Source of the DNA: Helicobacter sp. MIT 21-1697
GTDB lineage: Bacteria > Campylobacterota > Campylobacteria > Campylobacterales > Helicobacteraceae
Direction of reading: 5' to 3'
Assembly (NCBI RefSeq): GCF_026241255.1
Contig: NZ_JAPHNC010000001.1
Coordinates: forward strand, 186,001-250,000
DNA length: 64,000 nucleotides
In this document: in pieces, positions 1 through 64,000 of the stretch
Layout: every line of letters starts with the position of its first letter
How positions within the stretch are numbered: the stretch's first letter is position 1
The notes under the pieces: generated by a model
What the model was told of the DNA's origin: nothing
The model's input: only the letters and a program-made list of their open reading frames with translations
The model's database searches: none
Made by a program: the position numbers and the translations under genes

Positions 1-185
1 ATAGAGCTACCATCAAAAGGTATGCCCTCAAAACTTTCTTCATTAATCGCACTGCGCGAAAAGCTCAAATGATGCCATACGCCTTTAATATCACTAAATC
101 GGAAATCAATAAATTCTACTTCATTCTCATCACAGAATCTAAAAAATTCTGCTACTGCTTGTTTGTCTATGCTTACTCTACTCAT
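1..185 (-). CDS. glnA: Glutamine synthetase, N-terminal part (cut by window edge)
   Basis: Only the first 61 codons are inside the window. The reading frame starts MSRVSIDKQAVAEFF, continues with VEFIDFRFSDIKG and ends near FDGSS, which is the beta-grasp N-domain of type I glutamine synthetase (ATP-dependent synthesis of glutamine from glutamate and ammonia, cytoplasmic dodecamer). The start ATG is at 183-185, preceded by AAGGAGC at a normal distance. A TG-extended TATAAT lies about 40 bases upstream. The catalytic domain is outside the window. The call rests on the FDGSS motif and the order of motifs around it. Confidence 0.9.
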   Translation of the reverse strand, partial: MSRVSIDKQAVAEFFRFCDENEVEFIDFRFSDIKGVWHHLSFSRSAINEESFEGIPFDGSS

Positions 186-226
186 AAATGCTCCTTAAAA
201 TGCCTTGATAGAATCTTAATGTGTGG

Positions 227-232
227 ATTATA
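227..232 (-). promoter_or_regulatory. Probable -10 box of glnA
   Basis: On the minus strand the sequence reads TGCTATAAT, a TG-extended -10 with no obvious -35, as is usual for the housekeeping sigma factor of Helicobacter. It lies about 42 bases before the glnA start codon. Inferred from sequence only. Confidence 0.6.
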
Positions 233-315
233 GCATAAGTGAATATCGCTTCAACAAATATCAAAGTTTTTCAATGCAAATTCATTTTGATTTTTAAAGA
301 TTCTATAAATTTGCG

Positions 316-1380
316 CTAATTGGAATTTACTTTGCGATATTCTAGCTCATCTCTTGCCCTGCAACTTTTTGTTTTCGCAAGTTTTGCTAATGCTTCATTA
401 CTTAAAGAGCTATATTCATCGTGTTGGTCTATGATACAAGGCTTACATTTGGGCTTATCACAGAAAAAATTTGTTTTAAATGCCATATCATTGCGTCTTT
501 TACCCTTTGGACTATACCAATGTGCCCTGCCATCATAGGATAAGTCAAAATCCCATACTTCCCCATAGGCTCTAAGCGTGCCTTGAATGTGGCAGGGAAA
601 TATATTCACAAGCATTTGATAATCTCCCACCCTGCTTTGCACATCTGCATTGGTAAAGAAATACGCTATATCCTTTTTGCTGAAGTTTTGTGTTTGAAAA
701 TCACAAGGTGGATTATAAAGGTTAAGATTTTCGTGCGCTGGCGAATCTTCCAAATCTATAATGTTAAAATCTAATATCTCAATGTCTGCTTGTGCGGGAT
801 TATATTGATACGCAAATTGTTCTAAAAGTGGTGTAATTGTTGCTCCCGCATTTTTTAGCCTCTCTTCGCTTTGGAGTAGAGATTCTCTAGCACTTTCAAG
901 CCAATAATTGCGATTAAGAGGATACTCCTCTCCTCCTCGCAAAAGCAAAAAGAGTGCGTCATTATAGGCTTCTTGGTATTGCTCAATGGGCAAGAGATTT
1001 TTAACAAGGGCAAAAGTTCGCTCATCATTTGCAGCAAGAAAAAGCGCATTTGCTTCACCCATAAGATGAATATCTGCTCCTTTTGAAAGCATATAGGGCA
1101 AATGCTTAAAATACCGCTCAACAGGCGTTAAATCACCATTACTTTGATTGATATTTGCCCCAGATTCTATGAGGATTTTTGCACTATTAAAATCTTTAGC
1201 AATTAAAAGTGGAGACCACGACTGCCCCTCTTCGCCATCGGGGCTTAGTCCAAGTGAAAGCAAATAGGCTAAAATCTCCTCACTCCCAGCCCACGCTGCT
1301 CTCCCCACAGCGCATACATTTGAGGAATCTAATGCGTGGAGATTCACCCCCTGCTTTATTATTGCTTTGACTTCCTGCAA
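316..1380 (-). CDS. Ankyrin-repeat protein: body of a nonsense-interrupted lipoprotein gene
   Basis: The 354-codon frame has ankyrin-like units near its start (ILAYLLSLGLSPD, SAKILIESGANINQ, YMLSKGADIHLMG), which typically mediate protein-protein contacts. The C-terminal half has no domain I recognise and ends in a Lys/Arg-rich tail. The only start available in this open stretch is TTG at 1380, without a good ribosome site. The same frame continues upstream through a single TAA (1441-1443) to an ATG at 1569 that encodes a lipoprotein signal peptide and overlaps the trpS stop by four bases. I infer that the intact gene was 316-1569 (about 417 residues), an exported ankyrin lipoprotein, and that this copy is broken or depends on weak re-initiation. 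Confidence 0.6.
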   Translation of the reverse strand: MQEVKAIIKQGVNLHALDSSNVCAVGRAAWAGSEEILAYLLSLGLSPDGEEGQSWSPLLIAKDFNSAKILIESGANINQSNGDLTPVERYFKHLPYMLSKGADIHLMGEANALFLAANDERTFALVKNLLPIEQYQEAYNDALFLLLRGGEEYPLNRNYWLESARESLLQSEERLKNAGATITPLLEQFAYQYNPAQADIEILDFNIIDLEDSPAHENLNLYNPPCDFQTQNFSKKDIAYFFTNADVQSRVGDYQMLVNIFPCHIQGTLRAYGEVWDFDLSYDGRAHWYSPKGKRRNDMAFKTNFFCDKPKCKPCIIDQHDEYSSLSNEALAKLAKTKSCRARDELEYRKVNSN

Positions 1381-1440
1381 ATTTTTTGATTGCGTAATGG
1401 CAGCAAAAAAAGCTTTTTCTAATTGCGGATTGTTTTTTGA

Positions 1441-1569
1441 TTACAAGGGCTTTTGTGCTAGATTTTGGGTGGAATCTCTATCGTGTAATGCTGCTTCTAA
1501 ATCCCCCTTGTTTTCTTGTGAGCAGCTTATGAAGCATAGGGAGCAGAGGAAATAAACAAAAATCCTCAT
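1441..1569 (-). pseudogene. Lipoprotein signal peptide fragment belonging to the ankyrin gene
   Basis: ATG at 1569 shares ATGA with the trpS stop, a typical translational coupling. The 42 codons read [22 protein letters not shown] and so on: a charged N-terminus, a hydrophobic core and a lipobox ending at Cys16. They stop at TAA (1441-1443). Position 1569 minus 1380 is 189 bases, exactly 63 codons, so the downstream ankyrin body is in the same frame and only one stop codon separates the two parts. Either the stop is a real nonsense mutation or it is a sequencing error. Confidence 0.7.
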
Positions 1570-2570
1570 ACAAGCCCGACTAATCTTTTTGCATTCTCAT
1601 AAGTGGCTTTTGCGATAGGGCGGATAGAATCCGCACTTTTATCAAGCACACTTTGGATATAGGCTTTATCTTGGCTGATTTTGGCATAGGATTGTTGGAT
1701 AGGACGCAGAGATTCTATAATCACTTCAGCAAGAGCAGTTTTGAGATGTCCATAGCCTTTGCCTACAAATTCAGATTCTATATCTTGGCGACTTTTTTGT
1801 GTGAAAATCTCATAAATGCACAGCAGATTATACAACCCTGCACGAGATTCATCAAAGATAATGTTGCTTTGAGAATCTGTAACTGCCCTCTTGCATTTGC
1901 GTATAATGACATCAGGAGAATCAAGCAAGAATATCGCGTGGTTTTCGCCTTGAGCGGATTTGCTCATCTTGGATTCTGGATTGTCAAGTCCCATTACACG
2001 CGCACCAACTTGAGGTATCATAGGTTCAGGGAGAGTGAAGCATTCCCCATAATCACGATTAAAGCGCAAAGCCACATCACGCGTGAGTTCCAAATGCTGT
2101 TTTTGGTCTTGACCCACAGGCACAAAATCAGTTTGATAGAGTAAAATATCTGCAGCCATAAGCGCGGGGTAGTTGAATAAGCCGACATTAATATTTTTTG
2201 GATTTTTATTTGATTTGTCCTTAAACTGCGTCATACGACTCATATCGCCCATAGGGATATTACAATCTAAAATCCACGCTAACGCGGCGTGCTCATCAAT
2301 TTGGCTTTGGATAAAAAGATGTGATTTTTTGGTATCAATTCCACAAGCAAGGAGAATGCCTGCAAGTTCATAAGTTTTGTTTTGTAGTTCTTGTGGATTT
2401 TGTTGTATTGTAATGGCGTGAGAATTAACCACGCAAAAAATATTTTCATATTGCTCTTGAGAATCTACCCAATGTCTCACTGCGCCAAGATAATTGCCAA
2501 GATGAATATTGCCTGTGGGCTGGATACCTGAAAAAATACGCTTTTTGCCTAAATGAGCGTGAGATTGCAT
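1566..2570 (-). CDS. trpS: Tryptophanyl-tRNA synthetase
   Basis: Class I aminoacyl-tRNA synthetase that charges tRNA-Trp in the cytoplasm. The protein shows the HIGH-type signature TGNIHLGN at residues 19-26, the core [13 protein letters not shown] at about 153-165 and KMSKS at 201-205. I chose the ATG at 2570 ([13 protein letters not shown]) because GGGAG lies just upstream; a TTG five codons earlier would put the ribosome site inside the gene. The resulting 334 residues fit the family. It overlaps the downstream ankyrin lipoprotein gene by ATGA, so the two are probably co-transcribed. Confidence 0.97.
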
Positions 2571-2600
2571 ATTGCTCCCTTTCAATCAAACTAAAATCGT

Positions 2601-2606
2601 ATTATA
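2601..2606 (-). promoter_or_regulatory. Probable -10 box of trpS
   Basis: The minus strand reads CATATAATACG, giving TATAAT about 30 bases upstream of the trpS start. Inferred from similarity to the Helicobacter -10 consensus. Confidence 0.5.
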
Positions 2607-2860
2607 TGATATTTGGCTTAAGCATAAAAGTGATAGATGCTATTAAATCTGAAAAAACCAAAGAGAACTCGTTTTTTACCAAAAGAATATCAAAGAGTTG
2701 TTATACAAGGAAATGGGCATCATTTAGAAAAAGAATTTACCTTCATTCGCCAAAAACTAAAAGAAGCCTTAAGAATCTCAAGGTATAACTATTAGCGATG
2801 AGGAACTATAAAGAAAAGATAAAAGATTTTTAACACAAAATTCTATACCTAAACTTCAAT

Positions 2861-2866
2861 TATAAT
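2861..2866 (+). promoter_or_regulatory. Possible distal -10 box of the por operon
   Basis: TATAAT in the context caattataataaaaac, about 160 bases upstream of the first por gene. A perfect palindrome begins 18 bases downstream. A second -10-like box lies nearer the gene. Sequence inference only. Confidence 0.4.
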
Positions 2867-2883
2867 AAAAACTATCTTTGTAG

Positions 2884-2905
2884 TTAGTAAAAAATTTTTT
2901 ACTAA
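2884..2905. promoter_or_regulatory. Perfect 22-bp AT-rich palindrome upstream of porC
   Basis: The half-site ttagtaaaaaa is followed directly by its reverse complement ttttttactaa. It sits between the two putative -10 boxes of the por operon. It could be an operator, or a factor-independent terminator for reading from the left; the run of T lies inside the palindrome rather than after it, which makes an operator somewhat more likely. Confidence 0.4.
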
Positions 2906-2986
2906 AGTGTGTAGAATCTACCTATTTAAAGAAAGGCTTTTATTAAAATTGTTTCAAAATTATACAAAATCTAAGAATTGCTGTGC

Positions 2987-2992
2987 TAAAAT
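2987..2992 (+). promoter_or_regulatory. Probable proximal -10 box of the por operon
   Basis: TAAAAT in tgtgctaaaatccgc, 37 bases upstream of the porC start. The same tgctaaaat context recurs upstream of the lipoprotein gene at 30744, which supports a real promoter type. Confidence 0.5.
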
Positions 2993-3028
2993 CCGCACTT
3001 AAGAAACCAACACAATAAAGGAGAAAAA

Positions 3029-3589
3029 ATGCTAGAAATCAGGTGGCATTCTCGTGCTGGGCAAGGTGCTGTAACAGGCGCAAAAGGTCTTGCTGATGTA
3101 ATTGCAGGGACAGGCAAGGAAGTGCAAGCTTTTGCGTTTTATGGTTCAGCAAAACGTGGTGCTTCAATGACAGCGTATAATAGGATAGATTCCCAACCTA
3201 TCCTCAATCACGAGAAATTTATGAATCCGGATTATATTTTGGTTATTGACCCGGGTTTAGTGTTTATTACCAACATTTGCTTGTATGATAAGCCCTCTAC
3301 GAAATACATTATCACAACGCGTTTAAGCAAAGAAGAGTTAATTGAGAAAAAGCCCGAACTTGCAAGCAAAGAGATTTATACGCTTGATTGTATTCAAATC
3401 TCCATTGATGCGATTGGTAAATCTGTGCCTAATGCGCCTATGCTTGGGGCATTAATGAAAGTTTCAGGTATGCTTGAGATTGATTTCTTTTTAGAATCTT
3501 TTTCTAAAGTGCTTGGCAAAAAGCTTCCACCACAAGTTATTGAGGCAAATAAGGTGGCAATTAGACGAGCTTATGAGGAAGTCAAATAA
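3029..3589 (+). CDS. porC: Pyruvate:ferredoxin oxidoreductase, gamma subunit
   Basis: First gene of a four-gene operon in the order gamma-delta-alpha-beta, which is the order of the H. pylori pyruvate (not 2-oxoglutarate) oxidoreductase. The 186 residues match the usual length of the gamma subunit. The N-terminus has the family signature WHSRAGQGAVTGAK followed by GSAKRGASMTAYNRI, which helps hold the coenzyme A and TPP sites. The enzyme makes acetyl-CoA and reduced flavodoxin/ferredoxin from pyruvate in the cytoplasm and is oxygen-sensitive. AAAGGAG precedes the ATG. Called porG in some annotations. Confidence 0.93.
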   Translation: MLEIRWHSRAGQGAVTGAKGLADVIAGTGKEVQAFAFYGSAKRGASMTAYNRIDSQPILNHEKFMNPDYILVIDPGLVFITNICLYDKPSTKYIITTRLSKEELIEKKPELASKEIYTLDCIQISIDAIGKSVPNAPMLGALMKVSGMLEIDFFLESFSKVLGKKLPPQVIEANKVAIRRAYEEVK

Positions 3590-3604
3590 GACAAAGGAGA
3601 GATT

Positions 3605-4012
3605 ATGGATAAGTTAAAAGATTGGGATAAATTTGAAATCGGCTCTGTGCTTTTTCCTTTCAAAAAAGGCGTAGATGGAAGAAAAGAGCTGTATAAATAT
3701 GAAAGAACATATAGTGGGGATAGTTCTTTTACCGATAGTGTGGCTCATTGGCGTGTAGAAAAGCCTGTGCATAATAGTGAGATTTGCATTAATTGTTTTA
3801 ATTGTTGGGTATTTTGTCCTGATGCAGCAATCCTTACAAAAGATGAGAAACTTGCGGGAGTGGATTATGTGCATTGCAAAGGTTGTGGTGTATGTGTAGA
3901 TGTATGTCCTACAAATCCTAAATCATTGCTTATGTTTAATGACCATAAGGATAATGAGCAAGTCCTCAAAGAGTGGCCAGCTAAAGAATCCAAAAAACCC
4001 CAGAATGCATAG
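3605..4012 (+). CDS. porD: Pyruvate:ferredoxin oxidoreductase, delta (ferredoxin) subunit
   Basis: This is the electron-transfer subunit, with two 4Fe-4S binding motifs: C61-x2-C64-x2-C67-x3-C71-P and C91-x2-C94-x2-C97-x3-C101-P. It passes electrons from the TPP site of the beta subunit to the outside acceptor. The 135 residues are close to the H. pylori protein, including the N-terminal extension before the ferredoxin fold. It begins 15 bases after porC, with GGAGAG before the ATG. Confidence 0.93.
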   Translation: MDKLKDWDKFEIGSVLFPFKKGVDGRKELYKYERTYSGDSSFTDSVAHWRVEKPVHNSEICINCFNCWVFCPDAAILTKDEKLAGVDYVHCKGCGVCVDVCPTNPKSLLMFNDHKDNEQVLKEWPAKESKKPQNA

Positions 4013-4023
4013 AGGAGGAAAGA

Positions 4024-5244
4024 ATGGCTAAAACAATGGAATTACGAACAATTGAGGTGTGGGACGGGAATATGGCAGCCTCTCAAGCATTGCGTCAAGC
4101 ACAAATTGATGTGGTAGCTGCTTATCCTATTACGCCTTCAACTCCGATTGTGCAAAACTATGGAAATTTTGTGAGTAATGGCTATATTGATGGTGAGTTT
4201 GTAATGGTAGAATCTGAACACGCTGCTATGAGTGCGTGTGTAGGTGCTGCTGCAGCTGGAGGAAGAGTAGCAACTGCGACAAGCTCTCAAGGTTTTGCAC
4301 TTATGGTAGAGGTGCTTTATCAGGCTTCTGGTATGCGTTTGCCTATCGTTTTGAATCTTGTCAATCGCGCACTTGCCGCGCCGCTCAATGTGAATGGGGA
4401 TCATTCTGATATGTATCTTAGTCGTGATACAGGTTGGATAAATCTTGCTACTTATAATCCCCAAGAAGCATATGATTTTAACCTTATGGCTTTTAAAATT
4501 GCTGAAGATAAACGCGTAAGAGTGCCTGTGATTGTGAATCAAGATGGTTTTATTTGCTCTCACACTGCTCAATCAGTGCGTCCATTTACCGATGAGGAGG
4601 CATATAAATTTATTGGCGATTATATTTCACATAATCCTATGCTTGATTTTGCTAATCCTATCACTTATGGAGCGCAAACAGAGGAGGATTGGCATTTTGA
4701 ACATAAAGCACAACTCCATAAGGGCATTATGGATTCAGCAGCAGTGATAGAGGAAGTGTTTGAATCTTTTGCAAAGGTTTCGGGGCGCGCATATAATCTT
4801 GTTGAGACTTATATGCGCGAAGATGCAGAGGTGGCGATTGTTGCACTTGGCACAAGCGTAGAATCTGCTCGTGTGGCTGCTCAAAAAGTGCGCAAAGAGA
4901 AAGGAATCAAAGCAGGAGTGCTTTCGATTCGGACTTTGCGTCCATTTCCTTTTAAACAATTAGGAGAGGCACTCAAATCTCTTAAAGCTGTGGCGTGCCT
5001 TGATAGAAGTCTTCCCGCTGGTGCGCTTGGTATGCTCTTTAACGAATTTTCAGCTGCGGCTTTATCTGCTGGAGCACACCCTGTAATGTCAAATTATATC
5101 TATGGACTTGGCGGACGCGATTTGACGCAGGCACATTTAGAGAGTATTTTTGGTGAGCTTGATGCCAATGCAAAAGCTGGTAAGCTTACACACCCAGTTC
5201 AACAAATGTTAGGGCTTCGCGGACCTAAAATGAGCTTTTTTTAA
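4024..5244 (+). CDS. porA: Pyruvate:ferredoxin oxidoreductase, alpha subunit
   Basis: The alpha subunit carries the pyrimidine-binding domain (VVAAYPITPSTPIVQ near residue 30, FVMVESEHAAMSACVGAAAAGGR near residue 60) and a C-terminal transketolase-like domain (EVAIVALGTSVESARVAAQ). Length 406 fits the H. pylori PorA. It works with the beta subunit to bind TPP and decarboxylate pyruvate. It follows porD by 11 bases with GAGGAGG in front. Confidence 0.95.
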   Translation: MAKTMELRTIEVWDGNMAASQALRQAQIDVVAAYPITPSTPIVQNYGNFVSNGYIDGEFVMVESEHAAMSACVGAAAAGGRVATATSSQGFALMVEVLYQASGMRLPIVLNLVNRALAAPLNVNGDHSDMYLSRDTGWINLATYNPQEAYDFNLMAFKIAEDKRVRVPVIVNQDGFICSHTAQSVRPFTDEEAYKFIGDYISHNPMLDFANPITYGAQTEEDWHFEHKAQLHKGIMDSAAVIEEVFESFAKVSGRAYNLVETYMREDAEVAIVALGTSVESARVAAQKVRKEKGIKAGVLSIRTLRPFPFKQLGEALKSLKAVACLDRSLPAGALGMLFNEFSAAALSAGAHPVMSNYIYGLGGRDLTQAHLESIFGELDANAKAGKLTHPVQQMLGLRGPKMSFF

Positions 5245-5251
5245 GGAGAAT

Positions 5252-6202
5252 ATGATGGTAAAAGAAGTTAAAAATCTCAAAGAGTTTCAAAAATCATCAA
5301 AGAAATTTGAGGGTGCGCATTTGCTTTGTCCGGGTTGCGCTCACGGAATGATTGTGCGCGAGGTATTAAGTGCGGTTGATGGACCTATTATTTTGGGAAA
5401 TTCCACAGGTTGTCTTGAGGTTTCAAGTGCAGTATATCCACATACAAGCTGGGACGTGCCTTGGATACATATTGGGTTTGAAAATGGTTCTACTGCTGTG
5501 GCTGGTGCAGAGGCTATGTATAAAGCTCTTGCACGCAAAGGTAGATACACAGGTGAAAAACCTAAATTTGTTGCATTTGGCGGAGATGGTGCAACTTATG
5601 ACATTGGATTCCAATGGATTAGCGGGTGTTTTGAGCGCGGACACGATATGACTTATATTTGTCTTGATAACGAAGTGTATGCAAATACAGGTGGGCAGAG
5701 AAGCGGCTCTACCCCGCTAGGTTCTAGCACTTCTACAACTCCTGCAGGAAGCGCAAGCTATGGAAAAAAGGAGCGCAAAAAAGATTTACTTTTTATTATG
5801 GCAGCTCATCACGCTCCTTATGTTGCCCAAGTCGCTCCAAATAAATGGAAAGATATGAATAAAAAGATTAAACGCGCTATTGATACAGAGGGTCCGACAT
5901 TTATCAATGCAATGAGTGCTTGCACGACAGAATGGCGATTTGAATCTAACAAAACCGTTGAAATTAGTGATTTAGCTGTGGATTCTCTTGTATTTCCATT
6001 ATTTGAAATTATTAATGGTGTGGAGTTGCACATTACTTATCGTCCGCGTAATGTTATCCCAGTGCGCGATTATTTGGGTGCGCAAGGACGTTTTAAACAT
6101 CTTTTTAAACCTGAAAATGAGCATATCATTAAGCAATTTCAAAAAGATGTTGAAACGCGTTGGGAATATCTCCAACGAAGAGAGGAAATTAATCCCAAAT
6201 AA
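5252..6202 (+). CDS. porB: Pyruvate:ferredoxin oxidoreductase, beta subunit
   Basis: TPP-binding subunit. It has the diphosphate/magnesium motif GDG at 111-113 with Asn140 and Asn145 (LDNEVYANTGGQ), and N-terminal Cys26/Cys29 (CPGCAHG) that take part in a cluster in this family. The 316 residues agree with PorB; the OorB subunit of the 2-oxoglutarate enzyme is clearly shorter, which supports the pyruvate assignment of the whole operon. The gene starts 8 bases after porA, behind AAGGAG. Confidence 0.95.
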   Translation: MMVKEVKNLKEFQKSSKKFEGAHLLCPGCAHGMIVREVLSAVDGPIILGNSTGCLEVSSAVYPHTSWDVPWIHIGFENGSTAVAGAEAMYKALARKGRYTGEKPKFVAFGGDGATYDIGFQWISGCFERGHDMTYICLDNEVYANTGGQRSGSTPLGSSTSTTPAGSASYGKKERKKDLLFIMAAHHAPYVAQVAPNKWKDMNKKIKRAIDTEGPTFINAMSACTTEWRFESNKTVEISDLAVDSLVFPLFEIINGVELHITYRPRNVIPVRDYLGAQGRFKHLFKPENEHIIKQFQKDVETRWEYLQRREEINPK

Positions 6203-6217
6203 GAATCTTTATAGAGA

Positions 6218-6246
6218 ACTGCATATTAATAAATTTTTTATGCAGT
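6218..6246 (+). terminator. Possible stem-loop after the por operon
   Basis: Perfect 8-bp arms actgcata / tatgcagt with a 13-base loop, 16 bases after the porB stop. There is no good T-run behind it, and the rpoD -10 box follows at once, so it may be a weak terminator or an RNA processing site. Confidence 0.35.
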
Positions 6247-6252
6247 CTTAGA

Positions 6253-6258
6253 TAAAAT
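6253..6258 (+). promoter_or_regulatory. Possible -10 box of rpoD
   Basis: TAAAAT in gataaaattgcc, about 37 bases before the rpoD start. Spacing and context resemble the other Helicobacter-like promoters in this window. Confidence 0.45.
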
Positions 6259-6294
6259 TGCCGATTTTGTTATATCCCATTTAAGGACATTGCT

Positions 6295-8166
6295 ATGTCA
6301 GAAAAATCCGATAAAATCAGTAAAAAATCAAAAGAAGTTAATGCCGAATTAGAAAGTCTTTTTAAAGAAGAAGATAGTGATTATATCACTTATGAAAAAA
6401 TTGCCCAAATTATCCTTAAAGCCCCTACTACTACACAAGTTAAGAAAATTAAAGACTTAAGCAAAAAATATAAAAAACAACTTTTGAGTTCATCTGAAGT
6501 TGCCAAAATGCTCAATACTCAAGAACAGATTAAGCGCCAAGCTGATAAGAAAAAAATGCTCAATGAAGAGCTTGAAGATGAATTTGATTTTATGAAAGAT
6601 AAGGAATTACTTGAGTGGAGCAGAAGTGATAGCCCTGTGCGTATGTATTTGCGTGAAATGGGGCAAATTTCACTTTTGACAAAAGAAGAAGAAATTAGCT
6701 TAAGTAAAAAAATAGAATTAGGCGAAAATACGATTCTTGATGCGATTTGCTCTGTGCCTTATTTGATTGATTTTATTTATGATTACAAAGACGCCCTTAT
6801 AAATCGTGAGCGGCGCGTTAAAGAGCTTTTTAAAAGTTTTGATGATGATGAAGAGGAGAGTGAGGAGGAAGAGGAAGAATTTGATATGCTTGATGATGAG
6901 GAAGCATCGCGTAAATCTAATTCTAAAAAAGACCAAAAGCGTGTAGAGAAGGTTATGGAAAGTTTCAAAGCACTCGATAAAGCCAAAAGAGAATGGCTCA
7001 AAGTGCTTGAAACACCCATAACAGAGGGTGAAGACGAGTTGGCTCATATTTTGCTCCTCTCACATAAGAAGCATATTTTAAAGATAAAGCTTTTAGATTT
7101 AGGACCTACGAGTAAGCTTATTGGTGAGCTTGTAAAAGCAATGGAAAACACTCTAAAAAGTGGTGATGGCTTTGAACGCGAATTGAAACGTTTAGAATAT
7201 AAATTGCCATTGTTTAATGATATGCTTGTTGAGAATCATCAAAAAATCCTTGCGAATATCACAACAATGAGCCGCGATGAGATAGCCGCAATGGTGCCAG
7301 AAACAACAATGGTAAGTGTGTATGTGGAACTCAAGAAACTTTTTCAAACTAAAGAGGCAAGTGAGGGGGGATTCAATTTAGAGCCAGAAAAGCTTAAAGA
7401 AATCTTAGAGCAAATCAAACGTGGTAAGTCTATCTCCGATAAGGCAAAGGCGAAAATGGCAAAATCCAATCTCCGCTTGGTGGTGAGTATTGCCAAACGT
7501 TACACAAATCGTGGTTTGCCTTTCCTTGATTTAATCCAAGAGGGCAACATTGGACTTATGAAAGCAGTGGATAAGTTTGAATACAAAAAAGGCTTTAAAT
7601 TTTCAACTTATGCGACTTGGTGGATTAGACAGGCAATCTCTCGTGCGATAGCTGACCAAGCACGCACGATTCGTATTCCTATCCATATGATTGAAACGAT
7701 TAATAGAATCCACAAGATTATGCGCAAACACGTGCAAGAAACAGGCAAAGAGCCAGATATTGATTTTATCGCTAAAGAAGTGGGGTTGCCTATTGATAAA
7801 GTAAAAAATGTGATTAAAATCACAAAAGAACCTGTGAGCCTTGATGCGCCTATTGGAAGCGATGATGATGGTAAGTTTGGAGATTTTGTGGAGGATAAAA
7901 GCTCGGTTGGTCCTATGGATTATATCCTTAAAGAAGATTTAAAAGTGCAAATTGATGAGGTGTTAGAACAGCTCAATGATAGAGAAAAGGCGGTGATTCG
8001 TATGCGTTTTGGCTTGCTTGATGATGAATCTGATAGAACACTAGAAGAAATTGGTAAGGAACTCAATGTAACGCGTGAGAGAGTGCGACAAATAGAATCA
8101 AGTGCGATTAAAAAACTCAAGCACCCAAAAGTAGGTAGAAAGCTTAAAAATTATATTGAGGAATGA
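6295..8166 (+). CDS. rpoD: RNA polymerase sigma factor RpoD (sigma-70/80)
   Basis: Primary sigma factor. Region 1.2 is visible from about residue 112 ([21 protein letters not shown]), region 2 from about 385 ([19 protein letters not shown], then [20 protein letters not shown]) and region 4.2 from about 582 ([21 protein letters not shown]). A non-conserved spacer at about 182-204 is almost purely Asp/Glu. Length 623 is a little shorter than H. pylori RpoD. It has its own -10-like box after the por operon. Its known promoter preference, an extended -10 without a conserved -35, agrees with the boxes seen elsewhere here. Confidence 0.97.
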
Positions 8167-8239
8167 TGCGTATTTTATGTATTTTTTAGATTTTTAAGAT
8201 AGAATCCGAGTTTTATTTATACCAATCAAGGAGGTCAAA

Positions 8240-8512
8240 ATGGCTTTAGATATGGCGAAGAAAAAAGAGATTATTACTAAATTCGCACGAGATAGCAAGG
8301 ATACAGGTTCAAGTGAGGTGCAAATTGCACTCCTTTCACAAAGAATCGCAGATTTAACAGAGCATTTAAAAGCTAATCCAAAAGATCATTCAAGTCGTTT
8401 GGGGCTTTTAAAACTTGTCGGGCAGAGAAAATCACTTCTTTCTTATCTTAAGAAAACGCAATACAATCGTTATGCGAAGCTTATCAGTGAGCTCAAACTC
8501 AAAGACAGATAA
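8240..8512 (+). CDS. rpsO: 30S ribosomal protein S15
   Basis: The 90-residue protein carries the S15 pattern [23 protein letters not shown] and [23 protein letters not shown]. It binds 16S rRNA early in 30S assembly. A strong AAGGAGGTC precedes the ATG, and a TAGAAT box at about 8200 could be its -10. It faces the DUF268 methyltransferase gene on the other strand with one base between the stop codons. Confidence 0.97.
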
Positions 8513-8513
8513 G

Positions 8514-9368
8514 CTAATTTTTAATAAATTCAAATAAGCCTGTGTAATAAGCCCTATTATGGGCTTTTGGCATAGAATCTAGTGCATTTTGATTAATGTG
8601 TAGGCTGTTATTTTCCCATTTCATACATTCTATGACATCAAAATCTTTGATATAGCCCATTTGAACAATCTGCATAGAATCTAGTGCGTCAATGATAGTT
8701 TGGGGTTTGTAAATGCGGTGGGCATTGAAACAAAGCTTATCCTCATCTGCCACAGGCACACTAAGATAAAGTCGCCCATTAGATTGTAATACTCTTTGAA
8801 AGGCTTTGAGTGCGCTTTCCCACGCATCTGGCTCTATGGGGTCTCCATATCGTCCAAGTCCGAAATGTTCCACGCTGCACAAAGCAGAAAGTGATTGGAT
8901 AGAATCATCAGCGATATTTTCTAAACGCGTGGCGTTGCTTTGAATATATGTTATGCCCCCCCCCCGCTCATTTAAAAAGCTTGTATTAAATTGATTATTC
9001 ATTGGGCGAATATCAAGCAAAGTAATTTTTTGATTGAATGTAAGGAGATGTGCGATAAATCCAAATACGCTAGAGCCTACATCATAATGCACATCAGGTT
9101 TGTGCTCTAGCACTTTACGCGCTCCCCACATATCTTGGATAAAATATTGACAATCCACAACGCCATTGGGCGCGTATTTATCCCCTTTGCAGATATAATC
9201 CCATTTGCTATCAAGCCTAAAACGCGCATCTTTGTTTAAACGCGTATAAGTGGCTTTGTCTTGAGCGATTTCCGCATTACTCATCATTTTGTGGCTTGGC
9301 AAAGGATATTTACCAAAAAGTCGCAGTGTTTCGCGCACAATCTTTTGTGCCAAAGTCTTTTTTTGCAT
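8514..9368 (-). CDS. DUF268-type SAM methyltransferase-like protein, phase-variable
   Basis: The 284-residue protein has a methyltransferase-like core: YDVGSSVFGFIAHL (motif I position), ITLLDIRPM (acidic end of the second strand) and SLSALCSVEHFGLGRYGDPI, the most typical DUF268 segment. Such proteins often sit in surface-glycan loci, but the substrate is unknown. A run of ten G on the coding strand (8956-8965) encodes GGG near residues 136-138. At length ten the frame is open, so the gene is ON; gain or loss of one G would cut it near its middle. It lies 16 bases behind the exporter gene with AAGGAG before the ATG, so both are probably one transcript. Confidence 0.75.
   Translation of the reverse strand: MQKKTLAQKIVRETLRLFGKYPLPSHKMMSNAEIAQDKATYTRLNKDARFRLDSKWDYICKGDKYAPNGVVDCQYFIQDMWGARKVLEHKPDVHYDVGSSVFGFIAHLLTFNQKITLLDIRPMNNQFNTSFLNERGGGITYIQSNATRLENIADDSIQSLSALCSVEHFGLGRYGDPIEPDAWESALKAFQRVLQSNGRLYLSVPVADEDKLCFNAHRIYKPQTIIDALDSMQIVQMGYIKDFDVIECMKWENNSLHINQNALDSMPKAHNRAYYTGLFEFIKN
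8956..8965 (-). repeat. Homopolymeric tract of ten G (coding strand), contingency locus
   Basis: Ten C on the plus strand inside the DUF268 gene. Tracts of this length slip readily during replication in Helicobacter and Campylobacter. The current length keeps the frame open. Confidence 0.9.
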
Positions 9369-9384
9369 ACAATCTCCTTATTCT

Positions 9385-11460
9385 TTAAGGTTTAGATTCT
9401 ATCACAACCTTATTGTCTTTTACTTTAAAGCGTCCGCATATAAGCAACAACATTATGCAGCTCATTCCACTAAAAATGACTTCTCCAAAAGAGTTGAGAG
9501 CTTTTGTGTTTGAAATCATCAAAATTCCAAAGCTTAATCCTGTGGTAAGTGCAGAAAATACAATCGCGTGAGTTGTGCGCGGATTATCATCTTCTTTTAT
9601 GGCATAGATTCCATAATCCACGCTTACTACGACCAAAATGAGCAAAGCAAAAAGGTGCATCATATTTAACACACTATGGCTTGATATGACACACAGAGCT
9701 ATACTCAAGGGAAAAAGCACAAAGCTTGCTGCACTTAAAAATGCTCTACGTGTGTTAAAAGCAAGAGTTAAGAGCATAAGGCATAGCGCAATACCAAGCA
9801 CGATAAGCATAGGTTGATAAATAGAATCCGCTAGGTTGTCCATAATGCTTTGTATTGAACGTGCTTCAATACACACATTGGATTGCACGATTTCTTCTTG
9901 CTCCTGTGCATTCCATAGCTCTTGTGGATTTATAGTGTTTTTAGAATCGCTGGGGAGTGATTGTAAAGATTCTAAAAGTTCGTGTGCCTTAGCAATTTGG
10001 GCTTTTGACATAGAGGCGAGATAATAATACTTTTCTAAATGTGATTCTCCCTCACTTTGGCGAAAAGTTATTACACCTGTGGATTGTATAAGCCCACGCA
10101 CAAAGAGCATAAGCCCATCGCTTTTATCTGCAAAGAGTAACACATCATCTCTTTGTTTGTCTTGAATGTGCATAAAAAACGCTCTCTCTTCAAGCATAGG
10201 CTTATTTTGATAATCAAGTTTAGAGAGGTCAAAATCAAGTCTAAGCTGTGTGCTTGCGTAAATAAAACCTATTATTGCTATGCCTAAAAATATAATACTT
10301 GGCACACAGGGTTTTCTCAATGCTGAAATTGCGTTAAAAAGTCGTGGTGGTTTAAAGCCTATGCGTGGATATATGAATGCGAAGTTGATATATGCTACAC
10401 TTAAGGAAATCATCGCATAAAGGGCAAGTTGCGATAAAAGAGGAAAGGGGATAAACAAACACGCGCCAAAGCCCACCATTGTTGTAAAATAGCCATAAAA
10501 CACAGGGAAATTAAAAGGGGGGCGAGGGTGTGTAGATTTTTTGCTAGAACTTGCGCTTTGTGTATAAAGCCCAAAGAAGTGATGGTGCATCATATAATCA
10601 ATAGCGATATTTGAAATGCCCATACCAAAGCTTAATACCATAATCGTAACTTTTGGATATATACAAAGGGTAAGCAAAATAGCAATCGCATTAGAGAGAA
10701 TGAGTGTGCAAATAGTATAAAAGGTCAAAAGCGGTATGCGAATAATGACAAAATACAGCAGCACAAACACAAATGAGGCAAAGCCTAAAAGAAAATTAAC
10801 TTCATTTAAAATCAATTCTAGATTCTCTACACGCATAAAATCAGATGAAAAATAGCGCATATCAGGGTAATCTTGTTTTAGCATTTTAAAGCTTTGCAAC
10901 GTGGATTTAATAGCCTTATCTTCAAGGCTTGAAAGCTCTACCAATGCCATTAAGCCATAATCTTTTGCCGCAAGAGTAGAGGTATCTAGTGAGTTAGAGG
11001 AGGTAAAGTGATTTGTAAGTTGGTGCAACAAAGGCGCAAAAATCTTTTGTGCTTCAAGTGAAGTGGGAGTGTCTTGTGAGTGTGTTTGCGTGTGAGAATC
11101 TAAAGAAGTGTCGTGTGGAGGGAGGATATAAGAAGTATTTTGTGTTAAAAAGGCGTAGAGTTGCTTTTCTAAGGGGACATTTTGCTCAATCACAGAGGAA
11201 ACATAAGGCAGAGATTGAATCTTGTGGGTAAGCTCTTGCATACGCTTTTGTGCGTTTTTATCAAATCCTTTAATCGCCACAGGCACATATTTAGAGCTAG
11301 AAAAATACCTGTATGCCTCAATGATTTGTTTATCGTCATTATGTGGGAATAAATCAAGCACTTCCTGACTCACGCGTTGTGGTTCAAAAGCCCACCAAAA
11401 TACACCAAGAGTTGCAAAAAAACATAAGCTTAAAACAAAAAGAAGTGCATTGCCCCGCAT
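9385..11460 (-). CDS. RND/MMPL-superfamily predicted exporter
   Basis: The 691-residue inner-membrane protein has the RND half-repeat layout: one N-terminal membrane helix (1-25), a periplasmic domain (about 26-215), a group of helices (about 220-370), another single helix (about 388-407), a second periplasmic domain and a final helix group (about 555-680). The stretch LSFGMGISNIAIDYMMHH matches the conserved transmembrane segment of MMPL/COG4258-type exporters, whose suggested cargoes are lipids or polyketide-like compounds. No outer-membrane channel or adaptor gene is nearby. Co-transcription with the phase-variable methyltransferase suggests a shared substrate; this is inference. Confidence 0.8.
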   Translation of the reverse strand: MRGNALLFVLSLCFFATLGVFWWAFEPQRVSQEVLDLFPHNDDKQIIEAYRYFSSSKYVPVAIKGFDKNAQKRMQELTHKIQSLPYVSSVIEQNVPLEKQLYAFLTQNTSYILPPHDTSLDSHTQTHSQDTPTSLEAQKIFAPLLHQLTNHFTSSNSLDTSTLAAKDYGLMALVELSSLEDKAIKSTLQSFKMLKQDYPDMRYFSSDFMRVENLELILNEVNFLLGFASFVFVLLYFVIIRIPLLTFYTICTLILSNAIAILLTLCIYPKVTIMVLSFGMGISNIAIDYMMHHHFFGLYTQSASSSKKSTHPRPPFNFPVFYGYFTTMVGFGACLFIPFPLLSQLALYAMISLSVAYINFAFIYPRIGFKPPRLFNAISALRKPCVPSIIFLGIAIIGFIYASTQLRLDFDLSKLDYQNKPMLEERAFFMHIQDKQRDDVLLFADKSDGLMLFVRGLIQSTGVITFRQSEGESHLEKYYYLASMSKAQIAKAHELLESLQSLPSDSKNTINPQELWNAQEQEEIVQSNVCIEARSIQSIMDNLADSIYQPMLIVLGIALCLMLLTLAFNTRRAFLSAASFVLFPLSIALCVISSHSVLNMMHLFALLILVVVSVDYGIYAIKEDDNPRTTHAIVFSALTTGLSFGILMISNTKALNSFGEVIFSGMSCIMLLLICGRFKVKDNKVVIESKP

Positions 11461-11562
11461 AGCTATCCTTTGATATAATTTTTTGGTTATAGCAGATTCT
11501 ATTATTAGCCTTATTTTGCGCTAAAAAGGTAACCAGCAAGTTTATAACAAACGTAGAAATTG

Positions 11563-11817
11563 TTAGATTTTAAAAGGATTCTCAACAACCTTTTTTCTAT
11601 CTACGATATAAGGAATAAGAGCCATATGTCTCGCGCGTTTAATGGCTACTTCTACGCGTTCTTGCCATTTTTTTGTATTGCCTGTGAGACGTCTTGGCAT
11701 AATCTTATATCGTTCAGAGAGTGAATGCTTGAGCATTTCTACATCTTTGTAATCAATATATTCAAGCTTTGCTTCAGTGTATCGGCAGTATCGTTTTGAG
11801 TATTTTTTCTTTTCCAT
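11563..11817 (-). CDS. rpsR: 30S ribosomal protein S18
   Basis: The 84-residue basic protein shows the S18 pattern [25 protein letters not shown] and [12 protein letters not shown]. Last gene of rpsF-ssb-rpsR, the order found in H. pylori and many other bacteria. It starts 18 bases after the ssb stop, with a GGAG-type site before the ATG. Confidence 0.97.
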
Positions 11818-11835
11818 TATTGCTCCTTGTGTGTA

Positions 11836-12351
11836 TTAAAAAGGTATATCTTCATCATCAATGTTGATTTCGGGGATATTTTGAGGATAAGCCCCAATAT
11901 TCCCATTGCCTTGCTCATTTCCTTGTGATTGTGAGTGAGCTTGATTATAATTTGGTGCATTATTGACATTTTGCGCTCCTGCATTGTAGCCATTTGCACC
12001 ATTATAAGCACTCTCATCGCCACTCGGTTTAGAATCTAGCATTTGCATACTTTCAGCTGTAATCGTGTGTTTGCTTTTTTTTGCTCCACTTTGATCAGTC
12101 CAAGATTCCAAGCTCAAGCGTCCCTCAATGAGAATCTTGCTCCCTTTGCGCAAATATTGATTTGCCACTTCTGCACTGCGCCCAAAAAGTTTTACATCTA
12201 CAAAGCAGACTTCTTCGCCATTTGTACCATCTTGCTTTTTGAATCTCCTATTGCTTGCTAAGCCAATGGTAGCAAGAGCACTTCCACTAGGCAAATATCG
12301 GAGTTCTACATCTCGTGTCAGATTCCCTATGATAATCACTTTATTATACAT
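11836..12351 (-). CDS. ssb: Single-stranded DNA-binding protein
   Basis: OB-fold domain over residues 1-110 ([40 protein letters not shown]), then a Gly/Asn/Gln-rich linker and the acidic tip DDEDIPF that recruits replication and repair proteins. It lies between rpsF and rpsR, 19 bases from each. 171 residues is a normal length. Confidence 0.97.
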
Positions 12352-12370
12352 CTAGCTTCTCACTTGTGCA

Positions 12371-12784
12371 TTAAGCCTCTGTCGGGGCTTGTTCTTTAGC
12401 CTCTGGGGCAGTTTCTTCTTTTTTGGCTTTTGTGGGCTTTGGCTCTGGTTTATTATTTGCCTTATTTACGAGGCTTTGCCACGCTTTTTGCTCTTTTTTG
12501 CTCTCATATTTGATAACAATAAAGCGCAAAATCTCTTCATTAATGCGATAATTGCGCTCAAGCTCCAAAATTAAGCTTGGTTTTGCCTTGAAGTAGATGA
12601 CAAAGTAGTATCCACGCTTGTTTTTCTTAATCTCATAAGCAAGGTTTCGCATACCCATATCAAGGCAAGTTTCAATCTCACCACCATTTTTGGTAATGAC
12701 TTCTTTAAAAAAATCAAGCCGCGCTTTGATTTCTTCCTCTACAAGCGTGGGTTTGAGGATAAACATCGTTTCGTAAAATTTCAT
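12371..12784 (-). CDS. rpsF: 30S ribosomal protein S6
   Basis: The S6 fold is seen in [40 protein letters not shown] and [19 protein letters not shown]. The tail beyond about residue 105 is Lys/Ala/Glu/Pro-rich, a common species-specific extension. AAAAGGAGAAAG precedes the ATG. S6 binds S18, whose gene closes the same operon. Confidence 0.96.
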
Positions 12785-12874
12785 TCTTTCTCCTTTTGGT
12801 GTAACCGCCCTTTTGTTGAGTGCTATGAAGCAAAGATTTTGTGTTACAAAAGAGCAAGGTGCAAGAGTGAGATT

Positions 12875-13876
12875 CTATCTTATCATTTCTTGAATTTTTA
12901 TTAAAGCACTCATAGATTGTTTGGTTTTGCCTTTGCTTACTTCGTAACGCCATTGGGAAAGCAGTTCAAAAATAGCAATATATTCTGTTTCTTTAAAGCG
13001 AATGCAATAGCGTGATAAGCGCTCCGCAATATGAGCAGGTGGGCTAAATCCTAGAATCTCCTTTGCATCGGGACGCCCTTTAATTTTGATAAAAGCAAAA
13101 AATAAAAAGAGTTGATAAAAAAATCTCTGAATCTCCCCAATCATCATTATTTCATTAATACCCTCTTCATAAATGGTATGAAGCATTTTGACAATAGGCT
13201 TTTTGTCCATTAAGGCAAAGCAAAGCTCTTCTACGCTAAAACTTGCTATACCATCACAGAGTAGATTCACATCACTTGGTTCTATGGGCTTACCTGCGAA
13301 AATAACAAATTTTTCTAATTCATTTAAAGAAAGTGCGATGTCATTGTTTTGCTTTTCTAAAATATGTTTGAGAATCTTATCATCAGTCATAAGCCCTAAT
13401 TCTTTGCTTCTCTCACGCATAAAGCCCATACATTCGCTTATATTTGGTGGGAAAAACCGCACTTCCGCAATGCTATCTTTGGGCATTTTGGGATTTTTGA
13501 AATATCCTGCACAAGTTTTGCAATCTCTCGTGTAATCCCCATCTGATTTATTTGCAGCTTGATAATACTCAATAATAAGTGCGTTATGCGCATTATGCAA
13601 GAGGGCATACAAGAACATTTCAATATCTGCTTTGAGGAGTTTATGATTGATTTTAAGCACAACAAGTGAGCTGCTGCCAAAAAGTGAGCCTTGTGAGAGC
13701 AGGGTATTGATATTTATCGCATTATATTCATCAAAGTAAAAGGTAGTTTTTTCTTCACTTTTGAGAGCAGATTCAATTTTTTTCGCATAATATCCGATTA
13801 AAAAGCTATCGCCATAAAGAAAGCTTACGCGGGGTGCAGATTGTTTTAAGAGTGTATCAAGCTGTGATTTATACAT
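12875..13876 (-). CDS. holA: DNA polymerase III subunit delta
   Basis: The clamp-loader delta subunit opens the beta clamp at the replication fork. The sequence shows the family pattern VSFLYGDSFLIGYYAKKIESAL, LFGSSSLVVLKI, ALIIEYYQ and a C-terminal helical part with MIGEIQRFFYQLFLF. Its place before rpsF-ssb-rpsR is the H. pylori order. Length 333 is normal. The only plausible ribosome site, AAGGA, lies inside a 13-bp hairpin just before the start. Confidence 0.85.
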   Translation of the reverse strand: MYKSQLDTLLKQSAPRVSFLYGDSFLIGYYAKKIESALKSEEKTTFYFDEYNAININTLLSQGSLFGSSSLVVLKINHKLLKADIEMFLYALLHNAHNALIIEYYQAANKSDGDYTRDCKTCAGYFKNPKMPKDSIAEVRFFPPNISECMGFMRERSKELGLMTDDKILKHILEKQNNDIALSLNELEKFVIFAGKPIEPSDVNLLCDGIASFSVEELCFALMDKKPIVKMLHTIYEEGINEIMMIGEIQRFFYQLFLFFAFIKIKGRPDAKEILGFSPPAHIAERLSRYCIRFKETEYIAIFELLSQWRYEVSKGKTKQSMSALIKIQEMIR

Positions 13877-13881
13877 TTGTG

Positions 13882-13915
13882 TAGAATCCTTAAGGCTTAA
13901 ATCTTAAGGATTCTA
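13882..13915 (-). promoter_or_regulatory. Perfect 13-bp hairpin overlapping the holA ribosome-binding site
   Basis: Arms tagaatccttaag and cttaaggattcta surround the 8-base loop gcttaaat. In the minus-strand transcript the 3' arm contains AAGGA, ten bases before the holA ATG, so folding would hide the ribosome site. The hairpin also lies 8 bases after the upstream OMP gene and could end that message, although no T-run follows. Confidence 0.6.
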
Positions 13916-13922
13916 GCAGGAT

Positions 13923-14663
13923 TTATTTACTAAAACCCTTAATACCAAATTCAAGCATTAGAGCATAGTTATCAGAGTGCGGATAAGCCTGTGCGCCTTG
14001 AATATAAGCGGGGGCTACATTTTGGTATCTGCCAATGAGTTTGGTATAATATGCCATATTTTGGCTTATATCCTTTGAAAACCCTACACTTGCATTTATC
14101 GCATAGCTGTAATCATCAACTTTTGATTCTTGCCCACCGATAGTGTAGTGTGCATAGCCTACCCACGCATAGCCAAGTGCATAGGTGAGATTGAGCTTAT
14201 CACTTGCAGGGATATTTCCCTCTAGCTCTGCTCCAAGCACGATAGTATCTCTATCTAAGCCTTTTTTTGAGCTAACCGCGCCCTGATGTCCATTTCTCTC
14301 GCCAAATACATTTATAAAAAGTGGAGTGCGTGCAGTGGCGATATTAAGTCCAAACTTTGCATAATATTCAAAGATAAATAAGGAAGCTTTATCTGCGATA
14401 TTTGTTACATTTTCAGCCTGTGAGATTCCACCACCTCCGCGTAAGCCTACAACTGCTTGCATTCGCCCATAATAAACACCTCTAGCCTCTAGTGCGAGAT
14501 ACCCAGCATAGCTTTTGATGTCTTCTCCACCAAAGCTATATCCTGCACCTCCAAGCCCGACATTACCATAATAACAATGGTTTTTTTCACAAGAGAGTGC
14601 ATTTGCAAAAGTGCTAAGGCTAAGAAGTAAAATAGGGATAAGAAAAAATTTTATTTTACTCAT
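13923..14663 (-). CDS. Outer-membrane beta-barrel protein (copy 1 of a tandem pair)
   Basis: A 246-residue precursor with a clear signal peptide (about residues 1-22, ending FANA) followed by SCEKNHCYYGNVGLGGAGYSFGG. The rest is alternating barrel-like strands ending in EFGIKGFSK. It is a paralogue of the next gene: both share YYGxVGxGG / YGHIGIGG, the exact stretch SYAGYLAL, GYAWVG and the final F-G-x-K-G-F-x-K. The C-terminus lacks the aromatic final residue usual for large porins. Its upstream gap holds two dyads and the 70-bp element shared with the small peptide gene. Cargo or ligand unknown. Confidence 0.7.
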   Translation of the reverse strand: MSKIKFFLIPILLLSLSTFANALSCEKNHCYYGNVGLGGAGYSFGGEDIKSYAGYLALEARGVYYGRMQAVVGLRGGGGISQAENVTNIADKASLFIFEYYAKFGLNIATARTPLFINVFGERNGHQGAVSSKKGLDRDTIVLGAELEGNIPASDKLNLTYALGYAWVGYAHYTIGGQESKVDDYSYAINASVGFSKDISQNMAYYTKLIGRYQNVAPAYIQGAQAYPHSDNYALMLEFGIKGFSK

Positions 14664-14700
14664 ATTTTCTCCTTATTATTTTATAAAAATGAAATAATTT

Positions 14701-14714
14701 GGTGCATATGCACC
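14701..14714. promoter_or_regulatory. Perfect 14-bp palindrome upstream of OMP copy 1
   Basis: The sequence ggtgcatatgcacc is its own reverse complement. It lies about 38 bases before the OMP start, just downstream of the likely -10 box, a position where a bound repressor would block transcription. Confidence 0.45.
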
Positions 14715-14720
14715 AATGGC

Positions 14721-14747
14721 AATTATAAAAAATAGATTTTTATAATT
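14721..14747. promoter_or_regulatory. 11-bp inverted repeat around a -10 box
   Basis: Perfect arms aattataaaaa and tttttataatt with a five-base loop. Each arm contains a TATAAT-like box, one per strand; the minus-strand box (14722-14727) is a candidate -10 for OMP copy 1. Confidence 0.45.
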
Positions 14748-14773
14748 TAATTTTTACATTGTAGTTTGAAAAT

Positions 14774-14844
14774 AAAATTTACATAAAGTAACAACTTTGT
14801 ATCTTTGTATTTTGATGATTTTGATGGTATTAGGGGCAGATGAA
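14774..14844 (-). repeat. Shared upstream element, copy A
   Basis: About 71 bases that align with 16131-16205 at roughly 85 percent identity by eye, with a few single-base gaps. Shared blocks include tgtatctttgtatt, gatgatttt or tatgatttt, and ggtattag or gtgtattag followed by gatgaa. Both copies lie upstream of a minus-strand TATAAT box and a gene for an exported protein, which fits a common regulatory region. Confidence 0.65.
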
Positions 14845-14873
14845 CCTTTTATTTTACCTTTATGGGTTCATCT
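14838..14873. terminator. 9-bp inverted repeat between the two OMP genes
   Basis: Arms agatgaacc / ggttcatct with an 18-base loop. On the plus strand a run of six T follows closely; on the minus strand, the direction of the genes, no T-run follows. It overlaps the end of the shared upstream element. It may be a weak terminator or an RNA structure between the two messages. Confidence 0.35.
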
Positions 14874-14954
14874 ACTTTTTTGATTTAGAATCCAATGCCT
14901 AACTCAATTCAGGCAGCATATTGCTTCCTCGCAGGGAAGTAGGGAAATAGGTAT

Positions 14955-15692
14955 CTATTTATCAAAACCTTTAAAGCCTATCTCTATCATACCGACAAAA
15001 TCTTTTGAGGCAGGATAAGTGAGGGTAGAGCTATCGTTACTTGCATTTTTTAAATCAAAGTATTTGCCTATAAGCTTTACATACCACATCGTGTTTTGCG
15101 TGATATGGGAAGAGTATCCTATGTAGGCGTTGATTGTGTAGCTATAATCCTTTATGTCTAATGCGACATTATTTAAGTTATATTCACCACCAACCCAAGC
15201 ATATCCAGCCCCATAATCTAAATATGACATATTGCCTAAAGGTAGATAGCCATCAATATCCCCACCTAGCATTGTAAGCCGCCTCTCTAAACCATTACCT
15301 TTGCCTATTCGTCCATCGTGCCTATCTTGTCCTACTACAAGATTTACAAAAAGCGGTGCATTTTTTCCTGCGATATTGACTCCAAGTTTTACATAAGAAT
15401 CTAAAACAAAGAGAGTATTTTTGCTTGTAATGCCCAAATCACTAGTATTTTGTGCTGATGTTGAGCCTCCACCTATGTGCGCACCCAATGCAATCTGCAA
15501 TCTCTGCCAAAACACTTGTTTGCCTCCCAAAGCAAGATACCCAGCATAACTATTTATATCTTTGCCTCCAAAGTTATAATACTGCCCACCTATACCAATA
15601 TGACCATAACCGCAGCTACTTTCCTCACACTGAGTGGCAAATAGGGAAGTGTGAAAAATACAAAATAATACTAAGAAAAAATATTTTTTCAT
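14955..15692 (-). CDS. Outer-membrane beta-barrel protein (copy 2 of a tandem pair)
   Basis: I start it at the ATG at 15692 (MKKYFFLVLFCIFHTSLFATQ), because GGAGAT lies six bases before it; an ATG four codons earlier has none. A signal peptide of about 20 residues is followed by QCEESSCGYGHIGIGGQYYNFGG, which aligns with the neighbouring barrel gene. Both start the mature part with two closely spaced Cys, a possible disulphide. The end reads IGFKGFDK. Tandem duplication followed by divergence is the simplest history. A hairpin separates it from the small peptide gene upstream. Confidence 0.7.
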   Translation of the reverse strand: MKKYFFLVLFCIFHTSLFATQCEESSCGYGHIGIGGQYYNFGGKDINSYAGYLALGGKQVFWQRLQIALGAHIGGGSTSAQNTSDLGITSKNTLFVLDSYVKLGVNIAGKNAPLFVNLVVGQDRHDGRIGKGNGLERRLTMLGGDIDGYLPLGNMSYLDYGAGYAWVGGEYNLNNVALDIKDYSYTINAYIGYSSHITQNTMWYVKLIGKYFDLKNASNDSSTLTYPASKDFVGMIEIGFKGFDK

Positions 15693-15718
15693 TTCTATCT
15701 CCATATATTTAGTCTAGC

Positions 15719-15743
15719 TTCTTAGGGTAAGCTACCCTAAGAA
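15719..15743 (-). promoter_or_regulatory. 11-bp hairpin between the small peptide gene and OMP copy 2
   Basis: Perfect arms ttcttagggta and taccctaagaa around the triloop agc, placed 7 bases after the peptide gene and 26 before the OMP start. No T-run follows on the coding strand, so an mRNA-stabilising or attenuating structure is as likely as a full terminator. Confidence 0.5.
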
Positions 15744-15750
15744 AGATGGT

Positions 15751-16032
15751 TTATTTCCACCAGCCTTTGTCTTTGCCCAAATCATAAACTGATTTGCCAG
15801 CACTAATAGCAGAGCTTATAGCACCTAAGGCAATCCAAAACTCACCTTGAGTTTCCTCCATTTCTTCATCACTCAGCAATGCAACATTTACATCTTGCTT
15901 ACCAAAGAGCAATTCAGCATCGGCTTTGTTAAGCTTTTGCACTTCTTGTGTTTGTGGTTGCACTTGTGCTGCGACAAGGGAAGCTGTCCCCAAACTCAAA
16001 ACTAAAGCCAATGAAATGAAAATTTTATTCAT
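15751..16032 (-). CDS. Small exported protein with a bacteriocin-leader-like motif
   Basis: Start ATG at 16032 behind AGGAGGTTAGAA; the longer frame upstream has no ribosome site. The 93 residues begin with a Sec-type signal peptide (MNKIFISLALVLSLGTASLVAA), then a polar part containing LSDEEMEETQGE, which resembles the LSxxEL-x-x-GG pattern of double-glycine leaders although GG is replaced by GE. The last 30 residues (FWIALGAISSAISAGKSVYD, then LGKDKGWWK) form an amphipathic, Gly/Ala/Ser-rich segment such as small membrane-active peptides have. The function is not known. It shares its upstream element with OMP copy 1. Confidence 0.65.
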   Translation of the reverse strand: MNKIFISLALVLSLGTASLVAAQVQPQTQEVQKLNKADAELLFGKQDVNVALLSDEEMEETQGEFWIALGAISSAISAGKSVYDLGKDKGWWK

Positions 16033-16056
16033 TTCTAACCTCCTAAAATAAAAATA

Positions 16057-16097
16057 ACTAAGGTATATTTCATACAAAGTATAAAATATACCTTAGT
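16057..16097 (-). promoter_or_regulatory. 41-base long hairpin before the small peptide gene
   Basis: Outer arms actaaggtatattt and aaatataccttagt pair perfectly over 14 bp; after one mismatch an inner stem atac/gtat closes on the loop aaa. On the minus strand the hairpin is followed by a T-rich stretch and then the AGGAGG of the peptide gene. It lies between the likely -10 (16103-16108) and the start codon, so it is either the rnr terminator, an attenuator or a 5' stabiliser. Confidence 0.6.
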
Positions 16098-16102
16098 CAA
16101 TA

Positions 16103-16108
16103 ATTATA
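16103..16108 (-). promoter_or_regulatory. Probable -10 box of the small peptide gene
   Basis: TATAAT on the minus strand, in the context TTATGTTATAATTATTG, 23 bases downstream of shared element B and about 71 bases before the start codon. Confidence 0.5.
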
Positions 16109-16130
16109 ACATAAAATTCTATATAAAATC

Positions 16131-16205
16131 AAAATTTAACATAAAAAGTAACAATTTTTGTATCTTTGTATTTCTATGATTTTGAGTGTATTAGAGGTAG
16201 ATGAA
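16131..16205 (-). repeat. Shared upstream element, copy B
   Basis: Second copy of the approximately 70-bp element found at 14774-14844. It fills the gap between the rnr stop codon (16210) and the -10 box of the small peptide gene, the place expected for activator or repressor sites. Confidence 0.65.
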
Positions 16206-16209
16206 GTCT

Positions 16210-18156
16210 TTAATGCGTAGTAATCTCGGTAGATTCTATTATTTCTCCTTGCGTACAGCCACAGAGCAAATCCACTTTTTGTATTTTGACTTTTATCAGT
16301 TTAAATTTCTCAAGTGAATGCCAAAGGGTAATTTTGATATGTGGGATAACATCTAGGGCGAGCGCGTGGGAATCTTCATCTATCACAAGTGCAGTGCAGA
16401 TAAGAGGTTGAGGAGATTCTAAAAGCTTTTGTGCGTAGCGAAGCATTTTGCGTTGGTAAAAATCCTGCTCAATATGGCTTATTTGCTTTTGCTTGATATT
16501 GAGCTCTTGGGCAATGCCATTTAGCCCCTCAAGCAAGAAAGGCAGCGATTTGTCTTTATGCAGCACTGCCTTTAAGATTCTATGCACGATTAAATCACTA
16601 TACCGCCTTATGGGTGAAGTAAAATGCGTGTAGCTCTCAAATCCAAGCCCAAAATGCCCCTTATTCTCCACACTATAAGTGGCTTTGGCAAAAGATTTGA
16701 TAATCATTTCATCAATTACCTTTGCTATCTCCTTGCCTTTGGCTTGAGCTTGGATATGATAAATCAAATGATGAAATGTCCGAGTAGGAGGCAAAGTAAA
16801 GCCCATATTTTTTACTTCCCACTCAAGCTCTTTTATACGTTCTTCTTTGGGTGGAGGGTGGATTCTAAAAATACCTTTTTGTGTGTTATTGAGCAGCATT
16901 TGCGCACTTTGGACATTCGCAAGGAGCATAGATTCTTCAATGATACTATGGGCTAGAGTATGCTCATACTTGTGCCACGAGTGTATTTGTTGATATTCAT
17001 CAAGTTCTAGTTTTATTTCTTGGCTCTCAAATTCATAGCCATTACGCAAACGATGAGCCTTGCATTTTTTGATATAAGGCAAATATGCTTTGAGCCATTT
17101 TTGTATCTCTTTGGGCAGAGTGCTTTTATGCCCTTGTAAAAAAGATTCTATAACTTCATAGCTGACATTGGCTTGAGGTTTGATAAAGGCTTCTAAAAGC
17201 TCACTTTTGACTACTTGAGCGTTTTTATTAAGTTCTATTTTCCATACCATTGCCAAACGCAGGGCATTTTCTTTTAAAGAGCAAATACCATTACTTAGCT
17301 CAAAGGGCAGCATAGGCACAACTTTATGTGGAAAATATATGCTAAAGCCTCTTTGCCTCGCCTCTTTATCAATCTCACTTTCACTACCCACATATTCGCT
17401 CACATCAGCGATAGCCACATAAAGTGTTTTTGTTTTGCTCTCAAAGTAAATTGCATCATCGTGGTCGCGTGCATCTTGTGGGTCTATCACACAAAAAGGC
17501 AAATCGCTCAAATCCACGCGATTGGGATACATATCCTTATACACTTCATCGCCAAAGGCAAGTCCTAGAGCTTGTGCTTGAGGGCTAAAAGCTGATGAGC
17601 GATTGTAAAGGCTAAGAGCAATTTTTTCATCAATATGCGCATCTTCAAGCACGCCAAACACTTCAATGATGTTGCCAGATGAGAGTTCAACCTTTACTAC
17701 GCAGTGCGGAGGCAAAGCTCTAAGCGATTTTTGCGAGACTTTTAACTCTATGTAGGATTGCGTGTCATTTTTTTGACTTATATCAATAGCTTTAATAAAG
17801 CCTTTTTTCATCACAAGAGCAGCAAGAGCATAGGTTTTTGATGAATAAAGCAGAGTGATGAATCTTGCTTTGCTTCGCGCGTGTTTTGCAAGGATAATAT
17901 CGCCCTTTTTGAGATTCACTCGTCCCCGCTCAAGCACAAAGTCATTGTGTTCTTGCGCCTTAAAGCTTTTTAAAAATACTTTGCCGCTACGCGAAATATC
18001 CACACTGCCTATAATTAAATCATTTTTAAGTGTGTAATATTCACCTTGTATATCAAGGACATTGAGCTCTTCTAAGTGTTTAAGTGCGTGGGCAAAAGAT
18101 TTGGGAATGCGATTCTTTCTTACTCCAGCGGCAATGAGTGCGTAAAAATATACCAT
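16210..18156 (-). CDS. rnr: Ribonuclease R family exoribonuclease
   Basis: 3'-5' exoribonuclease of the RNB family. The metal-binding signature IDPQDARDHDDAIYFE lies near residues 218-233; downstream are YFPHKVVPMLPFELSNGICSL and HFTSPIRRYSDLIVHRIL, both typical of the RNB domain. The N-terminus has OB-type cold-shock folds; the C-terminal S1 part is short and weak. 648 residues match the H. pylori protein. It is the last gene of the purE operon and starts 7 bases after the phosphoesterase gene. Confidence 0.93.
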   Translation of the reverse strand: MVYFYALIAAGVRKNRIPKSFAHALKHLEELNVLDIQGEYYTLKNDLIIGSVDISRSGKVFLKSFKAQEHNDFVLERGRVNLKKGDIILAKHARSKARFITLLYSSKTYALAALVMKKGFIKAIDISQKNDTQSYIELKVSQKSLRALPPHCVVKVELSSGNIIEVFGVLEDAHIDEKIALSLYNRSSAFSPQAQALGLAFGDEVYKDMYPNRVDLSDLPFCVIDPQDARDHDDAIYFESKTKTLYVAIADVSEYVGSESEIDKEARQRGFSIYFPHKVVPMLPFELSNGICSLKENALRLAMVWKIELNKNAQVVKSELLEAFIKPQANVSYEVIESFLQGHKSTLPKEIQKWLKAYLPYIKKCKAHRLRNGYEFESQEIKLELDEYQQIHSWHKYEHTLAHSIIEESMLLANVQSAQMLLNNTQKGIFRIHPPPKEERIKELEWEVKNMGFTLPPTRTFHHLIYHIQAQAKGKEIAKVIDEMIIKSFAKATYSVENKGHFGLGFESYTHFTSPIRRYSDLIVHRILKAVLHKDKSLPFLLEGLNGIAQELNIKQKQISHIEQDFYQRKMLRYAQKLLESPQPLICTALVIDEDSHALALDVIPHIKITLWHSLEKFKLIKVKIQKVDLLCGCTQGEIIESTEITTH

Positions 18157-18163
18157 TTATCCC

Positions 18164-18850
18164 CTAAATGTGGATTTTGTGTCGCCATAAGGTGAGAATT
18201 TCCCCTAAGCGTTTGGGAGCAAATCCTAGTTGTTCGCAGCTTACATTAAAGCAAAAAGAGTGTTGCGTGTTGCGTGAGTGGATATGTCCGTGAATATTGA
18301 GCGAACAATCCGCAAGTGCAAAGAGTTTATCAAGTGTATCTCGGCTTTTGGCAAACCTATCGTGTGCTTTGCGATGAAACACAGGAAAATGTGAAAACAT
18401 AATGCGCTCTCCTGCGCAATCTAGCACAATGGCATTGAGGTAAATATCATCTTTTACCATACTCTTGCCAAATTGTGCGTAAAGTTTTGCTAGAATCTCT
18501 TTACTTTGTGGAATCTGCAGTGCTAAACCTTTTTGCACACTCCAGCTTTTAATATTTTTAAGCTTTTCAAAGCGCTCAATATCATTATTTCCTATCACAA
18601 GTTTTTTTGTGCCATTAAGCTTTTTAAGATAAGAGAATCCCCCCTCATAATACAAATCCCCTAAATGCAAAAGTGTATCTTTTTTACCAACTTGCTTATT
18701 CCACAAATCTTTGTGAAATTTATAAAAATCATTATATCCATAAGCTTTGGCACTTTTAAGCCGACTCGGTTCGCGCTCTAAGACAGCTTTGTGTCCAAAA
18801 TGACTATCAGAAATCACAAATGTGTTTTCAGTAATTTCAAACCCCATCAT
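18164..18850 (-). CDS. Calcineurin-like metallophosphoesterase
   Basis: All five metallophosphoesterase motifs are present in order: ISDSHFGH (residues 13-20), LGDLYY, GNNDIE, SHFPVF and HGHIHSR. They bind two metal ions. The 228-residue size and the NNDIE context resemble small prokaryotic phosphoesterases of uncertain substrate. It lies 7 bases after the carboxypeptidase gene and 7 bases before rnr, so it is part of the operon. Whether it acts on nucleotides, phosphoproteins or cell-wall precursors cannot be told. Confidence 0.85.
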   Translation of the reverse strand: MMGFEITENTFVISDSHFGHKAVLEREPSRLKSAKAYGYNDFYKFHKDLWNKQVGKKDTLLHLGDLYYEGGFSYLKKLNGTKKLVIGNNDIERFEKLKNIKSWSVQKGLALQIPQSKEILAKLYAQFGKSMVKDDIYLNAIVLDCAGERIMFSHFPVFHRKAHDRFAKSRDTLDKLFALADCSLNIHGHIHSRNTQHSFCFNVSCEQLGFAPKRLGEILTLWRHKIHI

Positions 18851-18857
18851 AGAACCT

Positions 18858-20912
18858 TTATAGGGGATTAAGGAGATGTTTTGCTATATAACCATTGATT
18901 TCGCGCACCCCTTGTTTCCCCTCAAAAATATAATGAATCTTTGCCCATTCCCCATTTTGTCCCTCAAAAGATAGAATGTGCATTTTTCGTCCTAAAGGCG
19001 CTTTAGCGACAATGAGTGCAGTGAGGGAGGGTTCTAAGCGCACAAATGCAATATTGACTTTTACTTGCGCATTTATAGGAGGTGTTTTTATAGAGGAATC
19101 TTGTGGCTTTTGTGATGTGTGTTTTGGTGGGGATTCTATAATTTTTGTGTTTTCTTGTGAAGCACTTTGAAGTGTATCACTCAGCATATATGAGCTAATA
19201 TAGCCCTCTTGATATATGCCATTTTTACTATCTTTTGCAATTTTACTCCATTTACCCACTTGTTCTAAAACTTCTACTTTCGCTCCTTGTGGGAGTTTGG
19301 CGATTATAGAATCTTGTGTGCTTGGTTTTAATCGCACATTTACACCCACAGAGGGTTTCACAAAGTGAGTGAGAGTTTTTCGTGGCTCATTTTGCTTGAT
19401 TATAGGCTTATTGGGAGATTCGTTGTGTTTATTTTTGGGCATAGATTCTTTGGAGGCAATGGCTTTAGGTGGCATACTCACACTTGGTGTTATTTTGGTA
19501 TGAGCGTGTGCAAGAGCAAGAGGCGAATTAGGCGCAGGTTTGTAGGCTATAAGTTTATAAGGTGCGCTATTTTCAAGCGGAGGCTTATCAAAAGAAATTG
19601 TTATCATACCGCTAAACACATCTTTGCGATAGATTTCGGCACGATAAATAAGAGCTTGTGTATCAAGGCTATATCGTGCCATAAGGTCTTTTTTATACAC
19701 TTTGATGCCACTTTCATTGGGCAAGGGTGAAGTATCGTTGGGCTTGACATAGCCTATAATGTTTATGCGATACTCATTTATAGGTTCAAACTCTATACTT
19801 TCTTTTGCATAAATCATTGAACCCACGCGCACAGCTTGCATTGTATCATCAATTTTCATATTTACGCTATTAAGCGAGTTATCAAAAGCACTCCATTGTG
19901 GCAAAAGTGTGCTAAGCGTGCGTGAGCCATATTTGAGCTCTATATTGCCCTGCTTGTTTTTTACCAAACCAAGTATATGGCTTGAGCTTTGAATCTTCAT
20001 ATGTTTTGGCTCTACGCCTTGAGGAAGCGGAAAATAAGTGATGGGAGAGCGTAGAGAACCTAAGGGCAAAGTGATGAGTCCTTCAATGTGGGCTTGTAAA
20101 TGCGCAGTGGAGATAAGTTTTTTAATAGAGGCGGGTTTGAGCTCAAAATCTCGTTCAAACTCTATGCCAAGCTGTCCAAGCAGAGATTCTATAGCGAGGA
20201 GATGATAATATACGCGTGTTTGTATGTCAAGTTCTTTGCTGGCTTCATTTGTGAGGGCTGGTTTGCCAAGTGAGAGTGAGAAAAAAGTGAGAGCTTTAAG
20301 CTGCTCTGTGTCATTTTTAGATTTTGTATGAGTATTATGCACAAAATATCGGTGGAGAGGGTGCAGGATATACTCATTAATATCTGCTACCATTTGAATC
20401 ACAAAAGATTCTAAGTTGCCATATTTTGCACCTTTAAGCTCTATTTGGTCTATTACTGAGCAATTTCCCCAACGAAGTGGATTAAGGAGATTATTCACAT
20501 AGGTAGGACGCCAATACCCACTCCCATCGTGAAGATGCATTGAAATATCAATTTGTGGATTGGCAAGAAGTTTTTTGATTTTTTGGATACTTTGATAGTC
20601 AGGGTCATTTTGAGCAAGTGCAGCAAATTTGCGATTCATATCGCCATAGAGTCCTCGCACATTGGCAAACATACTATGAGGATTCACAACAGGCACAACC
20701 CACACGCTCCCTTTTGTGATTTTATAATGACGCATAAATAAATCAGTAGCGTAATATGCTCCGGGTTCATCGCCGTGAATCCCACCCATAAGGAGCAAAG
20801 TAGGGGCTCTTTTATCTCCATCATTGAGTTTATAAAGTGCAAAATCACGCACAAGATTCTCTGCGTGAAGTATATTAAAAGCAAAGATAAAAGTTAGAAA
20901 AAGGCGTATCAT
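18858..20912 (-). CDS. csd4: Csd4/Pgp1-type peptidoglycan D,L-carboxypeptidase with two C-terminal SH3 domains
   Basis: Periplasmic M14-family carboxypeptidase that trims muramyl tripeptide to dipeptide and is needed for helical cell shape in Helicobacter and Campylobacter. A signal peptide (1-17, ending LHA) is followed by the zinc site GGIHGDEPG (His46, Glu49) and HLHDGSGYW (His128), with the likely catalytic Glu223 in TNEASKE. H. pylori Csd4 is known for Gln at position 46; here it is the classical His. After the carboxypeptidase and its accessory domains come two SH3-like repeats (about 525-585, VGVNVRLKPSTQDSIIAKLP, and about 620-684, NIAFVRLEPSLTALIVAKAP). At 684 residues it is much longer than H. 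pylori Csd4 (about 440). Confidence 0.85.
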   Translation of the reverse strand: MIRLFLTFIFAFNILHAENLVRDFALYKLNDGDKRAPTLLLMGGIHGDEPGAYYATDLFMRHYKITKGSVWVVPVVNPHSMFANVRGLYGDMNRKFAALAQNDPDYQSIQKIKKLLANPQIDISMHLHDGSGYWRPTYVNNLLNPLRWGNCSVIDQIELKGAKYGNLESFVIQMVADINEYILHPLHRYFVHNTHTKSKNDTEQLKALTFFSLSLGKPALTNEASKELDIQTRVYYHLLAIESLLGQLGIEFERDFELKPASIKKLISTAHLQAHIEGLITLPLGSLRSPITYFPLPQGVEPKHMKIQSSSHILGLVKNKQGNIELKYGSRTLSTLLPQWSAFDNSLNSVNMKIDDTMQAVRVGSMIYAKESIEFEPINEYRINIIGYVKPNDTSPLPNESGIKVYKKDLMARYSLDTQALIYRAEIYRKDVFSGMITISFDKPPLENSAPYKLIAYKPAPNSPLALAHAHTKITPSVSMPPKAIASKESMPKNKHNESPNKPIIKQNEPRKTLTHFVKPSVGVNVRLKPSTQDSIIAKLPQGAKVEVLEQVGKWSKIAKDSKNGIYQEGYISSYMLSDTLQSASQENTKIIESPPKHTSQKPQDSSIKTPPINAQVKVNIAFVRLEPSLTALIVAKAPLGRKMHILSFEGQNGEWAKIHYIFEGKQGVREINGYIAKHLLNPL

Positions 20913-20917
20913 AATCC

Positions 20918-21811
20918 TTATCCTTTCATCTTTTCTCTTCGCAGAGTTCTCTCTTCTTCCATTTCTTTATAGAGTGTGGCGCAGCCTTTGGCGAGTTCGC
21001 GTATTTGCAAGATATAATTTTGTCTTTGAGCCACAGATATGGCTTTGCGCGCATCAAGGATATTAAAAAAATGGCTTGCTAACATTGTATAATCATAGGC
21101 TACAAGAGGGACTCTTTGTTCTAAGCAATGTTTGACTTCTTGTGTGTAAAGATTAAAGAGGGAGAAAATCATTTGTGTATCAGCGAGCTCAAAATGGTAT
21201 TTGGAAAATTCATATTCGCCTTGCAAATGAACATCGGCATAGAGCATAGGCGAAGAATTTGAGGTATCATTCCACATAATATCAAAGATATTTTCCACAC
21301 CTTGAATATACATCGCTAAACGCTCTACGCCATAAGTGATTTCTACTGCCACAGGGCGACAAGGGATACCTCCTACTTGTTGGAAGTAAGTAAATTGAGT
21401 TACTTCCATACCATCAAGCCACACTTCCCAGCCCAATCCCCACGCACCAAGAGTGGGGGATTCCCAATTATCTTCTACAAAACGCACATCGTGTGATTTT
21501 AAATCTAACCCTAAAGCCTCAAGGCTACGCAAATAAAGCTCTTGTATATTATCGGGGCTAGGTTTAAGAAGCACTTGAAATTGATAATAGCTTCCTAAGC
21601 GGTTAGGATTCTCGCCATAGCGCCCATCTGTTGGGCGGCGCGAAGGAGCTACATACGCTACATTCCACGGCTTAGAATCAAGACTTCTAAGCAATGTTGC
21701 GGGGTGGAATGTCCCAGCTCCTGCAGGAATGTCATAAGGTTGCACAATAAGGCAACCTTGATTTTTCCAAAATTCTTGTAATTGTAATAAAATATCTGAA
21801 AAACTTAACAT
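20918..21811 (-). CDS. glyQ: Glycyl-tRNA synthetase, alpha subunit
   Basis: Catalytic alpha chain of the alpha2-beta2 bacterial GlyRS. The sequence is very typical: [34 protein letters not shown], then [21 protein letters not shown] and [34 protein letters not shown]. Length 297. The ATG at 21811 has ATAAGGAG in front and lies 8 bases after the DUF89 gene. The beta subunit gene is not in this window. Confidence 0.97.
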
Positions 21812-21819
21812 ATTTCTCC

Positions 21820-22740
21820 TTATTTGACATTATGACGAAACATCATTATGCCCTTTTGTACACCGCAAAAGTCTGCTACAACATCACATTTGACTTTAAA
21901 AAGCATAAAAAGGCGTTCATCTTTGTAAGATTCTAAACATTCAAAATTGCCCATACCCTTGCAAAGAATTACATCGGCTTCATCATAGAGTTTTTGCGCA
22001 CTTTCACAGGCATTTGCATACACAAAACCCGGACTTCGCACACCAGAATCTATCAGTGTGCAATAACGCTCTATGCCCTTTGCCAAAGGGTGGCGCATAT
22101 CCTGCAAAGTAAGGTCGTTAATAATAGGCTTTCCACGCACTGCATAATATATGTGAAGTTGCGGATAAATCTCTTTGAGGGAGGATATAAGCACTTCATC
22201 AAAGATATTTTCTCCCGCATTATCGGCAAGATAAAGGAGGATTTTAGCACGCTCAAGCCTATCACAAAACGCATTAAGGCAAAAATCACCAAAAATCATT
22301 TCTTCAAAATTAAAATCTGCACTCTCAAAGTCAAAAGCACTTTGAGAGCCATAATCAATGACATTTCCTAGAATTGCCATTCTTATCGCCCAATCAAGTC
22401 GCTTGTAGATAGAATCTACGCTCAAATTTCCCGATGAGGTGCGTTCAAGTAGAGGTGCAGGATAAGAGGCGAGGAGATTCTCACAAATGTTATGAGCGCG
22501 CACCATACTTTCTTGTTTAATTTGCATAAAAGGGTCGCTTATGCCTAGATTTTGTTCCACGCATTGATAAATCTCAATGGCAATTTGAGGTGGCGCAAGG
22601 GTATGAGTTTGTGTAGCTTTTTGTGCCAATTTCTCTTTGATGTGTTGAGTGATACTTAAAGCATTATGTGGTTTTAATGCAAGGCAGAGATTCTCAACTT
22701 GCTTTTGCAAACAATCAAAACATTTATCTTGCGCTATCAT
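21820..22740 (-). CDS. DUF89 / ARMT1-like protein (probable metal-dependent phosphatase)
   Basis: Start at the ATG at 22740, which shares ATGA with the preceding stop codon. The 306 residues begin [14 protein letters not shown] (Cys7, Cys10, as in the bacterial/archaeal DUF89 group) and have the conserved pocket [17 protein letters not shown] and, later, [16 protein letters not shown]. The family comprises damage-control phosphatases that remove phosphate from harmful sugar-phosphate side products. The natural substrate of this one is unknown. It is embedded between a coiled-coil protein gene and glyQ in the operon. Confidence 0.8.
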
Positions 22741-23219
22741 TTTGACTCTGTCATATTTGAGACTTTTCCCCACATAAGGCGATATTTGCGTTTCATAAAT
22801 TCAATTTCCTCTCGTGAGCGCTCTAGCTCTGCGCGTAGCGTTTCCATCGTCTTTTTATCATCATCATAGACTTCTTGCATAGAGATAAGCGCGTCTTTAA
22901 GAAATGAATTTTCATTTTTAAATGCACTAATGGTTTCATCTTTTGAAGCAATGACTTTATCGTGTAAGCCTAGAATCGTTGAAATTGTTTTCTCTACAAA
23001 TACAGGGTCAAGCTCCTTACCATTCATATCTGCGGAGACAAGCCCAGATTCTACTTTTTTGACAAGTGCAGAAGTTCCTGAAGTCGCATCTACAAAGATT
23101 TTTCCATCTTCTTCTTTGTTTTTAATAGCACCTTCTTTGATAAGCTCCATAATTTTGGTTTCGTCTAAGCCAGAGAGTTTGGTAAATTCCTCAAGCACAA
23201 GCCAAGTTGTATTTTCCAT
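22737..23219 (-). CDS. Conserved coiled-coil protein (DUF3972-like)
   Basis: The 160-residue soluble protein has an N-terminal part that looks like a small helix-turn-helix (LVLEEFTKLSGLDETKIMELIKEGAI) and a C-terminal half predicted as coiled coil (SKDETISAFKNENSFLKDAL, ELERSREEIEFMKRKYRLMWGK). I believe it belongs to the Campylobacterota family DUF3972; the function is unknown. A good AAGGGGAT precedes the ATG. It follows purE by 9 bases. Confidence 0.65.
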   Translation of the reverse strand: MENTTWLVLEEFTKLSGLDETKIMELIKEGAIKNKEEDGKIFVDATSGTSALVKKVESGLVSADMNGKELDPVFVEKTISTILGLHDKVIASKDETISAFKNENSFLKDALISMQEVYDDDKKTMETLRAELERSREEIEFMKRKYRLMWGKVSNMTESK

Positions 23220-23228
23220 TATATCCCC

Positions 23229-23723
23229 TTAAATTCTCACTTCAATCTCTGCCGAATCTAATTCTACTTTTTTTGCTTTCATCACTCTATCTTCTATTAA
23301 TTTACCTGCAAGTTCATCGTTTTTGAGGCTTAAAATTTGCATTGCTAAATATGCTGCATTAATTGCTCCAGCTTTGCCAATACTTGTTGTTGCCACAGGC
23401 ATTGAGCTTGGCATTTGCACCGTTGAAAGAAGCGCATCAAGCCCATCTAATGCACCTCCATTGAGTGGCACACCAATTACAGGCTTACAAGTTTGAGAGG
23501 CGATAGCTCCTGCTAAATGTGCTGCCATACCTGCTGCTCCTATGAAAACTTGCGCACCACGAGATTGTGCATCTTTAATATATGATTTTGTGCGCTCTGG
23601 TGAGCGATGAGCCGAGCTGATTATCACTTCATAGGCTACATCAAACTTCTTTAGCACTTCTATACACTCGCTCATCACATTCCAATCGCTTTTGCTTCCC
23701 ATAATGACGCTTACAAAATCCAT
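23229..23723 (-). CDS. purE: N5-carboxyaminoimidazole ribonucleotide mutase
   Basis: Class I PurE of purine synthesis, converting N5-CAIR to CAIR. The signatures are VIMGSKSDWNVM, ISSAHRSPERT, GMAAHLAGAIA and VPLNGGALDGLDALLSTVQMP. Length 164. It opens the tightly packed seven-gene operon that ends with rnr; its promoter should lie in the 70-base gap after thrC. Confidence 0.96.
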   Translation of the reverse strand: MDFVSVIMGSKSDWNVMSECIEVLKKFDVAYEVIISSAHRSPERTKSYIKDAQSRGAQVFIGAAGMAAHLAGAIASQTCKPVIGVPLNGGALDGLDALLSTVQMPSSMPVATTSIGKAGAINAAYLAMQILSLKNDELAGKLIEDRVMKAKKVELDSAEIEVRI

Positions 23724-23793
23724 TTTTGCTCCTATATCTTTTGCATTTTACATATTTAAAGGCGATTCGTAGCGCATTTTATCATATTTTGCA

Positions 23794-25350
23794 TTAATTT
23801 TGAGCGTAATGCTTAAGAGAACTTTTCACCCATCGGAGTATGCACATTTCTAGCTGTGGGATAGGGACAATATCTTGCTGCACTTCTTTTTTGTTAAAAA
23901 GTTGGAGAATCTGCTCGGGTGCTTTGATGGGATTATCTGCACTTGAGAGTGAGCAAATCTCATTAATAGCCTCCCTATCGCTTTTATGAGCATCATTGTG
24001 CGTGTCTTGAATGATATGTGCTTCTTTGAGTGCTTCTCTCACGCTTGGAGCAAATTTACTCCACTGCGCTGTGGCAAGAAATACGCTTTTACCAATTACA
24101 CCGCTTTTTTGCAAAGTTTTTGCGACATAATAAGCAATCGCGCTATGCGGGTCAAGGAGCAATCCCTCTTTGAATCCTTGTGCAATGCTTTGCATACACA
24201 TTGTATCATCACATTCAAATGCACTAAAATCCTGTTGTAGCATACTTAGCTCCTCTGCAGTGAGGCTATATGAATCTCGCCTATCAAGAGAATCCATTAA
24301 TTGCTTTGTGCGTTGTGCGCCAAAGAGTGCATAGAGCATTCTCTCCACATTTGAACTTTTTAAAATATCCATAGCGGGTGATTTGGTTTTAATCAAGTTT
24401 CGCTTAGAAATATCATATACGCCTGTATTGATAAAATCACTTAAGATATTATTTGCATTAGAAGCACTCACAAGGCGCTCAAGGGGCAGCCCCATTTTTT
24501 TTGCAAAAAATGCTCCTAAAATATTGCCAAAATTCCCACTTGGCACGACAACAGAAATTTTCTCTCCAAGCGTGATATGCCCACTTTTAAGCAGTTTCAC
24601 ATACGCCCAAAAATAATAAATGATTTGGAATACAATGCGTCCGATATTCACAGAATTTGCCGCAGAAAGGGCAAATCCTTGTTCTTTGAGTTTTTTGATA
24701 AAATCTGCATTTGCGATGAGCTTTTTTAATGCGTTTTGCGCTGCATCAAAATCCCCCTCAATGCCGATAACTTTCACATTTGGCGCGTTATGAGTTGTCA
24801 TTTGCAATCGTTGCACATCGCTTGTGCCTCCATAAGGATAAATACACACGACTTTGATATGTGATTGATTCGCAAAACTCTGCAAGGTAGCAGGTCCTGT
24901 ATCTCCGCTTGTAGCAGTAAGGATAAGGTAGGGTCTTGTATCTTGGGTGGCTAGGTGAGCGAACAAACGCCCAAAGGGCTGAAGTGCCATATCTTTAAAG
25001 GCGCGTGTAGGACCAGAAAAGAGATTTAGCATAAAGAGATTCTCATTGACTGCTTGAAGTGGCGCAGGATTATAAGAATCATCAAAATTTTTATAGCACA
25101 AAAGTGCTTCTTCAAGCACACTTCTGTGAATCCCAAGCTTTAAGCGATTGAAAATATCCACGCAAAGCTTGGCATAAGTGAGATTTGTAAAATTTTTAAT
25201 CTCTTCTAGGCTGATATGAGGGAGTTTGGTAAAGGTATAAAGCCCATTATGTGGCGCACTTGGGTGTAATAAAGCGTGTTGAAAGCTTACGCCCGGAGCT
25301 ATATCATCTCGCGTAGAATAGAGGAGATATTCTTCGTTTGTGTCTGTCAT
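23794..25350 (-). CDS. thrC: Threonine synthase
   Basis: PLP enzyme converting O-phosphohomoserine to threonine. The PLP lysine is Lys119 in LFSGPTRAFKDMALQPFGR, and the phosphate-binding parts are LTATSGDTGPATLQS and VVPSGNFGNILGAFFAK. 518 residues is close to the long (type 1) form of Proteobacteria. The YSTRDDIAPGVSFQHALL N-terminus is typical. ATG at 25350 lies behind AAGGAGTATC. Confidence 0.95.
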   Translation of the reverse strand: MTDTNEEYLLYSTRDDIAPGVSFQHALLHPSAPHNGLYTFTKLPHISLEEIKNFTNLTYAKLCVDIFNRLKLGIHRSVLEEALLCYKNFDDSYNPAPLQAVNENLFMLNLFSGPTRAFKDMALQPFGRLFAHLATQDTRPYLILTATSGDTGPATLQSFANQSHIKVVCIYPYGGTSDVQRLQMTTHNAPNVKVIGIEGDFDAAQNALKKLIANADFIKKLKEQGFALSAANSVNIGRIVFQIIYYFWAYVKLLKSGHITLGEKISVVVPSGNFGNILGAFFAKKMGLPLERLVSASNANNILSDFINTGVYDISKRNLIKTKSPAMDILKSSNVERMLYALFGAQRTKQLMDSLDRRDSYSLTAEELSMLQQDFSAFECDDTMCMQSIAQGFKEGLLLDPHSAIAYYVAKTLQKSGVIGKSVFLATAQWSKFAPSVREALKEAHIIQDTHNDAHKSDREAINEICSLSSADNPIKAPEQILQLFNKKEVQQDIVPIPQLEMCILRWVKSSLKHYAQN

Positions 25351-25467
25351 TGATACTCCTTATGCCTTAAATGCACTTATTGTAGCATATTCTATGTTTT
25401 TTTAGGATAATAAGCAAAAGTTTTGGTGAGTAATCCTGCCCCAAAAGGAGCAAGGAGGCAAGGTTGC

Positions 25468-26109
25468 CTAGAAAGTGTAGTTATAGCCAACTTGCACGAT
25501 ATAAGTGCGAAGCGTAGCTGTTCCTTGTGCCATAGGATTAGAATTTGATTTATAATCATAGGCTACTAATGGAATCTTTGCTCCAAGGAGGATTTGACTT
25601 GCATTATCAACATTATAGGTAAGCCCTACATTTACAGGCACAGCAAGTCCGCCTTTAGCACCTTGACTTATACTCATCGCTGCTGTTTTCCAAGTAGGGT
25701 TATATTGTTGATAGCCTACACCAATACCAATATATGCACCAAATGCAGGTGTGAAATTAAAATAATAATCCACATTTGCAGTGATAAGATGTTGATTAAT
25801 ATCGGCATTGACTTTGCCAATAATTGGCGTAGAATTATCCTTAGAACCCTTGCTTTGATTGTAGTTATAGCTGATATAGTATTTCAAACCATAACTCTCA
25901 CTCAAAGCTTGTTTATAGCCTACATCTAGCCCTAGTGCCCAACCAAATCCACTTGTAGGGAAATTCTCTTTGAGTCCTGTAAATCCTGTATATGAGGGCG
26001 TAGTAATAGGCACTCCTGCATTTACCCCCACAAAAAGTCCGCTTGTTTGTGCTTGTGCTATGCCAAAGAGACTTGCTGCCAATGCACTTGAGATAAGAAT
26101 CTTTTTCAT
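25468..26109 (-). CDS. Outer-membrane beta-barrel protein
   Basis: Start at the ATG at 26109 (MKKILISSALAASLFGIAQAQ), because AAAGGATAC lies in front; the 14 codons upstream have no ribosome site. The 20-residue signal peptide ends at AQA. The mature 193 residues are strand-turn repeats (GLFVGVNAGVPI, GWALGLDVGYKQ, GAYIGIGVGYQQY) and end in YIVQVGYNYTF with the terminal Phe that the BAM machinery recognises. It looks like the small, eight-stranded OMP class. A 13-T tract lies about 97 bases upstream and may tune expression. Confidence 0.8.
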   Translation of the reverse strand: MKKILISSALAASLFGIAQAQTSGLFVGVNAGVPITTPSYTGFTGLKENFPTSGFGWALGLDVGYKQALSESYGLKYYISYNYNQSKGSKDNSTPIIGKVNADINQHLITANVDYYFNFTPAFGAYIGIGVGYQQYNPTWKTAAMSISQGAKGGLAVPVNVGLTYNVDNASQILLGAKIPLVAYDYKSNSNPMAQGTATLRTYIVQVGYNYTF

Positions 26110-26205
26110 TATTGTATCCTTTGTCTTTAAGATTCTAGTGCCTTTGAGCACTAGTTACAAATAATTGTAGTGTTATAGAGCGGTAAAAACAAAATGTAAA
26201 ACGCG

Positions 26206-26218
26206 TTTTTTTTTTTTT
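26206..26218 (-). repeat. Tract of thirteen T (plus strand) in the OMP promoter region
   Basis: On the minus strand it is a run of 13 A about 97 bases upstream of the OMP start, just upstream of -10-like boxes (CTATAAC, CTACAAT). Promoter-proximal A/T tracts control OMP expression by slippage in H. pylori. Confidence 0.7.
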
Positions 26219-26255
26219 GAATATAATTGTAACAAAAAGTTGCATATACAACTTA

Positions 26256-27365
26256 TTATATTGATTTTTTAAATTTCAACCATTCTAAAGAGGCAATATT
26301 GACTTCTTCATTGAGTGCTTGAATAGATTCCAAATCGTTGAGAGAGCCAAAATCAAAAGAGTTAAATTGCTCCATTATCGCTAAAATAAGTGCGCTTATC
26401 TGCCCAAAAGCTATCTTTTGCGCTAAGAATGCTTCTATGGCTATTTCATTACTTGCATTGAGCACAATGCCTTTTTGTGGTGTATCCAAAAGAGTATCTT
26501 TAAGCTGCCATAGCGGATAACGTTCTATTTCAATGTTTTTAAGTGCAAAGCAGAGGGATTGTGGATTTAAGGGTGCGATAAATGATGTGTGCGCAGCTTG
26601 ATTTTTATCAAGCGCATAGGCGATAGGCAGCTTCATATTGGGTGCGCTTATATGTGCTGTAATGCTTCCATCGGCAAATGCAACAAGCGCGTGCATACTT
26701 GAACTTGGTTCAATAAATGCGTCAATAGATTGCATATCAAAGAGCCAGCGCGCCTCAAGGATTTCAAAGAGCTTATTTGCCATACTTGCAGAATCTATGG
26801 TGATTTTGCGTCCCATTTGCCAATTTGGGTGTTTGAGTGCTTCTTGTGAGGTGGCAAGAGGGATTTTATCTAATGGATAATCTCTGAAAGCTCCACCACT
26901 TGCAGTAATGTAAAGTTTGCTTATAGGGCGTGTGTGAGCAAGATACCATAAGCCAAAATGCTCACTATCAATGGGCGTAATATCTGCTCCCTGTAAGAGC
27001 CAACCAGCATTTACGAGAGATTCTTTATTTGCGAGGGCGAGTTTTTTGCCACATTGCAGGGTTGTAAAGCTTGGTTTTAATCCAGCAAATCCTACAAGAG
27101 CGTTAAGTACAAGGGTAGAGTGAGAAGATTCTATCATCTCTCCTATGCCCTCACTCCCAAAAAATAGCTTGTAATTGCCATTTATGAGTTTATGTGCGTC
27201 ATTTTTATCAGCAATGCACACATTTTTGGGCTTATAATGCGCAATTTGTTGGTTTAAAAGCGCAATGTTTTTCCCTGCACATAAAGATTCTATGGGTATA
27301 TCAAAATGCGAGGCAACTTCAAGGGCATTTGTGCCGATACTTCCTGTGCTGCCAAGTAAAACCAT
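26256..27365 (-). CDS. dxr: 1-deoxy-D-xylulose 5-phosphate reductoisomerase
   Basis: Second step of the MEP isoprenoid pathway (DXP to MEP, NADPH). [18 protein letters not shown] is the nucleotide-binding start, [15 protein letters not shown] and [11 protein letters not shown] hold the metal/substrate residues, followed by [29 protein letters not shown] and [12 protein letters not shown]. 369 residues. It follows cdsA by 5 bases; the cdsA-dxr pair is also found in H. pylori. Confidence 0.96.
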
Positions 27366-27370
27366 TCTTT

Positions 27371-28228
27371 TTAAAGTATAATCGCCAAGTCTTTATAACC
27401 GGGCAAAAAGAAAAGCAAAAAGTGCATTACTATGCCACCAAAAAGCACAGCATCAAGCCTATCAAGCACGCCGCCGTGTCCGGGCAAAAGTGAGCCACTA
27501 TCTTTTACACCTGCCTCGCGTTTGAGATAGCTCTCAAACAAATCACCAAAAACAGCAGCAAGTGCGACTACAAAAGTAATGCCAAGTGAGTATAAGAAGT
27601 TTCCACAAGTGCCAATCCCTACAATAGAACCACAAATCACGCCGCAAATAACCCCACAAATCACGCCTTCAATGGTTTTTTTGGGGCTTGTAGGACAAAA
27701 AGGTGTTTTGCCAAAGGCTTTTCCTCCAAGATATGCTCCTGTGTCGGTGAGAGCTACGATGACAATAAGCCATATAATCACCCACACTCCAGCTCCTCCA
27801 GCGTCTTTATAGAGTGCATAAATACTCAAAAATGGCAACACAGGATATATAAAGGGTAGTAAGGCTTTGGGCGTGATTTTTTTGCTATACGCAAGATAGG
27901 AAGCATACATCACAAGAATAAAAAGTGCGGATTCTATGATGCGCTCATTAAAATATGCAAGCACCCAAATAAAAGTCGTGGCGATATAATAATGTAATGC
28001 AGAGGGGAGCGCGTAGAGTTTGAGGGCTTCTCGCACGCCAATGAGGCAAAGCAGAGCAAGTATGGCACAAGTAAGCAGAGCTGAATCAATGCTCAAAATC
28101 AAAACAAGAGCGATTATAAGCACACCAGCAGTGATAAAACGCGCCTTATCCGCAAATAATTTTGCCTTTAGCTGTTCCTTTGCGTTTTGTTGTGTTTGCT
28201 CTTGTGTCTCTTTGGTATCGCTATCCAT
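27371..28228 (-). CDS. cdsA: Phosphatidate cytidylyltransferase
   Basis: Membrane enzyme making CDP-diacylglycerol from phosphatidic acid and CTP. There are about eight hydrophobic segments, and the CdsA signature is complete at the C-terminus: [12 protein letters not shown], then [33 protein letters not shown]. Length 285. It is the first gene of cdsA-dxr, with a TG-extended TATAAT about 33 bases upstream. Confidence 0.95.
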
Positions 28229-28260
28229 TTTCTCTCCTTTGATAAGGGTGGAATCTCATC

Positions 28261-28266
28261 ATTATA
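28261..28266 (-). promoter_or_regulatory. Probable -10 box of cdsA-dxr
   Basis: The minus strand reads ATGGTATAATGATG, a TG-extended TATAAT, 33 bases upstream of the cdsA start. Confidence 0.6.
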
Positions 28267-28303
28267 CCATAATCCATACACCAATCCATATATGGGGATA
28301 GAT

Positions 28304-29629
28304 TTAGAATGTATGGCGGATATAGAAAAATGCGTGTGAGCGGTCATCAGTGCGTTTTTGGGTAAGCATTGTGCCCTTAGGAGTGTTTCCACTTGCAACT
28401 TGAGGTTGATAAGTGCCTCCAAGAGGGCTATAACCGGCTTTAGTTGTATCACTAAACCATTCTAGTTTCCCACCCACAGCAATATCTTCACGAATTTGAT
28501 AATTGAGCAAAAGCCCCACACTTTGTTCAGCACTTCGTGGGCTATTTGTGCCACGATAGAGTAGCTTCCAATCAAAGCTACCATAGTTTGCTCCGATATA
28601 GCCAAAGCCTGTAATAGCATCTTTGCCGATGATGTCGTTTAAGGATTGTCCTATGTCATACGCGCTTCCTGTCCAAATATCAATAGAGATAGGATCTCCC
28701 CAGCGTCCGATGAGTTCGCTTGCATTGCCAAAGTTTTGATAATATCCTGCGCCAAAGAAAAGCATATTGACTTCAAATCGTTGCTCAAGATAGAGTGTGT
28801 AAGTGTGTTTATCTATCTCACCCCACCTGCTGCCATAGACTCTTTGGTTTATATCAGCCACAGGTGCAAGAAAACGAAGCTTGGTAAGAGACTTGAAGCC
28901 TTGTAATTGCTTACTTGGGTTGGTATCAAAGGTAATACTTGCGCCCGGTGCAGTATATACACCCGGAGTATAGTAAGAAAATGCAGAAAGTGTAAGCCCA
29001 TTCCTGCTAAAATCAAGCCCTGCTGCATAAATATTACGCGTAGCCCCCCCCCCATATGTGCCAAGCACACGATAGAAATCATTAAACCATTGATCATACG
29101 CAAAGGCACGGCGATTTGATAAAAAGCCCCAGAGTTTCGCACCTCCAGCTTGTAAATATCCCTCTGCTCCTTGATTATAGCCACTAAACCACTCACCAAC
29201 CTTGCCAGATTCATAACGTCCGAGTTTAAGATAGACATTATCATTATAGTTATACTCTAAAAAGGCATTTTGGAGCATATAATTTTGTATTTTGCTCTTA
29301 TCCCACGCTGTGCCAAAATATGCTGTAGCAACAGGCGAACCGATATTAGAGACTGCAGGGTCGTTGCGAGTAGAATCAAAAGCTAATCCACCCAAAGCTC
29401 CGCCAACTCCCGCTTTAAACCCAGCTCCTAAATCTGCATTGAGATTAAGTTTGGCGAATAATGTTGTAAAACTCTCTGTGGGAGCTTGATTTGCTGCCTC
29501 ATCAAGCCTTTGGTTATTAAAACCCCATTTTGTAAAACTCTCTGCCGAGCCGCTTACTTTGTAATCAAAAGCACTCAAATTTGAAGTAAATAAGCCTCCT
29601 AAGGCTGCAACTACTAAAGTCTTTTTCAT
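28304..29629 (-). CDS. Phase-variable outer-membrane protein (Hof-like porin family)
   Basis: Start at ATG 29629 (MKKTLVVAALGGLFTSNLSAFDYKVSG); the longer frame begins with a TTG that lacks a site. The signal peptide of about 21 residues is followed by barrel-like strands. FDYKVSGSAESFTKWGFNN, YLKLGRYESGKVGEW and the terminal FFYIRHTF fit the Helicobacter Hof/OprD-like family of roughly 450-residue OMPs. A run of ten G on the coding strand (29044-29053) encodes YGGGA near residue 194. At ten the frame is open, so the protein is ON. Its promoter region carries two perfect dyads. Confidence 0.8.
   Translation of the reverse strand: MKKTLVVAALGGLFTSNLSAFDYKVSGSAESFTKWGFNNQRLDEAANQAPTESFTTLFAKLNLNADLGAGFKAGVGGALGGLAFDSTRNDPAVSNIGSPVATAYFGTAWDKSKIQNYMLQNAFLEYNYNDNVYLKLGRYESGKVGEWFSGYNQGAEGYLQAGGAKLWGFLSNRRAFAYDQWFNDFYRVLGTYGGGATRNIYAAGLDFSRNGLTLSAFSYYTPGVYTAPGASITFDTNPSKQLQGFKSLTKLRFLAPVADINQRVYGSRWGEIDKHTYTLYLEQRFEVNMLFFGAGYYQNFGNASELIGRWGDPISIDIWTGSAYDIGQSLNDIIGKDAITGFGYIGANYGSFDWKLLYRGTNSPRSAEQSVGLLLNYQIREDIAVGGKLEWFSDTTKAGYSPLGGTYQPQVASGNTPKGTMLTQKRTDDRSHAFFYIRHTF
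29044..29053 (-). repeat. Homopolymeric tract of ten G (coding strand) in the OMP gene
   Basis: Ten C on the plus strand. A length change of one or two would truncate the barrel after about 195 residues. Confidence 0.9.
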
Positions 29630-29655
29630 TCTTCCCTCTTCCTTTCTTCGTTTCA

Positions 29656-29671
29656 ATGTAAATATTTACAT
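29656..29671. promoter_or_regulatory. Perfect 16-bp palindrome upstream of the phase-variable OMP
   Basis: atgtaaatatttacat is its own reverse complement and starts 27 bases before the OMP start codon. With the next dyad it looks like a double operator. Confidence 0.5.
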
Positions 29672-29676
29672 ATTTT

Positions 29677-29699
29677 TTAGAATACAATATGTATTCTAA
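29677..29699. promoter_or_regulatory. 10-bp inverted repeat upstream of the phase-variable OMP
   Basis: Perfect arms ttagaataca / tgtattctaa with a 3-base spacer, five bases from the previous palindrome. The shape suits a dimeric winged-helix or Fur-type regulator; it does not match a motif I can name with confidence. Confidence 0.5.
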
Positions 29700-29737
29700 C
29701 ATTTTATGCTTAATTGAGACTTAATATCAAATCAAGC

Positions 29738-30631
29738 TTATGTACAGATACAAAACTCAAGCACCGCCATACGCACACATACACCATTGGTTACTTGCTC
29801 CAAAACTTTGCAACGCGGGTCTTTAAGCACTTCATCATCAATATCAATATTACGATGCACGGGTCCGGGGTGCAAGACAATGACATCTCTATCACTTAGA
29901 ATCTCTGGAGTAAGGCAGTATTGTGAGGCATAGTCTTTGAGCGAGCCATAAATTTGTCTATCGTGCCTTTCTGTTTGAGTACGCAAACTCATAAATACAT
30001 CAACTTCTTGAGCAATTTCGCGCAAAGAGTAGCAAGTGCGCAGGTATGTTGGTGGGAGAAAATGGGGTGGCGCAACGAGAATCACCTCCATACCAAAGCG
30101 CGAAAGCAACTCAATATTGCTATTTGCTACGCGCGAGTTTGCAATATCACCAATAATTGCGATTTTTTTACCTTTGAGATTGTGTAAATCATTGCCAAAA
30201 TGTTCTTTAAGTGTGAGTAAGTCAAGCAAAGCTTGAGTGGGGTGTGCGTGTGCGCCATCGCCTGCATTGATGATAGGGCAGCTCACTTGCGATTTGAGAT
30301 AATATCCAGCTCCTGCATTTTTATGGCGAATAATAATTGCACTTGGATTCATTGCATTGAGATTGGCTGCAGTATCAGACATACTCTCCCCTTTTGCAGT
30401 GGAGCTTTTACTTACATCAAGCCGCACAACATCAGCACTTAGACGCTTAGCTGCGATTTCAAAGCTTGAGAGCGTGCGTGTGGAATTTTCAAAGAAAATG
30501 GTGATAATTGTTTTGTTTTTGAGATTCTCTCTGTGGTGCATATCTTTGTAGATTTGGGCTTGTTGCAAAATTGTTTCTATTTGAGGCTTATCAAGGTCGC
30601 TTGTGCGCAAGAGATGTTTGGGGGCGTGCAT
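29738..30631 (-). CDS. pyrB: Aspartate carbamoyltransferase
   Basis: Catalytic chain of pyrimidine synthesis. The carbamoyl-phosphate loop [19 protein letters not shown] is near residues 47-65, followed by [31 protein letters not shown] and [16 protein letters not shown]. 297 residues. It is divergent from the lipoprotein-tlyA-ribF operon, as in H. pylori. A TACAAT box (30660-30665, minus strand) lies about 29 bases upstream. Confidence 0.96.
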
Positions 30632-30659
30632 AAATCTCCTTTGAGGGATAAATTTAAGT

Positions 30660-30665
30660 ATTGTA
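30660..30665 (-). promoter_or_regulatory. Possible -10 box of pyrB
   Basis: TACAAT on the minus strand in the short divergent region before pyrB. Confidence 0.4.
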
Positions 30666-30678
30666 GCAAACTTTGTGC

Positions 30679-30684
30679 TAAAAT
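30679..30684 (+). promoter_or_regulatory. Possible -10 box of the lipoprotein-tlyA-ribF operon
   Basis: TAAAAT in ttgtgctaaaatctc, the same context as upstream of the por operon, 60 bases before the lipoprotein start. Confidence 0.45.
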
Positions 30685-30743
30685 CTCATAATTTTTACAA
30701 TCCAATAAATATCATTTGTAAGATAAGTGTAAAAGGATAAAGT

Positions 30744-31304
30744 GTGGGCATATTAAGGTTTTTTAAGTGTGCTGTGGTAGGAATATGTATGAGTGCGTGG
30801 ATTATGGGTTGTAGCGATTTTTATCGTAAAGATTTTATACATATCACTTCGGCACATCAAGATTCTAAAGAAAAACAAGCTTTCAAAGAGCGCGAAATAC
30901 AAGCTATGAGAAAATCTCAAATTTTAGTAGATAATCACACGCGTATAGTGATGATTGTGCGATATATGAATGAGGTTGATGATACTTTTGGAGGGAGCGA
31001 TAATAAAGAAGTATTTTTCGTAGAAATCTATGATAAACTTGGACAAGTGGGGTTAAAAGATTTGCAATTTTCTTTAAAAAATATGTATAAGAGTATAGAG
31101 CCTAGTGATGTGAGTAAGCTCAGTGTTGCTGATATGGAGGTTTTAAAGCCTGATGTTGTTTATAATGATATGTATAAAGTGGTTTTTGAATCCATAGGTG
31201 CGCGTGGCAAAGATATGCTACGATTTAATGTAGAAATTGTAGATGTAGGAAGTATGAGTGTTGATTTTAGCTATGCAAAAGCAAAGAGTAATCTCACGAA
31301 ATAA
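30744..31304 (+). CDS. Conserved Helicobacter lipoprotein (HP1085-like position)
   Basis: GTG start with AAGGATAAA at a proper distance. The 186-residue precursor has a signal peptide with a lipobox ending at Cys23 (SAWIMGCSDFY), so the protein should be a periplasm-facing lipoprotein. The remainder is alpha/beta with no motif I know. It is followed by tlyA after 8 bases, the same neighbourhood as in H. pylori between pyrB and tlyA. Function unknown. Confidence 0.75.
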   Translation: MGILRFFKCAVVGICMSAWIMGCSDFYRKDFIHITSAHQDSKEKQAFKEREIQAMRKSQILVDNHTRIVMIVRYMNEVDDTFGGSDNKEVFFVEIYDKLGQVGLKDLQFSLKNMYKSIEPSDVSKLSVADMEVLKPDVVYNDMYKVVFESIGARGKDMLRFNVEIVDVGSMSVDFSYAKAKSNLTK

Positions 31305-31312
31305 TCACAATA

Positions 31313-32038
31313 ATGCAGCGACTTGATACTTACCTTAAGACACTTTTATCTTCTCGCACTAAGGCTCAAGAGGCGATAAAATCTGGCTGTGTGCAAGTCA
31401 ATGGCAGGGTGGTATGTAAAAGCTCTTTTCTTTTAAAAAGTAGCGATGAGGTGGATATAGATACACAAGACTTACTACTTGGACGCGCAGGATATAAGTT
31501 AAGGAGTTTTTTTGAAGAGCTTGTGCGTGAGGGATTATGGGAAGAAGGATATTTAGTGGGTAAAAAAGCGCTTGATATTGGCTCAAGCACAGGGGGATTC
31601 ACTCAAGTGCTTTTGAACTGCGGTGTAGCTGAAATAGTATGCGTTGATGTAGGTAAGAATCAGCTTCATCAGAGTATGCGAGATGATAGGCGCGTAAGAG
31701 TTTTTGAGGAATGTGATGTGCGCGAATTTGTGCCTTGTGGGCATTTTGATATAGTAGTATGTGATGTAAGTTTTGTTTCATTATATAAGCTTATGGAGAG
31801 TTTTGAGCGACTTGTGAGTGCAGAGTGTATATGGCTCTTTAAACCACAATTTGAGGTAGGACGCGCAGCAAAACGCAATAAAAAAGGCGTATTAAAAGAT
31901 AAATCATTAGCACACAGAGTTTTTACAGATTTTTGTAGCTTTGTGCAAACAAGAGGTTTTAGAATCTTGCATACATCTCAAAGTGTATTAAGCGGAAAGG
32001 AAGGAAATGAAGAATTTTTTGTCTATGCCCAGCGATAA
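31313..32038 (+). CDS. tlyA: TlyA family rRNA 2'-O-methyltransferase / haemolysin homologue
   Basis: An N-terminal S4 RNA-binding domain (residues 1-60: RLDTYLKTLLSSRTKAQEAIKSG, VNGRVVCKSS) is followed by an FtsJ-like methyltransferase: ALDIGSSTGGFTQVLLNCG (SAM site), EIVCVDVGKNQL, FDIVVCDVSFVSL and WLFKPQFEVG. TlyA methylates ribose positions in 16S/23S rRNA and affects capreomycin sensitivity; haemolysis is an older description. 241 residues. Its end overlaps ribF by 32 bases. Confidence 0.93.
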   Translation: MQRLDTYLKTLLSSRTKAQEAIKSGCVQVNGRVVCKSSFLLKSSDEVDIDTQDLLLGRAGYKLRSFFEELVREGLWEEGYLVGKKALDIGSSTGGFTQVLLNCGVAEIVCVDVGKNQLHQSMRDDRRVRVFEECDVREFVPCGHFDIVVCDVSFVSLYKLMESFERLVSAECIWLFKPQFEVGRAAKRNKKGVLKDKSLAHRVFTDFCSFVQTRGFRILHTSQSVLSGKEGNEEFFVYAQR

Positions 32039-32867
32039 AGAAGTGCAATCATTAGCATTAGGAAAATTTGATGGTATGCACTTAGCACATAAAGAGCTTT
32101 TTAAATATTTGGACAAAAAAGGTGCTTTACTTTGTATAGAGGGTAAGGCTGATAGCGCTTCTCTTACACCCTCTAAAGAACGATATAGTCCTTGTGTGAT
32201 TATTTATGTGGCTTTTGAAGAGATTTCACAATGGAGTGGCGAAAAATTTATAATCACATTAAAGCAGAAATTTCCCTCCTTAAAGCGTCTTGTAGTGGGC
32301 TATGACTTTCATTTTGGAAAAAATAGGGCTTTTAGTGCGAGTGATTTATACCATTTGTTTGTAGGCGAGGTGATTATTATGCCAGAATATCGCATAAACG
32401 GCGTAGGTGTGCATTCAAGCTTAATTAAGGAGTTTGTTCGCTATGGCGATATGGATATGGCAGCAGCTATGCTTGGACGCTATTATCACTTACAAGGTGT
32501 TATTATTAAAGGGCAGAATCTTGGCTCAAAGAGACTTTATGCAACAATAAATATTCAAACACAAGGTTATGTAATGCCACAAGAGGGCGTATATGCGAGT
32601 TTTACCAAAGTAAATGAAACAATAAAACCAAGTGTATGTTTTGTGGGACATCGTTTAAGCACAGATAGACATTTTAGTATTGAAAGCCATATCCTTGATG
32701 AGGAGATTGTATGTCAAAGTGATATGGCGAGTATATGCTTTGTGCGAAAAATACGCGATAATCAGAGTTTTAGTGATTTGAATTTGCTTAAAGAGCGCAT
32801 TAGTCAAGATATTATTACATCTAAAGCAATTTTGAGCACTGCGCAGATGATATATATAGATATGTAG
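32007..32867 (+). CDS. ribF: FAD synthetase / riboflavin kinase family protein
   Basis: Makes FMN and FAD from riboflavin. The nucleotidyltransferase part has LALGKFDGMHLAHKELFKYL (GxFDGxHxGH variant), VVGYDFHFGKNRAF and VHSSLIKEFVRYGDMDMAAAMLGRYYHLQGVI. The C-terminal kinase domain is short, as in H. pylori RibF. AGGAAAT-type sites overlap the tlyA end, so translation is probably coupled. Confidence 0.88.
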   Translation: MKNFLSMPSDKEVQSLALGKFDGMHLAHKELFKYLDKKGALLCIEGKADSASLTPSKERYSPCVIIYVAFEEISQWSGEKFIITLKQKFPSLKRLVVGYDFHFGKNRAFSASDLYHLFVGEVIIMPEYRINGVGVHSSLIKEFVRYGDMDMAAAMLGRYYHLQGVIIKGQNLGSKRLYATINIQTQGYVMPQEGVYASFTKVNETIKPSVCFVGHRLSTDRHFSIESHILDEEIVCQSDMASICFVRKIRDNQSFSDLNLLKERISQDIITSKAILSTAQMIYIDM

Positions 32868-32868
32868 C

Positions 32869-34335
32869 TTAGATTTTTTCCCAAACACTCCCTTGAGGGG
32901 TGTCCATAATTTCAATGCCTTGTAATTTTAGCTCATTTCGTATGCTATCTGCAAGTGCGTAGTTTTTTCGCATTTTTGCCTCTTGACGTTGGGCAAGTTT
33001 GGATTCTATTTCTTGTTTGGTTTTTTCATCAAGTCCGAGTTGAAAATAGCTTTGAGCGCATTTGCCTCCAAGTCCGAGCAAAAACTCAATACACGCAAGA
33101 TTTGCCTTAATAGCTTGTTTATAGGCTTTATCTTTAGGATTCTTATCTAAATATTCATTGCTTGTAGAGAGCATATCCTCAATAATACTTAAAGCTTTTG
33201 AGATATTGTAATCATCGCTTAGAGCCTCAATAAGCGATGATAAAAAGCTCTCGTGTGCTTGTCTTGCTCTCTCCTTTATCGTATGGGCAAAGTGCTTTAT
33301 TTCCTCTCTTGAAATATGAGGGGATTGTATGTGAGATTCTATAACGCGTTTTTTAAGGCGATAGAGTTTATCAAGTCTTTTTTTGCTCTGCAATAAATCC
33401 TCTTCGTTAAAATTAAGCACCAAGCGATAATGCACACCCAGCAAATAATTGCGCAAAATTTCACCATCATACACTTTGAGTGCATCTTTGATGAAAAAGC
33501 TATTGCCAAGAGATTTGCTCATTTTTTCCCCATTGATATTTACAAACCCATTGTGTAGCCAATATTTCGCAATTTCTCTTCCTGTGGCACAGCGCGTTTG
33601 GGAAGCTTCATTTTCGTGATGAGGAAAAAGTAAATCCGCTCCTCCTGCGTGAATATCAATGCCATATTCTTCATTTTGATATGCTAAGTGTCTCTCAATC
33701 ATCGCAGAACATTCAATATGCCAGCCCGGACGCCCCTTACCAAATGGACTATCATAAGCAATATCATTCTCCCCTTTATAACCTTTCCATAGAGCAAAAT
33801 CGTTGTGTTCAAGCTTATCTTGTGCATTTTGAATACGACTTTGAGTGTGGCTTTGCTCAAGCCGTTGAGAGAGAGCGCCATAGTTTTTATCTTTGTGGAT
33901 ACGAAGATAAACATCGCTATTTTCACCTGTGTAAGCATAACCTTTATGAAGCAAGGTTTGTATCATTTCGCACATTTGGGGTAGATTATCAGTGGCTTTA
34001 GGTTCAATATCTGCGCGCAACACGCCAAGAGAATCCATATCTGCAAGATACGAATGAATATAACGCGAACCTACCTCCTGCACACTTATATTGCTTTGAA
34101 GAGATTTTTTAATAATTTTATCATCAATGTCTGTAAAATTTTTAACAAATACTACTTCAAATCCCAAGAATAAAAATAATCGCCGCCATAAATCAAAAAC
34201 AATAGAACTACGCGCGTGCCCTAAATGAGCATCATCATACACGGTTGGACCACACACATATAATCGTATTTGATTCTCTCGTATAGGGATAAAGGGAATC
34301 TTTTGCTTTTTAGCACTATCAAAAAGAGTAATCAT
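32869..34335 (-). CDS. cysS: Cysteinyl-tRNA synthetase
   Basis: Class I synthetase. The signatures are LYVCGPTVYDDAHLGHARS (Cys28 zinc ligand and HIGH motif), GWHIECSAMIERHL, GADLLFPHHENE and EKMSKSLGNSFF. 488 residues. It overlaps the murJ stop by ATGA and converges on ribF with one base between the stops. It is the second gene of murJ-cysS. Confidence 0.96.
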   Translation of the reverse strand: MITLFDSAKKQKIPFIPIRENQIRLYVCGPTVYDDAHLGHARSSIVFDLWRRLFLFLGFEVVFVKNFTDIDDKIIKKSLQSNISVQEVGSRYIHSYLADMDSLGVLRADIEPKATDNLPQMCEMIQTLLHKGYAYTGENSDVYLRIHKDKNYGALSQRLEQSHTQSRIQNAQDKLEHNDFALWKGYKGENDIAYDSPFGKGRPGWHIECSAMIERHLAYQNEEYGIDIHAGGADLLFPHHENEASQTRCATGREIAKYWLHNGFVNINGEKMSKSLGNSFFIKDALKVYDGEILRNYLLGVHYRLVLNFNEEDLLQSKKRLDKLYRLKKRVIESHIQSPHISREEIKHFAHTIKERARQAHESFLSSLIEALSDDYNISKALSIIEDMLSTSNEYLDKNPKDKAYKQAIKANLACIEFLLGLGGKCAQSYFQLGLDEKTKQEIESKLAQRQEAKMRKNYALADSIRNELKLQGIEIMDTPQGSVWEKI

Positions 34336-35816
34336 AAAATATTCCTTACAAAGAGATGAAAAGCATCAACGAGTGCTTTGATATGGGGTTTAAGATACCA
34401 CAAAAGCAGAGATTCTAAGCCCACAATGCCCACAAGAAGTAAGCACGCTTTTTTATTGTTTATTATACCTAAGAATTGCTTGAAGCCAAAGATTCTAATT
34501 GTGAGGGCAAAAAGCACAAAGCCACTCAAACTACCTGATAATGCCAATCCCATCGCTCCAAATGGGTGCATAAGCACAAGAGAGAATAGGACTCCACAAC
34601 CTAAAGCAATAGCTGAAATCTTCGCCGCTTTGCCTTGCATTTGATGAGAATAAAGCCAAAGGGAGAAAATTTTACTTAATCCAAAAGGCACTAACCCAAT
34701 CATATATGCGCTAAAGACTTGTGCTACGATACGAGTGTCATCTGCACTGAATTTGCCCCATTGATAAAGAAGGCTAATAATCTCCTCGCTTAGCATAATA
34801 CCACCAAGCACACACATACAAAGAACGATAAATAAAAACCAAAATGATTTTTTCAAGGCATTGAGCGCAACATCAGTTTGTTTGTTTTTGATTGCTTTTG
34901 CCACAAGGGGAAAGAGCGCAGTTGATATGGCTATGGCAAAGATTGCCAAAGGAAATTGAAAGATTCTATTCGCATAGTAAAGTGCGCTAATACTCCCGCT
35001 AACAAGAAATGAAGCAAGAAGAGTATCTGTAAAAGTGGCAAGTTGAGCCGTAGAACTCCCAAGCATAGCAGGAAAAAATTGTTTAAAGAAAGTCTTTATT
35101 TCACTTTTTGCACAGCGGATTTTATATTTGAGCTTAGAATCTGGCTCTTTAGTGCGTATCCATTGCCATAGTTCTATAACGCCTACACATAAAAGCTTAA
35201 AAAATCTCAAGCGATAGAGTGGATAAAAATGAAGCATAATTTGTGCTATTCCACCGCATAGCACACCATAGCTTAGCATATAGACAATGTGCATAGAATC
35301 TTTATCTCGTGCCAAAAGCAAAGCACCAATCATTGCAACATTTAAAAGTGCAGTATTGTAAGCATTCACCCAAAAGCAGTTTTTATATTGCAATAAAGAG
35401 GAGAGAAAAGTAACAATAAAAACAAGCTCTAAATACCAAAAATTAATCACTACGATAGGTTTGGCAAGTTCAATGGTTGCATCATCAAAGCCATATGCAA
35501 GAAGTTTTGTAAAAAATCCGCTAAAAAATACTACCAAAAATGAAAGAAATAAAATAAAAAGCGCAAAAATAATAAAAGTAATTAAAGCAAACATACCTTT
35601 TTTGCGACTATGAATGAAATTTGGCAAAAAACTCTGTGTAAAAGCACCTTCGCCAAATATGCGGCGAAAGAGGTTAGGAAGCTTAAAGGCGGCAAAGAAA
35701 ATATCGCTATATACACTTGCTCCTAGAAATTTCGCTGTGCATAAATCACGAATTAATCCAGCTATCCGAGAAAGTAAGATTCCGCTACTATTTGTTAAAA
35801 ATGCTTTTTTAATCAA
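34332..35816 (-). CDS. murJ: Lipid II flippase MurJ (MviN)
   Basis: Fourteen-helix inner-membrane flippase for the peptidoglycan precursor. The family start LIKKAFLTNSSGILLSRIAG, LRDLCTAKFLGAS-like loop, LPNLFRRIFGEGAFTQSFLP and the internal PAMLGSSTAQLATFTDTLLASFL are clear. I chose the TTG at 35816 (AAAAGG seven bases upstream), because the longest frame would overlap the divergent fapA start. 494 residues. Probable -10 at 35850-35855. Confidence 0.9.
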   Translation of the reverse strand: MIKKAFLTNSSGILLSRIAGLIRDLCTAKFLGASVYSDIFFAAFKLPNLFRRIFGEGAFTQSFLPNFIHSRKKGMFALITFIIFALFILFLSFLVVFFSGFFTKLLAYGFDDATIELAKPIVVINFWYLELVFIVTFLSSLLQYKNCFWVNAYNTALLNVAMIGALLLARDKDSMHIVYMLSYGVLCGGIAQIMLHFYPLYRLRFFKLLCVGVIELWQWIRTKEPDSKLKYKIRCAKSEIKTFFKQFFPAMLGSSTAQLATFTDTLLASFLVSGSISALYYANRIFQFPLAIFAIAISTALFPLVAKAIKNKQTDVALNALKKSFWFLFIVLCMCVLGGIMLSEEIISLLYQWGKFSADDTRIVAQVFSAYMIGLVPFGLSKIFSLWLYSHQMQGKAAKISAIALGCGVLFSLVLMHPFGAMGLALSGSLSGFVLFALTIRIFGFKQFLGIINNKKACLLLVGIVGLESLLLWYLKPHIKALVDAFHLFVRNIL

Positions 35817-35849
35817 ATTTTGCCTTTTAATAAAGAAATAAAGTGTAAA

Positions 35850-35855
35850 ATTATA
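35850..35855 (-). promoter_or_regulatory. Probable -10 box of murJ-cysS
   Basis: TATAAT on the minus strand, 34 bases before the TTG start and three bases from the opposing fapA -10 box. Confidence 0.5.
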
Positions 35856-35857
35856 GC

Positions 35858-35863
35858 TACAAT
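35858..35863 (+). promoter_or_regulatory. Probable -10 box of fapA
   Basis: TACAAT in tagctacaataaac, 29 bases before the ATG at 35892. Back-to-back with the murJ promoter, so the two may compete. Confidence 0.45.
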
Positions 35864-35891
35864 AAACAAACTTTAAGCTATGGAGGTTTTT

Positions 35892-37748
35892 ATGCAATTT
35901 TTTGAACCTATCTCAATTAGGGGCTGTGTTGATGTAGGTATGGAACTTAAAAAAATAACTGAACTTTATGCGTTTGAAGAACATATGGTAAGCTTTGATG
36001 TGCTGCATATTAGCACTTTTTATAGAGGTGAAAAAAAGAAAGATTTTAGCCTACTTCAAGGGCAAGAGAGAGCGAAGATTCTAAGTGATGATGCAGAATA
36101 TAATAAAAATGATTTTGAAATCAAACAGGTTTGTGATATTTTGTTGCGTGGGCTCAAAAAGGGAGATTTAGCGCCTTTTATTGGGCTTAAAATGGATAGT
36201 GAATGCTATGAATTAACCCTAGAGCTTAAAGAAGGACTAGAAGTGCGTAATGATGACGCGTTTTTTGAAGAGCTTTACGCAGAAATTACGCGCAAAAAGA
36301 TATGTCAGCATATTATCGTGAGATTATTTGATGAGGATATTAAACAAGAAATTAATGCGCTCAAGGAGTTATTTGCTCATTTGAATATTCAAGGAAAAAT
36401 ACAATCTTCTCAAAATATCGCTCTTGCTAAAGCAAGCGGGTTTATTCCAGAAATAAGTGCAACATTTATCTTTACACTCAAAGAACAATGGAATAAAACA
36501 CATAATCAAAATATAGATTTTGCCTCTTATGCAGCAAAAAGTGGAGATTTAGTGGGGTTAAGTCTTAAGCCACAGGTAGGTGTAAGCGGACGTAACCTTA
36601 AGGGTGAATATATACACGCTAAAAAACACGCAGAGGGTGCAGATATAGGTAATGAAGAAACAAAGCTTAAATTTAAAGACAATGAGTTTCGCAAAGAAGA
36701 AAAAGAAGGAAGCATTGAGTATTATGCACTACAAGATGGTTATGTAGGAATGAGTGAGGGTGAGTTACGCGTGATTACAGATTTTAATTTTGCTGAAGTG
36801 AGTGCGCGTAAAAATGGCTCATTGCTTGGAGGTGATAAAAAAGGTTTTGTAGTAGAAGTAACTTGTGGTGACCCAAATCAAGATGCGGTAGGTGCTGGTA
36901 TTACGCTTGAGGCGAGTGAAATAAAGATTCTTGGAAGTGTAGCTGAAAATACAAAAATAATAGGCAAGAAGATTGAAATTAATGGGCAAACACATCAAAG
37001 TTCTACCATAAAGGCTGATGAAGTGAGCATTGATTTACATAAAGGCGCGGTTATGGGTGATAAAATTCGTGTAGATCGCCTTGAATTGGGTGATATAGAT
37101 GGAGAAGAAGTATTTGTTGAGCAGGCAAATGGAGGGAATATTAGAGCAAAAAATATTACAATTACTACCTTGCATTCCCACACAAAGGTCTTTGTATCAG
37201 GACATTTGCATATTAAAAATATGAGCGGAGGAGAAAATTGTTTTACCCTTTCTTCACGCGCTTCTCTTAAGGCACAAGAAGAGGTGCAGTCCATCACTGC
37301 ACAAATTGCACATAATATCCAAGAGATGAACACTCTTCTTGCCGTGCTTAATAAAGATTTGGTGCGTGTGCGTAAAACAAAGCCAGTAGTAGAAAAAATA
37401 AAAGCTATTATGGAGGAGAACAAAAAGAATAAAAAGCCCAATGAGCGTAATATCATTGATAGTATGGCGCAATATGTTATCTTGCTCCAACGCACGAAAT
37501 ATCTTAAAGAAAGATTGGTAGCCCTTAAACAACAAAGTAGAGAATTAGATAAGCGCCTTGAATCTCTTGATAAACAAACTCAAGATGCGAAAATCACAAG
37601 TGATGTAACGTGGCAAAAAGAAAATGAAGTGATATATGAGAGCTTTTTCCCAGAAAGTAAGGATATTATCATTTTAAGTGAGGGAGAAGAGGTAAATATT
37701 GGTATTGACAAAGAGCGACTGAAGCTTGTAAGAGAATTGCGTTCATAA
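35892..37748 (+). CDS. FapA / DUF342 family protein
   Basis: ATG at 35892 (MQFFEPISIRG) lies behind GGAGG at normal distance. The 618-residue protein has an N-terminal domain, then the DUF342 beta-helix region (about 215-460: GDLVGLSLKPQVGVSGRNLKG, EIKILGSVAENTKIIGKKIEI, GNIRAKNITITTLHSHTKVFVSGHL) and a C-terminal coiled coil (about 460-575). FapA proteins polymerise and are linked to polar placement or flagellar assembly in Vibrio; the role in Helicobacter is not settled. It stands between murJ and ruvA as in H. pylori. Confidence 0.8.
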   Translation: MQFFEPISIRGCVDVGMELKKITELYAFEEHMVSFDVLHISTFYRGEKKKDFSLLQGQERAKILSDDAEYNKNDFEIKQVCDILLRGLKKGDLAPFIGLKMDSECYELTLELKEGLEVRNDDAFFEELYAEITRKKICQHIIVRLFDEDIKQEINALKELFAHLNIQGKIQSSQNIALAKASGFIPEISATFIFTLKEQWNKTHNQNIDFASYAAKSGDLVGLSLKPQVGVSGRNLKGEYIHAKKHAEGADIGNEETKLKFKDNEFRKEEKEGSIEYYALQDGYVGMSEGELRVITDFNFAEVSARKNGSLLGGDKKGFVVEVTCGDPNQDAVGAGITLEASEIKILGSVAENTKIIGKKIEINGQTHQSSTIKADEVSIDLHKGAVMGDKIRVDRLELGDIDGEEVFVEQANGGNIRAKNITITTLHSHTKVFVSGHLHIKNMSGGENCFTLSSRASLKAQEEVQSITAQIAHNIQEMNTLLAVLNKDLVRVRKTKPVVEKIKAIMEENKKNKKPNERNIIDSMAQYVILLQRTKYLKERLVALKQQSRELDKRLESLDKQTQDAKITSDVTWQKENEVIYESFFPESKDIIILSEGEEVNIGIDKERLKLVRELRS

Positions 37749-37790
37749 AAAAAGATTCTTTAATAAGTTTATTGTAAAAAAGGAATATTG

Positions 37791-38378
37791 ATGATTGTTG
37801 GATTAAGAGGAGCAATAATAAGGCTAGATCCGATGTATGTTGAAATTGATGTGGGAGGTGTAATTTATGGTGTGCAGATGTCTCTTAATGCCACTTCTAT
37901 GCTCCAAACAAAAATAGATTCACAACCAAATGCTCTTGTGAAAATTATTTGCGCACAAATAATTCGCGAAGATGCGCATTTGCTTTTTGGATTCTGTGAG
38001 GAAATTGAAAAGCAGACTTTTGAGCGTCTTATTAAAATCAATGGCGTAGGTCCAAAAGTAGCAATAGCAATTCTTTCTACTTATACGCCAACGCATTTTG
38101 CAAAAATTATTGCCGATAAAGATATTGAAGCCTTAAAAAAAGTGCCCGGTATTGGTACTAAAGGTGCAGCAAAAATTATGGTTGATATAGCAGGATTTTT
38201 TGCGCAACTTCTTCAATCCCAAGAAAGTGTCATTCCTTCTAATAATCTCAAATATGAAGCATCTTTAGCACTTCAATCACTTGGTTTTAAGGGGAGTGAG
38301 ATACAAAAAGTGTTAGAACATATTGAAGCACCAAGTGTATCTGAAATTGTTAAGGAAGCTTTAAAGAGACTTGCGTAA
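37791..38378 (+). CDS. ruvA: Holliday junction DNA helicase subunit RuvA
   Basis: Tetrameric protein that holds Holliday junctions and loads RuvB. MIVGLRGAIIRLDPMYVEIDVGGVIYGVQ is the OB domain; two helix-hairpin-helix motifs follow (RLIKINGVGPKVAIAILS and LKKVPGIGTKGAAKIMVDI); the C-terminal domain III (ALQSLGFKGSEIQKVLEHI) contacts RuvB. ATG at 37791 with AAAGGA in front; 195 residues. ruvB is about 4 kb downstream on the same strand but not adjacent. Confidence 0.95.
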   Translation: MIVGLRGAIIRLDPMYVEIDVGGVIYGVQMSLNATSMLQTKIDSQPNALVKIICAQIIREDAHLLFGFCEEIEKQTFERLIKINGVGPKVAIAILSTYTPTHFAKIIADKDIEALKKVPGIGTKGAAKIMVDIAGFFAQLLQSQESVIPSNNLKYEASLALQSLGFKGSEIQKVLEHIEAPSVSEIVKEALKRLA

Positions 38379-38403
38379 TTATTAGAGTTTTAGGGGGTGG
38401 AAA

Positions 38404-40002
38404 ATGTTACAATCATTTCGTTCTAAAGTGCTTTTTACATTATTTGTTTTTATTGTCATTGGTTTTAGTATTTTATATCAAATTGTCTCTACTGGATATG
38501 AAAATATGGTGGTAAAAGAGAGCAAAAGAAATGCTCAAATGCTCGGAGATTCTATTTTTCAAACCGTGCGTATGAGTATGAATATTGGTGTGAGAGAAAT
38601 GATTGATGCAGGATTAGACAATGCGCGCAAAATAGCAGGTGTGCGCTCACTTGAGATACATAAGTCTCAAAGTGTTATTGATTTGTTTAATATGCCTGAT
38701 AAGGTAAGTGAAAAAAAAGACATTCAACATATTTTTGAAAGTAAGCAATCCCAAATTGCTGAAGTTTATGACAATGGTGAGCATAATGTGCTCCTCCAAA
38801 AACCTCTTATTGCCGATGAGAGTTGTATGGTATGTCATCAAGATGGCACACTTAAAGAGGGTGATGTGCTTGGAGTGCTTGAGCTACAAATCTCCACAGA
38901 AAGTTTTTATGAGCAAATTGAACAAAGTGAAAATTATCTTTTGCTTACAATGTTTATTGCGGGTATGTTGGCTTTATCGGGACTTTACATCTTTTTTGAA
39001 AAGGAACTTGTCAAATCTCTTAATCGTTTGCGTGATATGGCAAAAGATTTAACAGAAGATGGTGGCGGAGACCTTACAAAACGTATTGCCATTAAGAGTA
39101 GTGATGAAGTGGGAATTACCTCAAATTATGTAAATAAATTTATTCAAGTTATTCAAGAAACTATCGCTGTGAGCAAACGTGTCAGTAAAGAAAATACACA
39201 GACTTGCAAGGCTTTATTAGAGATGTCAAATGTATTATCAAGAAATTCTGATGCGCAATTTGAGCTAGTTGATAGAGTGAATTTACTTGCTCAAGATGTC
39301 AGCAAAAAGCTTGATATTGCGGAGAAAACGACAAGCTCAACCATAAACGATATTGCCCAAACCGAAAGTATTTTAGATAATTTTGTTAAAAATCTTCAAG
39401 CTATGGTTGAGCTTATTACCAATTCTGCTCAAACACAGCAAGACATTCTTCAGTGCGTTGAAGAGCTCACCCAGCACGCAGACCAAATTAAATCAATTCT
39501 TTCAATTATCGCCGATATAGCTGATCAAACAAATCTCTTAGCTCTTAATGCTGCTATTGAAGCAGCAAGAGCAGGAGAACACGGCAGAGGATTCGCAGTT
39601 GTCGCAGATGAGGTGCGACAACTCGCAGAAAAAACACAAAAATCACTCAATGAAATTGCAGCAAATGTAAATCTTGTAACGCAAAGTGTCCAAGATGTTG
39701 GGCAGACAATTAAAGATACTACAAAAGATATGATGTATATTACAGAGAAAACCTCGCCTTTGATTGATGATGCACACCATACACAACAAAATCTTGTCCT
39801 TACAAAGCAAAATTCTATTCACCTCAAAGAAATTAGCACTTCAATCACTCAAAGTACCAAAGAATTAGCCCAAATGATGCAAGAGATAGTGGCTTCTTCA
39901 GAATCTACACAGAGCGTAGGACATACTATACAAAAAGATGTAAATGATATGTCGCAAAAAGCCCAAGAACTTGATAGTGCTATTACGAAATTTAAAACAT
40001 AA
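38404..40002 (+). CDS. Methyl-accepting chemotaxis protein with a haem-c motif in the sensor domain
   Basis: Inner-membrane chemoreceptor of 532 residues. TM1 spans 9-28, a periplasmic domain 29-177 contains C141-M-V-C144-H145, a classic haem-c attachment motif, TM2 spans 178-197, a HAMP domain follows to about 255, and the signalling tip is [20 protein letters not shown] / [18 protein letters not shown]. Haem-c receptors sense redox state, oxygen or nitric oxide in other bacteria. The periplasmic part resembles the Tll0287/DUF3365 type in having a single CxxCH near its end. No C-terminal CheR tether was seen. It is followed after 14 bases by an anti-sigma-like kinase gene. Confidence 0.9.
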
Positions 40003-40016
40003 ATTTTGGGTGTTAT

Positions 40017-40493
40017 ATGCAGCTTACAAAAGATATAAAGCAGTATAAGGCAGTATTTCAGGCTGATTTTGGAGGAATTGATAAAAGTATTCTATGGGTA
40101 GAATCTCATCTTGCAAAAACACTTAGGGTTAGATCTTTCGAAGAAATAATCATTGATAAAATAGGACTTGTAATGTTTGAAAGTGTAAGTAATATCGTTG
40201 AGCATAGCATTACTCATATGTCTAAAATTAATGTATATAATAAAAAAATAAATTATATTCAATCTTTGCGCCAACGCCAGCAATTTTGCTGTTTTCTTGA
40301 GGTGGGGACAAGGCAAATAAGGATAAAGATTCTTTATCCTTTTAAACCTCATTTTACATTTGACTTGAGAGAAAAAAATGTGTTAGGCGGAAGAGGAGAG
40401 CATATTATAAAGGCTATGGGTGTTAAAGTGCGCAGAAGTGTGGATTATGTCAAAAAAACTGCTGTGCTTACACTTTATATGCCCTATGTTTAA
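40017..40493 (+). CDS. RsbW-like ATP-binding protein (anti-sigma / histidine-kinase-like ATPase)
   Basis: The 158-residue protein has the GHKL ATP-site layout of RsbW/SpoIIAB proteins: an N-box (FESVSNIVEHS, residues 54-64, with Glu55 and Asn59) and a glycine-rich lid (NVLGGRGEHIIKAMG, 121-135). No phospho-acceptor or transmembrane domain is present. Such proteins bind a partner (sigma factor or other) and are switched by a STAS protein, whose gene follows 59 bases downstream. Helicobacter has no sigma-B, so the target is open. The start ATG has no strong ribosome site. The identification is from motifs only. Confidence 0.65.
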   Translation: MQLTKDIKQYKAVFQADFGGIDKSILWVESHLAKTLRVRSFEEIIIDKIGLVMFESVSNIVEHSITHMSKINVYNKKINYIQSLRQRQQFCCFLEVGTRQIRIKILYPFKPHFTFDLREKNVLGGRGEHIIKAMGVKVRRSVDYVKKTAVLTLYMPYV

Positions 40494-40514
40494 TCCTCCG
40501 CAATAAAGCTTTGT

Positions 40515-40520
40515 TATAAT
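40515..40520 (+). promoter_or_regulatory. Probable -10 box before the STAS-lgt-panB-ruvB genes
   Basis: TATAAT in ttgttataatata, 33 bases before the STAS-like gene, which may therefore have its own promoter besides read-through from the chemoreceptor. Confidence 0.5.
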
Positions 40521-40552
40521 ATATATTGAATTAAAAAAGCAATGAGGTAAAT

Positions 40553-40873
40553 ATGGCGCTTGATATAGAAATCATTAATGATTTGCAAATGGTGCGTAGC
40601 ACTGGGAAGCTCAAAACTTATGACTCGTTTTTGATGTTCAAAGCAGAGCTTGAAGAGCTTTTGCCAAAGATTCTATCAAGCGCAGATGATACACTAAGAA
40701 TCTACTTTGTCCAAGCCTATCCGATTAACTCTTATGTGTTGGGTTTTTTGTTTAAGCTTAAAAGCATAGATGGAATCAAAATTGAGATTGTTGTTGATGA
40801 TTTGCGATTATTTATGTTTTTTGAAGAAATTGATATGGTTGATGAATTTAAGATTAAAATTATGGAGGAATAA
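40553..40873 (+). CDS. STAS-domain-like protein (candidate anti-sigma antagonist)
   Basis: 106 residues with the alpha/beta STAS layout: an N-terminal strand pair, LRIYFVQAYPINSYVLGFLFKL at 48-69 and IKIEIVVDDLRLFMFFEEIDMVDEFKI near the end. Ser60 stands where antagonists of the SpoIIAA/RsbV type are phosphorylated. The order kinase then STAS, next to each other, supports a partner-switching pair. It overlaps lgt by one base (TAATG). Sequence divergence from known STAS proteins keeps confidence moderate. Confidence 0.55.
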   Translation: MALDIEIINDLQMVRSTGKLKTYDSFLMFKAELEELLPKILSSADDTLRIYFVQAYPINSYVLGFLFKLKSIDGIKIEIVVDDLRLFMFFEEIDMVDEFKIKIMEE

Positions 40874-41754
40874 TGGAGACTTATAGTGTATGGAATAGAA
40901 TCTATGATTATATTGACCCCATTGCATTTACACTTTTTGATATAAGTGTGCATTGGTATGGCATTATGTATGTAGGAGCAATGCTTATTGCACTTTTAAT
41001 AGCAAAGGCATTTATTACCTATCACAATGAACGCTTTCCTATTAGCCAAGAATTGTTGGATAGTTTTTTTATTTGGGTAGAAATTGGTGTTATTTTAGGC
41101 GGACGCATTGGTTATGTGCTGATTTACTCTCCCCATCGTTGGGAATATCTTATGCAGCCGTGGCAAATGTTTAATCCTTATGTGAATGGAGTATTTGTTG
41201 GCATTAGTGGGTTTAGTTATCACGGGGCAATGATTGGTTTTGTGCTTGGGGCAATGTTATTTTGTTATTTTAAAAAGCAGTCTTTTTGGATATTTATGGA
41301 TTTATCAGCTATTTCTGTGCCATTAGGCTATGTATTGGGACGCATAGGGAACTTCTTTAATCACGAGCTTTTTGGACGCGTCATTGAGAGTGAGGGTTTC
41401 TCACGGGATATTGGAATCCTTGTAAATGGAGAGTTGCGCTATCCAAGTCAGCTTTTTGAAGCCTTTGGTGAGGGCATAGTAGTGTTTATTCTTCTTATGT
41501 GTTTGTTGCGTTATGCCAAAAAATCTGGCACTCTTCTTGTCGCTTATGGCGTGTTTTATGCGTTAGCAAGATTTATATGCGAGTATTTTCGTGAGGCAGA
41601 TTCACAAATGGGATATTTTGCATTTGGTTTATCAATGGGGCAGATTCTAAGTCTTGTGATGTTAGTTCTAAGCGTATTATTAGGATTATTTATTTTTGCT
41701 CAAAAGCCCATTTCTCCTCAAAAAATAAAGCAAAGGAGGAAAAATGTTAGATAA
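40873..41754 (+). CDS. lgt: Prolipoprotein diacylglyceryl transferase
   Basis: First enzyme of lipoprotein maturation, moving diacylglycerol from phosphatidylglycerol to the lipobox Cys. There are seven membrane segments; the Lgt signature GRIGNFFNHELFGR lies near residue 157-170, with VHWYGIMYVGAM at the N-terminus, SYHGAMIGFVLG, and YPSQLFEAFGEG and ARFICEYFREAD toward the C-terminus. 293 residues. It overlaps panB by 11 bases. Confidence 0.96.
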   Translation: METYSVWNRIYDYIDPIAFTLFDISVHWYGIMYVGAMLIALLIAKAFITYHNERFPISQELLDSFFIWVEIGVILGGRIGYVLIYSPHRWEYLMQPWQMFNPYVNGVFVGISGFSYHGAMIGFVLGAMLFCYFKKQSFWIFMDLSAISVPLGYVLGRIGNFFNHELFGRVIESEGFSRDIGILVNGELRYPSQLFEAFGEGIVVFILLMCLLRYAKKSGTLLVAYGVFYALARFICEYFREADSQMGYFAFGLSMGQILSLVMLVLSVLLGLFIFAQKPISPQKIKQRRKNVR

Positions 41755-42538
41755 AAAAATGGATATTGCCACACTTAAGGCAAAAAAAGGGATTGAAAAA
41801 ATTACCGCAATTACTGCGTATGATGCACTTATGGCACATATTTTTGATGGCGAAGTTGATGTAATTTTGGTGGGTGATAGCTTGAAAATGAGTTTTGGTG
41901 GCGAGAGTGAGACATTGGGTGCAAGTATGCAAGAGATGATTTATCATACAAAAGCAGTGTGCAAAGGTGCGAAGCATTCTTTTATTATTGCAGATATGCC
42001 CTTTGGTAGCTATGCTACGCCAAATATGGCGCTTAAAAATGCACTTAGATTCTATAAAAATACTGCAGCAGATGCACTTAAGCTTGAAGTAGGCATTGAA
42101 AAGCTCCCTATCATAAAGGCTTTGTGCGAAGAAGGCATCGCGATAATGGCACATATTGGCTTAAAACCGCAATTTATGCGTTTTGATGGAGGCTTTAAGG
42201 TAAAAGGAAAAGATGAGGCGCAGGCTAAGGAACTCATAGATACAGCTTTGGCAATGCAAGAAGCGGGCGTATTTGGAATGTTGATAGAGGGGGTGAAATC
42301 AGAAGTGAGTGCGCGTATCACACAGGCTTTGGAGATTCCAACCATTGGTATTGGCGCAGGTGTGGAGTGTGATGGGCAGATTCTTGTATGGAGCGATGCT
42401 TTTGGGTTTTTTGATGAGTTTAAGCCAAAATTTGTGCGCCGCTATTGTGATGGCAAGGCAATGCTTAAAGATGCGATAAGGGCGTATGCTAAAGATGTTA
42501 AATCTCAAGCATTTCCACAAGCTAAAGAGAGCTATTAA
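41744..42538 (+). CDS. panB: 3-methyl-2-oxobutanoate hydroxymethyltransferase
   Basis: First committed step of pantothenate synthesis (ketopantoate from alpha-ketoisovalerate, methylene-THF). The magnesium site [22 protein letters not shown], and the barrel parts [10 protein letters not shown]-like ([22 protein letters not shown]), MLIEGV and [20 protein letters not shown] are typical. 264 residues. GGAGGAAA before the ATG. The panB-ruvB order is also found in H. pylori. Confidence 0.96.
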
Positions 42539-42548
42539 GAGGCAAGAT

Positions 42549-43625
42549 ATGGAGAGGATCACCATTGAAAAAATGATGAGTGTAGAAGAGGGACAGACAA
42601 ACATAAATCGTGTGGTAGAAATGGAAAAATATAGCTTTGAAAGTGCTCAAGAGCTATCTTTGCGCCCAAATGTGTGGGAGGAGTATATTGGGCAAGAAAA
42701 GATTAAAAAAAATCTCAAAGTATTTATTGAAGCGAGTAAAAAGCGCAAGGAGTGCTTAGATCATATTTTGTTTTTTGGACCACCCGGGCTTGGGAAAACT
42801 ACACTTAGCCATATTATCGCGCACGAAATGGGGTGTAATATCAAAGTTAGCGCTGCGCCTATGATTGAAAAATCAGGTGATTTGGCAGCGATTTTGACAA
42901 ATTTGAGCGAGGGAGATATTTTGTTTATTGATGAGATTCATAGGCTTAGTCCTGCGATTGAGGAGATTCTCTATCCTGCAATGGAGGATTTTCGCCTTGA
43001 TATTATTATTGGCTCGGGTCCTGCAGCACAAACGCTTAAAATTGATTTAGCACCTTTTACACTTATTGGCGCAACTACGCGTGCAGGTATGCTCTCAAAT
43101 CCGCTTCGGGATAGGTTTGGTATGAGTTTTAGATTACAATTTTATGAGCCAAAGGAACTCTCTAAAATTGTGATTACTGCAGCTTCAAAGCTAGGCAGAA
43201 GTCTTTCACAAAATGGTGCAGATGAAATCGCACGCCGCTCAAGAGGCACGCCACGCATTGCTTTGCGATTGCTTAGACGCGTGAGGGATTTTGCAGATGT
43301 GGGTGAGTATGCGCAGGATATGCATAATCAAATAAGTCTTGAATGTGTGCGCTATGCGCTTAATGAACTAGGCGTGAATGAATTGGGTTTTGATGAACTT
43401 GATTTGCGTTATTTGGCGATTTTGGCAGAATCTAGAGGCAAAGCCATAGGGCTAAACACCATTGCTGCTGCAATGAGCGAAGATGAGGCGACTATTGAAG
43501 ATGTGATTGAGCCTTATCTTTTGGCAAATGGCTATTTGGAGCGCACAGCAAAAGGGCGAGTAGCAAGCCCAAAGACTTATGAGCTTTTGCGCATACCCTT
43601 TTTGGAGCAAAAGGGATTGTTTTAG
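42549..43625 (+). CDS. ruvB: Holliday junction branch migration helicase RuvB
   Basis: AAA+ motor of RuvABC. Walker A is [12 protein letters not shown], Walker [10 protein letters not shown], sensor 1 [10 protein letters not shown] with arginine finger region [11 protein letters not shown]; the C-terminal winged helix has [38 protein letters not shown] start it at ATG 42549 (MERITIEKM), since AGAGGCAAG lies in front and the frame upstream lies in panB. That gives 358 residues, about 20 more than H. pylori; the extra is N-terminal and an internal ATG ([12 protein letters not shown]) is an alternative start. Confidence 0.95.
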
Positions 43626-43641
43626 AATCTAAGGTGTAGAT

Positions 43642-43851
43642 TTATTTTTTCTTGCACATTGTAACTCCATTTTGCACAATGCACTTTCTATTAAACTCAT
43701 AATCAATCGCCATTACAAAGCAGATTAAAAGAATAGCAAATCCAGTCAAAATATCTCTAATCCAATTTCGTTTTACTTGCGCTTTTTCATCTGTGTTTAA
43801 TTCTTTCCATTTTCTAGGTTCTTCGTATTTGGGATAACGTTTCTCTGTCAT
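43642..43851 (-). CDS. Small single-span membrane protein
   Basis: 69 residues: a charged N-terminal half (TEKRYPKYEEPRKWKELNTDEKAQVKRNW), one membrane helix at about 33-50 (ILTGFAILLICFVMAIDY) and a short tail with two Cys. AGGAAGAAAAA before the ATG supports translation. No family recognised. It is the last gene of the island that also holds the ATPase/TOPRIM pair. A role with that pair is possible but not shown. Confidence 0.55.
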   Translation of the reverse strand: MTEKRYPKYEEPRKWKELNTDEKAQVKRNWIRDILTGFAILLICFVMAIDYEFNRKCIVQNGVTMCKKK

Positions 43852-43860
43852 TTTTTCTTC

Positions 43861-44067
43861 CTATGGATAATGAGTAGCCCAATTAAAATAATCAATAAGC
43901 ATAAGGCTTGTCCCATACTTGTTTTCAACTCCTTTTGTTCTTATCCATTGCTTGATGCAGCAAAACTTGTGCCATATCATACCATTTTTACAACAATTAA
44001 AATTTGATTGATGAGGAATAGGCAAAACAACAAAGAGATTTGTTTTAGAGAATCTAGCTTGGGACAA
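43861..44067 (-). CDS. Doubtful small ORF downstream of the TOPRIM gene
   Basis: 68 codons from a TTG without a ribosome site, rich in Cys and Trp, ending MLIDYFNWATHYP. It has no recognisable family. The stretch between the TOPRIM gene and the small membrane protein gene may simply be non-coding or hold a decayed gene. Confidence 0.2.
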   Translation of the reverse strand: MSQARFSKTNLFVVLPIPHQSNFNCCKNGMIWHKFCCIKQWIRTKGVENKYGTSLMLIDYFNWATHYP

Positions 44068-44090
44068 TGGAGTTTAGGATTTTAAAGAGT

Positions 44091-44654
44091 TTATGGGTTA
44101 AATATAAAACTATGAAGAGGTTGCAAATAAGATGAATTAAAATTAAAATATTGACTAAATATATTCTCATGCATTGTATATTCATTTGATTTTATAATTT
44201 TTTCTAAACCGCTTGCCTCACGATAAGCATACATTTTTGATTTTTTATTAATATTATCTGCAAATTCTTTAGATTGAGATTTGATACATTCGACATATTT
44301 TTCAAAACATTCTATTATTTCTTTATATTTGGCAATCTGAACAAGTAAAGTTTCAAGATTGCCTTTGCTTTTATTATCTGGGAATAAAAATATTTTTACT
44401 TTATTCTTATCTTCTAAGCCTATTATTTTGTTTTCAATTTCCTGTCGTGTTTGATTATAATCTAAATCAGCATCAAAAATAATACAAACCCTATAATTAT
44501 TATCCAATGCTTTTTTAATCTTTTGTAAGTTTGCATTTTGAAGCTGATTGCTATTATTTACAATAATTTCATATTCAGATGGAAAATTTTTATAGTGTAT
44601 ATACTGCTCTAAAAATACTTTATCACTTTTACCTTCTACAACAAATAAGGTCAT
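44091..44654 (-). CDS. TOPRIM-fold protein, partner of the AAA ATPase (DUF3226/RloB/AriB-like)
   Basis: 187 residues. The TOPRIM pattern is visible: strand plus acidic residue in MTLFVVEGKSDKVFLEQY (Glu7), then CIIFDADLDYN (Asp61, Asp63, Asp65) and DNKSKGNLETLL, which supplies a further conserved Glu. TOPRIM domains of this kind act as nucleases in OLD, Gabija, PARIS and RloAB-like systems. The ATG lies one base after the ATPase stop codon, behind AGGGAT, so the two are co-translated. The precise family is uncertain. Base composition is lower in GC than the flanking housekeeping genes. Confidence 0.7.
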   Translation of the reverse strand: MTLFVVEGKSDKVFLEQYIHYKNFPSEYEIIVNNSNQLQNANLQKIKKALDNNYRVCIIFDADLDYNQTRQEIENKIIGLEDKNKVKIFLFPDNKSKGNLETLLVQIAKYKEIIECFEKYVECIKSQSKEFADNINKKSKMYAYREASGLEKIIKSNEYTMHENIFSQYFNFNSSYLQPLHSFIFNP

Positions 44655-44655
44655 T

Positions 44656-45705
44656 TTAATCCCTAAATTCTGTTTTAGTTTTTAGTAAATTTTCTAAGTC
44701 TTTCATATCATATTTATAAGTTTGCAAACCTTTAAGATTAGTTCTTGCAATATTAAAAATAGCAATTTGTTCGTATTGATACTCGCTAGAGATTGTATTA
44801 AGAATTTCTAAAAACTCATAGCTATGGGCGGAAATAAAGAGCTGTATATGTGTTTCTTTCGCTAAAGCAATAATGGCTTTAAGCAACTTTTGCATTGATT
44901 CAAAATGAAGTCCATTTTCAATTTCGTCAATACAAATATATTCGTATTCCCCCACAATGATACTTGCCAAAATCGCCAAATATTTTTTAAACCCTTCTCC
45001 CATAGTATGAAAGCTAATTTTTTTAGACATACCTGCCAAATCAACCATTATCTCACCATTGATTACCTCTATTCCCTGTATATGCTCATCAAAGATTTGG
45101 AGGTATTGTAATAAATCTTTTTCTTTTTTGTGAATCCTTAGTCTAGCTAAAATTGAGGCTGTATTCATAAATGTATGGCTTGGGAGCATCATACCTGAAA
45201 ATGAGGGATAATCTGCTTGGGCAAATCTATTAATAATATTATTTTCGTGAATGTCAAAGCCACTTTTTACTGCAGGATCCCCATTAAATTGTATATCAAA
45301 TTTTAAACCTGTGATATAAGCATTATCTGTTTTTTTATCTAAAACTTTATTTATGTTTATATCATTTGGCAACATTTGGGCAAAATCATTTGTCGTTTTT
45401 GGTGTAATTTGCAAGTGCATTTTTTGTTGCTTATAAAACGAGGTAATTTCAATCGGTTGGCTCACATCAAGCTGATGAAAAAAATAATCTAAATTGTCGT
45501 GGCTCACTTGTATTTGTCTTACAAAATTAGACACAATAGATACGATATTCATAGAATTGCTTGGCTGAAAATTAAGAAATATCGCCTCAAGCAAGGAGGT
45601 TTTACCACAATTATTCTTGCCTACAAAAATATTAATCTGTGTGAGGTTTTCAATTTGTATAGAATCTAATACTTTATAATTCTTTACTTCTACACTTTCT
45701 ATCAC
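44656..45705 (-). CDS. AAA (OLD-like) ATPase of a two-gene ATPase/TOPRIM system
   Basis: 349 residues with an ABC-type ATPase fold: MIESVEVKNYKVLDSIQIE at the start, Walker A FVGKNNCGKTSLL (about 28-39), a signature-like MGEGFKKYLAILASII (235-250), Walker B YICIDEIENGLH (256-267, Asp260, Glu261) and the switch His294 in FISAHSYEFLE. This is the AAA_15/AAA_21 layout of OLD, RloA and AriA proteins. GTG start behind TAGGAG. With the TOPRIM partner directly downstream, an anti-phage defence role is the most likely function by analogy; nothing in the sequence proves it. Confidence 0.75.
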   Translation of the reverse strand: MIESVEVKNYKVLDSIQIENLTQINIFVGKNNCGKTSLLEAIFLNFQPSNSMNIVSIVSNFVRQIQVSHDNLDYFFHQLDVSQPIEITSFYKQQKMHLQITPKTTNDFAQMLPNDININKVLDKKTDNAYITGLKFDIQFNGDPAVKSGFDIHENNIINRFAQADYPSFSGMMLPSHTFMNTASILARLRIHKKEKDLLQYLQIFDEHIQGIEVINGEIMVDLAGMSKKISFHTMGEGFKKYLAILASIIVGEYEYICIDEIENGLHFESMQKLLKAIIALAKETHIQLFISAHSYEFLEILNTISSEYQYEQIAIFNIARTNLKGLQTYKYDMKDLENLLKTKTEFRD

Positions 45706-45884
45706 ACTAGACTCCTAAACTTTAATTGATTGAATGAGAACAGCAAAAATAATTCCTTGACATTTGAAATATATAAAAAGTTTGTTAATATAGAATTTAG
45801 TAGCTTTATTTTTTTCAAAAGCAAGAAGATTAAAAAATTGATAGATATGAAAATAGATGAGTGAGAGTAGTATTCACTTGGTGC
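45706..45884. other. Intergenic stretch upstream of the ATPase gene
   Basis: About 180 AT-rich bases between the ATPase start and the 43-codon gene. It probably holds the promoter of the ATPase/TOPRIM operon (for example CTATATTAAC on the minus strand). I see no further gene or strong repeat. Confidence 0.4.
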
Positions 45885-46016
45885 TTATCCTAGTATTTTT
45901 GACAAACTCTTCAACTCTATTTCATTAGGCTGTGGAACATAGCAATAGCCATTTTCTCCATTACTATATGAAATTTTAAAAGCTAAATTATATTTTTCAA
46001 TTTTTAGTCCATCCAT
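45885..46016 (-). CDS. Very small protein (43 residues) downstream of the phase-variable gene
   Basis: ATG at 46016 with AAAAGGAGA at ideal distance, giving MDGLKIEKYNLAFKISYSNG followed by ENGYCYVPQPNEIELKSLSK and ILG, then TAA. The ribosome site directly follows the stop codon of the preceding gene (46028), so the two are likely co-transcribed. No family recognised; it could be an antitoxin, immunity or accessory peptide, but that is speculation. Confidence 0.55.
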   Translation of the reverse strand: MDGLKIEKYNLAFKISYSNGENGYCYVPQPNEIELKSLSKILG

Positions 46017-46027
46017 TAAGTCTCCTT

Positions 46028-46556
46028 TTATTTTTCTTTTATAATACCATATATTCTCAAAAATTTTTCTAAATTTTCGGACAGCCCTACCTCATAATGA
46101 GTCATAAAATTATTATATACATCATCGGGCATAGAATCTAACATCCAAAAATACCCTGATTTTTGGAATACCTTATAATAACAATCTTTATTTATTTTTT
46201 TCATATCTAGTTGGAGATTATACCTTTTTGCTCCATCAATACGATTTACAACACAATATGCAACATTGACCCCATGATTATAACCTTGATGCCCTCTATA
46301 TATTTTTTCTTTTTTACCTTTAACATCAATATATTTATAATCCAAACCTTTTTCATCTTGTAACCAATTATCATCTCCCCTCGCCTCATTTGCAAAAGTA
46401 ACAACCAACCAAAACACTAACAACCAAACTCTTAATATTACCTTAAAACTCAAGTAATAAGGAGGTGCGTTGTCTTTGTGATGTGTGGCAAGATTCACAG
46501 AATGTGGTGTGTAGGAAAGTAGCTTATGCCCCCCCCCCCGTTAAAAAGCACTTCAT
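46028..46556 (-). CDS. Phase-variable membrane-anchored protein, out of frame as sequenced
   Basis: The main frame (46028-46498) encodes one strong hydrophobic segment (VILRVWLLVFWLVVTFA) and about 115 extracytoplasmic residues of unknown function. Its nominal GTG start lacks a ribosome site. Further upstream an ATG at 46556 has GGAGGG six bases before it and reads MKCFLT into a run of eleven G. With eleven G the frame ends at TGA after 20 residues; with twelve (or nine) G it runs on through HKLLSYTPHS into the long frame. I infer that the true gene starts at 46556 and is switched OFF here. Confidence 0.65.
46529..46539 (-). repeat. Homopolymeric tract of eleven G (coding strand), OFF state
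   Basis: Eleven C on the plus strand, six codons after the inferred ATG. The length puts start and main frame out of register by one base. Confidence 0.9.
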
Positions 46557-46636
46557 AGTTACCCTCCATTAGATAAATTAAAGCCACAATTTTATAAAAA
46601 TAATCCAAAAGAGTTTCTTAAGGATACAACGCAAGA

Positions 46637-47392
46637 TTACTGCTGCGAGTTTTGCAGTGTCTCCTCTAAAATAGATTGCGTTACAGGCGCGTCCTTTGGA
46701 TCAACAAAGAAAAATATTTCCACGCGATTATTTTTCGCACGATTGAGCGGACTATCATTGGGTGCAATCGCTTGATGTTCCCCATATCCCGAAAATGAAA
46801 TGCGTTCAGGCGAAATACCATTTTTGATGAGATTTTTCATCACGCTTAAACTTCGCGCAGAGGAGAGCTCATAATTATCCTTATAGCGCGAACCAACAGG
46901 CAATGGCGCATTATCTGTATAGCCTCGCACATCAATTTTGACATAATCGGGCAGTTTTTTGATAATAGCGCTCATTCGTTGCAGATACAAAAACACATCG
47001 CTATTATCAATCTCCGCACTACCAGATTCAAAGAAAAGATTAGAAGGGAGGCGCAATGACATACCCATTTCCATTTGCTCTAAAATCCCGCCTTCCTCTG
47101 CCATTTGCTCAATCTCTGCCGAAGTAACTGATGAGCTTTCGCTTATTGCTCCACTTTCGTTTTCTACTTCGGAATCATTGACATCATCTTGGTCAGAAGC
47201 AAGCGGAGAGGTAAGAGTAAAATCAAAAATTTTAACAAATTCGGTTTTAAGCAATTCAGAATCTGCATCACTTGTTGAGCTAATTGCCCATAGTGCAATA
47301 AAAAGTGCCAACAAAAGCGAGAGGAAGTCCGCATAGGGAACAGCCCATTTCTCTCCTGCTGGACAAGCATCACATTTTTTCTTTTTAGCCAT
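46637..47392 (-). CDS. motB: Flagellar motor stator protein MotB
   Basis: Stator subunit. One membrane helix near the N-terminus contains the proton-site aspartate (WAVPYADFLSLLLALFIALWAI), then a plug/linker region and an OmpA-like peptidoglycan-binding domain (VKIDVRGYTDNAPLPVGS, YELSSARSLSVMKNLIKNG, ISFSGYGEHQAIAPNDS, NRVEIFF). 251 residues. It follows motA by 19 bases. Confidence 0.96.
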   Translation of the reverse strand: MAKKKKCDACPAGEKWAVPYADFLSLLLALFIALWAISSTSDADSELLKTEFVKIFDFTLTSPLASDQDDVNDSEVENESGAISESSSVTSAEIEQMAEEGGILEQMEMGMSLRLPSNLFFESGSAEIDNSDVFLYLQRMSAIIKKLPDYVKIDVRGYTDNAPLPVGSRYKDNYELSSARSLSVMKNLIKNGISPERISFSGYGEHQAIAPNDSPLNRAKNNRVEIFFFVDPKDAPVTQSILEETLQNSQQ

Positions 47393-47411
47393 TTTGCGCT
47401 CTTAATATATC

Positions 47412-48182
47412 TTATTCAAATTGTGAGATTTTAGGCTCACCCGGTGGGATAAATCCAAGTAATTTTTCTTCAAGATTCCGAGGGTTATCGCCATTAGCAA
47501 TACCTACAACGCCCTCTAGCACAACCATACGCCCTCTTATTATATCTGCGCTTTTAGAGTGCATTTTATGTCCCCAAGGTCCAAAAAGCGCGTAAGAACA
47601 GAAAATCCCTGTAACTGTCGCTGTAAATGCCCCTGCAATCCCTGCCGCCATTGCCTTTGGATCATCAAGGAGCTGGAGAGCAAGCATAAGCCCCATAACC
47701 GCCCCTACAAGTCCCATTGTCGGACAAGTTTCTGCATAGAGAATCCAAAAGTGAGAGCAACCCTTGTAATACTCTTCTAAAGATTCTATTTGCACCTCCA
47801 TATCTTCGCGTACAGCGTGTGCATCGCGTCCATCAATAATCATTGAGAGAGATTGGCGTAAGAAATCATCTTCAATTTGCGCTGCTTTTCCTTCAAGCGC
47901 AAGTACACCATCTTTTCTCGCGAGCGTAGAGAGCTCTACAAGCTGTCGTATTATCTCATTAATATTTACTCCTGTTGAGCCAAAAACAATTTTTAACTCT
48001 TTCATCGCACCTTTAATATGTGTGCCGTGAGTTGCACTTGCTGCGGCACACAAAGCAGTAGGTATGATGATAATCAGTGAGCTTATGTGGATAAGATGTA
48101 GAGGGTTACCTCCTTCAAGGAAGTCCCCAACGCAAAGGCTTATAATCGCCCCAACTAATCCACCAATGGTCGTTAAATCCAT
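47412..48182 (-). CDS. motA: Flagellar motor stator protein MotA
   Basis: Four-helix inner-membrane stator subunit: MDLTTIGGLVGAIISLCVGDFLEGGN, a large cytoplasmic loop with FLRQSLSMIIDGRDAHAVRE, then ETCPTMGLVGAVMGLMLAL and AGIAGAFTATVTGIFCSYALFGPWG. 256 residues. First gene of motAB; its promoter should lie in the 56 bases after the MBL hydrolase gene. Confidence 0.96.
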   Translation of the reverse strand: MDLTTIGGLVGAIISLCVGDFLEGGNPLHLIHISSLIIIIPTALCAAASATHGTHIKGAMKELKIVFGSTGVNINEIIRQLVELSTLARKDGVLALEGKAAQIEDDFLRQSLSMIIDGRDAHAVREDMEVQIESLEEYYKGCSHFWILYAETCPTMGLVGAVMGLMLALQLLDDPKAMAAGIAGAFTATVTGIFCSYALFGPWGHKMHSKSADIIRGRMVVLEGVVGIANGDNPRNLEEKLLGFIPPGEPKISQFE

Positions 48183-48238
48183 AAATGCCCCTTTATTATT
48201 TAAAATTTAAAGATTAAAGAAGCAAAAATCATTCCTAG

Positions 48239-48862
48239 CTATAAACTATGCTCTAGGTGCTTAATCCAAAAACCGACATTGCGTTGTTCTTCAACAAGAT
48301 GTGTAGAAATCCCGTGTCCGGGGTGGATTGTTTTGTTTGGATTTGAGGGCAAGGAGCTAAAGCGTATCAGGGATTCCCTCATATCCATTGAGTTTGAGTA
48401 AGCAAAATCACTGCGCCCAATGGAGCGATGAAAAATAAAGTCGCCACTAAAAATTTCTCCCTCAATCTCTACAATAGAGCAACCCGGTGTATGTCCGGGA
48501 AAATGCGAGAAAATCACTTCAATGCCTTTAAAATCAAGTCTTTGCGCGTCTTTTTGACACTCTACGAGAATATCCGGAGTGCTAGGCGGGACGCCTATGT
48601 CAAAACAATCAGATTCTAACATAAATGCATCAAGTGAGGGACAAACTAATGGCACATTAGGAAAATGAGCTTTAAGTGTAGCATTGCTCCAAATATGATC
48701 AAAATGCCCGTGTGTGTTGAGAAAAGCAAGTGGGGTGGGGCATTGCTCTATTACCCAATTATGCGCCCCAATTCCTGCGTCAATGACAATCTCTCCTTGA
48801 GGAAATTTACAAATATAACAATTTGTCTGATATTCGCCAAAACTTTGAGAGAGAATTTCCAA
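48239..48862 (-). CDS. MBL-fold metallo-hydrolase (glyoxalase II-like)
   Basis: The zinc signature NTHGHFDH is present, followed by FPGHTPGC, FSGDFIFHRSIGR and HPGHG, all in the order of the glyoxalase-II-like subgroup. The start is uncertain. I take the TTG at 48862 (LEILSQSFGEYQTNCYI), because family members begin just before TNCYI and AAGAGG lies upstream; longer starts would overlap rpsI by about 50 bases. About 207 residues. Substrate unknown, possibly a glutathione-independent thioester. Confidence 0.8.
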   Translation of the reverse strand: MEILSQSFGEYQTNCYICKFPQGEIVIDAGIGAHNWVIEQCPTPLAFLNTHGHFDHIWSNATLKAHFPNVPLVCPSLDAFMLESDCFDIGVPPSTPDILVECQKDAQRLDFKGIEVIFSHFPGHTPGCSIVEIEGEIFSGDFIFHRSIGRSDFAYSNSMDMRESLIRFSSLPSNPNKTIHPGHGISTHLVEEQRNVGFWIKHLEHSL

Positions 48863-48869
48863 TGCAATT

Positions 48870-49259
48870 TTACCTCTTTGAGAATTGCGGACTTCGGCGT
48901 GCTTTTCGTTTTCCATATTTTTTGCGTTCAACCACACGAGAATCTCTTGTTAAAAGCCCTTTTGGTTTTAAAATTGCTCTAAAGGCGACATCATAGGTGT
49001 TGAGCGCTTTTGAAATGCCGTGTCGCAAAGCTTCAGCTTGAGCAGAATATCCGCCACCAAGTGTAACAGCGTGAATATCCACTGCTTTTTCCTGTTTAGT
49101 AAGGATAAGCGGTTGCATTACTTTCATTTTGATAGCTTCGTGCCCTCCGAGCCAGTCATTGAGGCTTTGTCCATTGATAGTAAGCTTACCACTCCCAGAA
49201 GTAAGCCAAACTTTTGCTATTGCTGTTTTTCTTTTTCCTGTTGCATAAACTTTTGCCAT
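48870..49259 (-). CDS. rpsI: 30S ribosomal protein S9
   Basis: S9 pattern: [50 protein letters not shown] and the basic end [18 protein letters not shown], whose last Arg contacts P-site tRNA. 129 residues. Eight bases after rplM, the usual pair. Confidence 0.97.
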
Positions 49260-49267
49260 AGTATTCC

Positions 49268-49696
49268 TTATTTTGAGTTTTTGGCGACTTGAGCACTGTG
49301 TGGGTGCTCACTGCCGCGATAAACTTTGAGTTTTTTAAGCATAGCTCGCCCAAGTTTGTTTTTAGGGAGCATACCACGCACTGCAAGATGATAGAGTTTT
49401 TCGGGAGTTTTTTCTAGCATTTCTTGAAGTGTTTTGCTTTTAGTGCTGCCGAAGTAGCCTGAATGCGTGAAGTATTCTTTATCTTGGAGTTTCATACCTG
49501 TGAATCTTACCTCTGTGGCATTGATGATGACTACAAAATCGCCACAATCAATATGAGGTGTGAAACAAGGTTTATGTTTGCCTCGCAAAAGTGTAGCTAT
49601 CTCTGTGATGAGACGCCCAAAGACTTTATCTTTTGCATCAAGGACAATCCACTGACGATTGATGTCATTTTGTGTTGCTATTTTTGTCAATTCCAT
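49268..49696 (-). CDS. rplM: 50S ribosomal protein L13
   Basis: L13 pattern: [52 protein letters not shown] and [32 protein letters not shown]. 142 residues. First gene of rplM-rpsI, with GGGAA before the ATG. Confidence 0.97.
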
Positions 49697-49776
49697 TCTT
49701 TTCCCTTAGATTCTATAATTTTAGAAAGGGGATTGTAGGGTAAAAAAACTTAAATTTTTATTAACTTAAGCATTTT

Positions 49777-51621
49777 TTAATGTAAAATACCGAAATGTTC
49801 CAAAAATTCATCGTCTATATCGTCAATCAAACCTTTGTCTTTTAATGCAGCAATGACAGAGGGGCTACAATTTGTATCTTGTGGCCATTCACGCAGATGT
49901 CCATCGCAAGCTGATTTATCGGTTGCATCAACAAAAACAAGATTCTCAACAATGAGAATATCACGCTTTGCATCAATGTTATTGACAATACGCCAAGTAA
50001 GCATATAAGGGTTTGCAAGGTTATTTTTATGTGAATCTACAAAGACAACAATACTTAAGCAATGTTGCAATGTTTTAAAGTCTTCTAAACGCTGTTGTAT
50101 TGCTGTAAAAAGATGACTTTGCTTTGCTACGCCTACGATACAAATAGGATTAAGCGTGTGAGTAAAATATTGCTTCAATGCAGTAGCTTGGGGAAAGAGT
50201 GGAGCAAATTTCTCCCATAAGCACTCATCATTAAGAGCGGCAAATGAGGGCTTATGCACAGGTGTAATAGCCTCTACACCAAGTTTTCCTCCGTGGGCAA
50301 ATTGTGGGCTTGAATGATCAAGTGCATCGCAGATTCCCTCTGTGATGAGCAGATTGCTAGGAGAGAAGCGCTCAAGTATATAAGTGCCAAGTGCTTCATA
50401 ATCTGTCAGTTCTGGAGCATTTTCATCAACAAAGATAGCGTGCTTTACAAAGCTCATTTGTCCCACTCCCCAAAAATTGTGCATAATCTGCTTACTATGC
50501 GAGGGATAATCAGGCTTGATTTTTGCAAAAATAAGATTATGAAATACGCCATTTTCTGGCATATGATAATCTTTTAATCCGTGTGCAGTAGTTTGCAGTA
50601 ATGGCAAAAATACGCGTTCAGTGAGATAACCCATATACTTATCCTCAAGTGGAGGTTTGCCAACGATTGTTGCTGGAAAAATGGGTTTTTTGCGCATTGT
50701 GATTGCACTCACTTCAAGCACAGGGTAAGGCTCAATGGGTGTATAGAATCCTGTATGGTCGCCAAATGGTCCTTCATCACGCATTTGTGTTGTATCTACC
50801 CAACCTTCAATAACAATATCTACATCATTTGGCACAAAGAGTGGATTACTGATACAAGAGCAAAGCACAGGCTTTTTAGAGCGGATAAAGCCATAGAGCA
50901 TAAGTTCAAAGATTCCCATAGGCAAAGGTGCTTGTCCGCACCAAATATACAGCGGGTCGCCACCAAGTGCAATGCTCACAGGCATTTTTTTCCCTGCTTG
51001 TTTGTATTGATGAAAAAAATGTTGAGAATCTTTGTGAATCTGCCAATGTAGTCCTAAATGTTTTTCATCATAAACTTGCAGACGATACATACCTAGATTT
51101 TTTGCTTTGCCTTCAAGACTTTGGGTATAAACTTGCCCCATAGTGATAAATGCTCCGCCATCGTGTTCCCAAGTTGTGAGGATAGGGAGATTCAAGAGAT
51201 TAATGTCTTCACCTTTAAAGATAATCTCTTGACATAAACCTTTAGATTTTGTGTATTTAGGAAACACGAAGCGCAGGGCAGCAAGTTCTTTTAAGCGAAG
51301 TAGAATCTCCTTTATGCCTTTGGGTGGGCTAAAGTGTAAAAGATGTTGTATGTGAGCTGCAATTTGTGGAATGGGCTTATCAACAAGGAGATTGAGCCTT
51401 TGATATGAGCCAAAAATATTCATAAGCACAGGTATATCAAAGGTTTTTCCAGTTTTGGCACAAATAGGATTTGTAAAAAGCAGGGCTTTGCTATTGGGTT
51501 TTTTGACTTCAAGATAGGCAAGTTGGGGGATTTGTAAATAAATATCAAGAGGTTCATTAATAATAGTCAGTTCATTATGGGATTGCAAAAATGCAATGAG
51601 CTGGTGAGAATCTAAAGTCAT
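49777..51621 (-). CDS. UbiD-family prenylated-FMN decarboxylase (menaquinone pathway candidate)
   Basis: 614 residues, typical of UbiD. Family segments: ILTTWEHDGGAFITMG, GLHWQIHKDS, VSIALGGDP, RDEGPFGDHTGFYTP (holds the catalytic Arg/Glu network), and ALDHSSPQFAHGGKLGVEA. Helicobacter makes menaquinone by the futalosine route and has no ubiquinone, so this is probably the decarboxylase of that route (called MqnL by some) rather than a ubiquinone enzyme. A UbiX partner is not in the window. ATG at 51621 without a strong ribosome site. Confidence 0.85.
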   Translation of the reverse strand: MTLDSHQLIAFLQSHNELTIINEPLDIYLQIPQLAYLEVKKPNSKALLFTNPICAKTGKTFDIPVLMNIFGSYQRLNLLVDKPIPQIAAHIQHLLHFSPPKGIKEILLRLKELAALRFVFPKYTKSKGLCQEIIFKGEDINLLNLPILTTWEHDGGAFITMGQVYTQSLEGKAKNLGMYRLQVYDEKHLGLHWQIHKDSQHFFHQYKQAGKKMPVSIALGGDPLYIWCGQAPLPMGIFELMLYGFIRSKKPVLCSCISNPLFVPNDVDIVIEGWVDTTQMRDEGPFGDHTGFYTPIEPYPVLEVSAITMRKKPIFPATIVGKPPLEDKYMGYLTERVFLPLLQTTAHGLKDYHMPENGVFHNLIFAKIKPDYPSHSKQIMHNFWGVGQMSFVKHAIFVDENAPELTDYEALGTYILERFSPSNLLITEGICDALDHSSPQFAHGGKLGVEAITPVHKPSFAALNDECLWEKFAPLFPQATALKQYFTHTLNPICIVGVAKQSHLFTAIQQRLEDFKTLQHCLSIVVFVDSHKNNLANPYMLTWRIVNNIDAKRDILIVENLVFVDATDKSACDGHLREWPQDTNCSPSVIAALKDKGLIDDIDDEFLEHFGILH

Positions 51622-51714
51622 TTAGAGCTCCAAAAAATAATTCATTGCACTCTTGCTTTATTTTATGATAATGCAAGAGGCTTGATTCTATCAATTAAGA
51701 TTCTAAAATTTTTT

Positions 51715-52224
51715 CTAAAAGTGCAAACCGATAAGAGCTTGAATAGTTTGCATCTTTTCTTTAGTTGTTGTGCTATTGAGCTCTGGATTTTGATAGGTAT
51801 AAAGCAATCCAAGAGAAATAGGAATAAAGTCAAATTTAAGTTTTAATCCCGCATTGTAAGCAACAGTGTCTTTGAAAGTTTTATTAAAACTTGAGTAATT
51901 TACGCCTACATAGGGTGTTAAGCGTGCTACAATAATGCCAATATTATATCCTGCAGATATTCCATATTGAAGATTCCTAAAGTCAGCATCAGAGTTTGAA
52001 TGCGAGTTGAAGTCGTATTTGATTTGTGGAGCAACCACAAAGTCAAAAGCACCAAGCCATATGCGTCCAAATGCACTATAATCTTTGAACTTAGCATTAT
52101 CAGTTTTTGTTTGTCCTGCAGCAAAACCAATTTCAGGGCTTATTTCAAACCCTGCAAAGCTCCCAGCTTGCACATTTTGGCTCAAACCTGCTACACAAAG
52201 TAGCGAAAGTAAATATTTTCTCAT
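51715..52224 (-). CDS. Small outer-membrane beta-barrel protein
   Basis: 169-residue precursor: a signal peptide of about 20 residues (MRKYLLSLLCVAGLSQNVQA), then GSFAGFEISPEIGFAAGQ and strand-turn repeats (FGRIWLGAFDFVVAPQIKYDF, LTPYVGVNYSSFNK, AGLKLKFDFIPISLGLLYTY) ending in IQALIGLHF with a terminal Phe. The size suits an eight-stranded barrel. Not obviously paralogous to the other OMPs here. A TATAAT at 52255-52260 is a likely -10. Confidence 0.75.
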   Translation of the reverse strand: MRKYLLSLLCVAGLSQNVQAGSFAGFEISPEIGFAAGQTKTDNAKFKDYSAFGRIWLGAFDFVVAPQIKYDFNSHSNSDADFRNLQYGISAGYNIGIIVARLTPYVGVNYSSFNKTFKDTVAYNAGLKLKFDFIPISLGLLYTYQNPELNSTTTKEKMQTIQALIGLHF

Positions 52225-52254
52225 CTTGTCTCCTTAGTTTTGAAAATGACGCGC

Positions 52255-52260
52255 ATTATA
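52255..52260 (-). promoter_or_regulatory. Probable -10 box of the small OMP gene
   Basis: The minus strand reads TTGATTATAATGCGC, TATAAT about 31 bases before the OMP start. Confidence 0.5.
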
Positions 52261-52425
52261 ATCAAAATATCATTTATTTCCCTTAAAAATTTTTCTAAAA
52301 TTGTATAGAATCTGAAACAATTTTGCCAATCTTTATGAAATTATGTGGCAAATCAAAATAAAAGAAAGTATTTAAGGCGAAGTTGAGATACAATGAAACT
52401 TATACATTACTACAAAGGGGGCAAT

Positions 52426-54519
52426 ATGACAATCAACGATGCGAAAATGTATTTTAATCGGGAGCTTTCGTGGCTTAAGTTTAATACACGTGTGCTTAAT
52501 GAAGCTAAAAATACGAATATTCCGCTTTTAGAGCGGTTAAAATTTGTGGCAATTTATGGAACGAATCTTGATGAATTTTATATGATACGTGTAGCAGGGC
52601 TTAAACGCCTATATGCAAGTGGCATTACGGAAGTGGGTGCAGACAAGCTTACACCATTACAGCAGCTTAAAAGCATACGCGAATACCTTGATAAAGAAAA
52701 AAATATGCTTGAGAGTGTTTTTAAAGATATTCAAGGTGGCTTAGCAAAGGAAGGTATGCATATTAAACAAGTCAATCAGTTAAATAATGAACAAAAAAAG
52801 CGATTGCACGAATTTTTTATTAATTATTTATATCCTGTGATTGTGCCTGTGGCAATAGATGCTACACACCCTTTTCCTCATTTGAATAATTTAAGTTTTG
52901 CCATTGCACTTAAACTTAAAGATACGCAAGAGGGAAGTGTGAAGTTTGCTATGGTAAGAATCTCGCGCTTGTTATCACGTTTTGTGGAGATTGAGAGCGG
53001 TGTGTTTATAGCAGTTGAAGATATTGTAGGTGAGTTTGCAAGTGAGTTGTTTGGGGAATATGAGATTCTTAATTATGTTCCTTTTAGAATCACGCGCAAT
53101 GCAGATATGGAAATTGAAGAAGAAGAAGCAGATGATTTTATTGAGATTATGAGTGAGGGGCTTAAAACTCGTAGAAAAGGTGAAGTGGTGCGCCTTGAGA
53201 TAGGCGCGGATAAAGACAGCAGCCTTTTAGATTTTATTAATTCTCATTTAAAAGTTGATTCTAAAGATGTCTATGTATATCATATTCCGCTTAACTTGAG
53301 TGGTTTGTGGGAATTAGTAGGGAGCAAAGCGTATGCTCATCTGACCACCCCACCTTTTAATCCAAAAACACTTCCGCCATTACACGGAAATGGGGAGATT
53401 CTCTCTACAATGGAAAGCGATGATATTTTGCTCTTCCACCCTTATGAGAGTTTTGACCCGATAGTGAATTTTATTCAAAGCGCGGCAAAAGACCCTGATG
53501 TGTTGTCTATTCGTATGACGCTTTATCGCGTGGGAAAAAACTCACCCATTGTTAAAGCTCTTATACAAGCGGCTGAAAACAATAAGCAAGTAACAGCGTT
53601 GGTTGAGCTTAAAGCACGATTTGATGAGGAAAATAATCTGTATTGGGCGCATTCTTTGGAATCTGCTGGAGCACACGTTATTTATGGTGTGCCCGGGCTT
53701 AAGGTGCATGCTAAAATTGCCCTTGTAATTAAAAAAATTGGCAATACACTCAAAGAATATGTGCATCTTAGCACAGGAAACTATAATCCTAGCACAGCAA
53801 AAATTTATACCGATATTTCGCTTTTAACTTGTAATGAATCTTTTGCAAAAGACGCAATTAAGCTTTTTCATTCTCTCTCTACAGGTTCATCATATCGCAC
53901 CAAGCTTAATCATTTACTGATTGCTCCTACACAAATTAAGACTAAAATTTTAGAGCTTATTGAAAATGAAAAGAAAATGGGAAATAAGGGACGCATTATT
54001 ATGAAAGCGAATGCTTTTATAGATATTGATGTTATACGCGCACTTTATGGAGCTTCAATAGCTGGAGTAAAGATTGATTTGATTGTGCGTGGTGTATGTG
54101 CCTTGCGTCCGGGCATAAAGGGTGTAAGTGAAAACATTCGCGTATTTTCAATCATTGGTAAATACCTTGAACACGCCAGAATCTATCATTTTAAAAACGA
54201 TAAAGTAGGCGTATATTTTGCTTCGGCAGATATTATGCCTCGTAATTTAGAGCGCCGCGTGGAGATTCTCACACCAAGTTTAAATACACAGATGAGCAAA
54301 CGTTTGATGGAGATTCTCCAAATGCAGCTTAATGATAATGTCCAAATGTATGAGTTGCAAAGCAATGGCGAATATCAAAAAGTAGTGAGTTCGCAAAAGC
54401 CCTTTAGCTCACAGCTTGCTTATGAGGAATATGTGAATGCTATTTATGGAGATTTGGTAGGGAATGATGAAGTGGTTAAGGCAAAAAAACTTGCTAAAAG
54501 AATGCTCAAAGAGAGTTAA
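52426..54519 (+). CDS. ppk: Polyphosphate kinase
   Basis: Transfers the gamma phosphate of ATP to polyphosphate. The N-domain shows FNRELSWLKFNTRVLNEA and GTNLDEFYMIRVAGLKR; the catalytic domain has VKALIQAAENNKQVTALVELKARFDEENN, YGVPGLKVHAKIALV (the autophosphorylated His) and VYFASADIMPRNLERRVEILTP. Start at ATG 52426 behind AAAGGGGGC; an ATG 11 codons upstream is an alternative. 697 residues from this start. Confidence 0.95.
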   Translation: MTINDAKMYFNRELSWLKFNTRVLNEAKNTNIPLLERLKFVAIYGTNLDEFYMIRVAGLKRLYASGITEVGADKLTPLQQLKSIREYLDKEKNMLESVFKDIQGGLAKEGMHIKQVNQLNNEQKKRLHEFFINYLYPVIVPVAIDATHPFPHLNNLSFAIALKLKDTQEGSVKFAMVRISRLLSRFVEIESGVFIAVEDIVGEFASELFGEYEILNYVPFRITRNADMEIEEEEADDFIEIMSEGLKTRRKGEVVRLEIGADKDSSLLDFINSHLKVDSKDVYVYHIPLNLSGLWELVGSKAYAHLTTPPFNPKTLPPLHGNGEILSTMESDDILLFHPYESFDPIVNFIQSAAKDPDVLSIRMTLYRVGKNSPIVKALIQAAENNKQVTALVELKARFDEENNLYWAHSLESAGAHVIYGVPGLKVHAKIALVIKKIGNTLKEYVHLSTGNYNPSTAKIYTDISLLTCNESFAKDAIKLFHSLSTGSSYRTKLNHLLIAPTQIKTKILELIENEKKMGNKGRIIMKANAFIDIDVIRALYGASIAGVKIDLIVRGVCALRPGIKGVSENIRVFSIIGKYLEHARIYHFKNDKVGVYFASADIMPRNLERRVEILTPSLNTQMSKRLMEILQMQLNDNVQMYELQSNGEYQKVVSSQKPFSSQLAYEEYVNAIYGDLVGNDEVVKAKKLAKRMLKES

Positions 54520-54599
54520 AAAAACAGAATATTAAACGATTTATAAGGAGGTTTTAGAATAAGGCAAAGAAGCTTTATAATGCATAGAGAGGCGAGGCG

Positions 54600-55499
54600 A
54601 TGGGCAGGTTGCACTATACAGAAGTTTGGAATTTTATCACAGGTTGCACCCAAATATCCCCAGCGTGTGATTATTGCTATGCTATGACTATGACTAAGAG
54701 ATTGCAGGTTACATCAAAGAGTGAGCTTGATAAAACCATAAATAGGCTTGATTATAGTAAATGTGCTCCTAAATGTAAAGATATTACAATGAGCCAAGAA
54801 GGCGATAAAATACATATAATTTGTGAATGCAAAAATACAGAACATTTAATTGAAGTGCCTAAATATTATTATGGCTGGGAGCAGGTTATATTCCATAAAA
54901 GTGTGTTAGAGGAAATATTAAATACAAATATGTATCCAAGTGGCTCTAAAGTTTGCGTGTGCAATATGAGTGATTTGTTTCACGAGAGTATTACAGCTGA
55001 AGATTTATCTCTTGTTTTTGAGTATATGATTAAACGCAAAGATTTAATTTTCCAAGTCCTCACTAAACGACCAGAGCGAATGTTAGAGAGTGTGAAAAAC
55101 AATATAGTCAATACAGATGATGCAAGGCATATTTGGTTTGGCATATCGGCTGAAAATCAAGCTACTTTTGGTAAGCGTATGCCTTCACTTGTTGAGGTAA
55201 AAAAAAACTTGGGCGAAAAAGTGAAAATCTTTGCAATGATTGAGCCTATGATGAGTGGCATTGATTTACAATCTTATAAGGAAAAGCTTGATTGGGTTGT
55301 TGTCGGAGGAGAGAATATCCCTGAAAATCCAAAAAAAGCAAGAAGTATGCAATATGAATGGGTAGAAGATTTGTATCAACAATGTAACAAATATGATATT
55401 CCTTTCTTTTTCAAGCAATGGGGCAGCAATCCTAGAAATAGACCAGATTTGATTAATTTAAAGTCTGGATTCCCAAAGGTTGAGGAAGCTGAAACCTAA
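54600..55499 (+). CDS. DUF5131 / phage Gp37-Gp68 family protein (iron-sulphur, radical-SAM-like)
   Basis: 299 residues. The N-terminus WNFITGCTQISPACDYCYAM has the family cysteine cluster (GC...C..CYA), and CNMSDLFHE, FQVLTKRPERM, VWFGIS-type (IWFGISAENQ), VVVGGEN and FFFKQWGSNP follow in the usual order. These proteins are mostly encoded in phages or with toxin-like TcmP partners; their reaction is not known. No partner gene is adjacent here. An unusual Cys-containing insert (CAPKCKD, ICECKN) lies at about 58-85. The gene sits alone between ppk and a tRNA-Arg gene on the opposite strand. Confidence 0.75.
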   Translation: MGRLHYTEVWNFITGCTQISPACDYCYAMTMTKRLQVTSKSELDKTINRLDYSKCAPKCKDITMSQEGDKIHIICECKNTEHLIEVPKYYYGWEQVIFHKSVLEEILNTNMYPSGSKVCVCNMSDLFHESITAEDLSLVFEYMIKRKDLIFQVLTKRPERMLESVKNNIVNTDDARHIWFGISAENQATFGKRMPSLVEVKKNLGEKVKIFAMIEPMMSGIDLQSYKEKLDWVVVGGENIPENPKKARSMQYEWVEDLYQQCNKYDIPFFFKQWGSNPRNRPDLINLKSGFPKVEEAET

Positions 55500-55506
55500 A
55501 AACTTA

Positions 55507-55583
55507 TGGTGTCCCCGATGCGATTCGAACGCATGACCTCACGATTAGGAATCGTGTGCTCTATCCAGCTGAGCTACGAGGAC
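55507..55583 (-). tRNA. tRNA-Arg (anticodon CCT)
   Basis: A full cloverleaf folds from the minus strand. Acceptor GTCCTCG pairs with CGGGGAC (one G-T pair), D-arm GCTC/GAGC, anticodon stem CACGA/TCGTG with loop TTCCTAA, T-arm ATGCG/CGCAT around TTCGAAT. Discriminator A and an encoded CCA follow. The anticodon CCT reads AGG. Confidence 0.95.
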
Positions 55584-55675
55584 AAGAAGTAGGGTGCGCA
55601 TATTTTGGAATGGGCATTTTACACTCATTTGTCAGAGAAATCAAGCCAAAAGGTGGAGAAAGGGCTTTTTTATGT

Positions 55676-55681
55676 TAAAAT
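55676..55681 (+). promoter_or_regulatory. Possible -10 box of gap-pgi
   Basis: TAAAAT in atgttaaaatacat, 49 bases before the gap ATG. Confidence 0.4.
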
Positions 55682-55729
55682 ACATATTTCAACCCTTTGA
55701 TTTGGGCATATTTGATAAAAGGAGACAAT

Positions 55730-56713
55730 ATGGCGATTAAGCTCGCAATTAATGGCACTGGGCGCATAGGGCTTTGTGCAGCGAGAATTATCGGACAACG
55801 CGATGATGTGGAGCTTGTAGCAATGAATACTACGGCAGATATTGACACACTTGTGCATTTACTGCGGTATGATTCTGTGCATAGAAGCTATGATGTGCAA
55901 AAACGAGATGAACAAACTTTATGTATTGGTAAAAGTAAAAATGTTAAGATTATAAGTGATAGAGAGATTAAGAATCTTGATTTTGGCTCAGCTGTGGGTG
56001 TGCTAGAATGCACGGGTAAATTTAATTCCCTTGAAAAATCAAGCTTTCACCTTAAAGGTAGTATTAAAAAAGTTATTATATCTGCCCCCGCAGATGATAC
56101 GCCTACATTTGTTTATGGCGTGAATCACACAAGCTATCAGGGGCAAAGTGTCATTTCAAATGCTTCTTGCACGACAAATTGCCTTGCGCCTATTGTGAAA
56201 GTGCTTGATACTCACTTTGGTATAGAAAATGGCTTAATGACGACTATCCATAGCTATACAAATGACCAGAATCTGCTTGATGTCAAACATAAAGACTTAC
56301 GCCGAGCGCGTGCAGCAGCGTTAAATATGATACCCACAAGTACAGGTGCAGCAAAGGCAATAGGGCTTGTATTGCCACATCTTGCAGGCAAACTCAATGG
56401 AGTTTCTGTGCGTGTGCCAACCCCAGATGTGAGTCTTGTGGATTTAAACGTGAATCTTAAAAGTAAGGTGAGTAAAGAGAGCATTAATGAAGTATTCTAT
56501 AAAGCCCAAGAGGGTGAAATGAAAGGGCTTATCGTTGTTGATAATGAGCAAAGAGTGTCAAGTGATTTTATTGGCTCAAGTGCGAGTGCAATCATTGTGC
56601 CTGATAAGAGTGTGGCTATTGATAAAAGCGCGAAGATTCTCGCGTGGTATGATAATGAAATGGGCTACACACATCGCCTTGTAGATATGAGCGTATATGT
56701 ATGTAAGGCATAG
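55730..56713 (+). CDS. gap: Glyceraldehyde-3-phosphate dehydrogenase
   Basis: NAD(P)-binding start [20 protein letters not shown] and the active site [14 protein letters not shown] (catalytic Cys), then THRLVDMS-type end. The ATG at 55730 is chosen for AAAGGAGACAAT; the longer frame would not have a site. 327 residues. The glycine-rich motif GTGRIG is slightly unusual compared with GFGRIG. It forms an operon with pgi (8 bases apart). In Helicobacter it probably serves gluconeogenesis as much as glycolysis. Confidence 0.94.
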
Positions 56714-56721
56714 ATAAAACT

Positions 56722-57972
56722 ATGGTGGCGTTTTCATTGCATTTTCAAGCACAGAATCAAAAAGTATGTGATAACCTCTTTGAAAGCATTTGTAAGGAGC
56801 GAGATAGTCAAAAAAGTGGTTATTATGATTTGCCTTTCGCGCAGGAGGCGATGAATGAAGCCTCTTGTTTTGTCAATGATAACAAAGCGTTTTTGCATAC
56901 CCTCTCTCATTTGGTAATTATTGGCATTGGTGGAAGTTCGCTTGGACTTAAAGCCATAGATTCTATGTTAGAGCATTTGCCTCATCGCAATACACTTAAA
57001 CTCTTATTTTTGGAGCATACTGACCCTATTAACATCACTAAGATTACGCAAGGCATTAAGCGTGAAAATACACTTTTTATTGTCATTTCTAAATCAGGCA
57101 CGACTATTGAGACTTCATCTTTGCTTAAATTCGTGCTTGCAGAATATAATTTACTTCAAGATGCGCAGAGCAAACAACATTTGCTTGTGATTACTGATAA
57201 AGATTCTCCACTTGAGCATTGGGCGCAAAAAGAAAATCTGACATATTTTGTAATCCCACCAAATGTCGGAGGGCGATTTTCTGTATTGAGTATGGTTGGC
57301 ATTTTGCCTCTTAGTATTTTAGGCTTTGATATGCGCTCACTTTTGCGTGGTGCAGCGGATATTACACAACGATTTTTTGAGCGCAAAGAAGAGCATATTT
57401 TGCATAAAGCACTCACTTATGCTGCCCACAAAAAACAAGTTTCTATGAATGTGCTTTTTTCATATTCAAGCCTTTTTACACATTTTAATGCGTGGTATGT
57501 GCAATTATGGGGCGAGAGTTTGGGCAAAATTAATGCTATGGGTGAAAGAGTAGGGCTAACGCCCATTGGGCTTATTGGCAGTATTGACCAACATTCATTT
57601 TTGCAACTTATTGTGCAAGGAGTGCGTGATAAAAGTGTAACTTTTTTAAGCCTTAATCCTGTCCATAGCGCACAGCCGAGCATTCCAAATATTGAGATTC
57701 CATTTTTAGAATCTACGAATTTTGTGAATATGCAGAGTTTTGCTACTTTGCTCAATAATCAACGCATTGCCACAATGCAGACGATAGAAAATGAGGGGAT
57801 TCTCACTGATTGTATTGAAGTGATGAGCTTATGTGAGCAGAGTGTAGGGACACTTATAGCGTATTTTGAGATACTCACTTCGTGTATGGGGCAGCTTTTT
57901 GAAATCAATACTTACGACCAGCCCGGCGTAGAGTTTGGCAAGGCAAGATTAAAGAAGCTTTTTAAGGCTTAG
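56722..57972 (+). CDS. pgi: Glucose-6-phosphate isomerase, short form
   Basis: The motifs IGIGGSSLGLKAI, ISKSGTTIETSSLLK, VGGRFSVLSMVGILPL and, near the end, DQPGVEFGK define Pgi. At 416 residues it is the short type found in Campylobacter and Gram-positives, not the about 545-residue type of H. pylori. ATG behind a weak site directly after gap. The last bases overlap the opposite-strand small gene by 11. Confidence 0.93.
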   Translation: MVAFSLHFQAQNQKVCDNLFESICKERDSQKSGYYDLPFAQEAMNEASCFVNDNKAFLHTLSHLVIIGIGGSSLGLKAIDSMLEHLPHRNTLKLLFLEHTDPINITKITQGIKRENTLFIVISKSGTTIETSSLLKFVLAEYNLLQDAQSKQHLLVITDKDSPLEHWAQKENLTYFVIPPNVGGRFSVLSMVGILPLSILGFDMRSLLRGAADITQRFFERKEEHILHKALTYAAHKKQVSMNVLFSYSSLFTHFNAWYVQLWGESLGKINAMGERVGLTPIGLIGSIDQHSFLQLIVQGVRDKSVTFLSLNPVHSAQPSIPNIEIPFLESTNFVNMQSFATLLNNQRIATMQTIENEGILTDCIEVMSLCEQSVGTLIAYFEILTSCMGQLFEINTYDQPGVEFGKARLKKLFKA

Positions 57973-58156
57973 ATTCTCTTTCTTCTTCATTTTGTATGGA
58001 GATTTGCACATTTGTCAAGTCCTCTATATTCAAATCATTGATATGTGCTATTATTTTTTCTTTGATTTTTTTGGGAGGCACATTAGTGTGTGTGATTACG
58101 CCACCTCTAACCTTGCCATTCATATCGCGTGTAAAGATTTGCACATTCACTTTCAT
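57962..58156 (-). CDS. Small conserved hypothetical protein
   Basis: 64 residues, MKVNVQIFTRDMNGKVRGGV and so on, a small alpha/beta protein with a Lys/Glu-rich end. AAGGAGAAAAG before the ATG makes it a likely gene. No family is recognised. The gene overlaps the end of pgi tail-to-tail. A run of 14 T (coding strand) lies about 92 bases upstream near its likely promoter. Confidence 0.6.
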   Translation of the reverse strand: MKVNVQIFTRDMNGKVRGGVITHTNVPPKKIKEKIIAHINDLNIEDLTNVQISIQNEEERESKP

Positions 58157-58247
58157 CTTTTCTCCTTCAATAGAGCATTTGGCAAAAGTGCATTACACAT
58201 TTGCCTCTCTTAGATTCATACCTTTAAAAATGGAATCTTATTTTTAC

Positions 58248-58261
58248 AAAAAAAAAAAAAA
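58248..58261 (-). repeat. Tract of fourteen A (plus strand) upstream of the small gene
   Basis: On the minus strand 14 T lie directly before GTAAAAATAAGATTCC, where TAAGAT could be a -10. The length makes it slippage-prone. Confidence 0.6.
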
Positions 58262-58325
58262 CGACCTTAAGTTTTGAAATAGAATGCGATTTTTAGCCTT
58301 TAAACACAAAAAAGTAACAAAAAAG

Positions 58326-59288
58326 TTAATATTCTATCCCTACTTCTTTTAATCTATCACGAATATAGCGCATTTGAATGTTTTTATCAAAACACCACTT
58401 AGGAGCAAGTAAGCTTTCATCGTGCGCTCCTGCACTGATTCTCTGCACTACGACATTAGGTGGGATTTTTTGCAAGGATTTGACGATAAGCTCACTAAAG
58501 GTTTCTATGCTAATAGGCTCATATTGCCCATCTTTATAAAGCTTGGCAAGGCGCGTGCCATTAACGACATACAAAGGGTGAATCTTAATGCCATCAATGC
58601 CCCATTCTAGGACAGAATCTAGCGAGTGGAGCATCATTTCAGGGGTTTCTTCAGGTAGCCCATAGATGAGGTGAGCGCAGACTTTAATGTTTTTCTCACG
58701 CGTTTTTGCAAACATTTCCTTTGCTCCTGCAATGTTATGTGCGCGATTTGTGATTGCTAAAGTTTTATCATATACAGATTGGATTCCATATTCTAGCCAA
58801 ATCTCTTTCCCCCTTTGCACATATCCACCTAAGAGTTCAAGCACTTCATCTTTGACACAATCAATGCGTGTGCCTATGCTTAGTCCCACGACATTTGGGA
58901 AGCTTAATGCTTTATCATAAAGGGCTTTAAGTGTGGAATAAGGCGCATAAGTGTTTGTATAAGATTGAAAATACACCATATATTTGCTTATGCCAAATTT
59001 TTCTTGGTGAAATTGAGAATGCCAGTAAAATTGCTCTTCTAATTGCTGAAGTTGCTTTTGCAAAAGGGGATTTTGCGTGAGGGTAAAATTCATTTTGACT
59101 TCAGAGATTCTATCAAGTTTAATCAGGCTTGGCGAGAAGCTTTCGTTATCACAATAGATACAACCACCCTTAGCAAGGCTTCCATCAATATTGGGACAAG
59201 TAAATCCTTGTAAAGAAATGGGAATCTTCCTCACGCGCGAGCCAAAACGCCTTTTAAAATATCGCCCAACACTCAACATTATGCGCAT
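58326..59288 (-). CDS. YhcC-type (TIGR01212) radical SAM protein
   Basis: 320 residues. The radical-SAM cysteines are in ISLQGFTCPNIDGSLAKGGCIYCDNESFSP, the long-spaced form (Cx..CIYC) of the YhcC subgroup; ISKYMVYFQSYTNTYAPYSTLK, SIGTRIDCVKDEVLELL, IWLEYGIQS and HLIYGLPEETPEMML follow as in that family. Its substrate is unknown. It starts 8 bases after purF without a clear ribosome site, so translation may be coupled. Confidence 0.88.
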   Translation of the reverse strand: MRIMLSVGRYFKRRFGSRVRKIPISLQGFTCPNIDGSLAKGGCIYCDNESFSPSLIKLDRISEVKMNFTLTQNPLLQKQLQQLEEQFYWHSQFHQEKFGISKYMVYFQSYTNTYAPYSTLKALYDKALSFPNVVGLSIGTRIDCVKDEVLELLGGYVQRGKEIWLEYGIQSVYDKTLAITNRAHNIAGAKEMFAKTREKNIKVCAHLIYGLPEETPEMMLHSLDSVLEWGIDGIKIHPLYVVNGTRLAKLYKDGQYEPISIETFSELIVKSLQKIPPNVVVQRISAGAHDESLLAPKWCFDKNIQMRYIRDRLKEVGIEY

Positions 59289-59296
59289 TTAATGTC

Positions 59297-60721
59297 TTAA
59301 TGAGAGGATTTTAAGGGAGCAGGGATTGCTGCACCTGTGGTATAATCATCAATATAGCGTCCATCAAAGCACGCTTTGCACAAAGAGCTATCTTCGCCTA
59401 TGCTTTTAGTCAAGCCACTTAGAGAGAGGAAACCTAGAGAATCTGCACCGATATGCTTGCGCACTTCTTCTATGCTTTTATTAGCGCAGATGAGCTGTTC
59501 TTTATCTGGCGTGTCTATGCCATAAAAGCAAGGCGAAATTGTAGGTGGAGAGCTGATAAGGAGATGAATTTTTCGCGCTCCTGCTTGACGCAAGATTCTA
59601 ATAATCTGCCTACTTGTCGTGCCTCTCACCACAGAATCATCAATGACAATAATATCTTTATTTGCAATGAGTTCGCGGATAGGATTGAGTTTAAGGCGAA
59701 CTTTAAGCTCTCTCTCTTGCTGTGTAGGTTCAATAAAAGTGCGTCCTACATAGTGATTGCGGATAAATCCTAGCTCAAAATCAATCCCGCTTTGTTTGCT
59801 ATAACCAATAGCTGCTGCTACGCCAGAATCTGGCACAGGAATCACCATATCCGCTTGAATCTGATGTTCTTTGGCAAGCTCTATACCCATTTGTTTGCGT
59901 GCCTGATAGACATTATGCCCAAATACATTGCTATCAGGACGCGCAAAATATATATATTCAAATACGCAAGAATGTGGCTTTGGCTCAAAAACTTGAATGC
60001 TTTTAGGTTGGGAATCCTGCAAGGCATACGCCCCATCAAAAATAATCATCTCACCTGCTTTGACATCTCGGACAAATTCTGCACCAATAAGATCAAATGC
60101 ACAGCTTTCACTTGCGACAACATAACCCGTGCTTCCATCTTCATTTTGTATTTTGCCTAGACTAAGCGGACGCAACCCATATCTATCACGGACTGCAAAC
60201 ATTTTGCTTCGTGAGAGAAATACAAAGCAATATGCCCCATCAATATAGCTTAAAGCATCAATGATTCTATCAGTAAGCGATGTTTTTTTACTTCGTGCAA
60301 TGAGGTGAATGAGGTTTTCTGTATCAAGGTAACTTTGAAATATCGTCCCCTCTTTAATGAGCATTTCGCGCACTTCTTTGGCATTTGTGAGATTTCCATT
60401 ATGTGCGATTGCCATTTCGCCCAAATCATATCGCGCAAAAATAGGCTGTGTGTCATTTATAGAGTCTTCACCCGCAGTTGAATAGCGATTATGTCCGATA
60501 CTTGAGCGACCTTGCAGTTTATCAAGTCGCTTTTGTGTAAAGATTTTAGTTACTAAACCTGTATTTTTGATAGTTGTGATTTTTGTGCCATTACTTGCAG
60601 AAATCCCACTTGCTTCCTGCCCTCTGTGCTGCATTGCAAAGAGTGAGTAATAGCTTAAGAGGGCTGCATTATCAACATTATATACGCCCACGATGGCACA
60701 CTCTTCATTCCAGCTTTCCAT
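59297..60721 (-). CDS. purF: Amidophosphoribosyltransferase
   Basis: First step of purine synthesis, PRPP + glutamine. The class II glutaminase site is Cys8 in EECAIVGVYN, probably exposed by removal of a short propeptide. AMQHRGQEASGIS, GHNRYSTAG and IAHNGNLTN follow; the PRPP loop is VIDDSVVRGTTSRQIIRIL. A cluster-type Cys set near the C-terminus is partly present (CFYGID, CKACFDGRY). 474 residues. Confidence 0.96.
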   Translation of the reverse strand: MESWNEECAIVGVYNVDNAALLSYYSLFAMQHRGQEASGISASNGTKITTIKNTGLVTKIFTQKRLDKLQGRSSIGHNRYSTAGEDSINDTQPIFARYDLGEMAIAHNGNLTNAKEVREMLIKEGTIFQSYLDTENLIHLIARSKKTSLTDRIIDALSYIDGAYCFVFLSRSKMFAVRDRYGLRPLSLGKIQNEDGSTGYVVASESCAFDLIGAEFVRDVKAGEMIIFDGAYALQDSQPKSIQVFEPKPHSCVFEYIYFARPDSNVFGHNVYQARKQMGIELAKEHQIQADMVIPVPDSGVAAAIGYSKQSGIDFELGFIRNHYVGRTFIEPTQQERELKVRLKLNPIRELIANKDIIVIDDSVVRGTTSRQIIRILRQAGARKIHLLISSPPTISPCFYGIDTPDKEQLICANKSIEEVRKHIGADSLGFLSLSGLTKSIGEDSSLCKACFDGRYIDDYTTGAAIPAPLKSSH

Positions 60722-60789
60722 TACTTGTCCTCGTTATATTTTGTATCTGTGATTGTATAGCAACAAAACCAACAAGCAAATCTTAAAGC

Positions 60790-61557
60790 TTAAATCTCAA
60801 GTGCGTCCTCAATACCATAAAGACCATTTTTTTGCTCTACAATCCATTTTGCCATATCAAGTGCGCCTTTAGCGAAAGTGAGACGTGAAGTAGCATTGTG
60901 CGTAAGTTCTAAATATTCACCATCAAGATAGAATCCTATTGTATGCCTTCCAGCAACATCGCCTCCGCGCAAGCTCATCACGCCAATTTCATTCGCGCTT
61001 CGCTCTCCAATATTGCCATTGCGCCCACTTATGCGGACATCACTCAATTTGAGATTGCGTGCTTTTGCGCAGCTTTGAGCGAGACTAAGAGCAGTCCCAG
61101 AGGGCGCATCTTTTTTATAACGATGATGAATTTCGCAGATTTCTATATCACTTTCTTTTAATGTTGCAGCCACTAATGCACCGATTTTATTGAGCATTGC
61201 CACACCTTTGCTCATATTTGTTGCATAGAGTATGGGCATCGTATGTGAGGCATTTTCAAGGAGATGTTGTATATCATTATCCAAGCCTGTTGTGCCTATG
61301 ACAAGCGGTTTTGGATAAGAGAGAGCGACTTCAAGAAGTGCTTTTGTCGCTTCAGGCGAAGAAAAATCAATAATAACATCACTTGATTGTAAGAATATCT
61401 CAAAGTCTTTTGTTATCATTGTGCTTGAGGGAAGCGAATATTGTAATTCATTGCGCACATATACACTTGAGAGATTAAAGTGATTGTGATTGAGTATTTC
61501 TTCAATCAGTAGTTTTCCTACGCGTCCGGTAGCACCAAAAATCCCCACTTTTAGCAT
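60790..61557 (-). CDS. dapB: 4-hydroxy-tetrahydrodipicolinate reductase
   Basis: Lysine/diaminopimelate pathway. The nucleotide-binding start is MLKVGIFGATGRVGKLL, then VIDFSSPEATKALL, VIGTTGL, ATNMSKGVAMLNKI, the catalytic EIHHRYKKDAPSGTALSLA and the end TFAKGALDMAKWIVEQKNGLYGIEDAL. 255 residues. TATTCTCC-type site: AAGGAGAATAT before the ATG. Confidence 0.96.
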   Translation of the reverse strand: MLKVGIFGATGRVGKLLIEEILNHNHFNLSSVYVRNELQYSLPSSTMITKDFEIFLQSSDVIIDFSSPEATKALLEVALSYPKPLVIGTTGLDNDIQHLLENASHTMPILYATNMSKGVAMLNKIGALVAATLKESDIEICEIHHRYKKDAPSGTALSLAQSCAKARNLKLSDVRISGRNGNIGERSANEIGVMSLRGGDVAGRHTIGFYLDGEYLELTHNATSRLTFAKGALDMAKWIVEQKNGLYGIEDALEI

Positions 61558-61598
61558 ATATTCTCCTTCATAAATATAATGGATTCTATAAAATAATA

Positions 61599-62534
61599 TT
61601 ATTTATGTTCTAAATATGCAATAGCCTGCAAAGCCGCAGTTGCACCATCTCCAGCTGCGCACACAACCTGTTTAGGAGCAAGTGTGCGGACATCTCCAGC
61701 TGCAAAAAGTCCATCTACACTTGTTTTCATTGCTAAATCTACCTTGATACTGCCATATTCATCGCATTCACAAAGCATTGAGCCATCATCTTGTTTAAGC
61801 GTAGCTGTATTGACATTATAGCCTACAAAGATAAAGATTCCCATAACAGGGATTTCCTCACTCGTATTTGAATCTGTATGTTTGATTAACACGCCTGTTA
61901 CGCCTGATGTATCACCTTTGATTTCCTCAACAACTGCAGGAGTAACAATGCGAATCTTATCATTTTTCTTTACGTGTTCAATTGTGCTGGGTGCGGCGCG
62001 AAATTCATTTCTCCTATGCACCAAATGCACTTGAGAGCAAATCCGACTAAGATATACAGCCTCTTCAAGCGCTGTATCACCACCACCAAGCACAACAACC
62101 TCTTGGTCTTTGTAAAAGAATCCATCACAAGTGGCACAAGTGCTTATGCCTCTGCCCCAAAACTCATCTTCTCCTTTGAGATTTGCTCTTTTTGGGCTAC
62201 CACCGGCACAAAAAATGACTGCTTTTGCTTCATCAATACTGCCATCAGCTTGGTGAATGTAAAAAATATCATTTTTCTTTGTGATTTGGCTCACTTCACT
62301 CATTTTGTGTTGTAAGCCAAAGCGAAAACATTGCTCTTGCCAAGGTTCCATAAACTCCATACCACTGACAATATCTTTCACACCCGGATAATTTTCTATT
62401 TCACTGCTCCCTGTAATTTGCCCGCCGGGCATTCCTTTTTCAAAAAGCACCACATTTTTAATGCCACCTCTTGTCGCATACAAACCTGCACTTAGCCCAG
62501 CTGGACCACCACCTATAATTGCTAAATCAATCAT
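61599..62534 (-). CDS. trxB: Thioredoxin reductase
   Basis: FAD-binding [19 protein letters not shown], redox-active [12 protein letters not shown] motif [17 protein letters not shown] and the C-terminal [27 protein letters not shown]. 311 residues. Keeps thioredoxin reduced; important for oxidative stress in microaerophiles. AAGGAGCAAA before the ATG. Confidence 0.96.
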
Positions 62535-62611
62535 ATTTTGCTCCTTACAAATAATAAAAATTTTCCATTACTATAATAAACTAAAACAACAACTAGGTAA
62601 ATGGCAAAATA

Positions 62612-63265
62612 TCATAGGGCAAGAAAATTTGCAAGGAGTTTTAAGCCTACATTATGGCTTTTTTCGGGGTGAGCTTGAATCGCAAAAAGGTTATCTTTAG
62701 CAACAATAGCGCCAAAGGGATAGCTATAAGTGCATTGAGCGAGGATAAATCTCGGCTGTGTTTGTATATGAAAGCTATGCACGAAATAAAAAAAGCTTCC
62801 ATCAGCAATACCTGTAAAAAGCTTAGAATCTACTCCTTGAGGCGTAAAATCACAGCTATTCCACCCGATATGAGGCACTTTGAGCGGTGCAATATCTCCA
62901 AACCTCACCACTTCACCCTCAATAAGTCCCAATCCTTTATGATTGCCAAATTCTGCACTTTGCTCAAAAAGTAGCTGCATTCCTAGACAAATCCCAATAA
63001 GATATTTGCCACTTTGGGCAAATTCTTTAATAGCCTCATCTAAATGAGAATCTTTTAAATGTGCCATTGCATTGCCAAATGCTCCAACACCGGGCAATAA
63101 AAGCTTATCATATTCTTGTAGTTTTTCGGGGTGAGATTCTATTTTGACTTCAAGTGTATGCGGCAATATATCGCTAAAATGTGTTTGCACAAAAGTAAAG
63201 GCATTTTGCACACTGCCGAGATTGCCTACGCCATAATTAATAATACCAACGCGAAGCTTACTCAT
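62612..63265 (-). CDS. hisH: Imidazole glycerol phosphate synthase subunit HisH
   Basis: Glutaminase subunit of histidine synthesis. VGIINYGVGNLGSVQNAF is the N-terminus, LLPGVGAFGNAM the oxyanion loop, GICLGMQLLFEQS contains the nucleophile Cys, and AIQAHPEKSHNVG supplies the His and Glu. 217 residues from the ATG at 63265, which overlaps the preceding small gene by eight bases. HisF is not in the window. H. pylori lacks this pathway. Confidence 0.93.
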   Translation of the reverse strand: MSKLRVGIINYGVGNLGSVQNAFTFVQTHFSDILPHTLEVKIESHPEKLQEYDKLLLPGVGAFGNAMAHLKDSHLDEAIKEFAQSGKYLIGICLGMQLLFEQSAEFGNHKGLGLIEGEVVRFGDIAPLKVPHIGWNSCDFTPQGVDSKLFTGIADGSFFYFVHSFHIQTQPRFILAQCTYSYPFGAIVAKDNLFAIQAHPEKSHNVGLKLLANFLAL

Positions 63266-63491
63266 TGGCAAGCCCTAAAAGCCATTGTTTATTCTGTGCA
63301 ATCACATCATTGCTTTTTTGTAAAAGAGTATCACGCACATTTTCCAAATCTACACAAGAGAGAGTGCCCATAACGGCAGGAGAGAGCGTAGTATGCGAAG
63401 TGGGGATTGCATTAAGGAGTTGTTCTATCTCGGAGATAAGCTGGGCTTTGGTAGTAATTTCGCCGCTTTTAGTAGTATAAGGGGTATTCAT
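63258..63491 (-). CDS. Small conserved hypothetical protein before hisH
   Basis: 77 residues from the ATG at 63491 (MNTPYTTKSGEITTKAQLIS), behind AAAGGAAAGAA. The sequence looks soluble and mostly helical with no motif I know. Its end overlaps hisH, and its start lies 14 bases after the exonuclease stop, so it is part of the same transcript. Confidence 0.6.
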   Translation of the reverse strand: MNTPYTTKSGEITTKAQLISEIEQLLNAIPTSHTTLSPAVMGTLSCVDLENVRDTLLQKSNDVIAQNKQWLLGLANE

Positions 63492-63505
63492 TTCTTTCCT
63501 TTGTG

Positions 63506-64000
63506 TCAAGAATCTGCTTTGAATTTTTGCGCATAAGATTGTATATGTTTTTGAAGGCTTTGAGTGAAAATATCTGAATAAGGCTTATCTTGAGGGAGTT
63601 TTTCGCAAAATTCTGCAAGCAGCGCATAATAGTCATTTTCTAAGAGAGTGCCTTTAAGCAATTCATATTTCAAATAGAGCCAATAAGTATTGAGCACATC
63701 ACTATGGCAATAGTGATTAATGTTCTCAAGTGCCGCTTTTTTGGATTCTAAAGTGTTTTCTCCACCAAGATAAGTTTGATACACTTGCTCGCCGCTCATA
63801 TCATATTTGCCTACCATATCAAGCATACGACAAAGCGTATTGAGATTGAGCCCACGCACTGCCCCAAATTGTCCCAAGCTATCAAGCAAATCTGTATGAA
63901 ACATCTCGCTATATCGTTGGCGATAATTATCCCATTTGGTTTTATTATGTGCTGGGTTATGTTGTTCAAAATAGGCATAAGCACTGATATTATAGCGCAT
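63506..64000 (-). CDS. Predicted 3'-5' exonuclease of the PolB-like family (C-terminal part)
   Basis: Only the last 164 codons are in the window; the gene continues beyond position 64000, so the Met at the edge is probably internal. The visible motifs HTDLLDSLGQFG (Exo II region) and CHSDVLNTYWLYLKY (YxxxD-like Exo III) fit the DNA polymerase B-type exonuclease family (PF10108). The Exo I motif (DIET) would be upstream. Role probably in DNA repair or RNA turnover, not proved. Confidence 0.75.
   Translation of the reverse strand: MRYNISAYAYFEQHNPAHNKTKWDNYRQRYSEMFHTDLLDSLGQFGAVRGLNLNTLCRMLDMVGKYDMSGEQVYQTYLGGENTLESKKAALENINHYCHSDVLNTYWLYLKYELLKGTLLENDYYALLAEFCEKLPQDKPYSDIFTQSLQKHIQSYAQKFKADS

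Follow-up and report, generated by a model that had tools for sequence, protein, structure and literature searches.

An AbiL-type gene pair, encoding an ABC-type ATPase and a predicted TOPRIM nuclease, in a mobile cassette of Helicobacter sp. MIT 21-1697

Two adjacent genes of Helicobacter sp. MIT 21-1697 encode an AAA-type ATPase and a small protein with TOPRIM-like residues, which raises the question of what kind of defense system the pair represents and how it might act. The genes lie in a stretch of 64,000 nucleotides, referred to here as the window. A sequence-only reading of this DNA had proposed a split OLD-like ATPase-TOPRIM defense module, possibly of a new subtype, and had raised the association of a small membrane protein downstream. 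The features of the locus, under the names that they receive below, are as follows.

44656..45705, minus strand: AbiLi, an ABC/AAA_15-AAA_21-type ATPase of 349 aa with a GTG start (PADLOC, Pfam, motifs, and fold)
44091..44654, minus strand: AbiLii, a DUF3226 TOPRIM nuclease-like protein of 187 aa (PADLOC, Pfam, AF2, Foldseek, and conservation)
45706..45814, minus strand: conserved cassette leader with a ribosome-binding site and probable promoter region (DNA similarity to the cassette in L053 reaches 45814)
44046..45814, minus strand: mobile AbiL cassette of ~1.77 kb (DNA similarity limits against cassettes at other chromosomal sites of the sister genome G002; G+C content)
43975..46498, no strand assigned: stretch without a counterpart in the orthologous ruvB-motB interval of G002 (blastn of the window against L092)

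The ATPase gene comes first and the TOPRIM gene second, both on the minus strand, and a single base (44655) separates them, as had been read before. The G+C content of the cassette is 28%, compared with 38% in the window. A promoter scan of the leader was non-specific, and the promoter and terminator scan as a whole was uninformative. Both genes are under purifying selection, with a dN/dS of ~0.17-0.28. AbiLi is the probable sensor or regulator, and AbiLii is the probable toxic effector.

The identity of the pair was examined by profile searches. The first protein matched the PADLOC AbiLi model PDLC02336 with an E value of 1.6e-77 over residues 1-348 of 349 (profile positions 1-340 of 340), as well as the Pfam families AAA_21 (7e-19) and AAA_15 (1e-17). 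The second protein matched Pfam DUF3226 (PF11536) at 1.8e-18 and the PADLOC AbiLii model PDLC02338 at 1.7e-13, a short model of 125 positions that spans residues 40-184 only; its match to a second AbiLii model, PDLC02337, was weak (0.0016). No match to the AriB, DUF4435, or RloB (PF13707) profiles of Pfam and PADLOC was found at an E value of ≤1. Among the families that the sequence-only reading had named as candidates, AAA_15, AAA_21, and DUF3226 were thus recovered and DUF4435 and RloB were not, and its remark that the 187-residue partner does not clearly match AriB or RloB was borne out. The relatives behaved likewise. All 29 aligned ATPase relatives matched AbiLi, all 25 aligned TOPRIM relatives (from Campylobacterota plus one Flammeovirgaceae bacterium) matched DUF3226, 21 of these 25 matched AbiLii at an E value of ≤1e-3, and only 3 of the 25 had a match to RloB, a weak one. 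Given these matches to the AbiLi, AbiLii, and DUF3226 models, shared by the relatives, and the lack of AriB, DUF4435, and RloB matches, the pair is assigned to AbiL through the PADLOC models. The founding lactococcal AbiL was not reached by tblastn of the plasmid collection, and a search of the phage collection gave no match. The pair is a known kind of system, one that fits the described AbiL and not the new subtype that had been considered; its architecture had been read correctly. What is added here is the AbiL/DUF3226 identity, the matching active-site residues, the independence of the membrane protein, and the evidence of mobility and decay. AbiL was discovered decades ago, and no description of its biochemical mechanism was found in the literature. 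The system was previously reported in H. pylori strains (PMC12003011).

All of the ATPase motifs noted before, namely, Walker A and B, a signature-like segment, and a switch histidine, were found in AbiLi. The Walker A motif is GKNNCGKT (G29...G34-K35-T36), the signature-like GEG lies at positions 236-238, the Walker B motif is ICIDE (D260-E261), and the switch residue is His294. G29, G34, K35, E261, and H294 were invariant in both alignments (29 and 21 relatives). Gln288 was also invariant in both, and at the extreme C terminus Arg348, within an E-x-R motif, was near-invariant. The AlphaFold model had a mean pLDDT of 77, and its structural matches were Rad50/SMC heads, retron PtuA, and PARIS AriA.

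In the predicted structure of AbiLii (AlphaFold2, mean pLDDT of 90.5), strands and helices alternate in the order typical of a TOPRIM domain, and a small helical region comes after them, as expected of the TOPRIM partner that had been proposed. With Foldseek, the best matches among viral structures were DnaG-type TOPRIM domains, with probabilities of 0.99-1.00 and a weak best E value (0.007); matches in the PDB were weaker, with topoisomerase I, RecR, and AriB among the low-scoring ones. When the sequence was compared with those of solved structures, the single sequence gave nothing informative, and weak matches appeared with a profile only, the best being an archaeal hypothetical protein (0.0015). 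The pattern of Glu7 and Asp61-Asp63 described earlier held up well: E7 and D61 were invariant in the 25 relatives and D63 was nearly so, and in a distant set of 19 relatives, E7 and D61 were still invariant and D63 was present in 15. Across all 44 aligned rows, E7, D61, E101, and K138 were invariant. In the solved Class 2 OLD nuclease, two metals are bound via E400, D455, and D457 and via E404, T506, and E508, and K562 from the helical domain is used in the active site (PMC6755086). Assigned by residue order and predicted secondary-structure context, the counterparts of E400, E404, D455, D457, E508, and K562 in AbiLii are, in the same order, E7, D11, D61, D63, E101, and K138. In the predicted structure, the helix that follows the last TOPRIM strand carries E101 in its first turn, and a later helix carries K138. 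D11, E101, and K138 are catalytic-type residues beyond those recognized before, and the OLD-type pattern E, E/D(+4), DxD, helical E, and helical K thus appears to be present. Since this two-metal set is kept in order, AbiLii is predicted to be an active metal-dependent nuclease with an apparently complete two-metal site.

Conservation of the gene pair in other genomes had been named as a check by the sequence-only reading. DUF3226 was found in 56 of 397 sampled Campylobacterota genomes, 46 of them above the curated cutoff. Of the DUF3226 loci in Campylobacterota genomes outside the genus, 36 were examined, picked mainly among the stronger DUF3226 matches. Every one had an AbiLi-type ATPase gene immediately upstream in the same orientation, usually with a gap of -23 to +19 nt; a few of these loci had an early-called TOPRIM start, and in two of them the ATPase frame was split. 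The same gene order was seen in most AbiLi relatives on prophage and viral contigs and also, with a TOPRIM-like partner, in archaea, Bacteroidota, Planctomycetota, and Melainabacteria. AbiLi-like ATPase genes were present, too, on small (~4 kb) ColE2-type Klebsiella plasmids, in >130 records (L121, NZ_CP070894.1), in which the second gene would span the record start.

How could such a pair act? In Lactococcus, AbiL protects against phage by abortive infection (Deng 1999, as cited in PMC3985639), and AbiLii of Fusobacterium is toxic in Escherichia coli (PMC3985639). In PARIS, the TOPRIM nuclease AriB is bound by AriA until infection, when it is released and cleaves tRNAs of the host (PMC12409363). 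We consider it likely that the pair studied here is an abortive-infection system on a mobile cassette, made of a sensor ATPase and a toxic nuclease. AbiLi would be an ATP-dependent oligomeric sensor that keeps AbiLii inactive, and a phage product or activity would switch it so that AbiLii is activated or released. AbiLii, a compact two-metal TOPRIM nuclease as judged from its conserved residues and fold, would then cut a host-essential nucleic acid, and growth would stop before phage is made. The restrained-effector step is uncertain, because in E. coli the AbiLii of Fusobacterium was not neutralized by its AbiLi (PMC3985639), even though toxin-antitoxin behavior has been shown for other AAA/OLD-TOPRIM pairs (PMC10440598). 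By analogy with AriB, the substrate would most likely be RNA, probably tRNA, a proposal that we hold at about even chances. With its 187-residue effector carrying an apparently complete two-metal site and its ATPase of the AriA/PtuA kind, AbiL offers a testable small relative of PARIS.

The choice of substrate is where another explanation competes. AbiLii could be a DNA nuclease that AbiLi loads onto DNA ends and that, like OLD or GajA, acts on the DNA of the phage or the host. Its active-site residues match those of Class 2 OLD, a DNA nuclease (PMC6755086), and AbiLi resembles Rad50/SMC heads. However, RNase M5 and AriB, both of which cleave RNA, have the same two-metal set (PMC6755086 and PMC12409363), the division into two genes is as in PARIS, and the toxicity of AbiLii alone in E. 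coli (PMC3985639) does not distinguish RNA from DNA targets. A DNA target is thus a serious possibility, but one that we hold to be the less probable. It is rather unlikely that the DUF3226-type AbiLii of Campylobacterota forms a distinct branch of minimal TOPRIM effectors with a substrate and trigger of its own, unlike lactococcal AbiLii or AriB.

The pair could also be a toxin-antitoxin or addiction module that has no phage-specific trigger and serves mainly to maintain itself. The toxicity of AbiLii (PMC3985639) and the neutralization within AAA/OLD-TOPRIM pairs (PMC10440598) would fit, as would two AbiL cassettes of G002 in which AbiLii bears a frameshift near codon 14 and AbiLi is open. 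On the other hand, the Fusobacterium AbiLi did not neutralize its AbiLii (PMC3985639), AbiL protected Lactococcus from phage (Deng 1999, as cited in PMC3985639), and relatives of the pair adjoin restriction-modification genes and occur in prophages, so we regard this explanation as improbable. That the pair is a new PARIS or RloAB subtype is highly improbable, since, despite the same split layout and a score of 3.6e-20 for AbiLi against the PADLOC models of AriA, the AbiLi model is better by 57 orders of magnitude and the partner is without an AriB, DUF4435, or RloB match at an E value of ≤1.

The pair was also compared with known systems. AbiL of Lactococcus lactis, with homologues in Fusobacterium and elsewhere, has the same two-gene operon order, and its PADLOC models fit the two proteins here; compared with the lactococcal sequence through models alone, the partner here is a clear DUF3226 protein whose match to the second AbiLii model, PDLC02337, is weak. 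In RloA/RloB, too, a small TOPRIM-like protein follows an ATPase of the AAA_15/21 type, but the pair here has no RloB match and lies outside any type I restriction operon; RloAB membership was rejected because the partner is not RloB by profile search (E≤1). AbiLii was described as RloB-related in the NetFlax study (PMC10440598), whereas the partner here is not RloB-related by sequence. PARIS likewise has separate ABC ATPase and TOPRIM genes, with similar ATPase folds; however, its ATPase has 464 residues compared with ~350 here, and the partner shows no similarity to AriB/DUF4435 and, at 187 aa, is far shorter than the AriB chains of 305-306 residues. PARIS membership was rejected since the effector is not of the AriB/DUF4435 type by the same search. 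OLD nucleases, GajA (Gabija), and the retron Eco8 effector share the two domains and the two-metal residue pattern, but the domains here are on two genes, with neither the GajB helicase nor a reverse transcriptase adjoining; the fused OLD family (Class 1-3) was rejected because the ATPase and TOPRIM domains are in separate open reading frames. The PADLOC candidate PDC-M38 (A plus B) matched both proteins (1.5e-41 and 3.6e-12), with scores below those of AbiL for each, and is probably an overlapping candidate family.

The genomic setting was analyzed by comparison with related genomes. In the sister genome G002, the flanks are 88-97% identical, and the ruvB-motB interval is without the AbiL pair. 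Homology between the window and L092 (G002) stops at 43974 and restarts at 46499, with 483 unrelated bases in between. The 69-residue membrane protein encoded downstream (43642-43851) is also present at this AbiL-free site; for this reason, it is outside the AbiL system, and its suggested association with the pair was abandoned. G002 carries two AbiL cassettes elsewhere, at different chromosomal sites (L053 7675-9381 and L054 7566-9270), which are 99.5% identical over 1.7 kb. The duplicated stretch ends almost exactly where the cassette does, and the two copies bear the same AbiLii frameshift. The empty site together with these cassettes elsewhere indicates that the AbiL cassette moves horizontally and that the copy here entered the chromosome between ruvB and motB.

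The closest named relative found was H. japonicus, with an AbiL copy that is 80% identical. Protein identity to the G002 copies was 81%. An independent recent acquisition, to which this value might point, is not claimed, because the dS of AbiLi against the G002 copies (0.61) is the same as for motB and ruvB (0.57). With synonymous divergence equal, AbiLi simply evolves faster, and an old cassette may just as well have been relocated as a new one recently acquired. One of the G002 copies and the H. japonicus-like copy in the genome G004 adjoin a helicase gene and a type IIG restriction-modification gene. In G009 (L052 7531-9161), only a C-terminal fragment of AbiLii is left, beside a pentapeptide-repeat gene and remnants of that type IIG gene; this locus is an eroded AbiL remnant. 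Gain, loss, and duplication of a defense cassette are thus displayed inside one Helicobacter group.

Two further observations concern the surroundings of the cassettes. Beside proA/ispG (L054/L055, ~1-9500) lies a defense hotspot with the helicase and type IIG genes, a variable gene, and AbiL. The variable gene is PDC-S31-like in G002 and encodes a pentapeptide-repeat membrane protein in G004. The restriction part is 94% alike between G002 and G004, compared with 86% for the chromosomal flank, suggesting transfer. At 46498-46560 (minus strand) of the window, there is a conserved leader that contains a start codon and a tract of 11-14 G residues, e.g., ATGAAGTGCTTTTTAAC-G11-CATAAGC. Such leaders are found upstream of small, variable genes, mostly for exported proteins, at two sites here and two in G002 (the window site, L120 ~1500-1545, L053 6095-6132, and L092 ~3230-3330). 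The tracts have lengths of 11, 14, 11, and 11, and with each of the four the frame is closed after ~10 codons. This points to a phase-variable family.
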